From an uncultured Bacteroidota bacterium (GTDB lineage Bacteria; Bacteroidota; Bacteroidia; Bacteroidales; F082), in NCBI GenBank assembly GCA_903891085.1, contig CAITDJ010000032.1, positions 1-64,000 on the forward strand: 64,000 bases of DNA. The letters run 5' to 3'. Made by a program: the position numbers and the translations under genes. Shown one piece after another: positions 1 to 64,000 of this stretch. How positions within the stretch are numbered: position 1 is the first letter of the stretch; every line of letters begins with the position of its first letter. Below the pieces are notes generated by a model. The model was not told the origin of the DNA. It saw nothing but the letters and a program-made list of their open reading frames with translations, and ran no database searches.

Positions 1-995
1 AACTGTGGACGGTATTTGTTGTGGAATGGAGTGTGACGTCCACCTTCTTCTTTCTTAAGGATATACACTTCAGCGTTGAAATGTTTGTGAGGTTTTACTG
101 AGTTAACAGCAGCGATTACCATACCACGACGGATTTCGTCTTTGTCGATACCGCGAAGGAGCAATCCAGCATTGTCACCAGCTTCACCTCTGTCAAGAAT
201 CTTACGGAACATTTCAACTCCTGTAACAACTGATTTGAGTTTTTCAGCACCCATACCAATGATATCAACCTGGTCACCTGTATTGATCACGCCTGTTTCA
301 ATTCTGCCGGTAGCAACTGTTCCACGACCAGTGATTGAAAATACGTCTTCGATAGGCATAAGGAAAGGTTTATCCTGGTCACGTGTTGGCAATTGAATCC
401 AACTGTCACATGCTTCCATTAATTCCATTACTTTTTCAACCCATTTTGGTTCTTTATTCAAGGCACCTAAAGCTGAACCCTGAATAACAGGAGTGTTGTC
501 GCCATCAAATTTATAGAATGTCAACAGTTCTCTGATTTCCATTTCAACCAGTTCAAGCAATTCAGGATCGTCAACCAAGTCAACTTTGTTCATGAAAACA
601 ACCAAACGAGGCACACCTACCTGGCGAGCCAAAAGGATGTGTTCACGTGTCTGTGGCATAGGACCGTCAGTTGCAGCAACAACGATGATAGCACCGTCCA
701 TTTGGGCAGCACCAGTAACCATGTTCTTTACGTAGTCAGCGTGACCAGGACAGTCAACGTGTGCGTAGTGACGGTTTTTTGTTGAATACTCAACGTGAGC
801 AGTGTTAATTGTAATACCTCTTTCTTTTTCTTCAGGTGCGGCATCAATCGCGTCAAACGATTTGAATTCGGCCAATCCTAAGGCCTGAAGTGAAAGGGTG
901 ATAGCAGCGGTAAGAGTTGTCTTACCATGATCTACGTGACCGATGGTTCCAATGTTTACGTGTGGCTTGGACCTGTCAAATTTTTCTTTAGCCAT
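1..995 (-). CDS. tuf: Elongation factor Tu (C-terminal part cut by window edge)
   Basis: This GTPase delivers aminoacyl-tRNA to the ribosomal A site in the cytoplasm. The first 331 codons are present; the family is usually about 395 residues, so roughly the last 64 lie beyond position 1. Reading from the ATG at 993-995 ([20 protein letters not shown]), the P-loop GHVDHGKT, the effector region with RGITI, the DCPGH motif and the NKVD guanine-specificity motif are all intact. Domain 2 follows. The gene is the last member of the tRNA-Thr/Tyr/Gly/Thr-tuf unit, 37 bases after tRNA-Thr(GGT), and is probably transcribed from the promoter at 1428-1458. No Shine-Dalgarno sequence precedes the start. 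The call is certain. Confidence 0.98.
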
Positions 996-1032
996 ATCTA
1001 CTTTGTTTTATTTAAGGTTTCAAAAAAAGTCG

Positions 1033-1104
<72 letters not shown>

Positions 1105-1109
1105 TTTGG

Positions 1110-1182
1110 AGCGGGAAACCGGGCTCGAACCGGCCACCTACAGCTTGGAAGGCTGTCGCTCTACCAAATGAGCTATTCCCGC
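1110..1182 (-). tRNA. tRNA-Gly (anticodon TCC)
   Basis: Acceptor GCGGGAA/TTCCCGC is fully paired. The anticodon stem ACAGC/GCTGT holds the loop CTTCCAA with anticodon TCC, and the T-loop is GTTCGAG. CCA is not encoded. Five bases separate it from the tRNA-Thr downstream. Confidence 0.95.
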
Positions 1183-1189
1183 TTTCTCG

Positions 1190-1271
1190 TGGGGAAGGAA
1201 GGATTCGAACCTCCGAAGGCTGTGCCAACAGATTTACAGTCTGCCCCATTTGACCGCTCTGGTACTTCCCC
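1190..1271 (-). tRNA. tRNA-Tyr (anticodon GTA)
   Basis: A class II tRNA of 82 bases with a long variable arm. Acceptor GGGGAAG/CTTCCCC is paired apart from a small irregularity, and the anticodon loop CTGTAAA contains GTA. The T-arm has GTTCGAAT. It sits between tRNA-Thr(TGT) and tRNA-Gly, the order often seen upstream of tuf. Confidence 0.94.
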
Positions 1272-1294
1272 AATAATCATTAAGCTACTAAATG

Positions 1295-1368
1295 AGCCGG
1301 TAGAGGGATTCGAACCCCCGACCAGCTGATTACAAATCAGCTGCTCTGGCCAACTGAGCTACACCGGC
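1295..1368 (-). tRNA. tRNA-Thr (anticodon TGT)
   Basis: Acceptor GCCGGTG/TACCGGC, anticodon stem GCTGA/TCAGC with loop TTTGTAA (anticodon TGT), T-arm GGGGGTTCGAATCCCT. It is the first gene of the tRNA-tuf unit, about 60 bases downstream of a well-matched promoter. Confidence 0.95.
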
Positions 1369-1403
1369 AATTAGTTTAAGAACGTTTTCGCATCAAAATA
1401 AAT

Positions 1404-1428
1404 GCAGTCCTTTGTTCAAAAGGACTGC
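1404..1428 (-). terminator. Inverted repeat, possible hpf terminator
   Basis: A 10-bp perfect stem (GCAGTCCTTT / AAAGGACTGC) with a 5-base loop, followed on the minus strand by the T-rich tract ATTTATTTT. It lies about 100 bases after the hpf stop, so it may end the rpsU-xerC-hpf transcript. It overlaps the first base of the -7 box of the next promoter, so a role in initiation or at the 5' end of the tRNA transcript is also possible. Confidence 0.45.
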
Positions 1429-1458
1429 AAAAATAGAAAGATTAATTTAATTAGCAAA
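1428..1458 (-). promoter_or_regulatory. Promoter of the tRNA-tuf unit
   Basis: On the minus strand TTTG (1455-1458) is followed by exactly 19 bases and TATTTTTG (1428-1435). This matches the Bacteroidota housekeeping consensus TTTG / TAnnTTTG and its spacing. The first tRNA begins about 60 bases downstream. Confidence 0.75.
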
Positions 1459-1526
1459 TACTTTTATTCAAAAAATCGATTTATTTTTGTAAACTATATA
1501 TAAAACGTTGAAATACACTGTTATAG

Positions 1527-1823
1527 CTATTTGATAATCTTCCCTTTGTGTTTTTCCAATTGTTTTTTTAAGGCATCAATTGCTGCATCTGCAGCCTCTT
1601 CAAATGATTTATTTTGCTTGGATGCAAACAAGTCGTTGCCCTTCAAAAGAACTTTTATCTCGGTAATTTTGTTCTCAGGATTGTCTGTATTTTCGAGTTT
1701 AAGCATTACCTCTGCTCCAATAATTTCGGTAAATTTTACGGAGAGTTTTTCAATCTTACTGGTAATAAAGTTCTCTAGTTTTTGATCTGCTTTAAAATGG
1801 ACTGAATTGATAGTGATTTTCAT
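1527..1823 (-). CDS. hpf: Ribosome hibernation-promoting factor, short form
   Basis: At 98 residues this has the length of a short HPF/YfiA protein, which binds the 30S decoding region and stabilises inactive ribosomes during slow growth. It shows the family's pattern of a basic amphipathic helix (LENFITSKIEKLSVKF) followed by beta strands (GAEVMLKLEN, EIKVLLKGNDLFA) and a second lysine-rich helix at the C-terminus. The long-form C-terminal dimerisation domain is absent. The gene follows xerC on the same strand with a 22-base gap, in the rpsU-xerC-hpf order. Its ATG has a perfect Shine-Dalgarno sequence (1828-1835), unlike nearly every other gene here. Confidence 0.93.
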   Translation of the reverse strand: MKITINSVHFKADQKLENFITSKIEKLSVKFTEIIGAEVMLKLENTDNPENKITEIKVLLKGNDLFASKQNKSFEEAADAAIDALKKQLEKHKGKIIK

Positions 1824-1827
1824 AATT

Positions 1828-1835
1828 ACCTCCTT
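1828..1835 (-). promoter_or_regulatory. Perfect Shine-Dalgarno sequence of hpf
   Basis: The minus strand reads AAGGAGGT, then AATT, then the hpf ATG. The match to the 16S anti-Shine-Dalgarno sequence is 8 bases with good spacing. Bacteroidota ribosomes are known to hide the anti-SD with bS21, bS18 and bS6, and the other starts inspected (tuf, gdhA, guaA, dnaN, fprA, tpiA, rbr) lack such a site. It may therefore be regulatory. Confidence 0.75.
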
Positions 1836-1845
1836 ATTTTATTGA

Positions 1846-2724
1846 TTATCCCTTTGGATGGGCCTGTTGATGAATTTTTTTTAATTGTTCGATGCTTGTA
1901 TGGGTATATATCTGGGTAGCACTTAAACTGCTGTGACCAAGTAACTCTTTAATTGCCATCAAATTTGCTCCTTTATTTAATAGGTGTGTGGCAAAGGTGT
2001 GGCGCAATACGTGCGGACTAGTTTTATGTATAGTGGTGATTTCATTTAATCTTTGGTGTACTATTTTGTTAATCATCTCAGGGTAAGCAGGTTTACCACG
2101 CTTTGTTACAAACAATGTATTCGTATTTAATTCAATTTCATTGTTCCTGGCACGAATATAATCTAAAAATAATGATTTCAGACTATTTTGAAACGGAATT
2201 ATTCGTTGTTTATTTCGTTTTCCGATTACCTTAACAGTATTTGTGTGGAAATCAATATCTGATTCTTTTAATTGAGTAAGTTCAGAAAGGCGCATACCTG
2301 TTTGATAGAACACTTCAATGATGAGTTTATCGCGGATTTCTTCGTACGTGTTTTCCGGGAGGCTCGTTTTTGGATTCTCCAAATCTGACAATGGGATAAA
2401 TGTTGGGAGCCTTTTCTTTATCTTTAATGATTTTACCTGACCAACAGGAATTTTATCAATCATTTCGTTCTTTAAACAATAGTGATAGTAGGAGCGTAGT
2501 GTTGTGATTTTACGGTTAATGCTGCGGTTATCCAATCCTTGGGTTTTCAGGGAGATTGACCATGATTTAATCATAGTATGGTCAGCGTGCTTTACATCAA
2601 TTAATTCGAAATCTGATCGTACGAAGGACTCAAATTGTCGCAGATCGGACAGATAGGCTTTGATAGTGTGGGGTGAATAACGCTTTTCGGTGGTGATGAA
2701 TCCGATAAATTTTTGAATAGACAT
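1846..2724 (-). CDS. xerC: Tyrosine recombinase XerC/XerD type
   Basis: A site-specific recombinase expected to resolve chromosome dimers at dif. The protein is 292 residues from the ATG at 2722-2724; an in-frame TTG at 2730 adds two residues but is less likely. The N-terminal SAM-like core-binding domain (about 1-85) is followed by the catalytic domain, with R145 (TGMRLSEL), K169, H238 and R241 (HVLRHTFATH), H264 (LLGHSS) and Y273 (IYTH), so all catalytic residues are present. Its position between rpsU and hpf marks it as the housekeeping Xer, not a phage or transposon integrase. Whether it is the XerC or the XerD paralogue cannot be settled from the sequence alone. Confidence 0.9.
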   Translation of the reverse strand: MSIQKFIGFITTEKRYSPHTIKAYLSDLRQFESFVRSDFELIDVKHADHTMIKSWSISLKTQGLDNRSINRKITTLRSYYHYCLKNEMIDKIPVGQVKSLKIKKRLPTFIPLSDLENPKTSLPENTYEEIRDKLIIEVFYQTGMRLSELTQLKESDIDFHTNTVKVIGKRNKQRIIPFQNSLKSLFLDYIRARNNEIELNTNTLFVTKRGKPAYPEMINKIVHQRLNEITTIHKTSPHVLRHTFATHLLNKGANLMAIKELLGHSSLSATQIYTHTSIEQLKKIHQQAHPKG

Positions 2725-2811
2725 AATCAAAAGAAAAACTTTGTTGTAAAGTTAATAAAAACATAACCCACAACAAAGTTTTTTAAAAGTTTCTGTAAAA
2801 ATAGACCGAGT

Positions 2812-3006
2812 TTAATTTTCTTCTGCCTGACGTAGTTGTTGAACGTAAATTGCCTTGAGTCTTTGTTCGCGGCTAACAACCGATGGTTTTGTAAATTTTT
2901 GACGGATACGTAATTCTTTAACCACGCCGGTTTTTTCGAATTTCCGTTTGTATTTCTTTAAGGCCCGGTCTATGCTTTCGCCTTCTTTTACAGGAATGAT
3001 AATCAT
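2812..3006 (-). CDS. rpsU: 30S ribosomal protein S21 (bS21)
   Basis: A 64-residue basic protein starting MIIIPVKEGESIDRALKKYK with the family's RRK-type helix (KRKFEKTGVVKELRIRQKF) and a long C-terminal helix. It is a component of the 30S platform near the 3' end of 16S rRNA. In Bacteroidota bS21 helps to cover the anti-Shine-Dalgarno sequence. That matters here because hpf, two genes downstream, has a perfect Shine-Dalgarno. The upstream region contains AAAGAGAG but no strong AGGAGG. It heads the rpsU-xerC-hpf set. Confidence 0.95.
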   Translation of the reverse strand: MIIIPVKEGESIDRALKKYKRKFEKTGVVKELRIRQKFTKPSVVSREQRLKAIYVQQLRQAEEN

Positions 3007-3057
3007 GTTAAATAACTCTCTTTCTTTAGATTAGTAATAAATTCTCTTTACGGGCTG

Positions 3058-3065
3058 CAAAAATA
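3058..3065 (-). promoter_or_regulatory. Likely -7 element for rpsU-xerC-hpf
   Basis: The minus strand reads TATTTTTG, matching TAnnTTTG, about 52 bases before the rpsU start. No TTG was found at the ideal distance upstream, so only the -7 box supports this. Confidence 0.45.
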
Positions 3066-3150
3066 GGAAACTTTTTTATAAGAATGAAACTTTTTATTGT
3101 TTGTTTCAATTTATTTCGTCGAATTAACTTTTTGGTTGCTAATCAAGCTA

Positions 3151-3180
3151 TTGTTGGTTACAGAAAGTTTCTTATTTTTG
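3151..3180 (+). promoter_or_regulatory. Promoter of tRNA-Val
   Basis: TTG at 3151-3153, a 19-base spacer and TATTTTTG at 3173-3180 match the Bacteroidota consensus. A second TTG lies at 3154-3156. The tRNA begins 60 bases downstream. Confidence 0.65.
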
Positions 3181-3240
3181 CCTGTGTTTTATTCAACCAT
3201 TAAATGGTTTTGTAGAAATTTGAAATTGTTTGATTCACCC

Positions 3241-3315
3241 GGGACGTTAGCTCAGTTGGTTTAGAGCGCTTGCTTGACAGGCAAGAGGTCACTGGTTCGA
3301 TTCCAGTACGCCCCA
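3241..3315 (+). tRNA. tRNA-Val (anticodon GAC)
   Basis: D-arm GCTCAGTTGGTTTAGAGC, anticodon stem CTTGC/GCAAG with loop TTGACAG (GAC), T-arm ACTGG/CCAGT with TTCGATT. The acceptor stem GGGACGT/ACGCCCC has an A-C mismatch at position 4-69, where a pair is expected. CCA is not encoded. It stands alone with its own promoter and terminator. Confidence 0.92.
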
Positions 3316-3326
3316 CACAGATAACC

Positions 3327-3361
3327 AGCCACTTACGAGCAAATAGTAAGTGGCTTTTTTA
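3327..3361 (+). terminator. Rho-independent terminator of tRNA-Val
   Basis: A 10-bp perfect stem AGCCACTTAC / GTAAGTGGCT with a 9-base loop, followed by a run of T, begins 12 bases after the tRNA. From 3362 to 3501 nothing further was recognised. Confidence 0.88.
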
Positions 3362-3501
3362 TTGCCGTTCAAGTGGTATTCAAGCATCTTGCAGTGATAG
3401 AAATTGAATTCTACTTTCTTATTCAATAATTGACATTATTTGGTAAAAGCAAGGGACTATTATATGTACAGATAGTTTGTTGCGGACACCTACTAATGAA
3501 A

Positions 3502-4899
3502 TTACTGTACCTGAATTACTTGCGCAATTTGATTAACATTTATTCTTTTTGCAATTATTTTCTTGTCCTTATTCAGTATATAAATTACCGGAGTGGAATA
3601 AATATCGTATAAATCATGGAAGTCGGGTGTAATGCTTTTCGAACCATTCACATTGAACCAGGTAAGTTGGTTTGTTCGTACATAATTTTTCCAGCCTTCT
3701 AAATCAGCATTCGTGCAGATTGCATATACTCCCAAACTGTATTTATTTGATTCATAGAGTTTTTTGAGTTCTCCTAAATCTTTTTTGCAAATATTGCATT
3801 CTTGATCCCAAAAAAATAACACGGTGTAATCTGATTTTATTTCCTTGAAACTTCGATAGTTTCCAGTTGTATCAATCAGCCATAAATCTGGAGCCTGATT
3901 TCCAATGAGAAGTTGGCGAATCTGTTCCGCTTTTTCGGTAATTTTCTTTTTCACCGAAGGTGTTGTATTGGCAATTTCGAATTTTGCAAAATAATTATCT
4001 GAAAGATATACAAAAACCTTATCGAGACCCATGATCTTCGGATACTGGTATTTCGAAGTGAAATGCCATATCAGATAGTCTCTAACTTCTGAATTGCCTT
4101 TTGTCAAACGAATAATATGATCAATGGATTGTATTATCGAATCGGGTTGGGGTGGGGTGAGTTTTTCAATAAATGTTTCAAGATTTCCCGGAAGTAATGG
4201 CGTACGTAAAAGCCGGCTGTCAGAAAGATCAAAATTATCCCAGTAATGGCTTTTTAAATACAAAAATCCCTTTTCCGGCTGTTTTTTTACTTCTTCCGGG
4301 ATTTCTATTTCGGTCATGGCTTTCAGTAAAACAGCATAATAAGTGTTTGGATAGGTGGAGATTTCCTGTTTTCTGAATTCGCTTATTGTTTTTGATAAAT
4401 CGGTCAACTCCAGATTTAAACTATCAACAAAAAGTTTGTTGTTTTTCTGCTTTTCGATTTGCTTTCTTAAGCTACTGATCTTTTCATACGTTTGATTTGT
4501 ATATACCAAATGTTTGTTGAAAAGTTCATTTTCGAAATTATCGGTAGTTTTTATTTGGATGGGTGAATACGCACTGTCGCTTGTTATCATGAACTGTTGA
4601 TCATTATTAATCATTAGTTCAAAGAGTTTTTCTTTCTTTGAATTCAGTACAAAATAGATGCCTCCTGAAAGCCTTTTATTGCCCGAGAAAATGTGCTTTT
4701 TATTTAGTTGATATGTAGTATCGATCATTTGAAATTTGTCACCAAAGTAACTGGCAAGTACCAGTGTCGAATCCGTTTTTCCACTTATTTCAAGAATAAT
4801 ATTATATTCATTTTGGCTTATGGCTGCTGTTTTCAAAAAAAATAAAGTGAGAACGAAGACTACTTTTAGTGTGAGTTTGAAAATTGTGTGTTTTTTCAC
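3502..4899 (-). CDS. Periplasmic thioredoxin-like protein, TlpA/ResA type with DUF4369-like N-terminus
   Basis: A hydrophobic segment near the N-terminus (residues 10-27) ending AAISQ looks like an export signal. A beta-rich domain of the DUF4369 kind follows (about 30-125, with GKTDSTLVLASY and DTTY), then a charged helical middle, then a thioredoxin fold (about 330-465) with redox motif CNIC at 368-371 and a cis-proline motif YSTPVIYI. It probably acts as a thiol-disulfide oxidoreductase or reductase in the periplasm; the substrate is unknown. The frame is open to a TTG at 4920, but a TATCTTTG -7 element at 4918-4925 overlaps that codon, so the GTG at 4897-4899 is the better start (465 residues). 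It is monocistronic. Confidence 0.8.
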   Translation of the reverse strand: MKKHTIFKLTLKVVFVLTLFFLKTAAISQNEYNIILEISGKTDSTLVLASYFGDKFQMIDTTYQLNKKHIFSGNKRLSGGIYFVLNSKKEKLFELMINNDQQFMITSDSAYSPIQIKTTDNFENELFNKHLVYTNQTYEKISSLRKQIEKQKNNKLFVDSLNLELTDLSKTISEFRKQEISTYPNTYYAVLLKAMTEIEIPEEVKKQPEKGFLYLKSHYWDNFDLSDSRLLRTPLLPGNLETFIEKLTPPQPDSIIQSIDHIIRLTKGNSEVRDYLIWHFTSKYQYPKIMGLDKVFVYLSDNYFAKFEIANTTPSVKKKITEKAEQIRQLLIGNQAPDLWLIDTTGNYRSFKEIKSDYTVLFFWDQECNICKKDLGELKKLYESNKYSLGVYAICTNADLEGWKNYVRTNQLTWFNVNGSKSITPDFHDLYDIYSTPVIYILNKDKKIIAKRINVNQIAQVIQVQ

Positions 4900-5180
4900 G
4901 AGTGCTTTAATTTGCTGCAAAGATACACAGACACAATTATTTGACAGTCACAAATGTATTATTTATTAATTATCAGATATTCAGTAAGTTAATTCGTTAA
5001 TTGACGATAATTCTAATGGACATTTTCAATAATGATTTTTAATTAATGTTCAAATCTGAATAAGTAGGGAGCGATAAGTTATATAGCTTTGTCAATGATT
5101 GTTGTTTTTGGAAAATGGCCATGAAGTTTTCCTCTAAAATAATTAGTCAACTGATTCGTTCGTTTAATTGCTTCTCAGCT

Positions 5181-6242
5181 ATGAAATTCAGAATTGGATT
5201 TATATTCACCCTCATTTCCCTCTTAGTTGGTTTTTGCCAATTTACCTATTCACAGCCTGAAAAAGTCTATAGGATTGGTTTTTACAATGTTGAGAATTTT
5301 TATGATGTTTTTGTTGATTCAACCCGCGAATACAATGCATTTACGCCCGAAGGCGAACAACATTGGGATTATGATCGTTTTCAACTGAAACGAAATAATT
5401 TGTATAAAACAATTATGGCACTCGGCGAGGGTGAACCACCAAGCCTGCTGGGGTTAAGTGAGATTGAAAATGACGTGGTGTTGAGAGAGTTGATTTTCAA
5501 AACTCCATTGAAAAAGTTTAATTATCAATACGTTAATTATCCATCGCCTGACAGAAGAGGAATTGATGTAGCACTTATTTACCGAACCAGCCATTTTACA
5601 TTGTTGTCAAGCAAACCAATTCCGGTGATTGATCCAACTGATTCCGCGTTTATAACCAGAGACATTTTGTATGCCAGTTTTATTATCAATGATATTGATA
5701 CACTGCATTTTTTTATCAATCACTGGCCATCAAGGTATGGTGGCACATTATCATCGGTTGATAAACGGATGCTTGCAGCAAAAACATTGAAAAGGAATTC
5801 TGATTCGATCAGCGTATTATTTCCGAATGCAAAAATTATTATTCTGGGAGATTTTAACGATTGTCCGGAAGACTTGAGTTTGAAAGTTGGATTGGCGACA
5901 CAATATCAAAACACGAGCTTCAAACTAAATGATTTAGTCAACCTTTTCGAATCAAAAACCGGTTTTGGAAAAAAAGGGACGATAAAGTATGAGCAGCAAT
6001 GGCAAATATTTGACCAGATAATCATAACCAATAGTCTGCTCTCGTCCAATAACAGGCTGAAATACAGGAAATTTAGTGCTAATATATTTGACGCTCCCTT
6101 TCTTTTGATGGAGGATGATCGTTTCCTGGGAAAAAAGCTATTTCGAACCTATCAAGGGCCTGCTTATCTTGGTGGCATCAGTGACCACTTACCCGTATAC
6201 CTCGATCTTGAGTTGGAGGAAAATGATTCAGTGACAAATTGA
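5181..6242 (+). CDS. Secreted endonuclease/exonuclease/phosphatase-family protein
   Basis: The fold shared by DNase I-like nucleases and phosphatases is evident from ordered motifs: FYNVENFYD, SEIEND (catalytic Glu), RRGIDVALIYR, FFINHWPSRYGG, ILGDFNDCPED and the closing GISDHLPVYLDL (catalytic His). The frame is open from an ATG at 5115, but the clean signal peptide (MKFRIGFIFTLISLLVGF then SQP) begins at Met23, so 5181 is chosen (353 residues). Export suggests a role in using extracellular DNA or phosphoesters, but the substrate cannot be read from the sequence. Its 3' end overlaps the end of the convergent cheB by 15 bases. Confidence 0.85.
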   Translation: MKFRIGFIFTLISLLVGFCQFTYSQPEKVYRIGFYNVENFYDVFVDSTREYNAFTPEGEQHWDYDRFQLKRNNLYKTIMALGEGEPPSLLGLSEIENDVVLRELIFKTPLKKFNYQYVNYPSPDRRGIDVALIYRTSHFTLLSSKPIPVIDPTDSAFITRDILYASFIINDIDTLHFFINHWPSRYGGTLSSVDKRMLAAKTLKRNSDSISVLFPNAKIIILGDFNDCPEDLSLKVGLATQYQNTSFKLNDLVNLFESKTGFGKKGTIKYEQQWQIFDQIIITNSLLSSNNRLKYRKFSANIFDAPFLLMEDDRFLGKKLFRTYQGPAYLGGISDHLPVYLDLELEENDSVTN

Positions 6243-6791
6243 AATGATATACCCGGTAATCTCTTCCAATGAAAGAATTTTATCGACACAACCCGTATCA
6301 ATCGCTGATTGTGGCATGATCGGAACCTCTGCGCTCGCCGGCAACTGAGCAATGGTGTGTCCTCCAAAATGCTTTATCTGCTTTATTCCATTTGACCCAT
6401 CATTGTTTGCTCCAGTTAGTATTATACCAATTAATTTCCTTTTAAAAGCCAATGCGGCCGTTTCAAAAAGAATGTCGATGGATGGTCGGGAGTAGTTAAC
6501 TTTTTCATCTACTGTCAGATTTAGGGTGAAATCTTCTTCAATTAGTAAATGAAAGTTTGGTGGTGCAATATAAACATGTCCGGGCTTTATTTTTTCGCCT
6601 GCATCCGCTTCTTTGATTACCAGTTGTGATAATTGATTCAGAAATACTGCCATATAGCTTTCTGAAAGAGAACTCACATGTTGTGTTATAATAATAGGTG
6701 TGGAAAAATTACCAGGTAAATTGTAAATGATTGATTTAAGGGCGCTTAAACCACCGGCTGATGATCCTATTACGATTGCTTCGTAATTCAT
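6228..6791 (-). CDS. cheB: CheB-type methylesterase catalytic domain, no receiver
   Basis: The 187-residue protein is only the C-terminal catalytic domain of CheB, the enzyme that removes methyl groups from receptor glutamates. The catalytic triad is visible as S11 in GSSAGG, H38 in ITQHVS and D131 in GANNDGSNG. The usual N-terminal receiver domain, which links CheB to CheA phosphorylation, is missing. The frame is open 35 codons further upstream inside cheR, but the domain begins exactly at MNYEAIVIG, one base after the cheR stop, so 6791 is the start. Pairing with cheR and the kinase at 7643 suggests methylation of a non-classical target. Confidence 0.9.
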   Translation of the reverse strand: MNYEAIVIGSSAGGLSALKSIIYNLPGNFSTPIIITQHVSSLSESYMAVFLNQLSQLVIKEADAGEKIKPGHVYIAPPNFHLLIEEDFTLNLTVDEKVNYSRPSIDILFETAALAFKRKLIGIILTGANNDGSNGIKQIKHFGGHTIAQLPASAEVPIMPQSAIDTGCVDKILSLEEITGYIISICH

Positions 6792-6792
6792 T

Positions 6793-7641
6793 TTATTTGG
6801 ATGAGAAAATGGTCTTCTTATAAATCTTTTCTTTAGCATCCACAACCTGATACTGATCGAAAACATCTGTAAACATAAGATTTTCTTTCGAGCCAAGACC
6901 TAAATAACCGCCTTTAATAAGACTTTCGGTAAACAAACCTGTAACTTTATTTTGAAGTTCCTTATTGAAATAAATCAATACATTCCGACAAATAATCAGG
7001 TTTACTTCTGCAAAAACGCCATCCGTCACTAAATTGTGTTCTGCAAAAACAATATTTTTTTTCAGTGATTGATTAAAAATTACTGATTCATACCTTGCAA
7101 CATAATAATCTGAAAATGAGTTTTTTCCGCCTGATTTTTGATAATTCAATGTATATTCCTTGATTTTAGAAACCGGATAAATTGCCTTTTTGGCGGTTTC
7201 CAATACAATTGGATTAAAATCTGTTGCGTAAATTTGTGATCGATCGTACAATCCTTCTTCCTGTAAAAGTATCGCGAATGAATACACTTCTTCACCGGTA
7301 GCGCAGCCTGCATGCCACACTTTTATATAGGGATATGTTCTGAGAATAGGAATTATTTCGTTACGCAGCGATTTGTAGAATCCAGGTTCTCGGTACATTT
7401 CAGTCACGTTAATTGAAAGATCACGCAGAATAAGATCGAAAAAGCCTTCTTCATGCAGCACTTTATGCTGCAGTTCTGAGATGCTCTTTAAACCTAAATT
7501 ATTGATTCTGTTAAGTATACGACGTTTTACGTGTGCCTTGTTGTAGTTTCGGAAGTCATATCCATAAACATTGAATATTAATTCAAAGAAATGTGTTAAT
7601 TCAATGTTTTGGATATTGTTAAGTTGATCAGGAAGATGCAT
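6793..7641 (-). CDS. cheR: CheR-type protein-glutamate methyltransferase
   Basis: This 282-residue SAM-dependent enzyme methylates glutamates on chemoreceptors in classical systems. An all-helical N-terminal domain (about 10-90, ending EMYREPGFYKSL) precedes the SAM-binding domain with WHAGCATGEEVYS at 109-121, YATDF, and ICRNVLIYF further on. Length and motif order are normal. It lies one base downstream of the hybrid kinase stop and one base upstream of cheB, so the three are probably co-transcribed. No chemoreceptor, CheA or CheW gene is in the window. Confidence 0.92.
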   Translation of the reverse strand: MHLPDQLNNIQNIELTHFFELIFNVYGYDFRNYNKAHVKRRILNRINNLGLKSISELQHKVLHEEGFFDLILRDLSINVTEMYREPGFYKSLRNEIIPILRTYPYIKVWHAGCATGEEVYSFAILLQEEGLYDRSQIYATDFNPIVLETAKKAIYPVSKIKEYTLNYQKSGGKNSFSDYYVARYESVIFNQSLKKNIVFAEHNLVTDGVFAEVNLIICRNVLIYFNKELQNKVTGLFTESLIKGGYLGLGSKENLMFTDVFDQYQVVDAKEKIYKKTIFSSK

Positions 7642-7642
7642 T

Positions 7643-9247
7643 TCAAAAATTGTTAGCCATCTTAATTGCTTTCAATAACATTTTTTTTAGTACCTCCGGT
7701 CTGAAAGGTTTACTCATATGGAAATTCATTCCCGACTGCAAACATTTTTGTTTATCTTCATTAAATGCATTGGCAGTGGCTGCGATAATGATAACAGGTT
7801 TTTGAAATTCAATTTCCTTTTCATATTTTCTTATCAAAACTGTAGCTTCAAGTCCATCTATTTCCGGCATCTGTATATCCATAAATATAATATCATATTC
7901 ATTTTTATGATGCATTTCAACGGCTTGTCTGCCGTTTTTGGCCAGATCACATTGGTAGCCCAGCTGATTCAAAGAATGGATAGCAACCTTTTGGTTAATC
8001 GGATTATCCTCAGCTACAAGTATTTTCAGATTATGTGGTTGAGCAAATTCAGTATAAATGACTTCCTGATTCGATTTTTCATGTGTCTTAATATAAGGAA
8101 TCTCAAACCAGAAAACAGAACCCTTACCCACTTCGCTTTCTAATCCAATGCGACCATGCATCAAACTTACCAGACTTTTACAGATAGCTAAACCAAGACC
8201 GGTTCCTCCGAATTTACGGGTTATCGAATTATCAACCTGATTGAATTCCTTAAAAAGATTGTTTTTTGAATCATCATTAATTCCAATACCTGTGTCTATT
8301 ACTGAAAATCTGATAAAGGACTGGCCGAAAAGATTATTATTCAATCCGACATTTAAACTAATACCGCCAGATTCGGTAAATTTAATAGCGTTGTTAATTA
8401 AATTGATCAAAACCTGTTTTATTCGAAATGGATCTCCGGAAATTTGGGTGTGAATATTGCTGTCGATGGAATAATTTATATTCAAACCCTTATCCTGGGC
8501 ATTGATTCGCATCAATGTCATAACTGTTTCAATCTCCTGGGTAAGATGAATGCTGATTGACTCTATCGAAATCTGGCCAGTTTCAATCTTTGAAAAATCA
8601 AGTAAATCATTTATGATAATTAGCAGGTTTTCTCCGGATACCTGAATGAGATTTAAAAACGATCGTTGTTCATTATTCAGGTTTGTTTCTGCCAACACAT
8701 TTGCCATGCCCAGAATCCCATTCAACGGGGTTCGGATTTCGTGACTCATATTGGCTAAAAACAAAGATTTTGTATAGTTGGCTTGCTCAGCTTTTCGTAT
8801 TGCTTCGTGTAATTTAATATTTACACGTTCTTTAAATTTTAAGAGGTCAGCAAGTTTGCGCTTTTGTAGGTATAGTTCATGAAAAACCCTGATTTTACCA
8901 ATAAGTAATTCAGGTACAATGGGTTTGTGGATAAAAACAACCGAACCCGATTTAATGTCTTTTAATAAAAAACTGTCTTCGTGATTATTGGAGGAAAGGA
9001 AGATAACCGGCAATTGTCTGGTCTTTTTTTTCGAATGTAAGCGTTGCAAAGTTTTAAGACCATCTGTTTCGGGAAATTGTACATCGATTATAACAACTGA
9101 AAACTCATGGTTTAACGTCAATTTCAGGGCTTCGTTAGTCGAATGGGCTCTAACACAAATTACTTTGAGCGTATATAATAACTTTTCCAGTGAAATCAGA
9201 TTTTCTGGGTTATCGTCAACAATTAGTATTTTCGGTTTATTCTTCAT
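7643..9247 (-). CDS. Soluble hybrid histidine kinase: REC-HisKA-HATPase-REC
   Basis: The 534-residue protein has no membrane segment. It starts with a receiver domain ([11 protein letters not shown], phospho-acceptor D55, K108), a short coiled coil (about 125-160), a HisKA domain with H169 ([13 protein letters not shown]), an HATPase with N286, DTGIG and GGTGLGLAI, and a C-terminal receiver ([12 protein letters not shown]457 in [11 protein letters not shown]). The N-terminal receiver suggests that it takes input from another kinase and passes phosphate on to its own C-terminal receiver. The stop is one base from cheR, so kinase, cheR and cheB form an operon. About 890 bases separate it from the next kinase upstream. 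Confidence 0.93.
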
Positions 9248-10137
9248 CCGTTATTAATATGAATAATTCCTTCCGGAATTAAAGACTGGCAACTAAAATT
9301 GGATAGTTAACTTTTTTGCAACCAATTGAAGTGCACTTTATTTGGCTAATTCAATTTTTTCAATATAAATAATCTGGCTTCAAATTATTTTTGATGTTGA
9401 TATCGTTTGTCCTAATTCTGTTCAATATTAACGAATTGCTATTATTTATCGCAGTTCAAAATTATTGTTTTTTTTTTTTAATTCGTTCAATCCGTTGAAT
9501 TATCAACCACCATGCCAGTATTTTTTAAAATATTTTCTGCTACTGTCGACTCATTCATTCTCCCTGAATTTATTGGTATTCCTAATAATTTCCCTGAAAA
9601 ATATTACCTTCATTTGGGTATAAATAATTAATGAAAAATGCGTTCGTTTTAAATTTTTAGTTGAATGGAAGTAATGTATTTTCGTGTTCATTAATAAATA
9701 AATTCATGTGTGTTGAAATCAAAATTAGTAAATAGTTGATTATCTGGGAGTATTCAATTGATATATCATAAAACAAAGTTTTATTATTGAGAATGAACTT
9801 CTGTGAATTGAATAGTTAACAGGTATGTAAAATTCCTTTAACATAATCATGAGATATCGGAGGCCCTTCCATATAATTGCCAGAATTTCTCTTTGTTAGA
9901 AATAATTGGGCCATCCTTAAAATCGATTTAAAAAAAAGCTTCTAAAAAACTTGGTGAGATAATGAAACCGATTAGTTCAATTTGGGATTATTATTCCCTA
10001 AATGAGATTTCATACTTATTGGGAAAACAATCGGATTCAACCATAGTTTCAAAAGTTCCAATTAAACTATTATCAAATGGTAAATAACAATCAGTCAGAG
10101 AGCAAGAATGTTTTTCAATCACTCTACATCAAAGAAA
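9248..10137. other. 890-base gene-poor gap between kinase genes
   Basis: This AT-rich stretch separates two same-strand kinase genes. I see no RNA gene, repeat or recognised protein. The only coding hint is a 41-codon plus-strand frame at 9962-10087 beginning MKPISSIWDYYS; it has no recognised relatives and could be chance. The promoter of the 7643-9247 operon should lie here, but no full TTTG/TAnnTTTG pair was pinned down. Confidence 0.5.
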
Positions 10138-13100
10138 TTATTGGTATAGCCATACCCTTAGAAGTGAAAGTAATTTAGCTGTATCAACTGGTTTAGTAAG
10201 GTATTCGTTTGCTCCGGCTGCCAGACATTTTTCACGGTCGTCTTTCATTGCTTTGGCTGTTAAAGCAATGATAGGAAGTTTTTTATATTTATTATCGCTT
10301 CGAATCAGCCTCATGGCCTCATAGCCATCCATTTCGGGCATCATAATATCCATCATTATCAAATCAATCTGAGGATTAGCCTTGAGTTTTTCGATTCCAT
10401 CCCTGCCATTTTTGCCGATGACAATGGATACATTATAGGATTCGAGAACACTTGAAAGGGCAAACACATTTCTCATGTCGTCATCAACGACCATGATTGT
10501 TTTTCCACTCAAAACATCTTCATGGTTATGTATTTTACGAAGAATTTCCTGTTTTTTTTCTGACAATTTTGATTCAATCTGATGCATGAAAAGAGTTGTC
10601 TCAGACAGCAGTCGTTCAAAGGACCTGGCACCTTTTAAAATAATACTGTCAGCATATCGCTGTAGCTTTAGGTCCTCCTCTTTTGTCAGGTCCCTAGCAG
10701 TGTAAACCACTACCGGTAATGAGTTCATCTGATCGTCTTTTTTAATCAACTCAAGTAGTTCAAAGCCCGACATGTTTTTAAGCCCCAAATCGAGTATCAT
10801 ACAATCAAATCGCTGTGTTTTAAGTTTTTCACAGGCTTCTTCACCTGATTCAACTTCAACAATCTCAATATGATCTCCTGTCATCAGACCTCGTATGCTT
10901 TTACGCATTAAATCTTCATCTTCAACAATAAGTAGCTTTTTCATCGGATTTAAAACGATATCCTCGATTTTTTTAAAAGCACTTTCTAATGTTTCCTTAC
11001 TAACCGGTTTATGTAAAAAGCCAATGGCCCCTTTTTTCATCGTTTCGCTTGTTTTATCAGACGCGGAAACAAAATGAACCGGTATATGTCGGGTACGCTG
11101 AATCTTTTTTAATCGGTCGATCACCTCATAACCATCTATTCCGGGTAAACCGATGTCAAGAATAATGGCACTTGGCATATAGAAATCGGCAAAATGTAAT
11201 CCCGATTCGCCATCACTGGCAATCAGGCATTTAAACTTATGTTCGTGTGCCAGATCATACAGAAGTCTCGAAAAATTGCGATCGTCCTCGATTACAAGAA
11301 TAACTTTATCACCTTCAACCAACGAATCTCTGTCGTCGTTTGCCTCTGTGGGAATTATGTTTTCAGTGCTCTTATCAATAGTTTTGGCCTGATTTTTAGC
11401 TGTTTTATGGGAGGTGCCATGTTTACTTATTGTTTCCATTTTGCCCTCGGATACAGGTACTTCCACTTCAGGTTTTTCAGAAATAATAAGAGTTTCAGGA
11501 AGAAAGAGCGTAAATGTTGTCCCTTTTCCTTCATAACTCTCCACTTTTAATTCTCCTCCAAGCAAGGTTGCAAATGCCTTGGAAATGCTCAGTCCCAGCC
11601 CTGTTCCACCGTATTTTCGTGAGGTAGTGCCATCGGCCTGCTGAAATGCCTCAAAAATGAGCTGTAGTTTATCGGCGGATATTCCAATACCGGTATCAGC
11701 TACAGCAAAAGCAACAACCTTGCTATTATTCAATGCCGGATTAGAAAACTGAGATGTGCTTTCAGGCCGATAAACATTTAAGGTCACACTTCCTTCATGG
11801 GTAAATTTCAACGCATTGGAATACAGGTTTTTTATTATCTGATACACCCTTTGAACATCTGACTTGATAAAGCCTGGAAGATTATTTCCAATATTGATAA
11901 AAAGTTCGAGTCCTTTTTTATCTGCCACAGCCCTGAAACTTTTCTGAATGAAATTTGAAAGATCGTCGTAGTGCAAATTATCGATATAAAGGTCAATTTT
12001 TCCTGACTCAACCTTACTCAGGTCGAGTATTTCATTGATGAGATCTAATAGGTCAGTACCTGAGCCATTTATCGTATGCGCATATTCAAGTTCTTTCGGA
12101 TCGAGATGATGTTTTTTGTTGTCACCTAGTAATTGACTTAAGACTAAAATGCTGTTCAGTGGAGTGCGCAATTCATGTGACATATTGGCCAAAAATTCTG
12201 ATTTGTATCTTGATGCCAATTCAAGATCGTTGGCTTTTTGTTCGATTTCTTTGCGTGCAATTTCGAGTTCGTTGTTTTTTTGCTTTATCGCATCACGCTG
12301 TAATTCAAGAGCTTTTGTTCTTTCTTCAAGTTCTTCATTTGTTACTTTCAGTTCTTCCTGCTGGGTTTGTAGATGCTCTTCGGAAACTCTTAAAGCAGAT
12401 GCCTGTTCCTGTAACTCGTCATTTGCCTGACGTAATTCTTCCTGTTGAATAGCAAGTTCATTGGCTTGTTCCTGGGTTTGAACAAGTAATTGCTTAACTT
12501 TTTCGGAGGATGAAACAGTCTGGATTGCAACGGCAATATTCGTACCGGCTAATTCGAGAAAATGTTTGTTTAGTTCTGAAAACTCATTTACCGAGCAAAT
12601 TTCAATTATTCCGATAGTTTTATCGTCAAATAGAAGTGGATAGAAAAGGTATTGAATTGCCTTTGTTACTTCATCAGCCAATTGTATTTTGAGATTCTCC
12701 GATTCCGGTTTCGAAACCAATAGTGGTTTTTTATCTATGGCAACCTGTCCGATCAATCCCTGACCTGCCAAAATATGCTGGGGAAGCTGGTTAAGTTGTT
12801 TATCTAATGCGTAAGTTCCTGATAATGTGAAGCTATCTTTTTCATTGTCAATAATATAAATAGCCCCAATCTGTGCATCTAAGTACTCTGAGATAAATGA
12901 AATAATTTTAGCGGAGAGGGCCTGAATATCATCTTGTCCGCTTAACACTGAATCGAGCTTATTGATTCCTGTTTTCAACCAGTCCTGATTTTTATTTTCG
13001 ATCGCATTTTCATGCAATTTCTGAGTCATCGAAATCAGGGCAATATTCAATGTGTCCTGATCACTGCGGGGTTCAACAGTGAGGCTGTAATCGCCTTTGG

Positions 13101-14529
13101 CGATGCGGTTTGCCTGATCAACGACCTGACGGAAACTTTCGACCATCTGGTTCATCGATTTTCCCAGCATATCATCTTCACTTCTTATTTCAACAACCTC
13201 ATTATAATCACCCCGGGCCATCGATTTTGCAACATTTGCGTAGGATTGCAATGAGTTTACGAGACGGTTATAGGTATTGACCATTTCCCCAATTTCATTG
13301 TCAGGTGCTTTAATCAGCTTGTTATCAAGATGTCCGATGGCGACTAATTTTGCCCATGACGACAATTGCTTTATCGGGTTGACAAACCATCTTGTCACTA
13401 AAATTGAAGTAAAGAAAACGAGGATAATGGTAATTAGAAAAGAAAGTTTTACGATATCAGATAGTTTGCGGGCGTAGGCAAATGCTTCGGCATGCTCAAT
13501 CTCTTCAATAAGTACCCAATTCACACCAAGATTTTGGAGGAACGTCAAGTTTCTGTAAATACCCAACACATATTTTTCTTTTCCATCAGAGTCGTAGGTC
13601 GAAACTTTTTCTTCATCCAATTCGGCAGTTTTGAGCATATTTGGATTGTTCTGATGCTGAAGATAGAATAGCCAATCTTTGACTTTTTGGTTGTTAATCT
13701 CAAGGACAAGAATCTCATTTTCAGCACCAAAACGCATCGCTGATCGAAGTAGTCTATCTTTTCCAACAATATATGCCTGGCCTGTTTCTCCATAACCTGC
13801 ATCTTGTCGGATTATTTGATTAATGCGATCCATTGTAACCTGTAATGCAATTAAACCAATTATGGTATTTGTCTCATCAACAACAGGTTGAACAAAAAAA
13901 CCGGAAAGTTTTTTATAAGAAGGATCGTAAAACTCAAGGTCGGAAAAATGTAACTTATTATCCTCAAAGGCATCCCTGCAACTTGAAGCAAAACCGGTTA
14001 AGCGAAGTTCATCTGTAAAAATATTCGTGCCCAAATCTGATTCTTCTTTCAGGCTGAAAAGTATATTGCCTTCATGATCAATATAGTAAACATCATTGTA
14101 ACCATTTTTTTTCGCTAAATCTTTGTACTCGTCTCGGTGCGAAGCGGTTATCTCTTTCCAGTTGCCTTTTTCAACAAATTGTTTGAAGTTTTTGGAATTA
14201 TCCTGATAACCTTTTTGTAAACTCTTAATGAATTCGATATCGGCTTTTTGTCGGCTATTGAACTCAAGGAAATCGGATATTTCCTTGAAAAAAGTGTTAA
14301 TGTATTCAACCCGAAGTTGAGAAGTAGTGTTTAGTGATTTTTCGGCAACAATTGTTAAACCGTGATAAGCATTAAGGAAATTGATGAAACTAATTGATGC
14401 CAATGGGATGATTGATATGGCTAAAAACCATATTAACAATGATTTACCTACTCCAATATATCGCAATGATTTAAACGATAGTTTGATTTTTTGCCAGGTA
14501 CTTGCTGAATTATAGTCGAGGTTTTCCAT
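10138..14529 (-). CDS. Large membrane hybrid kinase: Cache-3xHAMP-GAF-HisKA-HATPase-3xREC
   Basis: The frame opens at 14655, but the preferred ATG (14527-14529, [10 protein letters not shown]) gives 1463 residues and only a 20-base overlap with the preceding kinase gene. In order: TM1 (about 28-52), a periplasmic double-Cache sensor (about 60-345), TM2 (about 358-382), three tandem HAMP units (about 383-515), GAF (about 530-675), a long coiled coil rich in Gln/Glu (about 680-775), HisKA with H785, HATPase with N905 and GGTGLGLSI, then receivers with D1125, D1247 and D1394. No C-terminal HPt was found. It probably senses a small extracellular ligand. The stacked HAMPs resemble receptor adaptation modules, which makes it a candidate target for the nearby CheR/CheB. 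Confidence 0.92.
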
Positions 14530-16588
14530 GCAATGAGATAGATAATATTTTTGAAGTTGTATGGTTATTAAATTTTCTTTGGAATTTTTCAATTGTTTCG
14601 TAGAGTTCATTCGGATTAACCGGTTTGGTAATATAAAAATCCATGCCTGCAGCAAGACATTTTTCGCGATCTCCCTTCATGGCGTGGGCTGTCATGGCAA
14701 CAATCGGAATATGGATGTTTTTGCCGGATTCAAATTTCCTGATTAATTTTGTTGCGTCAAATCCATCCATTTCAGGCATTTGAACATCCATCAGCACTAA
14801 ATTGTAAACATTTGTTATCGCTTCTTCCAAGGCTTGTTTACCATTTTCAACTGCTTTTACGGAAAAGCCTTTCTTTTCGAGCAATTGTGTAATGATCTTT
14901 CGGTTAATTATCTGGTCTTCTGCCACCAGAATATTCAGCGATGATGCAGAAGATTTTGGCTGATCAATTATTCCGACTTTTACTTCAGTTCTTTGTTCGG
15001 AAGTGCCAAATTTCCGTATCAATAGTTTTTTAAGTTCAAGTTGAAGCACAGGTTTTGTTAAAAACTCAAATTGCTGGGCATTTTTAAGTTTTAAGGTTTC
15101 TACATTTGACTTACTTGGTGAAAGCAATATTATTTCAGGTTTTTTTCTATCATGCAACGACGATGTGATTCGTTCAGCAAGGTCAACACCATTTGTTGAT
15201 TTCAAAAAATAATCAATAAGAATGAGATCATAATCCTCTTTTTCAATCAGACTGAAGCAATCCTTGCAATCGTTTACAGCAGTGTTTCTTATACTCCAAC
15301 AATCAAATAATGAGGTGATTATCTGTGCTGATTTTTCGTGATCATCAATAATAAGCACATTGTATTCTTCATTTGGTTTCTCAAGTTGAATTTTCCATGG
15401 CGAACTTTTTTGTTCCCCCAGGATCATGTTTAACCTGAAATAGAAATTACTTCCTTCGTTGAAGGTACTCTGAACTTTGATTTGACCACCCATTCTGTTC
15501 ACCAGACTTTGAGAAATATTCAATCCCAGTCCGGTTCCACCATGTGTTCGTGTTGTAGATGAATCGGTTTGTGAATATGATTTAAACAATCGGTCAATTT
15601 TGTCTGCAGGAATGCCTATCCCTGTATCTTTTACTGAGAATTCAATGGATACCTGTTCTTCAACAAGGTCGATCATCTGAATATAAATTCCTACAGTGCC
15701 TTCCGCTGTGAATTTTATTGCATTTCCTAACAAATTAATTAGTATCTGTCTGATCCTCAATGGATCACCAATGATAATATCCGGGATTGTTGGGTCAATT
15801 TCGCAAATAAATTCGAGGTTTTCCTGAAAAACTTTCACCGACAATAAATTAACAACTTTTTCAATCACTTCTCTCAAACTGAATTCAATCTCTTCCAATT
15901 CAAGTTTATCGGCTTCAATTTTTGAAATATCCAGAATTTCATTGATAATATCGAGCAATGATTCCCCCGAGTTTTTAATATCAAGAAAACGTTCACGTTG
16001 GTTTGGCGTTATTTCATCATCCATAAGGCCAAGCTCGGCCATTCCGATAATTCCGTTAAGTGGGGTGCGTATCTCGTGGCTCATTGTTGCCAGAAAAGCG
16101 CTCTTGGCACTGGTTGCTTCTTCAGCAATTTGTTTCGATTCGTTTAATTCAGCCACAGTTTTCTCAAGCTTTCGGGTCGTTTCTTCGAGTGCATTTTTAT
16201 GTTGAAAAAAGTCGATGAAAGCTTTTATCTTGCTTTGGAGAATCTCAAGATCTAAAGGTTTGTAAAGATAATCTACTGCACCTGATTCATATCCTTTGAA
16301 AATATGTTGTCGTTGCTTGGATATAGCAGTGAAGAAAATGATGGGAATATGTTTTGTTCGTTCGGTGCTGCGCATGATTTCTGCCACTTCAAATCCATCC
16401 ATACCGGGCATCTGTACATCAAGTAAAACAAGTGCAACATTTTGTTCAAGCATGATGCTGAGTGCTTCGTTTCCTGAATGCGCCTTGAGAATGATCAGAT
16501 CATCGTTTTCAAGAATCCCTTCCATTGTAAGAAGGTTTTCAGGGCGGTCATCAACAATGAGTACATTAAATTTTGGTTTCTTTACCAT
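14510..16588 (-). CDS. Soluble hybrid histidine kinase: REC-HisKA-HATPase-REC-REC
   Basis: The preferred start is the ATG at 16586-16588 ([14 protein letters not shown]), because the receiver fold begins there; the frame is open to 16636. The 692-residue protein has an N-terminal receiver (D57 in [11 protein letters not shown]), a coiled-coil linker, HisKA with H171 ([13 protein letters not shown]), HATPase with N289 and GGTGLGLNI, a divergent second receiver with D459 ([10 protein letters not shown]), and a canonical last receiver with D601 ([11 protein letters not shown]). No transmembrane segment is present. Its 3' end overlaps the start of the Cache-HAMP kinase gene by 20 bases, which implies translational coupling and joint function. 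Confidence 0.92.
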
Positions 16589-16653
16589 GACATTTGCTTT
16601 TGAATTTTTATGTTCCTGCAACTTTAGATATAGCAAAAATAGTTATTTCCGCA

Positions 16654-19491
16654 TTAAAATTTGGCAATTGTTTGTCTTTCGCAAATATCTTTGAAAGAAC
16701 AATACACACAGTTATCAACAATACTTGTCTGGTTAAATGGTGTTGAAGCATCAAAAATTTCGGCCACGATGGAATTCAGGATAGTTTCTATGCTATCAAT
16801 CATCACTAAATGGCTATTTGATTCAGGAAAATTTAATTGAATAAGTTCCGAATCTGTCCTCAGCAATTTATAAACACCAGTTTGTATTTTTTTAAGTAGC
16901 ACATCCGGTTCATTCTTCAGATAGAGGTAATAATAGATGAGTAATTGAAGTGCTTTTGGCTTATTTTCAATAGATTCCCGGTTTATTTCAGTAATTTTGA
17001 GGTCCTTATCCTCCACTTTTCCTGTCTTGTAATCTATAATTCGCAACACATGATCTACTTCGTCAATCCTGTCGATGGTACCTTTTAACTTCCAGTCAGA
17101 GGATTCTAAACCGGAATAAAAAGTCATGATATGTTCGTATTTTTTTTCAAGTTCAAGTATGTTTATCAGTGTACCTTGTCTGATCAATTTTTTTTCATTT
17201 TCGATAAAATCGTTCCAGAGTTTTTTTATTACCTCATAAATCAGTTTGTTTTTACCAAAATCCGGTAATTCGCTTTTTGTTTCGTTTACAAAAGCATGAT
17301 TCAGTGTTTTCTCTGTGTTAAGGTATGAATTTTCTGTCAGGTTAATGTTAAGATGATCTATATGCAGGTGATACAAGGCTTTATGCAGAATATTACCCAC
17401 TGTATTAAACCCAATTGTTTCCTCACCATTATCATTTTCACGGATATCCAATAACTCAATCAGAAAGAATTTTAACGGACAGCTTAGATAGGTTGATAAA
17501 CTGCTTGCTGAAAATCCGGAAAGTGCTTTACCCTGAATTTTTTGTATGATTTCCGGAGTCTTTATACCAATAATTGGTTTTTGTTTTTCAGTTTGAAGTA
17601 ATGGTATTGTACTGATTTTTTCAATTATCTCGATCAACGGATTCAATTTGGATAATTCATGTTTCAGTTGAAGGATAAACCGGCTTTTTTCACCTCCGCC
17701 AAGCTCACCTGATTCGGTGTTATAATAAATATGAATTTCTTCGGCCGATTGCAGTAAGCGGTAAAAATGATAGGCAAAAACCGCTTGTTTGTTGGTATGT
17801 GTCGGTAATGAAAATGCTTGCCTGATATCGAAAGGAATAAAGGAATTGTTGTGTTTTTCAGCCGGTAACATACCTTCGTTTACCGAAACAATATGCAGTA
17901 TTTTGAAGTCCAGATTCCGTGATTCGAGTAATCCCATGAGTTGTAATCCGGATAATGGTTCTCCAAAAAAATTGACTGTGTAGGAGGGAGCAATTTGAAT
18001 GATGAGTTGTTTAATGCTCTTAATATCAAAAAGATGTACATCGCCCTCAACCAAATCATGCAACCGCTTACAAATTCTTATACCAGCACTGAATTGATTG
18101 AGGAGTGTATAATTTGTTTCACTTGTTTTTTTTGATTTTACCCGTTCTAAGCTTTGTTCCAGAATGGTTTTTAACTGCGTAATGCATTTAACAGGATTAT
18201 TTTGCCAAGGTTCGACAACACAGCTGACAAATCCAGCCAAGAAGGTGCTTACATTCTCCAAAGCTAAAATATCAGAAATAGTTACAAATGATTTTCCGCT
18301 TTTCATCAGTTTCAGCTTAATACTTTTGATTGCCTCAACTTCTAATGTATCGAGAATATGACTAAAAAATTCATGTTCGAAAAGGTGTGAAACTGTCCAG
18401 ATATAAAAACCTTCATTTTCTGATGTATTGTTTCTAAATTCTTGTAAAACAAATAGTTTAATCAAAAAATTATACACCTGACTCTTCGAAAAAGGCAATC
18501 CCATTGTTACATTGAATTTACCGACATTGTTGGGGATTGAGTTGATTGTTGGCAACAATAGATTTTCGTCGGCGAGAATGACAGCAGTTTCGTTAAAATT
18601 ATTTTCATTCGACAGCAAATTGCCCAATTCTTTGCATTGACCGACATTGCCTGGCACACCGGTAATAAAGATCCTTTTTTTTGAATTTAAAAGATTGTCA
18701 GAAACCCATTTCAAAGGAGTTTTGCTATGGTGCTTCTGTAAGTATTTTCTAAGAAAAAAACCAGCTTCCGGCAAGTCAAATCCATTCTCCTGAAGGTAAT
18801 AACTATCAATATCCCACAAAATCTCGGACTTACCCTCTTTTTCAAGGATGGATATAATTTTTTCCTCCGACTGAGTAAGAGCATTGAAACCGGCAAAAAC
18901 CACCATTTCTGATTGAATTTTTCCGGCGAATACCTCTGCATTTGACTCGGCCAGCATCCTTGCCAACATTCCCTGATAACCTGTTTTTTGTGCTGTAAGC
19001 CGCTCCCTGAGATTCTTATAGTAATGTACTATTGATTCATAGAATTTTAGGAAATGTTTTTCTGAAATCGTCAACTCCTTCCCGTCTATATGCCATAGCT
19101 CCAGTGCTTTCGCCTCAGATAAATAGCCAAACAACGCATCAGCATCGACCAAATATTGGTCAATTTCATCAAAATCGCGGGCAAACAATTCTGCATATCC
19201 TACAAAATCACCAATCGATTGCTTGTCCTCAGGAAAAAGCTTTATGTGGATTTTCAGAAGTTCGAGTTTGACCTGCAAGGGATCGGCAATCTGAAATCCG
19301 GTCCAGTTTTTAAGTGCTTCCTCAATTGTGATAATCTTTGGTAACCAAATTGTGGTGTTTATTCGTTTTGCAATTTCTTTTTTAAGGAAAAGACCTGCCC
19401 TGCGATTCGGAAAAACAACCGTAACATCAGCTAATTTGTCTGGGTAAAATTCCAATAGATGTGCTGCAACTTTTCCTAAAAAAGTATCCAT
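16654..19491 (-). CDS. AddB-like PD-(D/E)XK nuclease
   Basis: This 945-residue protein resembles the AddB subunit of AddAB recombination nucleases, which process double-strand ends with AddA. The C-terminal third contains the RecB-family nuclease signature (SASSLSTYLSCPLKFF, then a GTIDRIDE segment and IIDYKTGK), and the last residues hold a cysteine cluster (CVYCSFKDIC). Together with the upstream Cys of SCPLKFF this gives the four-Cys pattern of the AddB iron-sulfur site. The N-terminal region (TVVFPNRRAGLFLKKEI) occupies the helicase-like position but lacks a GKT/GKS Walker A motif. No addA partner lies in the window. It is followed on the same strand by the kinase gene at 14510-16588. Confidence 0.82.
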   Translation of the reverse strand: MDTFLGKVAAHLLEFYPDKLADVTVVFPNRRAGLFLKKEIAKRINTTIWLPKIITIEEALKNWTGFQIADPLQVKLELLKIHIKLFPEDKQSIGDFVGYAELFARDFDEIDQYLVDADALFGYLSEAKALELWHIDGKELTISEKHFLKFYESIVHYYKNLRERLTAQKTGYQGMLARMLAESNAEVFAGKIQSEMVVFAGFNALTQSEEKIISILEKEGKSEILWDIDSYYLQENGFDLPEAGFFLRKYLQKHHSKTPLKWVSDNLLNSKKRIFITGVPGNVGQCKELGNLLSNENNFNETAVILADENLLLPTINSIPNNVGKFNVTMGLPFSKSQVYNFLIKLFVLQEFRNNTSENEGFYIWTVSHLFEHEFFSHILDTLEVEAIKSIKLKLMKSGKSFVTISDILALENVSTFLAGFVSCVVEPWQNNPVKCITQLKTILEQSLERVKSKKTSETNYTLLNQFSAGIRICKRLHDLVEGDVHLFDIKSIKQLIIQIAPSYTVNFFGEPLSGLQLMGLLESRNLDFKILHIVSVNEGMLPAEKHNNSFIPFDIRQAFSLPTHTNKQAVFAYHFYRLLQSAEEIHIYYNTESGELGGGEKSRFILQLKHELSKLNPLIEIIEKISTIPLLQTEKQKPIIGIKTPEIIQKIQGKALSGFSASSLSTYLSCPLKFFLIELLDIRENDNGEETIGFNTVGNILHKALYHLHIDHLNINLTENSYLNTEKTLNHAFVNETKSELPDFGKNKLIYEVIKKLWNDFIENEKKLIRQGTLINILELEKKYEHIMTFYSGLESSDWKLKGTIDRIDEVDHVLRIIDYKTGKVEDKDLKITEINRESIENKPKALQLLIYYYLYLKNEPDVLLKKIQTGVYKLLRTDSELIQLNFPESNSHLVMIDSIETILNSIVAEIFDASTPFNQTSIVDNCVYCSFKDICERQTIAKF

Positions 19492-19500
19492 ATCACTATC

Positions 19501-20238
19501 TCATTTTTGTTTTAGCAAGCGTGAAATTCTCTCAAAATCTTCTTTTTTGCCTAAATCAAACCAATTGCCCTTGTCGTCGATGATGCAGCTTATCTTTTTT
19601 GTTTGGGCAAGCTGTAAATATATGTCAATAATTGAACATTTTCTCACTTCAAAATTCTTTAAAATATGTGGCCGGAGCAGATGAATGCCTGAAAAAGCAA
19701 TGGAATTGTAGTTTTCAGTGAAATCATTGGCCCACTTAATTTCATTGGCTATTTCATTCTTCCATCCTACAAGCAGGTTTTCGTTATTAACAAGTAATTT
19801 ACGGCTACTTTCCCTTTTTTTGCAGAGGAGCACAGCATCCATCTGGCTATTCGAAAATGAAGCATATTGACCGGCTAAATCTGTGTCTGAAACTATATCA
19901 ACATTATGCACCAAAATTGTTTCAGAATCATGGAACAATGGAAGGGCTTTCAAAATGGCTCCGCCTGTATCAAGAAGTAAATGGCTTTCATCTGAGATTT
20001 CAATCTCAGTTTCAAAATTTGAATTTTCTTTTAGATACGAAATAATTTGGTCAGCATGGTGATGAACGTTGATGACAAGGTGATTAAAACCATTGTGTTT
20101 CAATTTGTTGATCACTAATTTGAGTAATGGTTCTCCGTTTATTTCAATAAGTGCCTTCGGTTTGAAAAGGGTCATTTCATTTAGCCGGCTACCCAGGCCG
20201 GCAGCGAGAATCATTGCCGTTTTTCTTAATTTACTCAT
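19501..20238 (-). CDS. Sugar-1-phosphate nucleotidyltransferase, MurU-like
   Basis: A 245-residue single-domain transferase that starts with the signature AMILAAGLGSRLNEMT and FKPKALIEINGEPLL, which binds the NTP phosphates, followed by the metal-binding HNVDIVSDTDL. Its length and lack of a C-terminal beta-helix fit MurU (N-acetylmuramate-1-phosphate uridylyltransferase) better than GlmU or RmlA. The gene downstream of the AmgK-like kinase, on the same strand, supports a kinase-then-uridylyltransferase pair for cell-wall sugar recycling; the exact sugar is inferred. The frame is open to 20259; the ATG at 20236-20238 gives the usual short lead. Confidence 0.78.
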   Translation of the reverse strand: MSKLRKTAMILAAGLGSRLNEMTLFKPKALIEINGEPLLKLVINKLKHNGFNHLVINVHHHADQIISYLKENSNFETEIEISDESHLLLDTGGAILKALPLFHDSETILVHNVDIVSDTDLAGQYASFSNSQMDAVLLCKKRESSRKLLVNNENLLVGWKNEIANEIKWANDFTENYNSIAFSGIHLLRPHILKNFEVRKCSIIDIYLQLAQTKKISCIIDDKGNWFDLGKKEDFERISRLLKQK

Positions 20239-20375
20239 GCTCTTTTGGTGGGTTTGCACAACAATTCTTTATCACTGTCCGATAAACCGCACTTAGAACA
20301 AATAAATGCGAAAAGATCAGTTTTTTTATTTTTTGACTTTGATTTTAACTTACACTTTTTTTTATTTGACATAAA

Positions 20376-21821
20376 TTACTGTAATTCATTATGATGTATT
20401 GTTACCGCTATTTTTGGAAAGTGGGCTTTCACCCACCGAAAGGTTTTTTCAGCAAAAAAAACTGAGCGATGCTGGCCACCGGTACAACCGAAATTTATAA
20501 TCAATGATTTGAACCCCCGTTGGGAATAATTTGTAATACTTTGCTCGCTGATTGCCTTAATATGTTCAAAAAAATGATGAACCTCAATCATAGACTCCAG
20601 AAAATCAATCACATCCTTATCAAGTCCGGTTTGCATTTTGTAACGGTCTTCCCGGCCTGGATTAGGTAATGCCCTGCAATCGAAGACAAATCCACCTCCA
20701 TTTCCTGAAAAATCAGTCGGAATACCTTTCTTCAGATATGAAAAACTGTTGATTTGAACTGTAAGGCTTTTTGCATTTGTTGCAATATTTGACTTGTAAA
20801 GAGCACGTAAACCACCCAATTGATGTATAATGTTTGCGAGTTCAGGATAATTCCCGTCGAAATTGTTTTTTTCATAAAAATCACCGAGGGTGGTCAGTGC
20901 ATAAGGAATACTGTCAATAAAATGAGCCTTTTTCTGAATCAGTCCCCTAAAACCATAAGCCCCCAACACCTGGAAAAGCCGGAGATAAATAAATGAATTG
21001 TAATACTTCATAAATTCGACCTGTTGATACGGAAACTGCTTATTAAGTTCCAACAGGTAATATGACAGCAATTCCTCCCTGATTGAATCCGGTATCTGCG
21101 CTTTAACCTGATAAATAAATGAAACAAGATCATATTGCAACGGTCCTTTTCTACCGCCCTGAAAATCAATAAAATAAGGCTCGTTTTCGTAAATCATAAT
21201 ATTTCGTGATTGGAAATCGCGATACATGAAGTAATTTGAAGGTGCCTGGGAAACAAATTTTGTAAATCTTTGAAAATCATTATACAGCAGTTCATCATCG
21301 TAGATGATTTGGGGATGTAATTTCAAGAAATAATACCTGAAATACTCAAGATCATCCATAATTGCCTTTGATGAGAATTTTGGCGCAGGGTACGCCTTCG
21401 AAAAATCAAGATGTGAATATGCTACTATTTGAAATTGAATCAGGTGTGAAATAATTTGTTTAAACAAAGATTTCAGCTGGGGTGAAAACGTGCCTTCTGA
21501 TAGATTTTCCTGAATCAACGTAAACAGACTGACATTTCCTAAATCACTTTGCAAATAACTGAAATCATCAACTGACCTGATGAGTACTTTGGGTACAGGC
21601 AGATTCATTTCGTCAAATGATTTTGCAAATGCGAAAAAGGCCTGATTTTCATTCAAATTTGGGTTGTAAGTGCCGATAAAAGTTCCAGTAGTTCCTTTTA
21701 TCCTGAAGTATTTTCTCATCGATCCAGATTCGGCCAATGGGCTGATCGATTCACACTTTTCTCCTGTTAAATCAAGATATAACTGTTCAAATAAATGATT
21801 AAACTCTTTTAACGACAACAT
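20376..21821 (-). CDS. AmgK-like sugar kinase fused to RapZ C-terminal domain
   Basis: Residues 1 to about 340 form an aminoglycoside-phosphotransferase-fold kinase of the AmgK type, which phosphorylates MurNAc/GlcNAc at the anomeric position. The nucleotide loop region is SGSMRKYFRI, the catalytic loop is YRDFQSRNIM (D202, N207; Tyr replaces the usual His) and the metal motif is IDFQGG (D219). Residues about 352-481 match the RapZ C-terminal domain, with FDCRALPNPG and NFGCTGGQHRSV (C446, H451, R452). The P-loop N-terminal half of RapZ is absent. In E. coli this RapZ domain binds glucosamine-6-phosphate, so here it may sense an amino-sugar phosphate and tune the kinase. Same strand as the MurU-like gene, about 137 bases upstream of it. 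Confidence 0.85.
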   Translation of the reverse strand: MLSLKEFNHLFEQLYLDLTGEKCESISPLAESGSMRKYFRIKGTTGTFIGTYNPNLNENQAFFAFAKSFDEMNLPVPKVLIRSVDDFSYLQSDLGNVSLFTLIQENLSEGTFSPQLKSLFKQIISHLIQFQIVAYSHLDFSKAYPAPKFSSKAIMDDLEYFRYYFLKLHPQIIYDDELLYNDFQRFTKFVSQAPSNYFMYRDFQSRNIMIYENEPYFIDFQGGRKGPLQYDLVSFIYQVKAQIPDSIREELLSYYLLELNKQFPYQQVEFMKYYNSFIYLRLFQVLGAYGFRGLIQKKAHFIDSIPYALTTLGDFYEKNNFDGNYPELANIIHQLGGLRALYKSNIATNAKSLTVQINSFSYLKKGIPTDFSGNGGGFVFDCRALPNPGREDRYKMQTGLDKDVIDFLESMIEVHHFFEHIKAISEQSITNYSQRGFKSLIINFGCTGGQHRSVFFAEKTFRWVKAHFPKIAVTIHHNELQ

Positions 21822-21948
21822 GATAATAATTTAGAACGTGTACAAATTTACATTTTTTCCAACTCTGAAACTGCACCAGTGTGAGGGCTTTGTAAAATGA
21901 ATTAATTTTGTAGTTTTCCAAAAGTAATAATCTCAATAAATCTGCATC

Positions 21949-22455
21949 ATGGAAGCGAAGAAAACCGCAACTGACATTTTAAAGACTGCTATTTTATTAG
22001 AACGGCGTGGTAAAGCATTTTATACTCAGGTTGCCCGTCAGAGTGAAAGCGAATCAGCAAAAAAAATCTTCGAAATGATGGCCGAAGAAGAAGATGCCCA
22101 CATAAGTTTCCTATCGGAACAGTTTTCTCATTACGAAAAAACACATGAGTTTCTTGCTACTGACGAACATCACGACGTGGATGACACAGAGGCAGTGTTG
22201 ATTCTATCCGAAAAAATTAAGAATGAAATCTCAGCGGCAGGTTTCGAAGCTGCAGCTATTTCAGCGGCCATTGATTTTGAAAACAGGGCGATCGAAGTGT
22301 ATTCGAACCGCGCAGCCGAATCGACCGACAGCCTTGAAAAGAAAATGTACCAGATGCTTGCCGACTGGGAAAAAGGTCACCATCGGTTACTTCACAAATT
22401 AAATGAAGATTTAAAAGAGCAGATTTGGAATGACAATAATTTTTGGCCATTCTGA
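21949..22455 (+). CDS. Ferritin-like diiron protein (rubrerythrin-type without rubredoxin)
   Basis: A 168-residue four-helix protein with two copies of the diiron ligand pattern: E18 with a following EEEDAH (E48, H51), and E111 (DFENRAIEVY) with E141-H144 (DWEKGHH). The overall pattern is that of ferritin-family or rubrerythrin-like erythrin domains, but no CxxC rubredoxin module follows. It probably reduces peroxide or stores iron in the cytoplasm. A TAATTTTG at 21903-21910 could be its -7 box. The PLP enzyme starts 30 bases downstream, so the two may be co-transcribed. Confidence 0.82.
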   Translation: MEAKKTATDILKTAILLERRGKAFYTQVARQSESESAKKIFEMMAEEEDAHISFLSEQFSHYEKTHEFLATDEHHDVDDTEAVLILSEKIKNEISAAGFEAAAISAAIDFENRAIEVYSNRAAESTDSLEKKMYQMLADWEKGHHRLLHKLNEDLKEQIWNDNNFWPF

Positions 22456-22484
22456 TAATAAAGTTTATAAATATATCTAGAGTA

Positions 22485-23666
22485 ATGCAAAATAAGGATT
22501 TAGGTTTCGATTCATTGGCCGTACATGCCGGCAGTTTTGAGGATGCATTGGGAAGTGCCGTTTCACCTATTTATCAAACATCAACCTTTAAATTCGAAAA
22601 TTCTGACCATGGTGCCAGGTGTTTTTCGGGTGAGGAAGAAGGATTTATCTATACCAGAATAGGGAATCCAACGATTGGAGAATTAGAGAAAGCAGTGGCG
22701 GCTCTTGAAAAGGGATATGGAGGAATCGCTACTAGTTCAGGAATGGCCGCAGTGAATACTGTTTATTTGACATATTTGGGAACAGGGAAGCATATCATCG
22801 GGCATCATTCATTGTATGGACCGTCGCGCAGTGTAATTGAAGGATTATACACAAAATTCGGTATCACTTCTTCCTTTGTCGATGCTACCAAAGTGGAAAA
22901 TGTGATTGATGCAATCCGGCCCGAAACAAGTCTTATTTTTCTTGAAACGCCGGCCAATCCTTCGATTGAAATTACTGATATTAAAGCTATTTGTGAAGTG
23001 GCACACAAGCACAATATACCTGTTTGTGTGGACAATACTTTTTGTAGTCCGTATTTGCAAACTCCGCTCGATTTGGGTGCCGATATTGTTGTTCATTCGA
23101 TGACCAAATTCATCAATGGCCATGCCGATGTTGTTGCCGGAATGATTGTTGCAAAAACCAAAGAAATATACAACAAACTTCGGCCTGTGATGATTATCAT
23201 GGGGTGCAATATGGATCCGCATCAGGCCTGGTTGACAAGGAGAGGATTGAAAACACTTGGAATCCGCATCGATCGTGCACAGGAGAATTCAATAAAAGTG
23301 GCGTCATATTTAGAAAACCATCCTAAAGTAGAATGGGTGAAATATCCCGGACTGGAATCACATCCCCAATTTGAATTAGCAAAACAGCAGATGCGCGGAC
23401 CAGGTGCCATGATCAGTTTTGAACTCAAGGGTGGTCTCGAATCGGGTAAAATTATGATGAATAATGTTAAACTGGCTTTACTCGCTGTTTCATTGGGCGG
23501 TATTGAAACACTGATTCAACATCCGGCAAGTATGACCCATTCGAAACTTTCGAAAGATGCCAAAATTGCAGCCGGAATTACTGATGGTTTGGTTCGTTTA
23601 TCGGTAGGTATCGAAAATGTAGAAGATATTATAGCTGATATTGAACAGGCGTTGGCATCTGTATGA
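22485..23666 (+). CDS. Cys/Met-metabolism PLP enzyme (methionine gamma-lyase or cystathionine gamma-synthase/lyase family)
   Basis: A 393-residue fold-type I PLP enzyme from the ATG at 22485 (MQNKDLGFDSLAVHAG); a longer open frame from 22443 would begin inside the previous gene. Motifs include YQTSTFKF, YTRIGNPT, ATSSGMAA, the Asp of VDNTFCSP and the PLP lysine in SMTKFINGHADV. Such enzymes break or form C-S bonds of homocysteine, cystathionine or methionine. The position of the reactive Cys typical of methionine gamma-lyase (YGCT) is YGPS here, so that specific activity is uncertain; cystathionine gamma-lyase or O-acetylhomoserine-type activity is possible. Confidence 0.82.
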   Translation: MQNKDLGFDSLAVHAGSFEDALGSAVSPIYQTSTFKFENSDHGARCFSGEEEGFIYTRIGNPTIGELEKAVAALEKGYGGIATSSGMAAVNTVYLTYLGTGKHIIGHHSLYGPSRSVIEGLYTKFGITSSFVDATKVENVIDAIRPETSLIFLETPANPSIEITDIKAICEVAHKHNIPVCVDNTFCSPYLQTPLDLGADIVVHSMTKFINGHADVVAGMIVAKTKEIYNKLRPVMIIMGCNMDPHQAWLTRRGLKTLGIRIDRAQENSIKVASYLENHPKVEWVKYPGLESHPQFELAKQQMRGPGAMISFELKGGLESGKIMMNNVKLALLAVSLGGIETLIQHPASMTHSKLSKDAKIAAGITDGLVRLSVGIENVEDIIADIEQALASV

Positions 23667-23730
23667 TAAATTGAACCAATCAAAATAAGTTCGGATCACA
23701 AGTTCGTTATTTATTTAATAAATTCGCTTC

Positions 23731-26031
23731 GTGAAAACGGCATCCAACTATATAAACGGATTAGTTATCCTTTTGATTTTCATGATTGTACCCTTTATTT
23801 CACAAGGACAACAGGTAGCACTGGTGTTAAGTGGTGGAGGTGCAAAAGGACTCAGCCATGTTGGTGTTCTTAAAGCATTGGAGGAAAATCAGATACCAAT
23901 CGATTATATTGTTGGAAATTCAATGGGTGCTCTCGTGGGAGCACTATATGCAATTGGATATACCCCTGAAGAGATCGAATTATTCGTTACAAGTAAAGCA
24001 TTCCGTGATTGGGCCAGCGGTAATACCGATGTCGATTTCTACAAATCGCCATTAAACTTTCCTGAATCATCATGGGTAAGTATACCCTTTTCATTACAAA
24101 TAAATTTCAAATCGAGTCTGCCGTCAAGTTTTGTTTCTCCTCATCTGATGGATTTTGCTGTGATGAATTTATTTGCATCAGCCAGCGCTGCAGCTAAATA
24201 TAACTTCGATAATCTGGTCGTTCCATTCCGTTGTGTTGCCTCTGATATAGACTCAACAAAACTGATTGTGTTGAAATCCGGACAGTTAGGATCTTCGGTG
24301 CGCGCATCAACGACTTTTCCTTTTTATATCCGACCCATTCGAATCGATAACCGGCTGCTTTTCGATGGAGGTATGTATAATAATTTTCCAACTGACATTG
24401 CCGAATCAGAGTTTCATCCGGATATAATCATTGGAAGCAAAGCCGCAGGAAACTATCCCCCATCGGAGGAATCAGATATTGTTTCACAAGTGCAAAATAT
24501 GCTGATGCGTAAGGCGGATTTTTCAATTCCTGATGATAAAGGAGTGATCATCGAATCTAAAATGGGTAAAACGGGTGTGCTGGATTTCACCCGAATACAG
24601 ACCTATATTGATAGCGGCTATTCTGCTTCAGTCGCCAATATGGAAAAAGTAAAGGCAATGATTTCTCGTCGCAGTGATGTTGATTCCCTGCGATGTCGCC
24701 GTGAACGCTTTCAATCGATATGTCCGCCGTTGTCATTCGATTCAATCATCATCACCGGTGTTAATTCTAACCAGGCGAATAATATCCGGTCAAGATTGAA
24801 TTTTCATAATAAATATCACACAATCAATGATATAACCAATAAATATTTATCATTGCTGGCAGATGAAAAAATTAGTAATATCTATCCTCAGTTGTATTAT
24901 GATTCGACCAAAATGGATTACAATTTACTGCTTGATGTGACCCTGACCGATAAATTTTTAGCACAATTCGGGGGTAATATTTCATCTTCGGCTTCAAATG
25001 AGGCTTATGTATCATTGAAGTATATGTTTTTGCGAAGTTTTGGTGGTCAGTTTGGATTTAATGGCTACTATGGCCGGTTTTATTCATCGGTCCAATTAAA
25101 TTCAAGAATTGAAATTCCGGGCAGAATGCCCTATTTTGTAGATTTAACAGGTAGTTTATCGAGAAAAGATTATTTCAAGAGTACAAATTATTTTTTTGAG
25201 GATCCGACGCCTGCCTTTTTAATTAGCGATGAAAGCTTTATAGATTTGAAAATTGGCCATACTATCGGAAAATTTGATAAAGTTTCGGTTGGTTTGGGGT
25301 TTGTCAACAGAAATTTCAATTATTATCAGTCGAACAGCTTCACACGAAATGACACGGCAGATAGAACCGATTTCCTTTTTTTAATACCCGGACTGAATTA
25401 TGAGTATAATTCTTTGAATCGTAAACAATTTGCCAATAAAGGGATCCGATTGATGATAAGTGCTAAATATTTTACCGGTTCCGAGACCAATACTCCCGGT
25501 TCAGTCAGTACAAAATCGGATACCTTGAACAGAGATCAACAGTTTTTCCAAGTGAAAATACTATACGATAACTTTTTTGCACATGTAGCACGATTGCATT
25601 TTGGTGTCTTTATGGACGTAACTGCTTCAACCCAGCCATTACTTTACAATACGACAAGTACACTATTATCATCACCTGCTTTTGTTCCATTACCAGAGAT
25701 GCAATCGATGTACCTCGACCGTTACAGGTCATTCAGCTATGTGGGTGCCGGGATGAAAACAATATTAGATTTGTTTAAGAATGCTGATATCAGGGCCGAG
25801 GCATATATTTTTCAGCCATATCAGCGCGTCATCGGTCATGGTGTGGATGTAGAACCAACATTGGGCCCGATTTTATCCGATCCATCTTTCTCGTTCTCAG
25901 CACGTATTGTCTATCACACACCAATAGGACCCGCCAGTTTGAGTTTGAATTATTTCGACCGAACCGGGGATAAACTGGCGATCATGTTCAATTTTGGATA
26001 CCTGATTTTCAACCGGTCGATGTTCGACTGA
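23731..26031 (+). CDS. Patatin-like phospholipase with BamA-type outer-membrane barrel
   Basis: The 766-residue protein starts at a GTG with an export signal (LVILLIFMIVPFISQG). The patatin domain has the oxyanion loop GGGAKG (35-40), nucleophile S64 in GNSMG and catalytic D212 in FDGGMYNNFP. A POTRA-like segment (about 330-400, IIITGVNSNQANNIRSRLNF) and a C-terminal barrel (about 415-766, alternating strands, ending in IMFNFGYLIFNRSMFD) follow. The architecture resembles PlpD-type type Vd autotransporter/phospholipases. It should act on phospholipids at the outer membrane; whether the lipase domain is displayed outside or kept in the periplasm is not decided by the sequence. Confidence 0.88.
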   Translation: MKTASNYINGLVILLIFMIVPFISQGQQVALVLSGGGAKGLSHVGVLKALEENQIPIDYIVGNSMGALVGALYAIGYTPEEIELFVTSKAFRDWASGNTDVDFYKSPLNFPESSWVSIPFSLQINFKSSLPSSFVSPHLMDFAVMNLFASASAAAKYNFDNLVVPFRCVASDIDSTKLIVLKSGQLGSSVRASTTFPFYIRPIRIDNRLLFDGGMYNNFPTDIAESEFHPDIIIGSKAAGNYPPSEESDIVSQVQNMLMRKADFSIPDDKGVIIESKMGKTGVLDFTRIQTYIDSGYSASVANMEKVKAMISRRSDVDSLRCRRERFQSICPPLSFDSIIITGVNSNQANNIRSRLNFHNKYHTINDITNKYLSLLADEKISNIYPQLYYDSTKMDYNLLLDVTLTDKFLAQFGGNISSSASNEAYVSLKYMFLRSFGGQFGFNGYYGRFYSSVQLNSRIEIPGRMPYFVDLTGSLSRKDYFKSTNYFFEDPTPAFLISDESFIDLKIGHTIGKFDKVSVGLGFVNRNFNYYQSNSFTRNDTADRTDFLFLIPGLNYEYNSLNRKQFANKGIRLMISAKYFTGSETNTPGSVSTKSDTLNRDQQFFQVKILYDNFFAHVARLHFGVFMDVTASTQPLLYNTTSTLLSSPAFVPLPEMQSMYLDRYRSFSYVGAGMKTILDLFKNADIRAEAYIFQPYQRVIGHGVDVEPTLGPILSDPSFSFSARIVYHTPIGPASLSLNYFDRTGDKLAIMFNFGYLIFNRSMFD

Positions 26032-26070
26032 TAGTTTTTAAATTAAATCAAAAGATGGCTTTAATAATAG

Positions 26071-26100
26071 TTTGATAAATCGATATAATTTTTATTTTTG
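26071..26100 (+). promoter_or_regulatory. Promoter of the DUF349 gene
   Basis: TTTG at 26071-26074, an 18-base spacer and TATTTTTG at 26093-26100 fit the Bacteroidota consensus. The start codon is 87 bases downstream. Confidence 0.65.
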
Positions 26101-26187
26101 CACCTCATAATTGATAATAATCCCTATCAGTTTGTTTCATCACCATACGAAACATTCAGATAATTACTAACAACATTTTGTAAGATA

Positions 26188-28404
26188 ATGGAAAACCAAG
26201 ACCTTCAACCTGAAACACAGGTTAATGCACAACCCGAAAATCAATCGGAAGATGTACTCATGAATCCTACCGCAGATGTAAACATTACTACTGCTTCAGA
26301 TGAGCCAAAAGAAGTTGACAATCAACAAATTATTACCGAGACCGAAAAAGCTGTCATCATTGATGAAATTCAGTCGACACATCAGTCAGCGACCGAACCA
26401 GTTTTGATTGATGAGGAAAAAGAAATTCCTGGCCTTGATGATGATTCGCAAACTGATGTAAATCAACAGCTTATTACGGATGCTGAAAAATCAGTGATTA
26501 TTGAAGACATTCAATCAACACGACTACCTATTCCTGAAAAAGTGAAAGAGGAAAGCAGTGTACAATCAAAAGAACCGGAAGCCATGAATGAAGTTATTCT
26601 TCCGGTCGGTGATGAACAGGTTGCAGTTGTTGAGCCTTTGCTTGTAATTCACGAATCGGAACACGAGACTGAAGAGGAAGAACTGGAGCATGATTATTCG
26701 GGTTCAAATAAACAGCAACTGGTTGAGATGCTTGAAGAAGCGGTGTTGGATAAGGATGTGTCAAAAATAAAAAACAGTGTTGCTGCCATCAAGGTTTTCT
26801 TTTTGAAACTAAACAAAGAAGATATTGAAAACGAGCTGGATCAGTTTATCAAAGATGGTGGTGATAAAGAAACTTATGCCCACGTGGATGATCCACTGGA
26901 ATTGAGATTCAAAGCTGCCTTCAACATATATAAGGACAACAAAGCCCATCATAACGAAATAATTGAAAAGCAGAAGATTGAGAATCTGAAACATAAAACT
27001 GCTATTCTCGATGAACTTAAAAGCCTGATTTCGTCAGAAGAAACGCTGAAAAAGACGTATGACGAGTTTAAAATTTTACAGGATAAATGGAAAGAAATTG
27101 GTCAGGTTCCGGTAGGGGATATTTCGAATCTTTGGAATTCATACCATTTTCTCGTCGAAAAATTCTTCGACAAGGTTAAGATTAACCGTGAACTGCGTGA
27201 TTTAGATTTGAGGAAGAATCTCGAAGCCAAAATCGAAATTTGTGAAAAAACTGAGGAGTTGCTGTTGGAGCCTTCAGTGATTAAGTCTTTCAAGCTGTTA
27301 CAAAAATATCATGAAGACTGGAAAGAGATCGGACCAGTGCCCCAGGATAAAAAAGACGAAGTTTGGGAGAGGTTTAAAATAGCCACAGATAAAATTAACG
27401 TTATCCGTCGCGAGCATTATGCCTCTATCCACGATGAGCAAATGACACATTATCAGGCGAAACTTGCACTTTGTGAGAAAGCTGAAGAAGTGATAAGTGA
27501 AAGTGTGGAGGGATTAAACGCCTGGCAACAAAAATCAAATGAAATCAGCGATTTATTCCAGGTGTGGAAATCGATTGGTCAGGCTCCGAAAAAACAAAAT
27601 GATGAAGTTTGGATACGTTTCAAGGCTGCCATGGATGTCTTTTTTGAAAATAAAAAAGAATATTTTGGTAAGCTGAAAGAAGTGCAGCTCGAAAACTATA
27701 ACCAAAAGATTAATCTGTGTGCCCAGGCTGAATCGCTTAAAGATAGCACGGACTGGCGAAATACCACAGAGCAGATTAAAAAACTTCAGGAAGATTGGAA
27801 AGCCATTGGACCGGTACCACGCCGCAATTCGGACAAGATATGGAAACGTTTTCGCGCTGCCTGTGACGAGTTTTTCAAAATCAAAGCCGAACATTTTGAT
27901 GGAATGCGTGGAAGGGAAGATGAAAATCTTCAAAAGAAAGAGGAACTCATCAAGCAGATTGAGAGTTTTGAAGTAACAAAGGACAGAACTACTAACCTCG
28001 ATTCGTTAAAAGCTTTCCAACGCTCGTGGATGGAAATCGGGCATGTGCCGATCAAGGTGAAAGATCAGTTGCAAATTACTTACCGTAAGGCAATTGACGC
28101 GTTGTTCGATAAAATGAAAATCACCGAAAAAGAATTCAATGCCGGTGAATACCGTTCTCATTTCGACAACCAGCGCCGTGATACTGATACCGGAGGAAGC
28201 GATGGCATTCGCAGGGAAAGAACTGCATTAAGCCAAAAAATTCAGAAGCTTCGCGAAGAGATTGCACTTTGGGAAAATAATATCGGTTTCTTTGCCAACA
28301 GCAAACAGGCCGATATCATGAAAGCCGAATATGAGAAGAAAATCAATAATGCTAAAAATGATCTCAAACTATTGGAAATCAAACAAAAAGCATTGAAAGA
28401 TTAA
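26188..28404 (+). CDS. DUF349 repeat protein
   Basis: A 738-residue soluble, charged helical protein. Residues 1-180 are acidic and low in complexity and contain a duplicated 28-residue block (about 45-72 and 92-119, both NQQ-IT-EK-VII-IQST). Residues about 260-640 carry five DUF349 units of about 75 residues, each marked by W-x-x-IG-x-(V/A)P (for example DKWKEIGQVP, DWKEIGPVP, DWKAIGPVP). A final coiled coil runs from about 670 to 738. DUF349 proteins are widespread in the phylum with no settled biochemical role. It has its own promoter and terminator, so it is a single-gene unit. Confidence 0.85.
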   Translation: MENQDLQPETQVNAQPENQSEDVLMNPTADVNITTASDEPKEVDNQQIITETEKAVIIDEIQSTHQSATEPVLIDEEKEIPGLDDDSQTDVNQQLITDAEKSVIIEDIQSTRLPIPEKVKEESSVQSKEPEAMNEVILPVGDEQVAVVEPLLVIHESEHETEEEELEHDYSGSNKQQLVEMLEEAVLDKDVSKIKNSVAAIKVFFLKLNKEDIENELDQFIKDGGDKETYAHVDDPLELRFKAAFNIYKDNKAHHNEIIEKQKIENLKHKTAILDELKSLISSEETLKKTYDEFKILQDKWKEIGQVPVGDISNLWNSYHFLVEKFFDKVKINRELRDLDLRKNLEAKIEICEKTEELLLEPSVIKSFKLLQKYHEDWKEIGPVPQDKKDEVWERFKIATDKINVIRREHYASIHDEQMTHYQAKLALCEKAEEVISESVEGLNAWQQKSNEISDLFQVWKSIGQAPKKQNDEVWIRFKAAMDVFFENKKEYFGKLKEVQLENYNQKINLCAQAESLKDSTDWRNTTEQIKKLQEDWKAIGPVPRRNSDKIWKRFRAACDEFFKIKAEHFDGMRGREDENLQKKEELIKQIESFEVTKDRTTNLDSLKAFQRSWMEIGHVPIKVKDQLQITYRKAIDALFDKMKITEKEFNAGEYRSHFDNQRRDTDTGGSDGIRRERTALSQKIQKLREEIALWENNIGFFANSKQADIMKAEYEKKINNAKNDLKLLEIKQKALKD

Positions 28405-28425
28405 ACAGAATTATATTTCATTTAA

Positions 28426-28459
28426 GCGACATCCTGTTATCAGGGTGTCGCTTTTTTTT
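28426..28459 (+). terminator. Terminator of the DUF349 gene
   Basis: Stem GCGACATCCTG / CAGGGTGTCGC (11 pairs with one G-T), loop TTAT, then eight T. The tail is only on the plus side, so it serves the DUF349 gene and not the convergent gene. Confidence 0.88.
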
Positions 28460-28505
28460 AATCCAATTTTACCAATAATTCGGATTACAAGAGTGAAATC
28501 AGGGA

Positions 28506-29084
28506 TTATAATTTAAACCACCTGGCTTCAAGGGTTTTTGCCCTTTTCGAGCAATTATCCATTACTTTTTCTAAAATCAGGTCTTTGTCTTTTATCCTAA
28601 AGGTGTATTGGCCGGGTTCGGTACCGCAACTCTGATCATCGCTCGTAACAATGAAAGTTATCGAATTTCCTTTCACCACATAATGACCTTTCAATGGAAT
28701 CTTTTTTTCAACAGACGGAAAATCGATGAGGAATGTTTCATTATTAAGATTCAGCATGGATCCGTTTATCGTGCTTACCCAGGTACCTTCAAATTCCCTG
28801 GTTATCGGAACTGATTGCACTTCCGGATTATCCTTCATTTCTGTTACTTCCGGCTCTTTTTTTAAGATTTCGGTTGGTTTAACCACCGTCAACGATGGAT
28901 CCTTCACATTGATTTCACTCAGTTTGGGCGCTGCTTTCCGGTCGTTTTTAATATAAAAATAGCTGATCGATAAGGCAACTGCTGCCAACAAAACCACTGT
29001 TATAGTAACGAGTATCAGGGTTCGGATAATTCCGCCTTTTTTACGTTTTCCTGCAGGTGTCGAGGTTTTTCTTCTGGTTGCCAT
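28506..29084 (-). CDS. Unrecognised single-pass membrane protein with C-terminal beta domain
   Basis: I do not recognise this 192-residue protein. A basic N-terminus (RRKTSTPAGKRKKGG) precedes one transmembrane helix (about 20-45), a charged proline-containing linker (50-95) and a C-terminal beta-rich domain (about 97-192) with FEGTWVSTINGS, a strand pattern ending LEARWFKL and two cysteines (SCGTEPG, DNCSKRA) that could form a disulfide in the periplasm. The W-to-W strand layout recalls small lipocalin-like domains, but this is only an impression. It is convergent with the DUF349 gene and divergent from guaA. Confidence 0.6.
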   Translation of the reverse strand: MATRRKTSTPAGKRKKGGIIRTLILVTITVVLLAAVALSISYFYIKNDRKAAPKLSEINVKDPSLTVVKPTEILKKEPEVTEMKDNPEVQSVPITREFEGTWVSTINGSMLNLNNETFLIDFPSVEKKIPLKGHYVVKGNSITFIVTSDDQSCGTEPGQYTFRIKDKDLILEKVMDNCSKRAKTLEARWFKL

Positions 29085-29288
29085 ATTTTTATTTTAGCAG
29101 TAAAATTACAGATATTCATTACAAATTTGTTAAGATTTCAATTTTTGCCAGAAAAAGAAATTTCTGCCAGCGAATTCAATTTATTGTAAAAAGCTGCTCC
29201 TGTAAGTGAAGACTCCGCATTTTTATTCATTTTGATGATTTAATATGTAAAATTTTCACGAATTTACCCAACCAAGCCCCACAGTCAC

Positions 29289-29296
29289 TACTTTTG
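29289..29296 (+). promoter_or_regulatory. Possible -7 element for guaA
   Basis: TACTTTTG matches TAnnTTTG and stands 29 bases before the guaA start. No TTG was seen at the right distance upstream, so support is partial. The rest of the 29085-29325 gap shows nothing recognised, including no purine riboswitch. Confidence 0.4.
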
Positions 29297-29325
29297 CCAA
29301 TAAACTAGTCAATTTTAACATTACG

Positions 29326-30858
29326 ATGCAACAGGAAACCATACTGATCCTCGACTTCGGTTCTCAATATACCCAATTGATTGCCCGCCGCGTGCGTGAA
29401 CTAAATGTCTATTGTGAGATTCATCCTTTTAATCATTTTCCCGAAATAAGTGCTAATATTAAGGGAGTTATCCTTTCAGGAAGTCCGTTCTCAGTGCGCG
29501 ATGCCAATGCCCCGGCTCCGGAATTAAGTGCTATCCGAAGGAAATTGCCTTTGCTTGGTGTTTGCTATGGTGCACAGTATTTGGCACAGGCTGGTGGCGG
29601 TGGTGTAGAACAATCCAATACGCGTGAATATGGCCGTGCTATGCTTGATTATGTCAATCTGCAATCCCCTTTGCTTCAGGGAATGCACACCGGTAGTCAG
29701 GTCTGGATGTCGCATGGCGATACCATTTTACAATTACCTTCTGATTTTGAAGTAATTGCCTCAACAAACGATGTGGTTGTGGGTGGGTATGCAGTCAAAA
29801 ATGAAGAAACCTACGGTATTCAATTTCATCCTGAAGTGTATCATACCACAGAAGGGATGGTGTTATTGAAGAATTTTGTCGTTGAGATTTGTGGTTGTAA
29901 ACAAGACTGGACTCCGGAATCTTTTATCGAGATGACAGTGAATGCATTGAAACTGAAATTGGGTTCCGATAAGGTTGTGTTGGGATTGAGCGGCGGAGTC
30001 GATTCAAGTGTTGCAGCCATGCTGCTTCACAAGGCAATCGGGAAACAATTATATTGCATATTTGTCGACAATGGCTTGTTGCGTAAGAATGAATTTGAAA
30101 GGGTAATACACTCTTACCTCGATCTCGGCCTGAATGTGAAAGGAGTAGATGCCACCAAACGGTTTCTCGATAACCTGAAAGGGGTGAGCGAGCCCGAGGC
30201 AAAACGAAAGAATATCGGTTCAACTTTTATTGATGTGTTTGATGCCGAAGCGCATTTGCTGGAAGACGTTAAATGGCTGGCTCAGGGAACCATCTATCCT
30301 GATGTTATTGAATCTGTTTCGGTGAAAGGCCCTTCGGCCACCATTAAATCGCATCATAATGTTGGAGGTTTACCCGATTTTATGAAATTGAAGATTGTTG
30401 AACCATTGAATTCATTGTTCAAAGACGAAGTGCGTATTGTTGGCCGTCAGCTAGGATTACCGTCTTTTATAATTGATCGTCATCCGTTCCCCGGACCCGG
30501 ATTAGGTATCCGGATTCTGGGTGATATTACACCCGAGAAAGTAAGAATTCTACAGGAAGTGGATGATATTTATATTGCAGCCTTGCTCGAGCATGATTTA
30601 TATCACAAGGTGTGGCAGGCAGCTGCCATTCTTTTGCCTGTTCAATCGGTTGGAGTGATGGGCGACGAGCGTACCTACGAAAATGTTGTCGCGTTGCGTG
30701 CTGTTAATTCAACTGATGGGATGACGGCCGACTGGTCACATTTACCTTATGAATTTTTGGCTAAAGTTTCAAACGATATAATCAATAAGGTGAAGGGTGT
30801 AAATCGTGTTGTGTATGATATCAGTTCGAAACCACCAGCTACGATTGAATGGGAATAA
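29326..30858 (+). CDS. guaA: GMP synthase (glutamine-hydrolysing)
   Basis: Converts XMP to GMP with ATP and glutamine in purine synthesis. The N-terminal class I glutamine amidotransferase domain ([18 protein letters not shown]; nucleophile C80 in [15 protein letters not shown] for His/Glu) is followed by the ATP-pyrophosphatase domain with P-loop [10 protein letters not shown] and the dimerisation domain ending in PPATIEWE, the normal C-terminus. At 510 residues the length is full. It is followed 30 bases later by the LysM protein gene, which may share its transcript. Confidence 0.97.
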
Positions 30859-30888
30859 CTGAACTAACTTGTTAATATTTTGAGTATT

Positions 30889-33597
30889 ATGTTTAAATTG
30901 ATTCGATCTATTTTTCTGGTTATATTTCTTTCCGGCAGTTTCATAATTCAGGCTGATTGTCAGAACCCTGTGGAGGTTTCGTTGGTTGTTGAGCAATATA
31001 ATGGCAAAAATTATTACCTACACACTGTCGAAGCGAAACAAACCATTTATGCCATTGCAAAAGCATATCAAATTACTCCTGAATCAGTGCTCATTGCAAA
31101 TCCTGCAGCCCGAAATGGCATCAGAATTAATCAGGTTTTGCGCATTCCGGTCTCTTCGGGTGCTGTTGTTGAACAATCAAACCAGAACATTGTTGAAAAC
31201 CAACCCGAAATACTCAAGGACTACGATTTCATTTATCATGTGGCCCGCGAAAATGACAGGTTTAGTTATATCGCTGAAATATATCTGGTTTCTGAAAATA
31301 ATATCCGGTTGGCGAATCCTTCCTTAACCGAACCCCTGAATCAGGGAGTTTATGTGAGGGTTCCCATCTCATCCAAAGATAAAAAACCCCTTGTGGCTGA
31401 GGATCAGTTTAAACGAAACGAATATGATCCTTTTATAACTCCATCAAAATCGAAGGACCAGCAAGGCAGTTCGCGTATGGATGTTGCCAAATCGAGTAAA
31501 CCTGAAGAGGTTCAAATGGTTAGCTCTTTCGAATTGCCCAATGCCGGTAACGAAATCAAACCGAAAGCAAAGGAGCCAATCGCCAACATTGACTCGAATG
31601 TCAATCAACACATTGTAAAACCAAAAGAAACGGTTTATTCAATTTCGAAATCATATAATTGTAAGATTGAAGACCTTCGCAATGCAAATCCGGGATTAAT
31701 GGATGAAATTAAAATTGGTCAGGTATTAATCATTCCGTCAGCCGCTGTAAAGAAGCAAACAGGCACTGAAACAGTTCTCCCACCCGGCAAAGAGTCGAAT
31801 TTGAATACAGGTCCATCAGAACAAGCTGTTTCTGCGACGCAAACCGAAAAAAAGCCTCAGATTCAGTATGCTGAAACTGATTCAATGATTACCCACACCG
31901 TTAAAAAAGGAGAGACACTCTACAGTATTGCCCGCAACAATGCGGTGAGCATTGACGAGCTAAAAAAGATAAACAAAGGATTGACCGAACAATTGCGTGT
32001 GGGGCAGGTGATACTGATCCCTAAAAAAAAAATAAGCTCATCGTTCATCATTCATGAGGTAAGCAAAGAACAGAAAACTTCGCAGTTAGCCAATGATTAT
32101 GGTATTTCGACCGAACGTTTACAACGGTCGAATCCGAATCTGGGCAGAAAAGTTTATTTGGGCCAAAAAGTAAAAATTCCTATCAGCGACAATTTGAGGG
32201 TTTCACCGGTTGAACCGGGTACGAATGCGCCTGAAAAAGTAGCGGAAAACAACCTCGAACCGCAGGAATCAGACAATAAACCGGCTGAAATTCAACACCA
32301 GATTGCTGATCCAAACCATGTGTATAAGGTGGCACTGATGCTCCCTTTATACCTTGAAGAAGTTGATAGCATGACATTTACGCCAAATACAAATCCTGAT
32401 TTGTTTGCTTCGGCCAAGCCTTTTTCATTTATTCAGTTTTATGAAGGATTTATGATTGCTGCCGACTCAATCGCGAAAACAAAAGGAATGAAACTCGAAA
32501 TTCTGGTGTTTGATGTTGATCAGAATCAGGCAAAACTAAACAGGGCGCTGACTGATTCAAAACTAATGAATTGTGATCTGATCATCGGACCTTTTTTCGG
32601 CAATGCGTTTGAAAAGGTGGCACAATTTGCCTTGACAAATAAAATTCCAATCGTCAATCCCATGTCGCCCCGTCCCGAGATTCTACGGAACAACCCTTTT
32701 GTGATAAAGGCAAAACCGGGTGATCAATTTCAGTATGAACAAATTGCAGCGGTAATAGCGAATGTTTATCCCCTGTCGAGGGTGTTTATTTGCAGGGCAA
32801 ATACTTCAAGTTACAAAGAAGAGTCACAAAAACTGATTTCCGCTCTTTCCGGGAAAATTCCCAACGAAGTCGCTGTTCCAAATGCAGCCATTCTGGATGT
32901 AATCAGCAGGCGGAGTTTGTTGCAGCACAGAGAGCCGGGTGACTATATATCATCCGTTAAAGTGGAAGGCAAAACTTTGTATACAAATCAATTACTGCAA
33001 AATAGTACGGATAACACAGTTTTTTCAAATCCGATTAATGAATTGATTTTCAGCACCGATAGTATCAAGGGATTCAGGCGAAATGCCTCTTCGGTGCGTC
33101 CGAATATACTGATAACATTTGCCGATGACAATGTTTTTGCCATGCAGTTTGTCAACAAACTAAACCAGGTAGCCGACACTTTCGAAATAAAACTGATCGG
33201 ATTGCCTGACTGGGAAAAATTTGACAATCTGTTTATCGATAACCTGATGAAAATGAATGCAACTTATCTGTTGCCTTCCAATATCAACTATACCGAACAG
33301 GAGACTCTCAGGTTTAATCTGCATTTTAAACAACGTTTTAACCTTGAGCCTGAGCAATATGCCTACGAAGGTTTTGATATAGCCTACTATTTCCTGGAAG
33401 CTCTTATGCGCTACGGGGATAATCTTTCAGCCGGCCTGATTGATTTTGAGAAAGATATGCTTCAGACGCAGTTTCATTTCACCCGAATCAATGAGCAGGA
33501 TGGCATGGAGAACAGCTATTGGAATTTCGTTTCCTATTCAGATTACCAATTACTTCCGATAAACAATGTTTATTTTTCTGACAAATCTCCGAAATAG
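30889..33597 (+). CDS. Exported five-LysM protein with type I periplasmic-binding-protein-like domain
   Basis: From the ATG at 30889 (an upstream in-frame TTG adds three residues) the 902-residue protein has a signal peptide (LIRSIFLVIFLSGSFIIQA). Five LysM units follow at roughly 42-89, 113-158, 240-285, 335-380 and 385-430, each with a (T/V)xY-x-I-(A/S) core and an NP..(L/I)..GQ.(L/I).IP end. From about 485 to the end a branched-chain amino-acid-binding-protein fold is recognisable (YKVALMLPLYLEE, FYEGFMIAADSI, LIGPFFGNAFEKVAQ, IPIVNPMSPR). LysM units bind peptidoglycan; the PBP-like part may bind a ligand or act as a structural domain, as in LpoA-type regulators. It shares its end with the next gene. 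Confidence 0.82.
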   Translation: MFKLIRSIFLVIFLSGSFIIQADCQNPVEVSLVVEQYNGKNYYLHTVEAKQTIYAIAKAYQITPESVLIANPAARNGIRINQVLRIPVSSGAVVEQSNQNIVENQPEILKDYDFIYHVARENDRFSYIAEIYLVSENNIRLANPSLTEPLNQGVYVRVPISSKDKKPLVAEDQFKRNEYDPFITPSKSKDQQGSSRMDVAKSSKPEEVQMVSSFELPNAGNEIKPKAKEPIANIDSNVNQHIVKPKETVYSISKSYNCKIEDLRNANPGLMDEIKIGQVLIIPSAAVKKQTGTETVLPPGKESNLNTGPSEQAVSATQTEKKPQIQYAETDSMITHTVKKGETLYSIARNNAVSIDELKKINKGLTEQLRVGQVILIPKKKISSSFIIHEVSKEQKTSQLANDYGISTERLQRSNPNLGRKVYLGQKVKIPISDNLRVSPVEPGTNAPEKVAENNLEPQESDNKPAEIQHQIADPNHVYKVALMLPLYLEEVDSMTFTPNTNPDLFASAKPFSFIQFYEGFMIAADSIAKTKGMKLEILVFDVDQNQAKLNRALTDSKLMNCDLIIGPFFGNAFEKVAQFALTNKIPIVNPMSPRPEILRNNPFVIKAKPGDQFQYEQIAAVIANVYPLSRVFICRANTSSYKEESQKLISALSGKIPNEVAVPNAAILDVISRRSLLQHREPGDYISSVKVEGKTLYTNQLLQNSTDNTVFSNPINELIFSTDSIKGFRRNASSVRPNILITFADDNVFAMQFVNKLNQVADTFEIKLIGLPDWEKFDNLFIDNLMKMNATYLLPSNINYTEQETLRFNLHFKQRFNLEPEQYAYEGFDIAYYFLEALMRYGDNLSAGLIDFEKDMLQTQFHFTRINEQDGMENSYWNFVSYSDYQLLPINNVYFSDKSPK

Positions 33598-34261
33598 CGC
33601 ATTGAAAATAGCCAAACTACGATCATTATTCCTTTTTTTGCTGATGATTGTCGCACTCATTTCATGCACCGAAGTGAGGAAAAGTTTCTGGGAAAACGGA
33701 AATCCAAAATCAGTCCTTACCTATAAAAATGGAGCATTGGAGGGTAGTTGCACCTGGTATCACCAAAATGGCAATATTCAATTGGTTGCCGGATATCAGC
33801 AAAACAAGCTTCACGGCAGATCGGTGCATTATTTCGATAATGGTGCAGTCTCCGTGGTGGGAAAATATTACAATAATCTGAAAGACAGTGTTTTTACGCA
33901 GTATTATCCGAAAGGAAAAGTTCTTTCAAGGGAAACATATTGCAGCGATACATTATGTGGCCCCCTGGTAAAATATTATGAGACAGGAAATACCATGGTG
34001 GAAGGAAGCTATCATCGCGGCATGATGGATGGATCGTGGTTGTTTTATGCTGTTACCGGCGAGATTATTGGAAAAGCAGATTTTGTGCTGGGCACTGGAA
34101 TACAAAAAACCTGGTATCCAAATGGAAAACTACAGCAATTGATTCATTACCAAAATAATGTAAAACACGGCAAAGAAGAGTTTTATTCCTTTGACGGTAA
34201 ACCTGACCGGATCAGTGTCTGGGAAAACGGAACGATTATCAACGATGAATTGCCTAAGTAA
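33566..34261 (+). CDS. MORN-repeat (YwqK-like) lipoprotein
   Basis: A 231-residue protein with a lipoprotein signal ending in LMIVALISC. The rest is a chain of MORN-variant repeats, each of the form YxxGxxxG(x)W/Y (WENGNPKS, YHQNGNIQ, YFDNGAVS, YYPKGKVL, YETGNTMV, WYPNGKLQ, WENGTII), giving about seven to eight units of 20-24 residues. The first ATG overlaps the LysM gene by 32 bases; a TTG at 33602, five bases after that stop, would give a more typical 22-residue signal and no overlap. The function is unknown; the position ties it to the LysM protein at the cell envelope. Confidence 0.8.
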   Translation: MFIFLTNLRNSALKIAKLRSLFLFLLMIVALISCTEVRKSFWENGNPKSVLTYKNGALEGSCTWYHQNGNIQLVAGYQQNKLHGRSVHYFDNGAVSVVGKYYNNLKDSVFTQYYPKGKVLSRETYCSDTLCGPLVKYYETGNTMVEGSYHRGMMDGSWLFYAVTGEIIGKADFVLGTGIQKTWYPNGKLQQLIHYQNNVKHGKEEFYSFDGKPDRISVWENGTIINDELPK

Positions 34262-34263
34262 AT

Positions 34264-35082
34264 TTACTCGGCAATGACAAGTTTTTTTGAATAAAGTGTA
34301 CCGCCAACATTAAGTCTGAGGAAGTATGTTCCCGGAACCAGACTATTGTTCTTATTCCTGTCAACGTTCAAAACATATGTATTATCAGCAATATAGCCAT
34401 CATACACTTCCATCATCCGCCGTCCGTTTATGTTGTAGATGGATGCATTGACGTAAGAAGGTTTTTCGAGATTGAGTTCAATGCTGAAATCATTTACCGC
34501 TGGGTTTGGATAGATTTGAAACAAACCGGAAGTTTCAGGATTTGAATTTATGCCAACACCCGTGGGCTCATATAACAAGGAGATATTGATAAAATATGTT
34601 TCATTCGGAATGGTTGGATTTACTATTTCGGTCCCTTTAGTGAAAGTATAGGAATAGGATGGGCCTGCAGCGCCACCATTATTCGAATTCCTGCTTGTGT
34701 ATTCGACCCAAACCTGGTAATCGCCATCAGCGACAAGGTTGCCCTGCAAATCGCGGCAATCCCAGCTTACGGTATGTGTGGTGTGATTATTTAACGTTGA
34801 GCCGGTGATTGCATCCACTGAATTGTTTCCGGAGCTTGCCATCCACTTTACCAAATGCTGCTTCCGGTTATTTGCCATCACCTTGCGTGAAATAACAAAA
34901 TTTCCATTTGCATCTTTTATCCAGATAGCCAATACGTTCTTAGGAGAATACGTTGCCCCGTTACTGACAGTGAGCACACTGAAAGTCAGGCTTCCGTCCG
35001 TACTTGCCACTTCATTGGATTCCTGAGCGTTTACCAGGGTAAATGTCAGAGAGAATAAAAGGAGATAAAGCAGTTTTTTCAT
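34264..35082 (-). CDS. DUF2271-like secreted protein with type IX secretion sorting domain
   Basis: The 272-residue protein has a signal peptide (KKLLYLLLFSLTFTLVNAQ), then a domain of the DUF2271 kind (about 30-175: KNVLAIWIKDANGNFV, KWMASSGNN, AITGSTLNNHTTHTVSWD, GDYQVWVEYTSRN), which resembles the flagellar FlgD-type beta sandwich. The last 80 residues form a type A T9SS sorting domain (FQIYPNPAVNDFSIEL, YNINGRRM, GTYFLRL, KLVIAE). It should be exported across the outer membrane by the type IX system and anchored or released. It ends two bases from the convergent MORN gene. Confidence 0.82.
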   Translation of the reverse strand: MKKLLYLLLFSLTFTLVNAQESNEVASTDGSLTFSVLTVSNGATYSPKNVLAIWIKDANGNFVISRKVMANNRKQHLVKWMASSGNNSVDAITGSTLNNHTTHTVSWDCRDLQGNLVADGDYQVWVEYTSRNSNNGGAAGPSYSYTFTKGTEIVNPTIPNETYFINISLLYEPTGVGINSNPETSGLFQIYPNPAVNDFSIELNLEKPSYVNASIYNINGRRMMEVYDGYIADNTYVLNVDRNKNNSLVPGTYFLRLNVGGTLYSKKLVIAE

Positions 35083-35845
35083 GATTGAAATTTTTTACAA
35101 AATTAGTAATAATCTAATGTTTAGCTTACTGAGTCGAAGAAATTGGCTAAATTAATTTTGATGCACCTTGACTAAGAATGGATCAATTGAAATGTTGCAG
35201 TACATGGAGTTCGCAAATGTGAGTTTTCAACACCTTATTTTTCAATTCTTTCACCTTGTTTCTTGGAAATAAGTGGTACCCTGTGTAAAGTGATTATTAT
35301 ATAATGGCAGTATTAGTAACTGTTTAAATTTAGCTAAATGATAGATTTAAGAACAAGGAACAAGGATTTACGATTTGCGAAGTGGGTATAAACCCTTTTG
35401 ATTGGGATACTTCATAAATCAAAAATCGTTAATTAAGCGAAGCGATCTAACGAACGCAGTAAGTAATCTTTGTTCAATATTCAAAAGAACTAACAGTTTT
35501 AGAATTAAAATATGAATTTTAGACAGTCTCTTAAAAAATGCAATCAATATTCACCTTAATTGACTGACAATAAGGTAATAAGGTCAATGAATTGTATTTC
35601 TTTTTCTGCTAAGGTTTTTAGGAATGAATAGGTGCTGACTTAAACATCTTAAATCTTGAATATCACCATACTATGAACTTTTCCATCACAATAAAATAGA
35701 AATTTACCTCAATCTGTTGTTTAACCTACGCTATCGGATAAAAGTTATCATTGCGGATGTGTGAGATTTGATTTACTTTAGCTTAACAATCATTGAATTT
35801 GCAATTAATTGATATCCATCAAAATAGAACTATTCCACACAAATC
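35083..35845. other. 763-base intergenic region between divergent genes
   Basis: No gene was found. The region holds a seven-base-phased imperfect palindrome at 35351-35434, listed separately. Otherwise it is AT-rich sequence in which I see no promoter pair, RNA gene or broken reading frame. Confidence 0.6.
35351..35434. repeat. Heptad-phased inverted repeat, family 3 (GANNNNG)
   Basis: The left arm is a run of seven-base units (GAACAAG, GAACAAG, GATTTAC, GATTTGC) from 35351. Its segment 35363-35383 is complementary, with a few mismatches, to 35409-35428. The turn contains the small palindrome GGGTATAAACCC. It shares the seven-base period and fold-back layout of the repeats at 36995, 38961 and 51251, but not their sequence. 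Confidence 0.65.
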
Positions 35846-36346
35846 ATGAATGAAGAAAGACCAAAATTTCAACCAAATCCTGCCTTTGTTGACCTGCTTG
35901 CCAGAAATTTCAGCCGGTTGCTTCTGCTGTTTATCTGGCTGAGTGTTTGGTTTATGTATAAACATTTGCCCGAAATCGTGCCTACCCATTTTAATTTGAA
36001 AGGCGAGGTGGATGGTTATGGCAGCAAATACACTTTATTGCTTTTGCCTGCGCTCACGAGTGTTTTGCATCTGGTTTTTAGTGTATTACTGAAATATCCC
36101 GAAAAATTCAATTATCCGGTTAAGATTACGCCTGCAAATGCACAGCTTCAATACCTGTTGGCAACGCGCCTGTTGCGCTGGCTGAACGTAGCCATTTTGA
36201 TAGTTTTTAATAGTTTGCTCTGGCTTATTTATTATTCAGCGGTGAAAGCAGAAGCGGTTCATGGCTTATTGATTGCTGTTGTGCTTATCGTATTGACTTT
36301 CGTTCCGTTGGCAATCTATTTTATAGCAAGTTTTCGTAAAAAGTAA
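35846..36346 (+). CDS. DUF1648-domain membrane protein
   Basis: A 166-residue protein with four predicted transmembrane helices. Immediately after the first helix comes the DUF1648 signature LPEIVPTHFNLKGEVDGYGSK, in which PTHF and DGYG are the conserved parts. DUF1648 occurs in SdpI-like immunity/signalling proteins and in small stand-alone membrane proteins; this one lacks the longer SdpI region. The function is unknown. The following lipoprotein gene begins 11 bases after its stop, so the two are likely co-transcribed. Confidence 0.75.
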   Translation: MNEERPKFQPNPAFVDLLARNFSRLLLLFIWLSVWFMYKHLPEIVPTHFNLKGEVDGYGSKYTLLLLPALTSVLHLVFSVLLKYPEKFNYPVKITPANAQLQYLLATRLLRWLNVAILIVFNSLLWLIYYSAVKAEAVHGLLIAVVLIVLTFVPLAIYFIASFRKK

Positions 36347-36357
36347 ATTCTTTGATA

Positions 36358-36990
36358 ATGAAAAAATCGATAGGAATATTCGTAGTACTTTGTTTATGTT
36401 TGAGTTGCATCAACACACCTTTGCAACAATCAGTTCCGGCCTATTATGCGGGCACCTATGTTTTTTCACAGTTCGAGTCGATGACACTGGGGGTTTGGCT
36501 GCGGGCCGATTCTTCCTTTATCATGGTAAAGAAGGCGGACAATGATTCGCTTTTTAGCGGGACGGCCGGAAAATGGAACAGAAAAGGAGATATTATTCAG
36601 TTAAATTCAGGAAATGAAGGCCGTTTGGTTGCAAAATATGCTGACGGTCAGTTAGAAGTAATGAATAATGAAGGAGAACCAATCAGCCGTGAATCGAAAT
36701 TCATGCTGGCAAAAGTTTCAGGTATTCTACCTGATGACCTCAGATTTTCGGCCAAAGCGAAACTCATTTCGGTGGGTGAAAATGGGTTGGCATTTCAGTT
36801 TTGTAATTTGGATTTGCCCTGGAAGGTTTCAGATGAGCATGCAGAAATAGTGCATTCGATGCACAAATCCACAGTTTCAGGTGATTATTTCGAATGGCTG
36901 ATTGTCATTGAACCGGATAATGGCAGCGGAAATAAAGTCAGGATCATCAGTATCAGTTCGCAAACTGCCTGGGATGATTGTGATCAATAA
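36358..36990 (+). CDS. Small lipoprotein of unknown function
   Basis: I do not recognise the family. The ATG at 36358 gives 210 residues; an in-frame TTG two codons upstream is less likely. The start KKSIGIFVVLCLCLSCIN is a clear lipoprotein signal with lipobox LSLC-like LCLSC. The first half of the mature protein (YYAGTYVFSQFESMTLGVWLRADSSF with GKWNRKGDIIQLNS) has the look of a small beta domain that shows a W/G pattern, and the second half is mixed. It follows the DUF1648 gene closely. Four bases after its stop the heptad repeat array begins. Confidence 0.6.
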   Translation: MKKSIGIFVVLCLCLSCINTPLQQSVPAYYAGTYVFSQFESMTLGVWLRADSSFIMVKKADNDSLFSGTAGKWNRKGDIIQLNSGNEGRLVAKYADGQLEVMNNEGEPISRESKFMLAKVSGILPDDLRFSAKAKLISVGENGLAFQFCNLDLPWKVSDEHAEIVHSMHKSTVSGDYFEWLIVIEPDNGSGNKVRIISISSQTAWDDCDQ

Positions 36991-36994
36991 AGGA

Positions 36995-37143
36995 AGGCTA
37001 AAGTATAAAGTAAGAAGTTTAAAGTATAAAGGCTAAAGTGAAAAGTATAAAGAATACAAAAGAAATGATTTTTCAAGGGACAGAACATATTATCAACGTT
37101 TCTTTAAACTTTTCACTTTCTACTTTAGCCTTTAGCCTTCTCT
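36995..37143. repeat. Heptad-phased inverted repeat, family 1, copy A
   Basis: The left arm is eight consecutive units of AGNNNAA (AGGCTAA, AGTATAA, AGTAAGA, AGTTTAA and so on) at 36995-37050. The right arm (37102-37143) is the complementary CTTTNNN series. Between them lies a unique core: ACAAAAGAAATGATTTTTC at 37056-37074 and a stretch ending TATCAACGTTTCTTTAAACT. The core recurs in the same orientation at 38987-39039. It can fold into a long hairpin directly after the lipoprotein stop codon. Confidence 0.88.
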
Positions 37144-37173
37144 CATAGCGAGTTAAATAATAAGGGAATATTC

Positions 37174-38958
37174 ATGAAAAACCTCCTCATAATAATCTTT
37201 GTTTTATTCATCAAGCTTTCCGCGGCGCAAAACCCGGCAGAAAGAGTCGTCATTTATATGCCGGTGCGTCATCTGTCAGGATCTGAACTATTACATTTAG
37301 AATATAATACCCAAACCACCTGCATGGTGCAGGTTCAGGAGGTTCCTAATGCACAGGCAATGGATTCCATCCCTGCGCACAGCCCGCAAAAAATACATAC
37401 GAAGTCCGCATTCGCCCAACGATGGAGTACAACCTTTGGTACTACCAACCATTATGATCTTATTTATGATCTTTTAGAGGAATACGATTTTGGTTATTAT
37501 ATGGTTGGATATGATGTAATATCGAACACGAATGCAAAAGGATGGAATATAAAAACAAATATAAACGGGAGTTTGCTTTATGATAAACAACTGATCTCTC
37601 CACAAGTAAAGATAGGATACGCAGTTTGTCAAGATAACATCGGTAATAAATACATTGCCGGGGTTGATTTTACTGATGTCAATACACCCTTTGTGGTAAA
37701 ATTGAATGCCTGTGGAGAGAAAGTCTGGTGTTCTTTATTAAAGCACTGGGATTTTCTTTGGGGCTCACCCATTGACATATTAATCAATGGCGATGGCAAC
37801 ATCGTAGTGTTAGCCCGTTTCGAAGACGGGGATGAGCAGATAAATCAGATATACTTACTGTGTTATAACCCGGATGGAGAGTTATTATGGGCTAAGCCGT
37901 ATGCATCCAAAACCGAACACCCTTTGATCTCTTTTGCTTATGGGACAAAATTATATCATTTCGGTGAGGATTATATCATCAGCGGATATTGTTATTACCC
38001 CTATCCTGATAATCCGAACCATGTTTGGCTACGACCACTGTTTATTGGCATCGACAGCCTGTTCAACGAAAAATGGATGCTTCCTTTTGGTGTAGCGGAT
38101 AGTATAGTAGGCGAGGCTTATTCAGCTATGCCGCTAAACGATTCGGTAATCATGGGAGTGGGGAGTAAATTTCGTGATTATTCCAATGGGAATATACGTA
38201 ACTCTTTACTCATGTTTTTCAACCATGAGGGTGAAAAACTGGGTTACACAAGAATTTGGGGTGATTCAATCATATCCGGCACCGTGGATAATACAATGGT
38301 GGAAATTGAAAGCATCAATGATTCATTATTTCTGGCTACCGTTGTCATAGGCCCTCTAGAAACCGGCAATCCGTTTGGGGAAGTAGTCTTTGATACTTCC
38401 GGCCATGTTTACTGTGCACAGTCCAGGCCTAATACGCGGGGCATGTCGGATATGATCAAAACTTTCGACGGAAAATATGTAATTGCTTGTGCTGTCAACG
38501 AAAATGATATGGACCATACAGATATCTTCCTCTATAAAATCAACGCTAATCTTGAGCAGGATACCTTGTACACACAGAATTTTGTATATGACAGCCTGTG
38601 CCCTAATCCCATCGAATCGGGCGATATTGATATGACAAATTGTACGCTTGTTCAGGTAAGCATTGATGAAGCGCCAACGCCTGAAGAATATTACAAAAGC
38701 TTAGATGCCATTCCCGTAAAGGCATACCCGAACCCGGCGGATGAATTTATCAAATTAGATTATAAGCATACGGAACATCATCAGAACATCAAACTTATTT
38801 GCTACGATATAACAGGCCAAACGTTACACACCGAAGACATTGTCACAGGGCAGCATGGCAGTAAAATAAATGTATCAGGCTGGGGCAGCGGTTTGTATAT
38901 GGCCGTGGTAACCAGTGGGGGAAGGATCGTGGGGAAGACGAAATTTATAGTTAAGTGA
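37174..38958 (+). CDS. Secreted protein with type IX secretion sorting domain
   Basis: The 594-residue protein has a signal peptide (KNLLIIIFVLFIKLSAAQ). The central part (about 80-490) consists of beta strands with repeated IDxxxxxxW / GDxIVVxAR-like turns (NGDGNIVVLARFED, YNPDGELLWAKPY), like the propeller-type proteins often found with T9SS tails; no catalytic motif was seen. The last 80 residues are a type A sorting domain (VKAYPNPADEFIKLDY, CYDITGQTLH, GSGLYMAVV, KTKFIVK). It should be delivered to the outer surface. It is bracketed by two same-orientation copies of the family 1 heptad repeat, with the downstream copy starting two bases after its stop. Confidence 0.78.
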   Translation: MKNLLIIIFVLFIKLSAAQNPAERVVIYMPVRHLSGSELLHLEYNTQTTCMVQVQEVPNAQAMDSIPAHSPQKIHTKSAFAQRWSTTFGTTNHYDLIYDLLEEYDFGYYMVGYDVISNTNAKGWNIKTNINGSLLYDKQLISPQVKIGYAVCQDNIGNKYIAGVDFTDVNTPFVVKLNACGEKVWCSLLKHWDFLWGSPIDILINGDGNIVVLARFEDGDEQINQIYLLCYNPDGELLWAKPYASKTEHPLISFAYGTKLYHFGEDYIISGYCYYPYPDNPNHVWLRPLFIGIDSLFNEKWMLPFGVADSIVGEAYSAMPLNDSVIMGVGSKFRDYSNGNIRNSLLMFFNHEGEKLGYTRIWGDSIISGTVDNTMVEIESINDSLFLATVVIGPLETGNPFGEVVFDTSGHVYCAQSRPNTRGMSDMIKTFDGKYVIACAVNENDMDHTDIFLYKINANLEQDTLYTQNFVYDSLCPNPIESGDIDMTNCTLVQVSIDEAPTPEEYYKSLDAIPVKAYPNPADEFIKLDYKHTEHHQNIKLICYDITGQTLHTEDIVTGQHGSKINVSGWGSGLYMAVVTSGGRIVGKTKFIVK

Positions 38959-38960
38959 AA

Positions 38961-39100
38961 AGGCTAAAGTATAAAGTATAAAGTTCACAAAAGAAATGAT
39001 TTTTCTGAAGACAAAACATTTTATCAACGTCTCTTTAAACTTTAGCCTTTAAACTTTATCCTTTGAACTTTTGCCTTTAACTTTATCCTTTAGCCTTCAT
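38961..39100. repeat. Heptad-phased inverted repeat, family 1, copy B
   Basis: The left arm has about three units (AGGCTAA, AGTATAA, AGTATAA). The core ACAAAAGAAATGATTTTTC (38987-39005) is identical to copy A. The right arm is longer, about nine units (CTTTAAA, CTTTAGC, CTTTAAA, CTTTATC ...) with one six-base slip near 39075-39080. Arm lengths therefore differ from copy A while the core is conserved. It begins two bases after the T9SS gene stop. Confidence 0.88.
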
Positions 39101-39234
39101 TAATAGCGAGTAACTAAGATGTCGAATCATTTGCAAAAGTTTTTTTTATTAAATCCACATTTCCACCAATCGCCCGATGCTACAATTTAGACTTATTCTA
39201 ACTATTGCTATTTTTGAAAAATTAAGCATAAAAA

Positions 39235-39267
39235 TTTGCCATTGTAGTTTTAAATACTGTAATTTTG
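39235..39267 (+). promoter_or_regulatory. Promoter of gdhA
   Basis: TTTG at 39235-39238, 21 bases, then TAATTTTG at 39260-39267. This matches the Bacteroidota consensus. It leaves a 5' leader of about 60 bases before the gdhA start. Confidence 0.68.
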
Positions 39268-39337
39268 CAGTGTTAAGAAATTAACATTGTGAAAATTTAA
39301 CAGATGTATTTCGCGTAATAAACTAAAAAATAGAGCG

Positions 39338-40675
39338 ATGAAGTTAGAAAAAATCATGAATGACCTGGAAAAGAAACACCCGGGTGAATTAGAGTATTTG
39401 CAGGCAGTACGTGAGGTTCTCGAATCTCTTGAAGAAGTGGTAGAACAAAATCCACAGTTTGAAGCTGCCGGTATTATTGAACGTATTATTGAACCTGACA
39501 GGATTCTTTCCTTTAAGGTGCCATGGGTTGATGACAATGGAAAGGTGCATGTTAACCTTGGTTACAGAATTCAATTCAATAATGCCATTGGACCATACAA
39601 AGGTGGCCTTCGTTTCCACCCAAGTGTTAACCTGAGTATTTTGAAATTTCTTGGTTTCGAACAAATTTTCAAAAATAGCCTCACCACACTTCCTATGGGT
39701 GGGGGTAAAGGTGGTTCCGATTTCGACCCAAAAGGTAAATCTGATGCCGAAATTATGCGTTTCTGCCAGGCATTTATGCTCGAATTATGGAAAATTATCG
39801 GCCCTGAAACAGATGTCCCTGCCGGTGATATCGGCGTTGGTGGCAAAGAGATTGGTTTTATGTTTGGTATGTATAAAAAACTTACCCGCGAGCATGTTGG
39901 TGTGTTGACCGGAAAAGGCCTCAATTGGGGTGGCAGTTTGGTTCGTCCTGAGGCTACAGGTTTTGGTGCAGTATATTTTGCGCAGGAAATGTTGGCTACC
40001 AAAGGAACCGATTTCAAAGGAAAGACTGTTGCTGTTTCTGGTTTTGGTAATGTTGCCTGGGGTGCAATTACCAAAGTTACTGAATTGGGCGGAAAAGTTG
40101 TAACTATTTCAGGTCCTGACGGATATATTTATGACTCAGAAGGCCTTACACGCGAAAAAATAAATTATATGCTCGAGTTGAGGGCTTCAAATCAGGATAT
40201 CGTAAAACCCTATTCCTATGAGTTCCCCGGAGCACAGTTTGTGGCCGGAAAACGTCCGTGGGAAGTGAAGTGCGATGTTGCTTTGCCTTGCGCAACCCAA
40301 AATGAGTTGGGTAAAGATGATGCTGAAAATCTTGTTAAAAATGGTTGTTTCTGTGTTGCTGAAGGTGCCAATATGCCATCAACACCCGATGCAGTCGAGG
40401 TATTTAAGAAACACAAAATATTATTCGGGCCCGGAAAAGCTGTGAATGCCGGTGGTGTTGCCACAAGCGGTCTCGAAATGACCCAAAACTCAATGAAAAT
40501 CAACTGGAACAGCGAAGAAGTTGACGCACGTTTACACAGTATCATGAAAAACATTCATGCCGCTTGTGTTAAACATGGTAAACAGGCCGATGGCTATGTC
40601 GACTATGTGAAAGGTGCCAATATTGCCGGTTTCCTGAAGGTTGCCAACGCCATGTTGGATCAGGGTATTCTGTAA
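39338..40675 (+). CDS. gdhA: NADP-type glutamate dehydrogenase
   Basis: Interconverts 2-oxoglutarate plus ammonia and glutamate, linking nitrogen assimilation to the TCA intermediates. The 445-residue protein has the normal length of hexameric GDH. Substrate-domain motifs include GYRIQFNNAIGPYKGGLRFH, LPMGGGKGGSDFDPKG (catalytic Lys) and PAGDIGVGGKEIGFMFG. The nucleotide domain has VSGFGNVAWGA. The C-terminus KVANAMLDQGIL is typical of the bacterial small form. The coenzyme is inferred as NADPH from this subfamily. It has its own promoter and terminator. Confidence 0.95.
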   Translation: MKLEKIMNDLEKKHPGELEYLQAVREVLESLEEVVEQNPQFEAAGIIERIIEPDRILSFKVPWVDDNGKVHVNLGYRIQFNNAIGPYKGGLRFHPSVNLSILKFLGFEQIFKNSLTTLPMGGGKGGSDFDPKGKSDAEIMRFCQAFMLELWKIIGPETDVPAGDIGVGGKEIGFMFGMYKKLTREHVGVLTGKGLNWGGSLVRPEATGFGAVYFAQEMLATKGTDFKGKTVAVSGFGNVAWGAITKVTELGGKVVTISGPDGYIYDSEGLTREKINYMLELRASNQDIVKPYSYEFPGAQFVAGKRPWEVKCDVALPCATQNELGKDDAENLVKNGCFCVAEGANMPSTPDAVEVFKKHKILFGPGKAVNAGGVATSGLEMTQNSMKINWNSEEVDARLHSIMKNIHAACVKHGKQADGYVDYVKGANIAGFLKVANAMLDQGIL

Positions 40676-40694
40676 TCAGGTAGTCATGTATACG

Positions 40695-40726
40695 AAAAGC
40701 CGATCCTTCACCGGGTCGGCTTTTTT
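40695..40726 (+). terminator. Terminator of gdhA
   Basis: Stem AAAAGCCGATCC / GGGTCGGCTTTT (12 pairs with one G-T) with a short loop and a following T run, 19 bases after the gdhA stop. Confidence 0.88.
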
Positions 40727-40773
40727 ATTTTGGGCATCATGGCTTTTTTGCCTGTGCATTAGAGCGGAAACCG

Positions 40774-40781
40774 TAATTTTG
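40774..40781 (+). promoter_or_regulatory. Possible -7 element for the BatA-like gene
   Basis: TAATTTTG matches TAnnTTTG and lies 32 bases before the start. The nearest TTTG is 23 bases further upstream, slightly beyond the usual spacing. Confidence 0.4.
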
Positions 40782-40813
40782 CAGTTCTGATTTTACCTTA
40801 ATTCATTTGTTGC

Positions 40814-42850
40814 ATGGAATTTGTTTATCCGGGTATGTTGTTTGGTTTATTCGCACTGGCGCTCCCGGTTGTTATCCATCTGTTTAACTTCAGACGACAC
40901 AAGTCCGAGTATTTTAGCAATATCGAATTACTTCGAAATATCCAGCAACAAACGAAAAAAACCAATAAACTCAAGCATATTGTGGTGCTTTTGCTGCGAA
41001 TGTTATTGATTGCCTGTTTGGTTTTTGCCTTTGCCCAGCCCTTTCTTCCATCGGATAACCGTCCTGTTTCAAATGCACAGAAGCTGGTCAGTCTTTATAT
41101 CGACAACTCGAAAAGTATGCAGGCGCAAGGTGAGGGCAGTTCATTGTTCGACGAAGCAAGGCAGGCTGCCCGCCAGCTTGTATCGGCATCGGGAAAAGAA
41201 GCCCGTTTTATTATCTCGGATAATACATTTGAACCAAAAAATAATTTTACTGTCAATGCGCAGGAGGCTGTCATCGACATTGATGCCATGACGAATGATG
41301 CACCGCCAACAGGGTTTTCACAAGTGATACGGCATAATAAAAACCTGAAAGAAACAAATGATTATGAAAATCGCGTTTTATACTATTTCTCCGACTTTCA
41401 GATGTCAATCTTCAATCAAAACGATATTGAGCCTGACACAGGCCTGAATGTGGTGTTGGTGCACTCAAAGTCATTGGCCAAAAACAATGTGTTTATCGAC
41501 AGTTGCTGGTTTTTGTCGCCCGTTGTGCAGGCTGGTTTTGTTACCGATTTGGTGGTTCGTATAACAAATGCCGGAACCGAAGATATTGTGAGTCTGCCAT
41601 TACAACTGACGATAAACGATATTCAAAAATCAGTGTCAAATGTCGACGTAAAGGCGGGTAAATCAGGTGAATTCATTGTTCAGTTTAATGTGGATAAACC
41701 AGGTTATTTTCGTGGATTACTTTCCATCAAAGATTTCCCCATCGTTTTCGACGATGATTTGTTCTTCTCATTTTCTATTGCACAGCAAATCAGTGTGTTG
41801 GAAATTGACCAAACATATCAGAATTTTTGGCTCAAAACACTTTTTGAACAGGATAAGCTCTTTAATTATGATGCCAGAAATGTCAAACAGATAGATTTTC
41901 AGTCATTAAACAATTATGATTTAATCATACTCAACGAGTTATCAGGTATTTCAGGCATGCTTTCTCAATCGATAAAGGCTTTCCTTCAACAGGGTGGGAA
42001 TTTGATTGTGTTGCCAAATCAGATTTCAAACCTTGAATCAAACAAATTGTACGCAGAATTTGGTTTTCAATATCAGCCCGTTGCCGATACCTCCAACACA
42101 AGGGTTTATAAACTGAATGATACGCATACTGTATTTAGGGATGTTTTTGTAAGTATTCCTGAAAACGCAGATTATCCGATTGTTACAAAATATTTTCCCT
42201 TGCAGGTACAAACCGAATCATCTGTTTTTACCTTGATGGAGTTACTTGGCGGTAATGCATTTTTACTTGGAAATCAATACGGATTGGGTCAGGTTTTTGC
42301 ATTCGCTGTTCCGCTGCATGAAAAATGGTCTAATTTTTTTCAAAATAATTTATTCGTTCCTGTGATGTATAAATTGAGTTTTGTGAATACTTCGAAAAAA
42401 GGCCTGTACACCATTCTGGGTCAATCGGATAGCTATCAGTTAAAAACCAATATTTCAAATGACCGGCCGGTCATTATTACTTCGTTAGACAAAGGCTTCG
42501 AAATGATTCCCGAGAGCAGGTTTTCTGAGAATACAAGCAGTTTATTTTTTCACGGAATGATTCCATCTCCCGGGTTTTACGATATTCGTAACGGTGACAG
42601 TTTGCTTGGCACTATTGCCTTTAACGAAAACAGAAAAGAATCATTGCTTGAATATTACGACAAAAGCGAACTGGAAAAACTCCTGCCAGCCAAAAAATTC
42701 AAATCAATTTCCATTATCACCAACTCACGTTCTGAAATGCAGGATGTTATTAAAAATTCGGAAATTGGCCGGCAACTTTGGAAGTATTTTATTATATTGG
42801 CGTTATTTTTTATCCTGGCCGAAGGCCTGGTGCTGAGGTTTTGGAAATGA
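40814..42850 (+). CDS. BatA-domain membrane protein with VWA-like region
   Basis: A 678-residue inner-membrane protein. The first 90 residues match the BatA/aerotolerance N-terminal domain: a membrane helix (PGMLFGLFALALPVVIHLF), an FRRHKSEYFSNIELL segment and a second helix (VVLLLRMLLIACLVFAFAQPFL). A von Willebrand A-like domain begins VSLYIDNSKSMQAQG, which contains DxSxS. A large periplasmic part and a final helix (YFIILALFFILAEGLVLRFW) follow. Related proteins occur in the bat operon and as stand-alone genes; the role is in envelope stress or assembly but is not defined. The topoisomerase gene starts 40 bases downstream. Confidence 0.8.
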   Translation: MEFVYPGMLFGLFALALPVVIHLFNFRRHKSEYFSNIELLRNIQQQTKKTNKLKHIVVLLLRMLLIACLVFAFAQPFLPSDNRPVSNAQKLVSLYIDNSKSMQAQGEGSSLFDEARQAARQLVSASGKEARFIISDNTFEPKNNFTVNAQEAVIDIDAMTNDAPPTGFSQVIRHNKNLKETNDYENRVLYYFSDFQMSIFNQNDIEPDTGLNVVLVHSKSLAKNNVFIDSCWFLSPVVQAGFVTDLVVRITNAGTEDIVSLPLQLTINDIQKSVSNVDVKAGKSGEFIVQFNVDKPGYFRGLLSIKDFPIVFDDDLFFSFSIAQQISVLEIDQTYQNFWLKTLFEQDKLFNYDARNVKQIDFQSLNNYDLIILNELSGISGMLSQSIKAFLQQGGNLIVLPNQISNLESNKLYAEFGFQYQPVADTSNTRVYKLNDTHTVFRDVFVSIPENADYPIVTKYFPLQVQTESSVFTLMELLGGNAFLLGNQYGLGQVFAFAVPLHEKWSNFFQNNLFVPVMYKLSFVNTSKKGLYTILGQSDSYQLKTNISNDRPVIITSLDKGFEMIPESRFSENTSSLFFHGMIPSPGFYDIRNGDSLLGTIAFNENRKESLLEYYDKSELEKLLPAKKFKSISIITNSRSEMQDVIKNSEIGRQLWKYFIILALFFILAEGLVLRFWK

Positions 42851-42890
42851 TGCAAAACAAAATGTAACTATTTGAATTAATGAAAAATAG

Positions 42891-45608
42891 ATGAGTCAGG
42901 GAATAGTAAATACATCACATGAAGGAAATAAGGAGTCGCACCGTACGATTCAGATTTCGGGTATGTATGAAAGTTGGTTTCTCGATTATGCTTCTTATGT
43001 GATATTGGAACGTGCTGTGCCTGAAATCGAAGATGGATTGAAGCCGGTGCAGCGCCGTTTATTTCATTCGATGAAAGTACTCGATGATGGTCGTTACAAC
43101 AAGGTAGCCAATATTATCGGGAACACCATGCAATACCATCCCCATGGCGATGCATCCATTGGCGATGCGCTGGTTCAGTTGGGTCAGAAAGAATTGGTTG
43201 TCGATACGCAGGGAAACTGGGGCAATGTGCTCACAGGCGACAGCGCCGCGGCACCACGTTACATTGAGGCCCGTTTATCGAAATTTGCACACGATGTTGT
43301 CTTTAATCCGAAAACCACCAACTGGAAATTATCATACGACGGAAGAAACAAGGAACCTGTCGCTTTGCCGGTTAAGTTTCCGCTGTTGCTCGCACAGGGA
43401 GTTGAGGGCATTGCCGTGGGTCTGGCATCAAAAATACTACCCCACAATTTCGTAGAACTCATCGATGCATCCATTCAACATCTTAATAATGAAGAATTTG
43501 AATTGGTTCCCGATTTTCTGACCGGTGGATTGGCCGACTGTTCGCGTTACAACGATGGTATTCGTGGTGGAAAAATCAGGATCAGGGCCAGAATAGGGCA
43601 ACTTGATAAAAAAACACTTATAATCACCGAAGTTCCGTTTTCGACCACCACACAAAGTCTCATTGATTCCATCATTGCAGCCAATGATAAAGGAAAGATC
43701 AAAGTCAGAAAAATTGACGATAATACAGCCAAAAATGTTGAGATTTTAATACATCTTGCTCCCGGAGTTTCGCCCGATCAGACAATCGATGCATTGTATG
43801 CTTTTACGCAATGCGAAGTTTCTGTTTCACCCAATGCCTGTGTCATTTTAAATGGAAGACCGGCATTTATCGGGGTAAGTGAAATTTTAAAACACAACAC
43901 AAACCGTACAAAAAAATTACTTGAGAAGGAACTGTTAATCCGGCTCGAAGAACTCGATGCCGATTGGCATTTTTCATCGCTCGAAAAGATATTTATCGAA
44001 AATCGCATTTATCACGATATTGAGCAATGCGAAACCTGGGAAGCCGTGATTGCTGCCATTGAGACAGGATTGCAACCATATACCGTAAATCTTCGGCGGA
44101 AAGTGACGCTTGAGGATATCGAAAGACTGACCGAGATAAGGATTAAGCGTATTTCAAAATTCAATTCCTTCAAGGCTGATGAATACATCAGAGGCCTCGA
44201 AAATGAAATGGAGGAAGTAAAAAACCATCTGGCAAATATCATTGATTACACCATCAATTTTTACCGGCAGATCCGTAAGAAATATGGACCCGGACGTGAG
44301 CGGAAAACTGAAATACGCAATTTTGATGTTATTCAGGCTTCGGCGGTTGCGGCCAATAACGAACGTCTGTATGTGAACAGGGCAGAGGGTTTTGCCGGGA
44401 CTACCTTAAAGAAGGATGAGTTTGTTTGCGAGTGTTCCGATCTGGATGATGTCATCATTTTTCGCGACAATGGAACACTGCTCGTGACCAAAGTCAGTCC
44501 GAAGTTTTTCGTGGGTGAGCATATCATTCACATCAATGTTTTTCGCAAAAATGATGACCGCACCATCTACAATATGATCTACCGTGATGGAAAAAAAGGT
44601 CCGTATTTTGTAAAACGTTTCGCTGTAGTTGGTGTAACGCGCGATAAGGAATATGATCTTACGGGCGGTAATCCTGACTCCAAAATCATGTATTTCAGTG
44701 CCAATCCTAACGGGGAGGCCGAAATTGTGAAGATTGCCCTCCGTCCGCAGCCCAAATTGAAACGCACTTCATTCGAATACGATTTCTCAGCCTTGGCAAT
44801 CAAAGGCAGAAGTTCGAAAGGGAATACAATTACCAAGCACATCGTCAGGCAGATTTCGAAACGGGAAGATGGTATTTCAACCCTGGGGGCGCGGGAGATT
44901 TGGTATGACGATACCGTAAAACGTCTTAATACTGAACAGCGCGGTCAGCTACTGGGTGCTTTTTCGGGTGACGATAAATTGTTGCACATCTTTTACAATG
45001 GCGAAATAAAACTGACAGGTTTTGACCTTTCAACTCACTTTGACGATGATTTGAGTTCATTGCGAAAATTCGAGACCGACGAAACATTTTCAGTCATATA
45101 TACCGAAGGCGATACCGGTTTTTATTACCTTAAACGCTTTCAGTTAGAAGAAGAACTTTCGGTGAACAAGCGTGTCAGCCTCATTGGCGACCATCCTGAT
45201 TCAGGGTTAAAACATCTTTTATTTGACGATTTACCTCAGCTCAGGCTTGTGTTGGCTGTGAATGAGAAAGGAAAGAAACCTGAGGATGAATTGATTCAGG
45301 TTGCTGATTTTATTGGTGTTAAGAGTTACAAAGCCAAAGGTCGGCGGTTAACAGCCCATCAGATCGAACGAATTGAAATTCTTGAACCCATCATTCCTGA
45401 AGTGGAAGAAGATGAATTAATCGAACCGGAAGAAGCATCTCTTCAAATTGATGAAACAGAACCAAACGAAATAGCGGAAGAAGAAAACCTGATAAACCCC
45501 ATTGAAACCATTCAGCCTGAAGAAAGTGATGCATTGCAAACCGATGATGCACCGCAGCCTCCAAAAACGACGACCGAAGGTCCTATTCAAATGGAATTAG
45601 AGTTTTAG
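42891..45608 (+). CDS. parC: DNA topoisomerase IV subunit A (GyrA/ParC family)
   Basis: Cuts and passes duplex DNA with an ATPase partner to unlink daughter chromosomes. The N-terminal breakage-reunion domain shows ESWFLDYASYVILERAVPEIEDGLKPVQRR, the region around HPHGDASIGDALV, and catalytic Tyr124 in APRYIEARLS. A coiled-coil gate follows, then a beta-pinwheel (about 520-840), and an acidic C-terminal tail (about 845-905, rich in Glu and Asp). At 905 residues it is of the Bacteroidota ParC type, distinct from GyrA. No parE lies next to it. The acidic tail is longer than the basic or neutral tails common elsewhere. Confidence 0.88.
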   Translation: MSQGIVNTSHEGNKESHRTIQISGMYESWFLDYASYVILERAVPEIEDGLKPVQRRLFHSMKVLDDGRYNKVANIIGNTMQYHPHGDASIGDALVQLGQKELVVDTQGNWGNVLTGDSAAAPRYIEARLSKFAHDVVFNPKTTNWKLSYDGRNKEPVALPVKFPLLLAQGVEGIAVGLASKILPHNFVELIDASIQHLNNEEFELVPDFLTGGLADCSRYNDGIRGGKIRIRARIGQLDKKTLIITEVPFSTTTQSLIDSIIAANDKGKIKVRKIDDNTAKNVEILIHLAPGVSPDQTIDALYAFTQCEVSVSPNACVILNGRPAFIGVSEILKHNTNRTKKLLEKELLIRLEELDADWHFSSLEKIFIENRIYHDIEQCETWEAVIAAIETGLQPYTVNLRRKVTLEDIERLTEIRIKRISKFNSFKADEYIRGLENEMEEVKNHLANIIDYTINFYRQIRKKYGPGRERKTEIRNFDVIQASAVAANNERLYVNRAEGFAGTTLKKDEFVCECSDLDDVIIFRDNGTLLVTKVSPKFFVGEHIIHINVFRKNDDRTIYNMIYRDGKKGPYFVKRFAVVGVTRDKEYDLTGGNPDSKIMYFSANPNGEAEIVKIALRPQPKLKRTSFEYDFSALAIKGRSSKGNTITKHIVRQISKREDGISTLGAREIWYDDTVKRLNTEQRGQLLGAFSGDDKLLHIFYNGEIKLTGFDLSTHFDDDLSSLRKFETDETFSVIYTEGDTGFYYLKRFQLEEELSVNKRVSLIGDHPDSGLKHLLFDDLPQLRLVLAVNEKGKKPEDELIQVADFIGVKSYKAKGRRLTAHQIERIEILEPIIPEVEEDELIEPEEASLQIDETEPNEIAEEENLINPIETIQPEESDALQTDDAPQPPKTTTEGPIQMELEF

Positions 45609-45693
45609 AAGATTTTTAAGTAGCAGATAAATAGTAATTTATAGTATAAAATTTTCCGGGGTATTGGATAAATTTAGTTGAAAATTAATCAAA

Positions 45694-46905
45694 ATGTCGA
45701 TGAAAAGTCCACATGTTCTGAACGTTACAGATGATATTTTATGGGTTGGTGCCATTGACCACGATATCGTAACTTTTGATGTTGTCATGGAAACGAAATA
45801 TGGAACAACCTATAATTCATATCTCGTTAAAGCCGAAAAACTGGCTGTTATTGACACAGTTAAGTTAAAGTTTTGGGATGAATACATTGCAAAACTTCGT
45901 TCTGAAATTGATCCTGCCGAAATTGATTATATCATATTAAACCACACCGAACCTGATCATTCGGGTTGTGTTGGAAAATTGTTGTCGGTTGCCCCAAAAG
46001 CGAAAATTGTTGGCACCGGAAATGCCATCCGATATCTCTCGGATCTTATTTCGGTTCCTTTTGAAAGTATTCAGGTGAAAGATGGTCAGGAGCTCAATCT
46101 TGGTAACAAAACCATCCGCTTTGTTGCCGCTGCAAACCTTCATTGGCCCGATTCGATGTATTCATACGCTGAAGAGGATAAAGTGCTTTTCACCTGTGAT
46201 TCGTTTGGTGCTCATTTTGCTGATGAGCGCATGTTTGATGATCTGGTAGGCAATTGGGATGATGCGTTTTTCTATTACTTCGATGTAATTCTCAAGCCGT
46301 TCAGCAAATTTATGATCAAAGCAATCGAACGTATCCGACCCCTTGAAATACTGGCCATTTGTCCGGGTCATGGCCCTATATTGCGCACCGATTGGAAAAA
46401 ATATGTTGATATTTCTGAAAAATTAGCACATCTGGAACTCGATACACCCTTAAAAAAACGCGTTTACATACCTTACGTATCGGCCTATGACAATACCGCC
46501 CATTTGGCCGAATCCATTGCAAAGGGTATCGAATCCGTCCCGGGTGTCGAAGCCGTGTTGATGAATATTGAACATGTTGCCATGGGTGAAATTGAAACTG
46601 AATTGGCCTTGTCATCCGCCCTTATTGTTGGTTGCCCTACGATCAATCAGAATATTCTGCTTCCGGTTTACAGATTATTTGCCATGATCAGTCCGATCAG
46701 AGACAAGGGAAAATTGGCAGGAGGTTTCGGTTCCTATGGCTGGAGTGGTGAAGGGATGAAAATCATCCGTACAAACCTCGAAAATCTGAAATTGCGTTAC
46801 ACCGAAACGGATGTTTTTGTGAAATTCAGCCCCAATGAATCAGAACTTAATCGTGCTTTCAATTATGGAAAACGATTTGCGCAACTTATGCTTCTTGATG
46901 AATAA
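45694..46905 (+). CDS. Flavodiiron protein (FprA-type A flavoprotein)
   Basis: Reduces O2 to water (and/or NO to N2O) in anaerobes, using electrons from rubredoxin. The 403-residue cytoplasmic protein has a metallo-beta-lactamase-like domain with iron ligands H84-x-E86-x-D88 (NHTEPDHSG), H150 (NLHWPDSM), D169 (TCDSFG) and H226 (CPGHGP), and a flavodoxin domain (about 255-403: YIPYVSAYDNTAHLAES, GGFGSYGWSGEG) that binds FMN. All ligands are present. A likely redox partner, the flavin reductase-rubredoxin, is encoded at 49968. A lipoprotein gene begins 15 bases downstream. Confidence 0.93.
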   Translation: MSMKSPHVLNVTDDILWVGAIDHDIVTFDVVMETKYGTTYNSYLVKAEKLAVIDTVKLKFWDEYIAKLRSEIDPAEIDYIILNHTEPDHSGCVGKLLSVAPKAKIVGTGNAIRYLSDLISVPFESIQVKDGQELNLGNKTIRFVAAANLHWPDSMYSYAEEDKVLFTCDSFGAHFADERMFDDLVGNWDDAFFYYFDVILKPFSKFMIKAIERIRPLEILAICPGHGPILRTDWKKYVDISEKLAHLELDTPLKKRVYIPYVSAYDNTAHLAESIAKGIESVPGVEAVLMNIEHVAMGEIETELALSSALIVGCPTINQNILLPVYRLFAMISPIRDKGKLAGGFGSYGWSGEGMKIIRTNLENLKLRYTETDVFVKFSPNESELNRAFNYGKRFAQLMLLDE

Positions 46906-46920
46906 TCGAAAAAACAGATA

Positions 46921-47727
46921 ATGAAATTAAGATTCACAATCATTATATTGCTGGTTTGGACAATGTTATCATGTAGTCCCGAACGAAAACTGGCGAAACG
47001 TTTCGTTGAAGTAGCCCCAAAACCTTCCTTGCTGGTACTCATGCCAGCCTATGTTTTTAAAGAGGATCTGAAAATGAAAGGCCTTGAAGAGGGTGATTAT
47101 GATTCAACGATAAAAACAATCGTTTTAGATAAACTCAATGATTCTATTTTGCTATCAAAGTTCAAAATGACGTATTTGAAGCAATTGCAGCAATACGATG
47201 TAAATATTTATGACGAGGCAACTATCGATGATTTTATGAAACTCGATTCAAATGCCTGGGTGGTAAATTTGTCACAGGTTGAATTACAGGAATATGAAAC
47301 CGTTTTTACTGACAGAGAAGAGTTTTTTGGTGTAGAATACACGACCGAGGTGCCACTCAATGGAATTAATTCTGCATTTTGGTTTGAGTTTAGTCAGGTG
47401 AATGCACCTGAAAATCGCAAACCAGAAATCATGTTCTCGGCCAATGATTTATATGATCAGTTCGACGGGAAGTTTATTTTCGATATTTTTTCGGGACAAA
47501 TGAATTATCAGTTACTCATTGATACAGTTACTGTGGAGGATTTTTATCGTCAAATCGATTTTTCGGCACGACTTTTTGCGGGCTATACTTTTGATTATCT
47601 TATGAATAGTTTTATAACAACCCATATTTCTGATAAGGAACAATCAGGTAATTATTTCCGGTATGATCCATTCCGAAAGAAGCTGTTTATAACCGTTGAA
47701 GATAAATTTATCCCACTTGATCAATGA
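46921..47727 (+). CDS. Lipoprotein of unknown function
   Basis: I do not recognise this 268-residue protein. The start KLRFTIIILLVWTMLSC is a lipoprotein signal with lipobox MLSC, so the mature protein is lipid-anchored from Cys17. The rest is soluble and mixed alpha/beta with no catalytic motif visible; notable are a conserved-looking VLMPAYVFKEDLKM segment near the start and several aromatic pairs (EEFFGVEY, FWFEF). It follows the flavodiiron gene by 15 bases and may share its transcript. Confidence 0.65.
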   Translation: MKLRFTIIILLVWTMLSCSPERKLAKRFVEVAPKPSLLVLMPAYVFKEDLKMKGLEEGDYDSTIKTIVLDKLNDSILLSKFKMTYLKQLQQYDVNIYDEATIDDFMKLDSNAWVVNLSQVELQEYETVFTDREEFFGVEYTTEVPLNGINSAFWFEFSQVNAPENRKPEIMFSANDLYDQFDGKFIFDIFSGQMNYQLLIDTVTVEDFYRQIDFSARLFAGYTFDYLMNSFITTHISDKEQSGNYFRYDPFRKKLFITVEDKFIPLDQ

Positions 47728-47737
47728 TGGGTGTCTG

Positions 47738-48100
47738 TTAGTTTGCTCTGTCTGACGCCCGGCCTTTGTGCAGCTGATGATGTACAATAAAGAGTATTCC
47801 TGTAATCAGAAACGGACTGATAACTGCCAATGATGCCGGATTGCCTGCAAAACTCCTGAAAAATATTGCCATGGCGATAAAAATAAGGATAAACAGTATG
47901 CCGCCAACAAGTTCCCATTTCCAGGCAATGAACAATAACAAAATACATCCCAATGAAGGCAGGTTATGCATAAATAGGCAAATCAGCTGATTACCGAAAG
48001 TTTCATTCCCGTCGAAGCAATCCAACGAAAACAGCATCATAAATAAGATGGCCAGGATTCCGATTATTCTGGGTGACCAGTAAAGAATTTTTTTTGACAT
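47738..48100 (-). CDS. Small four-helix membrane protein
   Basis: A 120-residue protein with four predicted transmembrane helices (about 9-27, 45-62, 65-85 and 92-108). Features are SPRIIGILAILF at the start and the IAWKWELVGGILF turn in the middle. No family name was assigned; similar short proteins are common in this phylum and have no known role. It converges with the preceding lipoprotein gene, 10 bases apart. Confidence 0.65.
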   Translation of the reverse strand: MSKKILYWSPRIIGILAILFMMLFSLDCFDGNETFGNQLICLFMHNLPSLGCILLLFIAWKWELVGGILFILIFIAMAIFFRSFAGNPASLAVISPFLITGILFIVHHQLHKGRASDRAN

Positions 48101-48235
48101 GATAGGTATAATTTAATTTTCAAAATGATTATCAGTAAACAATAATTAAACTTATTGTTGCATTTTTTTTGTGTCAGCCAGAGTCATGTTTGTGTGGGAT
48201 CGAAGGCACTTTAACTTAACAATTATAATGACTAA

Positions 48236-48285
48236 TCATGTTTCGACTCCCTCGTCTTGAAAACGAGACAGGCTGATCAACATGA
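48236..48285. other. Nested imperfect hairpin
   Basis: TCATGTT (48236-48242) is complementary to AACATGA (48279-48285), and inside it CTCGT (48251-48255) pairs with ACGAG (48263-48267). It lies in the gap between two small membrane genes. It lacks a T tract on either side, so it is not a clear terminator. Confidence 0.35.
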
Positions 48286-48355
48286 CAAGAATTTTTAAAA
48301 ATATTTACGCTAGTTAATTATTGCAGATAGTCATCTTTGATTTTAATGAATGAAA

Positions 48356-48721
48356 TTAATGCTGTGAGATGATTTCTTTCTGAGGTTTCTTTCTGTTTCG
48401 TATAATTAAAGTGATGACTGTCAGCAACCAAGCCAGGGGATAGGGGAGGACAAGTATGCTCCACCACCACGACAACGCACCTTCGCCAAACCCACCAAAT
48501 GAGGACAGGTAAAAGAGGAAAAATACGCCAACAACCATCATAACAAAGTAGGTAAGAAATAATTTGAAATACCTGTCCCCCGTGAAATAGGCTGATAAGG
48601 CAAACAAAAAACTGCCTGCAAGGATTAAAACAGATCCTTCCAATGGGTCAATCGTTCCGACAATAAAAACAATTGTGCCAACGATAAATGCGATACGTGT
48701 CCATATTGGTTTTTCTTTCAT
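48356..48721 (-). CDS. Small four-helix membrane protein
   Basis: A 121-residue protein with four predicted membrane helices (about 9-25, 28-45, 52-72 and 85-107) and a basic, polar tail (RNRKKPQKEIISQH). No motif identifies a function. It is oriented like the previous small membrane gene but 255 bases separate them, so co-transcription is uncertain. Confidence 0.6.
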   Translation of the reverse strand: MKEKPIWTRIAFIVGTIVFIVGTIDPLEGSVLILAGSFLFALSAYFTGDRYFKLFLTYFVMMVVGVFFLFYLSSFGGFGEGALSWWWSILVLPYPLAWLLTVITLIIRNRKKPQKEIISQH

Positions 48722-49067
48722 AATTCAGCGTATTAAATTAAATATACATCATGAATACCAATTAGTTATATGTAAAATATTCATTAATTTTTTCAATATA
48801 AATGAGAGGATTGTTGAAATAATACCGGTAAAGTACAATTATTGACATGGCATAAAAGTAGTGCATTGAATTAAACGTGTCAATACCTGATAAAGCAAAA
48901 TTGGATTCGATAGGATTGCAGTTTTAATTTTTCCTGCACCAAAATCACACCAATTATTACCATATGTATTCAAAAGCAATCCCCAATTCTCAGATCATGA
49001 AATATAGTGAATAATTGATAAATCTGAAGATTAAAAATGTTGTACTTTTGGATAAATTCTAAATAGC
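48722..49067. other. 346-base gap upstream of the toxin-antitoxin genes
   Basis: AT-rich sequence without a gene, RNA or repeat. TACTTTTG at 49043-49050 matches the -7 consensus 18 bases before the antitoxin start; no matching -33 TTG was found. Confidence 0.5.
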
Positions 49068-49304
49068 ATGGACTTACAAACCAGAAAAATCTCATTTATT
49101 CAAGAGTTTCTCCGGATACAGAATGAAGAAATAATAAGTAGTTTGGAGAAATTGTTAAAAAGCCGGAAATCAGAATTATTTGCCAATTCTAACATACCAA
49201 TGGAGCTGGATCAATTTATCAATGAAATAGATCAGTCTCTCGAGGATTCAGAAAATGATAATGTCATTAAAGCCACTGATTTAAAATTAAAATTTAAAAA
49301 ATGA
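49068..49304 (+). CDS. Antitoxin-like protein of a RelE/ParE-type module
   Basis: A 78-residue helical acidic protein (DLQTRKISFIQEFLRIQNEEIISSLEKLL), the pattern of many Bacteroidota antitoxins that partner ParE/RelE toxins: an N-terminal helix pair followed by an extended acidic tail (DQSLEDSENDN) for toxin binding. Its stop codon overlaps the toxin ATG (ATGA), the usual arrangement for translational coupling. The toxin reading frame is interrupted, so this antitoxin may no longer have a functional partner here. Confidence 0.75.
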   Translation: MDLQTRKISFIQEFLRIQNEEIISSLEKLLKSRKSELFANSNIPMELDQFINEIDQSLEDSENDNVIKATDLKLKFKK

Positions 49305-49618
49305 GCTTAGTCGTTTATTAGACCACATTTGCGGAGAATAAACTGACTGACATATACAATTACTATGAAATTGAAGCCGGTATTCAAGTCGCCCAAAAAT
49401 TGGTCGAAGGAATTATTGATGCAACAATTATTTTAGAAAAAAATCCAAAAATTGGACAAAAAGAGGAATTGTTATCCAATAGACCTCAGAACTTCAGATA
49501 TCTAGTATTCAAAAACTACAAAATCGTTTATTGGATTAATACAACTAAAAATCGAATTGAAATCGTTCATGTTTTCGATTGCCGTCAGAATCCAATGAAG
49601 ATGGCCGTATCAAAATAG
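49301..49618 (+). pseudogene. RelE/ParE-family toxin with in-frame stop at codon 7
   Basis: Starting at the ATG that overlaps the antitoxin stop, the frame reads MSLVVY, TAG, then TTFAENKLTDIYNYYEIEAG and continues without interruption to 49618. The downstream part has the ParE/RelE fold features, including KNPKIGQKEELLSNRPQNFRYLVF, YKIVYWI and IVHVFDCRQNP at the end. Relatives usually have an aromatic residue (often Trp) where the TAG stands, so a single TGG-to-TAG change would explain it. An alternative TTG start at 49400 would lack the first strand and helix. It is either inactivated, read through, or a sequencing error. Confidence 0.8.
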
Positions 49619-49763
49619 AAGCAGTTCGCCAACTCTCGACATCTCAAGCGTTTTATTTTTCCTACGCCGAACTCACACCAATCAATACTTAGTCGAGTGG
49701 TATACCCAAAAACCTCATAATCTTTCTCCTTTGCCAAATTGACAGATAATATGTAAAACACAC

Positions 49764-49791
49764 AACCAGCAACCAGTCCCCAGCAACCAGC
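49764..49791. repeat. Heptad run, family 2 (CCAG type), single arm
   Basis: Four exact-phase units, AACCAGC, AACCAGT, CCCCAGC, AACCAGC. The same unit, with the same phase, forms the right arm of the fold-back repeat at 51251-51335. No complementary GGTTGCTG arm was found beside it. Confidence 0.8.
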
Positions 49792-49835
49792 AACAATATT
49801 TCCACCCGCTCAAAAGGGGTTGTTAGAATTATTTC

Positions 49836-49866
49836 TTGAATTTCCTGTTTTATTTATGTAACTTTG
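49836..49866 (+). promoter_or_regulatory. Promoter of the flavin reductase-rubredoxin/rubrerythrin pair
   Basis: TTG at 49836-49838, 20 bases, then TAACTTTG at 49859-49866 match the Bacteroidota consensus. The leader to the start codon is about 95 bases. Confidence 0.65.
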
Positions 49867-49967
49867 GAAGGAGTATGTTTTTCATTTATCCCGATGTTCA
49901 TTCAAATGGCAAGTGATAAAATATCAATGATTTAACGAAGTTAAAATACAATAAACAGAAAAATAAA

Positions 49968-50648
49968 ATGATAAATTTTGAGGCCTTATATAAGCTATCT
50001 TATGGAATGTATGTGGTGAGTTCAGGCGATCACAAATCAGGAAACGCCTATATTTCGAACACGGTATTTCAGGTTACATCCAATCCGCCACAAATTGCTA
50101 CATGCTGCCATAAAGATAATTACACAATCGGTTTCATCCAGCAAACAAAGGCTTTTGCGGTATCGGTATTGCATGAACATTCTTCATCCGACATTTTTAA
50201 ACGCCTGGGTTATAAATCGGGACGTGATTTTAAAAAATTTGAAGGTATTCATGTAAAATATGGAGTATCGGGCCTGCCAATTGTATTGGACGATGCCATT
50301 GCCTGTTTTGAATGCGAGCTTGTGCAAAGCATTGATCTTGGTAGTCATATGATGTTTATCGGGCAGCTTATTCATTCCGAATTGCTTGAAGAGGCATCGG
50401 AACCAATGACGTATGCGTATTATCGTGATGTAAAAAAAGCAGCAGCCCCCAAAAAAGCACCAACCTATCAGGCTTATATCGGACCGATGGTGGAACCTGA
50501 TACGAAGGGGCCCAAAAGATACCAATGTCTTGCCTGTGACTATATTTACGACGATGCTGAGCACGACCTTTTATTTGTCGATTTGCCTTATGATTGGGAA
50601 TGTCCCGATTGCGGATCTCCAAAATCAATATTTGTTGAAATTCAATAA
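49968..50648 (+). CDS. Flavin reductase-rubredoxin fusion (high molecular weight rubredoxin type)
   Basis: Residues 1 to about 165 match the FMN-binding flavin reductase-like (split barrel) family (LYKLSYGMYVVSSG, GNAYISNTVFQVTS, PPQIATCCHKDNYT). Residues about 183-226 form a rubredoxin with Cys187, Cys190, Cys212 and Cys215 (CLAC ... CPDC) around an Asp/Tyr-rich loop. Proteins of this build pass electrons from NAD(P)H or flavin to flavodiiron proteins in anaerobes. Here rubrerythrin follows after 18 bases on the same strand, and the flavodiiron protein is 3 kb upstream, so a shared O2/H2O2 defence role is likely. Confidence 0.9.
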   Translation: MINFEALYKLSYGMYVVSSGDHKSGNAYISNTVFQVTSNPPQIATCCHKDNYTIGFIQQTKAFAVSVLHEHSSSDIFKRLGYKSGRDFKKFEGIHVKYGVSGLPIVLDDAIACFECELVQSIDLGSHMMFIGQLIHSELLEEASEPMTYAYYRDVKKAAAPKKAPTYQAYIGPMVEPDTKGPKRYQCLACDYIYDDAEHDLLFVDLPYDWECPDCGSPKSIFVEIQ

Positions 50649-50666
50649 CATAAAATTCAAATAATT

Positions 50667-51245
50667 ATGACAAACTCATTAAAAGGAACCCGCACCGAAA
50701 AAAACCTTCTGGCCGCTTTTGCCGGTGAATCACAGGCCCGAAACCGTTACGAATTTTTCATGAAAGTGGCCATCAATGAATGCTATGAGCAGATTGCTGC
50801 TATTTTTCAGGAAACAGCCAATCAGGAGAAAGAACACGCCAAACGTTTCTTTAAGTTTCTCGAAGGAGGCATGGCCGAAATCACAGCCAGCTTTCCTGCC
50901 GGCGTCATCGGAACCACCATCGAAAACCTGAAAGCAGCAGCCGAAGGCGAACACGAAGAATGGAGCGAACTGTATCCAACATTTGCTGAAATAGCCATGG
51001 AAGAAGGGTTTAAGGAGATTGCAACAGCTTTCAAAATGATTGCGAAAGTGGAAACAGAGCACGAACGCCGCTATTTGAAACTTCTTCAAAGCGTTTCTGA
51101 AGACAGAGTTTTCATGAAAGAAGGTAAAGTCTGGTGGAAATGCCGTAACTGCGGCTATGTGTACGAATCAGAAAAAGCACTCGAAAAATGCCCAGCCTGT
51201 CTGCATTCCAAAGCATTTATGCAGGTGCGTGAAGAGAATTACTAA
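50667..51245 (+). CDS. rbr: Rubrerythrin
   Basis: Reduces hydrogen peroxide to water in anaerobes. The 192-residue protein has the diiron four-helix domain with AFAGESQARNRYEFF, TANQEKEHAKRF (ExxH) and KVETEHERRYLKLL (second ExxH), and a C-terminal rubredoxin module with Cys159, Cys162, Cys175 and Cys178 (CRNCGYVYE ... CPACLHSKAFM). Length and order are normal. It is the second gene of the pair with the flavin reductase-rubredoxin, presumably its electron donor. Confidence 0.96.
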   Translation: MTNSLKGTRTEKNLLAAFAGESQARNRYEFFMKVAINECYEQIAAIFQETANQEKEHAKRFFKFLEGGMAEITASFPAGVIGTTIENLKAAAEGEHEEWSELYPTFAEIAMEEGFKEIATAFKMIAKVETEHERRYLKLLQSVSEDRVFMKEGKVWWKCRNCGYVYESEKALEKCPACLHSKAFMQVREENY

Positions 51246-51250
51246 AAATT

Positions 51251-51335
51251 GTTGCTGGTTTCTGGTTTCTGGCTGCTTGTTTCCTGCGATTAGCAACCAG
51301 CGACCAGTAACCAGCTTCCAGCGACCAGTCTACAG
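51251..51335. repeat. Heptad-phased inverted repeat, family 2, between rbr and cdaA
   Basis: Left arm: about five units (GTTGCTG, GTTTCTG, GTTTCTG, GCTGCTT, GTTTCCT) from 51251. Right arm: six units (CAACCAG, CGACCAG, TAACCAG, CTTCCAG, CGACCAG, TCTACAG) from 51294 to 51335. The arms are complementary and can form a long imperfect hairpin. The left arm begins 6 bases after the rbr stop, and the last unit of the right arm contains the cdaA stop codon (51330-51332), so the repeat may act as a two-way terminator or transcript-end structure. Confidence 0.85.
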
Positions 51336-52121
51336 CATCTCTCTTTCGAGCAATAGTTTCAGGTCCGCGATATTATAGATTGTTCTGATATGGCCGTCAG
51401 TTGCCACACTGATTGAGCCACGTTCTTCAGAAATAACGATCACTACAGCATCGCTTTTTTCGGAAATACCCAATCCTGCCCTGTGACGCAGGCCAGGCCT
51501 TCCCGGTAAATCGAGTTTTTTTGTAACCGGCAAAATACAACCGGATGCCTTGATGCGATTGCGGGAAATGATCATGGCGCCATCATGCAGGGGAGAGTTT
51601 TTGAAAAAGATGTTTTCAATCAGTGCCTGACTTATCTCAGCATTGATTTCGACACCCGACTTTACATATTGAAAAAGTTCGTTTTGTCGGGTCAACACGA
51701 TCAGCGCACCTGTTTTTTTTGCTGACATTACCTCACAGGCTGCCAACACAGGTTCAAGATTCAATTTGATTTCCTCATTGAGCCTTATTCCCAGAAATGT
51801 CATTTTACTGAAAACTTTTCTTACAAATTTTGGCGTGCCCAGGGCAAGCAAAAATTGTCTGATTTCGGGTTGAAAGATGATGATTAAAACAATAAAACCT
51901 ACACTGGCAAAGGCTCCAAGAATTTCGCCAAGTAACTCCAGGTTAAAGGCGATGACAATCTTCCACACTAAAAAGATAGCAACGATGCTTAAAAAAATAT
52001 TGATGGCCACGGTGCCACGTAATAAATTGTATAAGCCGTTAAGCAGCATGGCGACTAGCAGAATATCTATGACATCTACAAGCCGGAACTGGATAAATAA
52101 GGAAGTGAAAAGTAAGATCAT
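51330..52121 (-). CDS. cdaA: Diadenylate cyclase CdaA (c-di-AMP synthase)
   Basis: Makes cyclic di-AMP from two ATP at the inner membrane, a signal for osmotic and cell-wall balance. Three N-terminal transmembrane helices (about 8-32, 37-54, 66-84) are followed by the DAC domain with the catalytic DGA motif at 180-182 (PLHDGAMIIS) and RHR at 212-214 (GLRHRAGLG). At 263 residues it has the usual CdaA size. It lies 36 bases downstream of folP on the same strand, an order common in this phylum. Its stop codon is embedded in the heptad repeat. Confidence 0.94.
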   Translation of the reverse strand: MILLFTSLFIQFRLVDVIDILLVAMLLNGLYNLLRGTVAINIFLSIVAIFLVWKIVIAFNLELLGEILGAFASVGFIVLIIIFQPEIRQFLLALGTPKFVRKVFSKMTFLGIRLNEEIKLNLEPVLAACEVMSAKKTGALIVLTRQNELFQYVKSGVEINAEISQALIENIFFKNSPLHDGAMIISRNRIKASGCILPVTKKLDLPGRPGLRHRAGLGISEKSDAVVIVISEERGSISVATDGHIRTIYNIADLKLLLEREML

Positions 52122-52157
52122 AAGTATTCTAAATCAGGCAAAGTTAATAAAACCTGT

Positions 52158-53036
52158 TTATGATTGTTTCATTATCATGGCGCAAAGGGTTCTTGCCTCA
52201 ACCGCTTCTTTTACATCGTGAACACGCAATATGTTTGCACCGTGCATAAGTGCCAATGTGTTTAAAACAGTTGTTCCATTCAATGCGTCTTCGGGCGATG
52301 TTCTTAAAACCTTATTAATTAATGATTTACGCGATAAACCAACCAGTATCGGAAATCCATATTTTGTAAATCTGTCGAGGTGTGCCAACAGGTAGTAGTT
52401 CAATTCAACTGTCTTCCCGAAACCGATCCCTGGATCAATAATCAGTTGTTTGGCTCCTTTTGACATGAATAATTCGACCTGCCGATCAAAAAATCGAAAA
52501 ATTTCATCCACACTTTCTACTCCCATTGGTTTATTTTGCATAGTTTCCGGTTCCCGAAAGATATGCATCATTACATAAGGTGCATTCGTTTCACCAATAA
52601 AACCGGCCATGGTGGCATCAAATGTTCCGCCTGATATATCGTTTATCATCGTTGCACCGGCATCAAGCATTGTTTTTGCCACATTCGTGCGAAAAGTGTC
52701 GATAGACAAAATAGCTGATGGGAATTCTGTTTTCAATCGTTTAACCACCGGCAACAGTCTTATTATTTCGGTCGCTTCATCTGTCATTGTCGCTCCAGGT
52801 CGGGTTGAAACCGCGCCAAGATCAATGATATCGGCCCCTTCAGAAAGCAGTGCTATAGCACGATCGAGGATGCTTTTTTCGTCATGATACATACCTCCAT
52901 CATAAAATGAATCGGGTGTTAGATTCAAAATGCCCATCACGAGGGGTCCTTTTTGTTCGAAAACCCGGTTACCAAATTCAAATTTCGTTGTTTGCGAAAA
53001 TGAATTATTTTTATGGTCTGTATGAGCAATACGCAT
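52158..53036 (-). CDS. folP: Dihydropteroate synthase
   Basis: Joins 6-hydroxymethyl-dihydropterin diphosphate and p-aminobenzoate in folate synthesis. The TIM-barrel motifs are present: VMGILNLTPDSFYDGG, GADIIDLGAVSTRPGA, LSIDTFRT, INDISGG, IIDPGIGFGKT, VGLSRKSLI and RVHDVKEA. The frame is open to a TTG at 53066, but the ATG at 53034-53036 (MRIAHTD) gives a normal 292-residue protein. It is divergent from the DUF1599 gene, and is upstream of cdaA. Confidence 0.95.
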   Translation of the reverse strand: MRIAHTDHKNNSFSQTTKFEFGNRVFEQKGPLVMGILNLTPDSFYDGGMYHDEKSILDRAIALLSEGADIIDLGAVSTRPGATMTDEATEIIRLLPVVKRLKTEFPSAILSIDTFRTNVAKTMLDAGATMINDISGGTFDATMAGFIGETNAPYVMMHIFREPETMQNKPMGVESVDEIFRFFDRQVELFMSKGAKQLIIDPGIGFGKTVELNYYLLAHLDRFTKYGFPILVGLSRKSLINKVLRTSPEDALNGTTVLNTLALMHGANILRVHDVKEAVEARTLCAMIMKQS

Positions 53037-53094
53037 AGCTGATCGAAGAAATTGATTATGAGGCAAATTTAAACATTACAAGCATGACAAAAGC

Positions 53095-53640
53095 ATGAAT
53101 AATAAAACGATAGAGCAGTTTAATTTGATTGTGGCTGAATGTTCACGTCTATTCGAGGCGAAAACAACAGATTATGGTCCGGCATGGCGCATCCTCAGGC
53201 CATCGTCATTAACCGATCAAATTTATATCAAAGCAAACCGGATCAGGAGCCTGCAAACAAAAACACAACAACTGGTGGATGAGGGCATTGAATCTGAATT
53301 CAAAGGCATTGTCAATTATTCGGTTATGGCAATCATTCAGTTACGATTAAAACCGGTCGACCAACCTGATCTTACCGTCGCAGAGACCATCGCGCTTTAC
53401 AGCGAAGTGTTACATGAATCGTTTTCGTTAATGCAGCGCAAGAATCACGATTATGACGAAGCCTGGCGCAATATGCGCGTGAGTTCGCTTACCGATATCA
53501 TTCTGATGAAACTGCTAAGGATTAAACAGATAGAAGATAATAATGGTACAACCATCGTTTCGGAAGGTATTGATGCCAGTTTTTTTGATATTATTAATTA
53601 TGGAATTTTTGCCTTGATTTTACTCAATGAAGGAAAGTAG
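53095..53640 (+). CDS. DUF1599 protein (two internal repeats)
   Basis: A 181-residue protein made of two similar halves, each containing the family's signature: TTDYGPAWRILRPSSLTDQI (about 21-40) and NHDYDEAWRNMRVSSLTDII (about 116-135), followed by helices with NRIRS or LRIKQIE and IVNYSVMAI or IINYGIFALI. The duplicated DY-x-x-AWR...SSLTD pattern suggests a paired binding site for a negatively charged nucleotide or similar ligand, but function is not known. Gene order DUF1599, BT_3928-like, tpiA is characteristic of Bacteroidota. It overlaps the next gene by 14 bases. Confidence 0.85.
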   Translation: MNNKTIEQFNLIVAECSRLFEAKTTDYGPAWRILRPSSLTDQIYIKANRIRSLQTKTQQLVDEGIESEFKGIVNYSVMAIIQLRLKPVDQPDLTVAETIALYSEVLHESFSLMQRKNHDYDEAWRNMRVSSLTDIILMKLLRIKQIEDNNGTTIVSEGIDASFFDIINYGIFALILLNEGK

Positions 53641-54757
53641 AAGTATCAGACAGTTTTTTATGACATTAAGCAGATTGCTGGTGGGTGCAGTATTTGTTTT
53701 TTCGTCGGTTGTGAAAGGTGTCGATCCGCTTGGAACTGCCTATCGGATTGAAGATTACTTCGTGGCTTACGGAACGACATGGGCAAACAGCCTGGCATTA
53801 GCGTTGGCAATATTATTTTGTGCTGCTGAGTTCACAATTGGTATGTCGATGCTTTTCAAAACCAGGATAAAGATAACCTCGTGGTTATTGCTGATCATGA
53901 TGGTTTTTTTTACTTTATTAACTTTTTATGATGCCATCTACGAACCGGTAGCTGATTGCGGTTGCTTTGGTGATGCACTAAAGCTTACAAACTGGGAAAC
54001 CTTTTACAAAAATATAGTATTAATGGTTTTTGTATTGATCATTTTTGTCAACCGAAATGCTTTCAAAAACAACTTTTTTGTCCCTATACAATCCATCATT
54101 TTCGTCATTTTCTTTGTGTTTTTTACATTTTTCACAATGTACAATTACAGGTACCTTCCGATGATTGATTTCACTAAATGGAAAGTGGGAACACAGGTGT
54201 TGTCAGATAAAATTATTGAAAGTCAAACATTTGTAACATATCGAAATCTTAAATCCGGAGCTGAAAAGGAGTTTCTATCGCCAAATTATCCATGGAACGA
54301 CAGTGTCTGGATGAGTGAATGGCAGTTTATTGATCAGCGGGTAGTGCGCGATAGCGACGATCCGGAACTGGATCTTTATATTGAGGACGAGTCGGGTACT
54401 GATTATACAAGGGATATTTTACTTGCAAATAACATGATAGTGGTAACAATTCCTGATAGTAAGGAAGTTGATCACGAGGAAATGCTCGAACTTATTCAGT
54501 TTCATGATGAATTGCAAATAGCAGATTGTGAATTTTACGTTGTATGTGGAAGTTTACCTGAAGACATTGTTGATTTCGCTCAATTATCAAACAATCAGTT
54601 AAATATTTATTTTGCTGATGCCACAGTGCTAAAAACGATGGTGCGTTCAAATCCCGGAATCATTTTATTTCACAAAGGTAAATTGATTAAAAAATGGCCA
54701 ATGATCGATTTGCCGGATATTCAGGAAGTTGTTGATGCATTGAATAATCTTCATTAA
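53627..54757 (+). CDS. BT_3928-family membrane protein with DoxX/MauE-like domain
   Basis: The 376-residue protein starts with a four-helix DoxX/MauE-like membrane domain (about 10-150), with SRLLVGAVFVFSSVVKGVDPLGTAYR and the cysteine motif DCGCFGD near its end. A further helix (about 150-180) leads to a C-terminal extracytoplasmic domain (about 190-376) that looks thioredoxin-like in strand order but lacks a CxxC. The CGC pair may take part in periplasmic thiol chemistry, as in MauE-type proteins. It is translationally coupled to the DUF1599 gene by a 14-base overlap. Confidence 0.8.
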   Translation: MKESRSIRQFFMTLSRLLVGAVFVFSSVVKGVDPLGTAYRIEDYFVAYGTTWANSLALALAILFCAAEFTIGMSMLFKTRIKITSWLLLIMMVFFTLLTFYDAIYEPVADCGCFGDALKLTNWETFYKNIVLMVFVLIIFVNRNAFKNNFFVPIQSIIFVIFFVFFTFFTMYNYRYLPMIDFTKWKVGTQVLSDKIIESQTFVTYRNLKSGAEKEFLSPNYPWNDSVWMSEWQFIDQRVVRDSDDPELDLYIEDESGTDYTRDILLANNMIVVTIPDSKEVDHEEMLELIQFHDELQIADCEFYVVCGSLPEDIVDFAQLSNNQLNIYFADATVLKTMVRSNPGIILFHKGKLIKKWPMIDLPDIQEVVDALNNLH

Positions 54758-54772
54758 ACCCAACCCAATCAT

Positions 54773-55852
54773 ATGACTTCCTTTATCATAAAGCGTTTTT
54801 TTTATGGTTTTATGGTGTTACTGGGAGTAATCACCTTGGTTTTTCTCTTGTTTACAATTCTTCCCGGCGATCCTGCACGAATGATGCTTGGACAGCGGGC
54901 TGACCAAAAAGCTGTGAACGCAATACATAAGGAGCTGGGAATAGACAAACCTTTTGTTATTCAGTATTTTAACTATCTGAATGATTTGTCAATTCTCTCA
55001 GTACATTCAAAAAATGATACATCTGAAACATATTTAACAAAAGAAACCACCTATATTAGTGCAATCCGCTTATTTTCAATAAATGATTATTCGGTAGTCA
55101 TCAAGAAACCTTTTTTGCGAAAGTCTTATATCAGCAGGCGTGAAGTAACAGTTATTTTGGCTGAAGCATTTCCTAATACTTTCCTGCTTGCCACCTTGTC
55201 GATCATTTTCGCTATGATTGTTGGTGTTGTTGCCGGGTCGCTGACTGCTGTTGTAAATGCGGTCTGGCTCAATCGTATAGTGTTGATATTCACTGCTTTT
55301 GGCATGGCTTTGCCGTCTTTTTTTGCGGCAATTATCATGGTCTGGATTTTTGCTTTTTTACTGTCAGATTACACCGGCCTGAATATGTATGGCAGTTTAT
55401 ATGAAGTGAATGATTACGGAAGAGGGGAGGTGTTGCAGTTAAAGAATTTAATTTTACCAGTCATTACATTAGGAATCAGGCCATTGGCTGTGATTACAGA
55501 ATTGACCAGAACGTCACTGTTGGAGGTTTTTTCGCAGGATTACATTCGAACCGCCCGTGCAAAAGGACTGAGCAGGTTTCGGGTTGTGGCTGTACACGCA
55601 CTTCGAAATGCATTAAACCCGGTGATAACAGCTGTTTCGGGTTGGTATGCCTCTTCATTGGCTGGCGCTGTTTTTATTGAATATATCTTCGATTGGAAAG
55701 GTGTTGGTATCGTAATTGTCGATGCGTTGGAGAATTATGATCTCCCTGTCGTGATGGGATCGGTTTTATTAATTGCCGTCATATTAATAATAATTAATAT
55801 ATTTGTAGACGTAGTTTATGGGTTGTTAGACCCACGGGTTAGAGTAACTTAA
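54773..55852 (+). CDS. ABC transporter permease, OppB/DppB type (orphan)
   Basis: The 359-residue protein has an N-terminal helix (FYGFMVLLGVITLVFLLFTILPGDPARMMLG) and five further membrane helices, with the inner-membrane coupling motif RTARAKGLSRFRVVAVHALRNALNP that meets the ATPase. Compared with E. coli OppB, a periplasmic insert of about 70 residues (about 65-130) is present between TM1 and TM2. The C-terminus ends YGLLDPRVRVT, normal for the family. No OppC, ATPase or binding protein gene is near it, so its partners are elsewhere. tpiA follows directly. Confidence 0.88.
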   Translation: MTSFIIKRFFYGFMVLLGVITLVFLLFTILPGDPARMMLGQRADQKAVNAIHKELGIDKPFVIQYFNYLNDLSILSVHSKNDTSETYLTKETTYISAIRLFSINDYSVVIKKPFLRKSYISRREVTVILAEAFPNTFLLATLSIIFAMIVGVVAGSLTAVVNAVWLNRIVLIFTAFGMALPSFFAAIIMVWIFAFLLSDYTGLNMYGSLYEVNDYGRGEVLQLKNLILPVITLGIRPLAVITELTRTSLLEVFSQDYIRTARAKGLSRFRVVAVHALRNALNPVITAVSGWYASSLAGAVFIEYIFDWKGVGIVIVDALENYDLPVVMGSVLLIAVILIIINIFVDVVYGLLDPRVRVT

Positions 55853-55876
55853 TTGAAAATTTTAAATGAATTCATT

Positions 55877-56635
55877 ATGCGTAAGAAAATTGTAGCTGGT
55901 AACTGGAAAATGAACCTCACTTTCAATGAAGCTGAAGATTTACTGGATGAAATAGTTGATCTTCTTGAGGATGAAACTATTGAAGCACAGGTAATTGTAT
56001 GTCCACCATACCCTTATCTTGAAATGGCCAGCGATATTGCCAAAGAGAGTAAATTTTTCGTTGGCGCACAAAATATTAGTCCATTCGAAGCGGGTGCCTA
56101 TACCGGTGAAGTATCATCATCCATGCTTACTTCTATGGAGATAACCCATTGCATTATCGGTCATAGCGAACGCCGTAAATATTTTAATGAAGATGATAAA
56201 ATGTTGACTGCCAAGGTTAATCAGGCCCTTCAACATAAGATTATTCCTATTTTTTGTGTTGGCGAAGCCTTGCCTGAACGCGAAGCCGGAAGTCATTTTG
56301 AAGTAGTTCGTCATCAGGTGCGTCATGGTTTATTCCATCTCGACACCGATGAGTTTGCAAAAGTTGTCGTTGCCTACGAACCAGTTTGGGCTATCGGTAC
56401 AGGTGTTACAGCCAAACCAGAACAGGCCAAAGAAATGCATGATTATATCCGCACCCTGATCAATGAACGATATGGTAAGGAAATTGCTGAGGCTACATTG
56501 ATTCTTTATGGTGGTAGCTGTAATTCGAAGAATGCCAGCGAAATATTTGCCCAGGAAGGTGTTGATGGTGGATTAATTGGTGGAGCTTCATTAATTCCGG
56601 AGGAATTTCTGGCTATTTGCAAAGCTGCTAAATAA
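55877..56635 (+). CDS. tpiA: Triosephosphate isomerase
   Basis: Interconverts dihydroxyacetone phosphate and glyceraldehyde-3-phosphate in glycolysis. The ATG at 55877 (MRKKIVAGNWKMN) gives 252 residues, the family's size; the longer frame from a TTG at 55853 adds 8 residues. Catalytic residues are visible: Lys11 in GNWKMN, His in IIGHSERR and Glu in VAYEPVWAIGTG, followed by LYGGSCNSKNA and DGGLIGGASL for phosphate binding. The prmA gene starts 3 bases after its stop. Confidence 0.97.
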   Translation: MRKKIVAGNWKMNLTFNEAEDLLDEIVDLLEDETIEAQVIVCPPYPYLEMASDIAKESKFFVGAQNISPFEAGAYTGEVSSSMLTSMEITHCIIGHSERRKYFNEDDKMLTAKVNQALQHKIIPIFCVGEALPEREAGSHFEVVRHQVRHGLFHLDTDEFAKVVVAYEPVWAIGTGVTAKPEQAKEMHDYIRTLINERYGKEIAEATLILYGGSCNSKNASEIFAQEGVDGGLIGGASLIPEEFLAICKAAK

Positions 56636-56638
56636 AAC

Positions 56639-57475
56639 ATGACCTATATTGAACTTACTTTCAGTCCATTGAGTGACGAAAGTTTGCAGGAACTATTGTC
56701 AGCCATGTTAACAACAATTGGTTGCGACAGTTTTTTTGAGGATCAGGATGGTTTTAAAGCGTATTGTCCGCTTGATGTTTACAGTGATACTTTAGTGAAT
56801 GAAGTGCTGTCAAATGAAATGTTTGCCTCTGTTAAATTAGTTTCAGCTGTTCCTTTGGAAGATAAAAACTGGAATGCGATCTGGGAATCTAACTACGAAC
56901 CAGTGCTGATTGATAACCGCTGTTTGATTCGGGCACCTTTTCATCATGATGTGCCAACGACGGTTGAATTTGATCTGATCATTGAGCCTAAAATGTCGTT
57001 TGGAACCGCGCATCATGAAACCACATCCCAGATGATTCAACTATTGCTAAATTCCGATGTTAAAGGATGTTCGCTGCTCGATATGGGCAGTGGAACAGCC
57101 GTTTTGGCGATTCTGGCACGCAAACTGGGCGCTTTTCCGGTTGTTGCCATTGACAATGATGAATGGGCTTACAACAATGCCATCGAAAATATCAAATTGA
57201 ACGAAACTGATGATATTCAGGTTGAATTGGGTGATGCAGATAGTATCGGCAACCGGAAATTTGATGTTATTCTGGCGAATATCAACCGAAATATCCTGTT
57301 GCGTGATATGTCCTTTTATGTGAAAGCACTCAATAAATCATCACGATTATTGATAAGTGGTTTTTATGAGTCTGACCTTGTTTCAATAAGGACATCGGCT
57401 GAAAATTCAGGATTGCGATTTGAAAATTATGTATCTAATAATCAGTGGGTTGCTGCTTTATTTGTAAAAGATTAG
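56639..57475 (+). CDS. prmA: Ribosomal protein L11 methyltransferase
   Basis: Methylates ribosomal protein L11 using SAM. The 278-residue protein has an N-terminal L11-recognition domain (about 1-115, YIELTFSPLSDESLQELL ... NWNAIWESNYEPVLI) and a Rossmann methyltransferase domain with FGTAHHETTSQM, LLDMGSGTAVLAILARKLGA (SAM motif I), AIDNDEWAYNNA and ILANINRNILL. This is the PrmA layout. It is three bases downstream of tpiA and probably co-transcribed with it. Confidence 0.93.
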   Translation: MTYIELTFSPLSDESLQELLSAMLTTIGCDSFFEDQDGFKAYCPLDVYSDTLVNEVLSNEMFASVKLVSAVPLEDKNWNAIWESNYEPVLIDNRCLIRAPFHHDVPTTVEFDLIIEPKMSFGTAHHETTSQMIQLLLNSDVKGCSLLDMGSGTAVLAILARKLGAFPVVAIDNDEWAYNNAIENIKLNETDDIQVELGDADSIGNRKFDVILANINRNILLRDMSFYVKALNKSSRLLISGFYESDLVSIRTSAENSGLRFENYVSNNQWVAALFVKD

Positions 57476-57549
57476 TAACTTAATTCGTTTTGATTATTAC
57501 ATTTGCTTATTAGGAATTCTCACATTAAAAATTTCTTTTTCATTCGCTT

Positions 57550-60500
57550 ATGATGAAACGCCTTTTCCGGTGCCTGTTGGTAATTGTTATAATACATTTC
57601 TGTTTACCTGTTTCGGCTCAGGAAGAAATATTCTTTTCAACTGATTCTCAAAAGTTTATCGAACAAGTTGATTCATTGTTGAATCAAACCAACAATAAGT
57701 TGAATCTGGAAAAAGCCCAGATTCTAATGACAAAGTTGCGTGATCCGTGGATTCAGGGTCGCTTTAACAAAGAGGAAAAAGACTATATAAAGGCTATTGC
57801 TGAAAAAATGCAAGAGCGAAAACTGCCAGTATATCCTGATTTATACAATTATCTTGTTGTTATTCAGTTGCTTACCGATTCGAAACAGCCAGCTTCAAGC
57901 ACCTTGAAATGGTTTAGTTTTGCATTCGACATGATACAGGGAAACTCATTAAAACCATTTAATGAGGTACTTGCCTTCACCGAAAGGTTTCTGTTAGCCG
58001 ATGAACTGAAATCGAAAAGTGGCGTGTTTTGGGCATCACGCAATTCACAATACCGATTTGATGTCGATAGCTCCTTGTTGATTCGTTTCGAAAAACTTGA
58101 TTTAGTATGTTCCAGCCAGCGCGACAGTTCAGTTATCCGAAAGACATCTGGTGTTTTTAAATACCAAACCTGCTCCTGGACGGGAAAAGAAGGCAAGGTT
58201 GATTGGTGGAGATTTGGATATGAACAGGATGAATTCTGTGCGCGGCTTGGTAACTACACCATCAACATGAATTTGTCGGAATACACAGCAGATTCTGTAG
58301 TATTTGAGAACAAAAAACTGTTTTCGGATCGGTTATTAGGCCGATTCTCTGACAAAGTATTGAGTAACAAACCAAATCAACGCTCAAATTACCCACGATT
58401 CTCTACCTATTTTGACGATTATGAGATAAATGATATTTTCCCAGGCATTGGTTTCAATGGTCGTATTTCAATCGAAGGCGGAACAGTGTTTGGGCAAGGT
58501 TCGGAAAATAAAAATGCAACATTAACCTATCATGTTAAAAACGAAATAGTTGCAGTAATTTACTCAAAAAGTTTCATTATAGGAAGTGATAAATTAACCT
58601 CTGTGAATGCAAAGGCAAAGTTTTTAATTAAAGGGGATTCCATTTATCATCCCGAACTGAAAATGCGCTTTTCGAACGATACCAGGATGCTTCTCCTCTA
58701 CAGATCGGATGAAGGTGTGGGGGAGGCTCCGTTTTCAGATTCCTACCATAAAGTAGATTTGTATTTTGAAACGTTGAATTGGAATATTGATACGGAAGAA
58801 TTGACATTCAGTAAGTTAGAAGGCGTTTCACAAGAATCTAAAGGTTGGATTGAATCGCAAAATTATTTCTCTAACAGGGAATACCAGATTCTGAAAGGTA
58901 TTGATGATTACCATCCTATGGTATTGATTGACAATTATTTGAAGACTTTTGGATACAAAAATACCTTGCAATTAAATGCTTTTTCCGATTATATCAATAT
59001 GCCATCCGAACAAGTACTGACCCAGTTTCTACGTCTGGCATCAAAAGGATTCATGGTGTATGATGTGGAAAGCCAGACAGGAACAGTAACGGACAAATTT
59101 TTCAATGTGCTGTCGGCACGGGCAGGTAAAACTGACTATGATGTTATCAAACTTCAAAGTGTAACTACAAAACGCATCCCCAATATCAGCTACGATTTCA
59201 AGACAAAAAATTTGAATATTAACGGCGTTGTGAAAGTGATTTTGAGCGACACGCAAAATGTTGTGATACAGCCTAATAATGATTTAATCGTTATGAAAAA
59301 AAATCGTGACTTTGCATTTTCAGGCGTGGTTCAGGCAGGTTTATTCAAATTTTATGCGTACGATTGCTCGTTTGAATATGACAAATTTCAGTTAAACTTT
59401 GCTTATATCGATTCCATCTCGTTTTTGGTGAAATCAAGGGAGATTACTGAGAATAATGAAAAACAACGATACGTTAAAGTCAGGAATGTGCTCGCAAACC
59501 TCACTGGTAATTTGCTAATTGATGATCCGGCTAACAAATCCGGCCTGAAAAAATTCAGCCATTTTCCGGTTTTCGAAAGTAAGGGCGAATCGTATGTTTA
59601 TTTTGATAATAAGCAAACCCAGGATGGTTTATTGAAGAAAGAGAAGTTCTATTACGCTGTAGAACCTTTCATCATTGATAGTTTGATGACATTCAGCACC
59701 GATGAGTTGAAATTTGAAGGTTACCTTGCATCAGCCGGAATTTTCCCTGTTTTTCGTGAACCATTGATTGTGATGGAAGATTATTCATTGGGATTTAATC
59801 ATGTCACCACGCCAATTGGTTATGGTATGTATGAAAACAAAGCTAATTTCTTTGATTTTATCCACCTTTCAAACAAAGGGTTCTTTGGAAATGGACGCAT
59901 AGAGTATCTCACATCTGTAATAAAATCAGACACTTTCAAACTCTATCCCGATTCGGTGCTCAGTTTGGTGAATGAATTTGTAATGAATGAGAAAAATACA
60001 ACTGTTGAATTTCCACGCGGACAAGCCGATTCTGTTGCTTTCCGTTGGCTGGCTGATACAAATATTGTTCAGCTAACTACACTTGAAAAACCATATATTG
60101 CTTACAACAACGCAATTGTCAGGGGATTGGTAAATGTATCGCCTGATGGAATGCATGGTCGTGGAACCATTTCGTTTTCAAATGCCGAGATTGAAAGCAG
60201 AATGATACGTTTTCTCAGTCAATCATTTTATGCTGATACAGCTAATTTTCAATTATTTACAACTGAAGGTAAGCTGATCGCATTCGAAGCCTTGGGATAT
60301 CAGGCAGTGATTGATTTTGAAGCGAGAACCGGTAACTTTAAGTCAATTGGCAGCAATTGTCAGTTGTCTTTTCCTTTCAATCAGTATATCTGTACGTTGG
60401 ATGAAGCGAATTGGTTAATGGATCTCGATAAATTGAAATTAAATAACAATAAGATTCAAAAAAGGTATGATCTTGACAATATGAAAATTGATCAGATTAT

Positions 60501-62031
60501 TGATCTCGATTTGTCGGGTTCCAACTTTGTATCGACACACCCATTGCAGGATTCGCTTTCATTTTTCTGTCTTGCAGCTGATTATGATCTGGTCAATTAC
60601 ACCATCAACGCACAGAATGTTAAGATTATAAGAGTTGCCGATGCTGCAATTTTTCCTAACGATGGTTTGGTTACAATCGAAAAAGGGGCAAATATGGAAA
60701 CCCTGGAATCAGCAACCATTATCACTGATCTCGAAAGCCGCTATCATCAAATCACCGATGCCGAAGTAACCATCGAAAGCCGGCAAAATTTTAATGCAAC
60801 AGGAAAGTACAAGGTAATTATCCCGGACGGAAAAGTGCATGAAATTCTGTTTCATACCATCACCGTTGGTCCGGATGGACATACAATGGCAACAGCCATG
60901 ATTTACGAAAACAACCCCATTTCCTTCGGAAAGTATTTTGATGTAATCGGGCAGGTCGGTATGATTTCGACCCGAAAACATTTTCAGTATACCGGGGGAT
61001 TCAGAATAAACGAAAGTTGCCATGCAGGGCTAAATCCGTATGTTGGTTTCGATACAATAATTGATCCGTTTAATGTCAGGATACCAGTTTCCAAACCAAC
61101 CGATATGAAGGGAATTCCATTGCAATGTGGTTTTTATTGGGATGGCAGCACTGATTCTTATCATGGAAGTTTCCTGCGATATCCACACTCGGATTTGGAT
61201 ATTCCTGTTTTCGAACAAAGTGGAGTTTTGTTCTATGAAAATAGTTCCAGTTCATTCAAAATTGACGAATATGTTCAAAAACAGAGACCACAGTTACTCT
61301 CACTGAAAACGAAGCGTTGTTTCCTTTCGGGAAATGGTAAATTGGATTTTGATATTGACATGCATTTTGTTGATATTCAAACATATGGAGATATGAATTA
61401 TCATATGATTCCGGACTCCACCAGTTTGAATCTTTTCCTTACACTCGATTTCAGTTTTGATCAGAAAGTTATGTCGGTGATGAGCGACAGTTTGAATGCA
61501 GTAAATTTGAAAGCAATAAACCTGTCAGAAGGTAATTATGTAGGCGCAATTTCACAATTGATTTCAGATGAGGAAGCCGAAAAAGTGATTAGTGATATTT
61601 CGAATTATGGTTATTACCGCAGGCTGCCTCAGACTTTGCAGAAGTCGATAGTGATCAGTAATGTGAAGATGGTGTTTAACAGGGAAACTAATACCTTTGT
61701 TTCTGAAGGTCAGATAGGGATCAGTAATTTGTATGATGTTTCTGTCAATAAATATGTGAATGGCTATATTGAGCTGGAGAAGGGTAAAACATCGGGCAGT
61801 TTTAAAATCTATTTGCAACCTACAAATCAGCAATGGTATTATTTTGATTATAAAAGCGGAGTGCTTCAGGCCATTTCTTCATCAGGACAGTTCAATAATG
61901 AATTGATGTCGATCAAACAGGAAAAACGAATAAAAATGGATACTGAAACGGGAGAACAATACGAATATGTAATTTCGACACGCCGCAAAGCGATTGAGTT
62001 TTTAAGAACTATGCAACCAGAAAATGAATAA
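57550..62031 (+). CDS. Very large secreted protein of unknown function
   Basis: I do not recognise a named family. The 1493-residue protein has a signal peptide (KRLFRCLLVIVIIHFCLPVSAQ). After a helical N-terminal region (about 25-150) the rest is dominated by beta-rich segments with repeated short elements such as a NxxG-x-x-(K/R)-(V/I) pattern, FxGxVxxGLFKFY, and recurring YxxxIDSxxFxVK. There is no transmembrane barrel end (no C-terminal aromatic strand), no lipobox and no T9SS tail (it ends in a charged EFLRTMQPENE). It is likely periplasmic or outer-surface and of Bacteroidota type. plsY starts 7 bases after its stop, so they are likely co-transcribed. Confidence 0.7.
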   Translation: MMKRLFRCLLVIVIIHFCLPVSAQEEIFFSTDSQKFIEQVDSLLNQTNNKLNLEKAQILMTKLRDPWIQGRFNKEEKDYIKAIAEKMQERKLPVYPDLYNYLVVIQLLTDSKQPASSTLKWFSFAFDMIQGNSLKPFNEVLAFTERFLLADELKSKSGVFWASRNSQYRFDVDSSLLIRFEKLDLVCSSQRDSSVIRKTSGVFKYQTCSWTGKEGKVDWWRFGYEQDEFCARLGNYTINMNLSEYTADSVVFENKKLFSDRLLGRFSDKVLSNKPNQRSNYPRFSTYFDDYEINDIFPGIGFNGRISIEGGTVFGQGSENKNATLTYHVKNEIVAVIYSKSFIIGSDKLTSVNAKAKFLIKGDSIYHPELKMRFSNDTRMLLLYRSDEGVGEAPFSDSYHKVDLYFETLNWNIDTEELTFSKLEGVSQESKGWIESQNYFSNREYQILKGIDDYHPMVLIDNYLKTFGYKNTLQLNAFSDYINMPSEQVLTQFLRLASKGFMVYDVESQTGTVTDKFFNVLSARAGKTDYDVIKLQSVTTKRIPNISYDFKTKNLNINGVVKVILSDTQNVVIQPNNDLIVMKKNRDFAFSGVVQAGLFKFYAYDCSFEYDKFQLNFAYIDSISFLVKSREITENNEKQRYVKVRNVLANLTGNLLIDDPANKSGLKKFSHFPVFESKGESYVYFDNKQTQDGLLKKEKFYYAVEPFIIDSLMTFSTDELKFEGYLASAGIFPVFREPLIVMEDYSLGFNHVTTPIGYGMYENKANFFDFIHLSNKGFFGNGRIEYLTSVIKSDTFKLYPDSVLSLVNEFVMNEKNTTVEFPRGQADSVAFRWLADTNIVQLTTLEKPYIAYNNAIVRGLVNVSPDGMHGRGTISFSNAEIESRMIRFLSQSFYADTANFQLFTTEGKLIAFEALGYQAVIDFEARTGNFKSIGSNCQLSFPFNQYICTLDEANWLMDLDKLKLNNNKIQKRYDLDNMKIDQIIDLDLSGSNFVSTHPLQDSLSFFCLAADYDLVNYTINAQNVKIIRVADAAIFPNDGLVTIEKGANMETLESATIITDLESRYHQITDAEVTIESRQNFNATGKYKVIIPDGKVHEILFHTITVGPDGHTMATAMIYENNPISFGKYFDVIGQVGMISTRKHFQYTGGFRINESCHAGLNPYVGFDTIIDPFNVRIPVSKPTDMKGIPLQCGFYWDGSTDSYHGSFLRYPHSDLDIPVFEQSGVLFYENSSSSFKIDEYVQKQRPQLLSLKTKRCFLSGNGKLDFDIDMHFVDIQTYGDMNYHMIPDSTSLNLFLTLDFSFDQKVMSVMSDSLNAVNLKAINLSEGNYVGAISQLISDEEAEKVISDISNYGYYRRLPQTLQKSIVISNVKMVFNRETNTFVSEGQIGISNLYDVSVNKYVNGYIELEKGKTSGSFKIYLQPTNQQWYYFDYKSGVLQAISSSGQFNNELMSIKQEKRIKMDTETGEQYEYVISTRRKAIEFLRTMQPENE

Positions 62032-62037
62032 AGAGTC

Positions 62038-62676
62038 ATGATAGAAAATATAATGTTTTATACTTTTCCTGTAATTCTCGCTTATTTGTTGGGCTCAATT
62101 CCAACGGCAGTGTGGGTTGGTAAGCGTTTCTATAATATTGATGTACGTAAAGAAGGATCTGGAAATGCCGGTGCAACCAACACCATACGTGTATTGGGAT
62201 TGAAAGCAGGAATTCCGGTTTTAATTATCGATGTGTTGAAAGGTTATGCAGCTGTGGCACTTGCCCCGCTTGTGGCTTCTTTAATTTCGGAAGAAACGCT
62301 TTCAGCTACGCTAATACTGGCATCAGCTGCGGCGGTTGTTCTGGGTCACACATTTCCTTTGTTAGCAGGTTTTAAAGGTGGCAAAGGGGTTGCTACATTG
62401 CTTGGTGTTGGTATTGGTTTGTTTCCGGCTGCATCACTTACGGTAGTGTTAATCTTTACCATAATACTTATACTTACACATTATGTCTCACTGGGAAGTA
62501 TTATTGCCTCCATCAGTTTTCCGTTTCTGGTAATTTTTGTATTTCATTCACCGGGTATTGTTTATTCAGGATTGGCAATTGGGGTAGCAGTTTTTATACC
62601 ATTCACCCACCGAAAGAATATTGTACGATTAATCAAAGGGACTGAGTCTAAAATAAGTTTCAAAAAGAAAAAATAA
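62038..62676 (+). CDS. plsY: Glycerol-3-phosphate acyltransferase PlsY
   Basis: Transfers an acyl group from acyl-phosphate to glycerol-3-phosphate, the first step of phospholipid synthesis, at the inner membrane. The 212-residue protein has five membrane helices and the three conserved loops: YLLGSIPTAVWVGK, GSGNAGATNTIRVLG and GHTFPLLAGFKGGKGVAT. It follows the giant secreted protein gene directly. Confidence 0.96.
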   Translation: MIENIMFYTFPVILAYLLGSIPTAVWVGKRFYNIDVRKEGSGNAGATNTIRVLGLKAGIPVLIIDVLKGYAAVALAPLVASLISEETLSATLILASAAAVVLGHTFPLLAGFKGGKGVATLLGVGIGLFPAASLTVVLIFTIILILTHYVSLGSIIASISFPFLVIFVFHSPGIVYSGLAIGVAVFIPFTHRKNIVRLIKGTESKISFKKKK

Positions 62677-62769
62677 TTTCCTGTTAATAAAAAATCCCTG
62701 AATAATGAAATTTTGACAATTTGTTATACACAAATTTGTTAATTTTACACACACAAATAATTCTGATCT

Positions 62770-63897
62770 ATGAAATTCATTATTTCCAGTTTGAGTCTAT
62801 TACGTGGTCTTCAATCACTTAGTGGTGTTTTAAGTTCATCAAACCAACTCGAGATTCTCAATAATTTTTTGTTTCGTGTAGGTGATGGCAGTATTCAAAT
62901 CGTTGCTTCCGACCTTGAAACCACTATGTTGATCAATGTTAAACCTGATTTAATTGAAGGATCCGGGGATGTTGCTATTCCGGCGCGAATATTACTCGAA
63001 ACCTTGAAAACATTTCCTGATATCCCGATTACCTTGTCAATCGATACCAATACTTTTGCTATTGAGTTATTTGGCGGGGAAGGAAGATACAAACTTGTTG
63101 GTTATTCAGGGGAAGAATTTCCTTCGGTTCCCACCATTCCGGATGCCACTGAAATAAACCTTGATCCCGATTTGTTAATAAGTGCCATTGAGAAAACTGT
63201 ATTTGCAGCAGGAAATGATCCTATTCGTCCGATCATGTCAGGAGTGTTGTGCGAATTGAACGAAAACTATACCACCTTTGTTGCAACCGATGCACACAAA
63301 TTGGTTCGTTATCGCCGGTTTGATGTTAAATCGGAAAAACAGGCATCATTTGTACTACCCAAAAAACCAATCACCCAGTTAAAGAATATTTTAACCGGTG
63401 ATTCAAATGGGATGGTGAAGGTACGATTCAATCAGACAAATGCTTCGTTCGAACATAATAATATGCTGTTAATCTGTCGTTTGATTGAAGGTCGTTATCC
63501 CAATTACGAGGCAGTTATTCCTACAACAAATCCAAATCGACTCACTATTGATCGTGTTGCCTTGTTAAATGCAATTCGACGCGCTTCAATATTCACCAAC
63601 AAAGCAAATCCCCAGGTTCGTTTCCGCTTAAGCGGACAGGAGTTGAATATTTCGGCCGAAGACCTGGAGTATTCAAACGAAGCCAAAGAGCGTCTGAGTT
63701 GCAATTATGAAGGCGACGATATGGAGATTGGTTTTAACTCACGCTTTTTTCAGGAAATGCTTTCCAATGTTCACGTAGAAGAAATTCGTCTCGAAATGTC
63801 AGCCCCGAATCGTGCAGGTCTTCTTATGCCTTCGGTAGTTGATAATGCCGATGAAGATTTGCTGATGCTTATCATGCCGGTGATGCTGCAACAGTAA
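62770..63897 (+). CDS. dnaN: DNA polymerase III beta subunit (sliding clamp)
   Basis: Forms the ring that holds DNA polymerase on DNA. The 375-residue protein has the three repeated clamp domains and typical motifs: MKFIISSLSLLRGLQSLSGVL at the N-terminus, SDLETTM, ARILLETLKTFPD, FVATDAHKLVRYR, LICRLIEGRYPNYEAVIP and the C-terminal LMLIMPVMLQQ. No dnaA or recF lies beside it in this window, as often in this phylum. A terminator follows 22 bases after the stop. Confidence 0.97.
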   Translation: MKFIISSLSLLRGLQSLSGVLSSSNQLEILNNFLFRVGDGSIQIVASDLETTMLINVKPDLIEGSGDVAIPARILLETLKTFPDIPITLSIDTNTFAIELFGGEGRYKLVGYSGEEFPSVPTIPDATEINLDPDLLISAIEKTVFAAGNDPIRPIMSGVLCELNENYTTFVATDAHKLVRYRRFDVKSEKQASFVLPKKPITQLKNILTGDSNGMVKVRFNQTNASFEHNNMLLICRLIEGRYPNYEAVIPTTNPNRLTIDRVALLNAIRRASIFTNKANPQVRFRLSGQELNISAEDLEYSNEAKERLSCNYEGDDMEIGFNSRFFQEMLSNVHVEEIRLEMSAPNRAGLLMPSVVDNADEDLLMLIMPVMLQQ

Positions 63898-63918
63898 GAA
63901 ATTATATTTTTTTTATCG

Positions 63919-63947
63919 ATCCCCCGGTTAAACGGGGGATTTTTTTT
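63919..63947 (+). terminator. Terminator of dnaN
   Basis: Eight-base-pair stem ATCCCCCG / CGGGGGAT with a six-base loop, then a run of T (63940-63947). The last 53 bases of the window hold nothing further recognisable. Confidence 0.9.
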
Positions 63948-64000
63948 GCAGTTAATTGAACCATTCCTGTATTTTCTTGTTAAATTGTCAAGTTTTAAAA

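Follow-up and report, generated by a model that had tools for sequence, protein, structure and literature searches.

Inverted arrays of seven-base units in Bacteroidota spacers and their association with IVP (PF05635) genes

Two fold-back repeats, designated A and B, were found in the 64,000-nucleotide stretch of DNA from an uncultured Bacteroidota bacterium that was analysed here (the window). We consider it probable (roughly 0.6) that both are gene-less, REPIN-like representatives of a spacer-element class that consists of inverted short-unit arrays and in its full form frames an IVP gene, encoding a protein of the 23S_rRNA_IVP family (PF05635). In this class two inverted arrays surround a short core, and the unit is mostly 7 and sometimes 8 bp in length. 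The class is widespread and apparently undescribed; no description of heptad-armed IVP elements was found in the open-access literature, and the association with IVP genes was missed by the first-pass annotation of this DNA. The architecture, the association with IVP genes, the matching of the arms, allelic solo and IVP-bearing forms at one site, empty sites, and changes of units and words between congeners were all observed directly in the genomes compared.

Copies A and B and the seven-base arrays of the genome

Direct reading of A and B bore out the earlier description of arms in heptad phase around a common core. The relevant features of the window are as follows.

35343-35384, no strand assigned: heptad array GAACAAG beside an inverted repeat
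36994-37053, plus strand: left arm of copy A, about 8 heptads AAAGNNN (AAGGCTAAAGTATAAAGTAAGAAG...AAAG), directly after the stop codon of a 212-aa gene
37056-37101, plus strand: core of copy A (core 1), containing the 19-mer ACAAAAGAAATGATTTTTC
37102-37140, minus strand: right arm of copy A, heptads CTTTNNN, that is, AAAGNNN on the minus strand
37174-38958, plus strand: 594-aa gene between A and B with a Por_Secre_tail (secretion-tail) domain; the A-gene-B insertion is absent in three congeners
38959-38984, plus strand: left arm of copy B, about 3 heptads, directly downstream of the 594-aa gene's stop codon
38987-39032, plus strand: core of copy B (core 1)
39033-39098, minus strand: right arm of copy B, about 9 heptads with one six-base slip
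49763-49796, no strand assigned: heptad array CAACCAG
51250-51340, no strand assigned: fold-back of CTGGNNN and CCAGNNN heptads that fills the space between two convergent stop codons, resembling A and B in kind and differing in word

Copy A thus extends overall from 36994 to 37140 and copy B from 38959 to 39098, with the identical 19-mer at 37056-37074 and 38987-39005, respectively. The preceding stop codons end at 36990 and 38958, with the first AGNNNAA unit starting 4 and 2 bases past them, respectively, as had been reported. On recount the earlier unit numbers also proved about right, with approximately 8 left and 6 right units in A and 3 and 9 in B; a third copy, on contig C17, has about 13 and 5. 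A four-unit pattern, AAAGNNNAAAGNNNAAAGNNNAAAG, had 69 matches in the genome, compared to 9 for the reversed control pattern, and RNA folding gave z-scores against dinucleotide shuffles of -6.0 for A, -4.1 for B and -4.5 for the C17 copy. Both results place the arms of A and B beyond chance. A period of 7 was detected in seven repetitive stretches of the window, and no period outside the multiples of 7 accounted for more than one. Neither A nor B has an intrinsic terminator (a G+C-rich stem followed by a T run), an Rfam scan returned no family at the gathering threshold, and a similarity search of plasmid DNA gave no match. Integron attC sites were considered by eye and dropped, since the R'/R'' boxes were inconsistent across A, B and the C17 copy.

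The genome was sampled in 40 stretches (about 0.8 Mb), and a census of arrays took in 863 kb of it, about a fifth of the whole. The census yielded 42 non-coding arrays of period 7, compared to no more than 8 for any period outside the multiples of 7. The word families are many and include AAAGNNN, TTGACAA, CTGGTTN/CCAGNAA, CTTCCCA, CAGTCTT and GTGAATA, among others. On a gene map of crude ORFs, 55% of the 42 arrays are at most 5 nt away from a stop codon, compared to 3% under random placement in spacers. Single arrays that do not fold are also common, and most arrays in the genome have no adjoining IVP gene.

Two further observations were made on the arrays. On contig C154, positions 108-2528 of locus L120 hold an ORF resembling a restriction-enzyme R subunit that contains heptad fold-backs in frame, translated as NGKLKIDNEGNSQLSTVNSQL and a similar stretch; just one relative of this ORF, 35% identical, was found in 24 genomes. 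A G+C-rich unit, CCCGTCTTGCAGCCGGGCAGGC, occurs in the window's genome (G000) and in the congeners G001 and G002, where it lies in or beside AAAG arrays (L048 at about 1160-1240, L039 at about 1200, and the spacers of L254 and L399); in L048 it is in tandem at a period of 21 bp (3 x 7).

One further copy of core 1 was present in the genome, that on C17, and none in the 30 relatives searched. All three copies adjoin members of one duplicated family of 594-aa genes; C17 has a nearly full paralogue, 83% identical, and an N-terminal piece of another. The three cores are 86-91% identical, yet the arms differ both in the number and in the sequence of their units, which indicates that the arms turn over faster than the core. 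In the congeners G001, G002 and G003 the 212-aa gene and glutamate dehydrogenase bound a locus that lacks both the 594-aa gene and AAAG heptads, and we infer that A, the gene and B arrived as a block in this lineage. The identity of core 1 in A and B is best attributed to duplication of the spacer along with the 594-aa gene. Judged from these sequences, core 1 is not an independently dispersed element. No recognizable remnant of an IVP gene was seen in core 1. The element had been conceived earlier as a fixed core with variable arms; gain and loss of arm units stands, and independent dispersal of core 1 does not. The concern raised at the same time, that the core might have no other copies or that A and B might be a mere duplication, applies in half, in that a further copy exists and all three lie beside one duplicated gene.

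A second core was found by masking the arrays and comparing the sequence that remained. Core 2, 53-57 nt in length (about 55), lies in AAAG-armed fold-backs on C8 and C59 of this genome, at three loci in G002 and at one in G003. The copies on C59 and on contig C6 of G002 are probably one locus, because their flanking sequence matches too, and the remaining copies are taken as dispersed because only the core matches. The C8 element is absent in G001-G003. Inspection by eye gave one imperfect candidate for a target-site duplication at C8, in alignments whose 70-90% identity represents too high a divergence for such a search. Alignment of the two cores revealed a weak resemblance, for which homology is not claimed. 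The wider idea of a conserved core within AAAG arms therefore holds for the core 2 family, which recurs at dispersed loci in three congeners.

IVP genes framed by matched arrays

In several cases in the genome, inverted pairs of arrays 350-450 bp apart enclose a gene of about 120 aa. The four enclosed proteins that were examined all belong to 23S_rRNA_IVP, scoring 80-102 bits against a Pfam cut-off of 33.8, and a solved structural relative was identified in 2GSC (E 3e-6). The genome holds 15 IVP genes, of which 14 exceed the PF05635 cut-off, and flanks of 220 nt contained an array of 7- or 8-bp units for 9 of the 15. IVP genes were present in 60 of 60 genomes of the family. The IVP elements examined, like A and B, lie in spacers between protein genes and not inside a 23S rRNA gene. 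Some have units of 9 or 10 bp. No transposase was found.

The association was measured in several ways. For 110 IVP genes fetched, period 7 was detected at 33 of 106 5' flanks and 37 of 105 3' flanks (controls 31/616 and 34/615), and period 8 at 18 and 21 flanks, respectively (controls 6/616 and 5/615). With a somewhat looser array call, 7- or 8-bp arrays were seen in 114 of 204 flanks adjacent to IVP genes, compared to 9 of 204 flanks located 450-670 nt away at the same loci (Fisher 8e-33). At least one side bore an array in 79 of 104 IVP genes, as against 33 of 279 small control genes from the same genomes (Fisher 4e-33); for arrays on both sides the counts were 39/104 and 7/279 (Fisher 2e-18).

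The two arms of one element have the same word, mostly inverted, a match attained in none of 5000 permutations for period 7 (n=25) or period 8 (n=13). Between elements the words differ widely, and their similarity climbs with the identity of the IVP proteins (Mantel r 0.22, 0/5000). At L141, L148 and L127 the arms of the IVP gene have the same word in the same orientation and are not inverted. Among relatives, AAAG-type arms were found on the IVP genes of L197 (AAAGTTT) and L173 (AAAGTTG), and a related word, TTGAAAG, on that of L129. Arms with AAAGTAT or AAAGGCT, the vocabulary of A and B, occur on none of the genome's 15 IVP genes, so the link between fold-backs of the A and B type and IVP rests on these relatives and on the shared architecture.

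The arrays extend beyond the family. When one IVP protein was used to scan species genomes, 79 named loci were obtained, mostly from Bacteroidota, and a scan of viral sequences returned 11. Period 7 was present in 52 of 176 flanks of the scan loci, period 8 in 10, and each other period that is not a multiple of these in 3 or fewer. Loci with arrays include metagenome-assembled genomes labelled as Clostridia (L348, L352), Betaproteobacteria (L328), Patescibacteria (L292) and Atribacterota (L303), labels which can be wrong. Array-bearing IVP loci also occur in viral contigs. Four of these (L356, L357, L358 and L365) have very similar IVP genes with nearly the same upstream array, GAATTGG, which suggests carriage by phages.

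Orthologous sites, rival explanations and a proposed mechanism

Comparison of G000 with its congeners revealed gene-bearing, solo and empty states of the same sites. In the spacer between the hydantoinase and ureidopropionase genes of G000, an IVP gene lies between CTGGTTN arms; in that of G001 (94% identical protein), a fold-back with this word is present and the IVP gene is missing. The IVP element is absent from the orthologous spacers of L134 (G001 and G003), L127 (G001-G003) and L131 (G001 and G003); at the L131 site G002 has a fold-back with other words and no IVP gene. At the L126 and L135 sites a congener has an IVP gene too, with different arms. The L135 element has 10-bp units in G000 and units of about 9 bp in its G001 ortholog, L384, so that unit length can change; of the other L135 orthologs, L376 (G002) has only a remnant of an array, and no intact gene was detected in L367 (G003).

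Among congeners, the eleven AAAG arrays that were compared differ in presence or absence, in number of units and in word. For example, the G000 array at L040 is one unit shorter than that of G003, at L046 the word is AAAGTAT in G000 and AAAATGC in G003, and at L039 it is AAAG in G000 and G002 and CTTCCGA in G001. Differences by whole units, by presence and by word between orthologous spacers agree with the growth and loss of units that the first-pass annotation had proposed; it should be noted that presence or absence between congeners cannot alone separate gain from loss. Examination by eye of the L134, L127 and L131 type of site and of the AAAG sites, at 70-90% identity, established no target-site duplication.

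The arrays could instead be neutral products of slippage during replication and of hairpin-templated correction of the arms, in the dispensable DNA that follows stop codons, the IVP genes being independent passengers that enter such hairpins, or persist best within them, and neither make nor move them. Changes of unit number and turnover of words at fixed sites resemble local growth, many arrays are without an IVP gene, and stop codons, where the arrays crowd, are the places at which insertions harm least. However, neutral slippage does not lead one to expect a strong association with IVP in several phyla, nor words that become more similar as the IVP proteins do, nor a unit length that is near-exclusively 7 and then 8; we regard this explanation as unlikely. 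It is improbable, in our estimation, that the hairpins are RNA elements of benefit to the host at the 3' ends of genes, serving in termination, RNase III processing or stabilisation of mRNA between genes. The strong stems (z of -4 to -6) and the position of 55% of arrays no more than 5 nt from a stop codon would fit such elements, but A and B lack a terminator-like T run, no Rfam family was matched at threshold, the arrays are polymorphic for presence among congeners, single arrays that do not fold are also common, and the IVP association is left unexplained.

The least probable explanation is that the two copies reflect nothing more than duplication of a low-complexity spacer belonging to the 594-aa gene family, without an underlying element. 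That all three copies of core 1 adjoin this gene family is as this explanation predicts. Arms in this phase, however, make up a class that extends across the genome and the family, those of A and B have been rebuilt while the core was kept, and AAAG fold-backs exist away from the 594-aa gene, with another recurrent core at dispersed loci.

Under the preferred reading, which treats A and B as gene-less forms within an element class whose full form frames an IVP gene, a mechanism may be proposed. The IVP protein, a pentamer in the solved relative, may bind the repeated arm word as DNA or as an RNA hairpin, and by this binding would maintain or spread its own element and the solo ones, as RAYT may do for REPINs. 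Whole units would be gained or lost by slippage, and one arm would serve as template for the other in the folded stem (template switching). Unit slippage and copying between arms via a folded stem are established mutational mechanisms, and together they could explain why the arms keep the same word while their lengths differ. Since the unit length is conserved while the words vary, a protein or process may be at work that measures out about seven nucleotides and recognises the word. No catalytic activity is known for IVP. We suggest only tentatively that the class represents a mobile family without transposase, distributed over several phyla, in which an Avd-like four-helix-bundle protein would recognise and propagate the 7-bp words of its own lineage and fold-backs such as A and B would be satellites.

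Comparison with known systems

Seven-base units in spacers are known as the STRR of cyanobacteria. Heptamer direct repeats, TAACTGA, have been described in Beggiatoaceae (PMC4679880). The arrays described here share with both the seven-base spacer unit. In contrast to those direct repeats of fixed word, they are often inverted pairs, are degenerate, have many words and are tied to IVP genes. When compared to MITEs, core 2 occurs at dispersed loci, with an empty C8 site in three congeners; core 1 is seen only beside its gene.

In the REPIN/RAYT system a gene is framed by short inverted repeats, of which many gene-less copies are found elsewhere in the genome (PMC3116915, PMC2817692). A framed gene and gene-less copies are also seen here. 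However, the framed gene encodes a PF05635 four-helix bundle and not a RAYT (Y1/HuH tyrosine transposase), tandem arrays take the place of single REPs, and elements of the same genome have different words. If IVP does spread these elements, it would do so without any known transposase fold. Homologues of IVP are pentameric four-helix bundles (2GSC; PMC4990558), and Avd of the diversity-generating retroelements is a structurally homologous four-helix-bundle protein (PMC10053308). Unlike those retroelements, the loci in an unsystematic look had no noticeable reverse transcriptase, template or variable repeat.

The open-access papers that we found assign PF05635 no function in the time since its discovery in insertions of 23S rRNA. 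For these proteins, which are common in Bacteroidota, the matched seven-base arrays are a concrete candidate substrate, and the link to IVP suggests where the heptamer repeats seen in these genomes are likely to have originated. The intervening sequences (IVS) of 23S rRNA genes, which are described as selfish, likewise have a PF05635 (S23p) frame inside an inverted-repeat stem loop. In the IVS of Coxiella burnetii the start of S23p is preceded by tandem heptamers (GACAGAT), two or three in number depending on the strain (PMC4990558); these fit a reading that connects IVP with heptads, and the IVP link may in turn explain them. The elements described here differ from IVS in lying in protein-gene spacers after stop codons and not in rRNA genes, and in having long heptad-array arms, words specific to each element, and gene-less fold-backs. 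By analogy, they look like an intergenic relative of the selfish 23S rRNA gene insertions.
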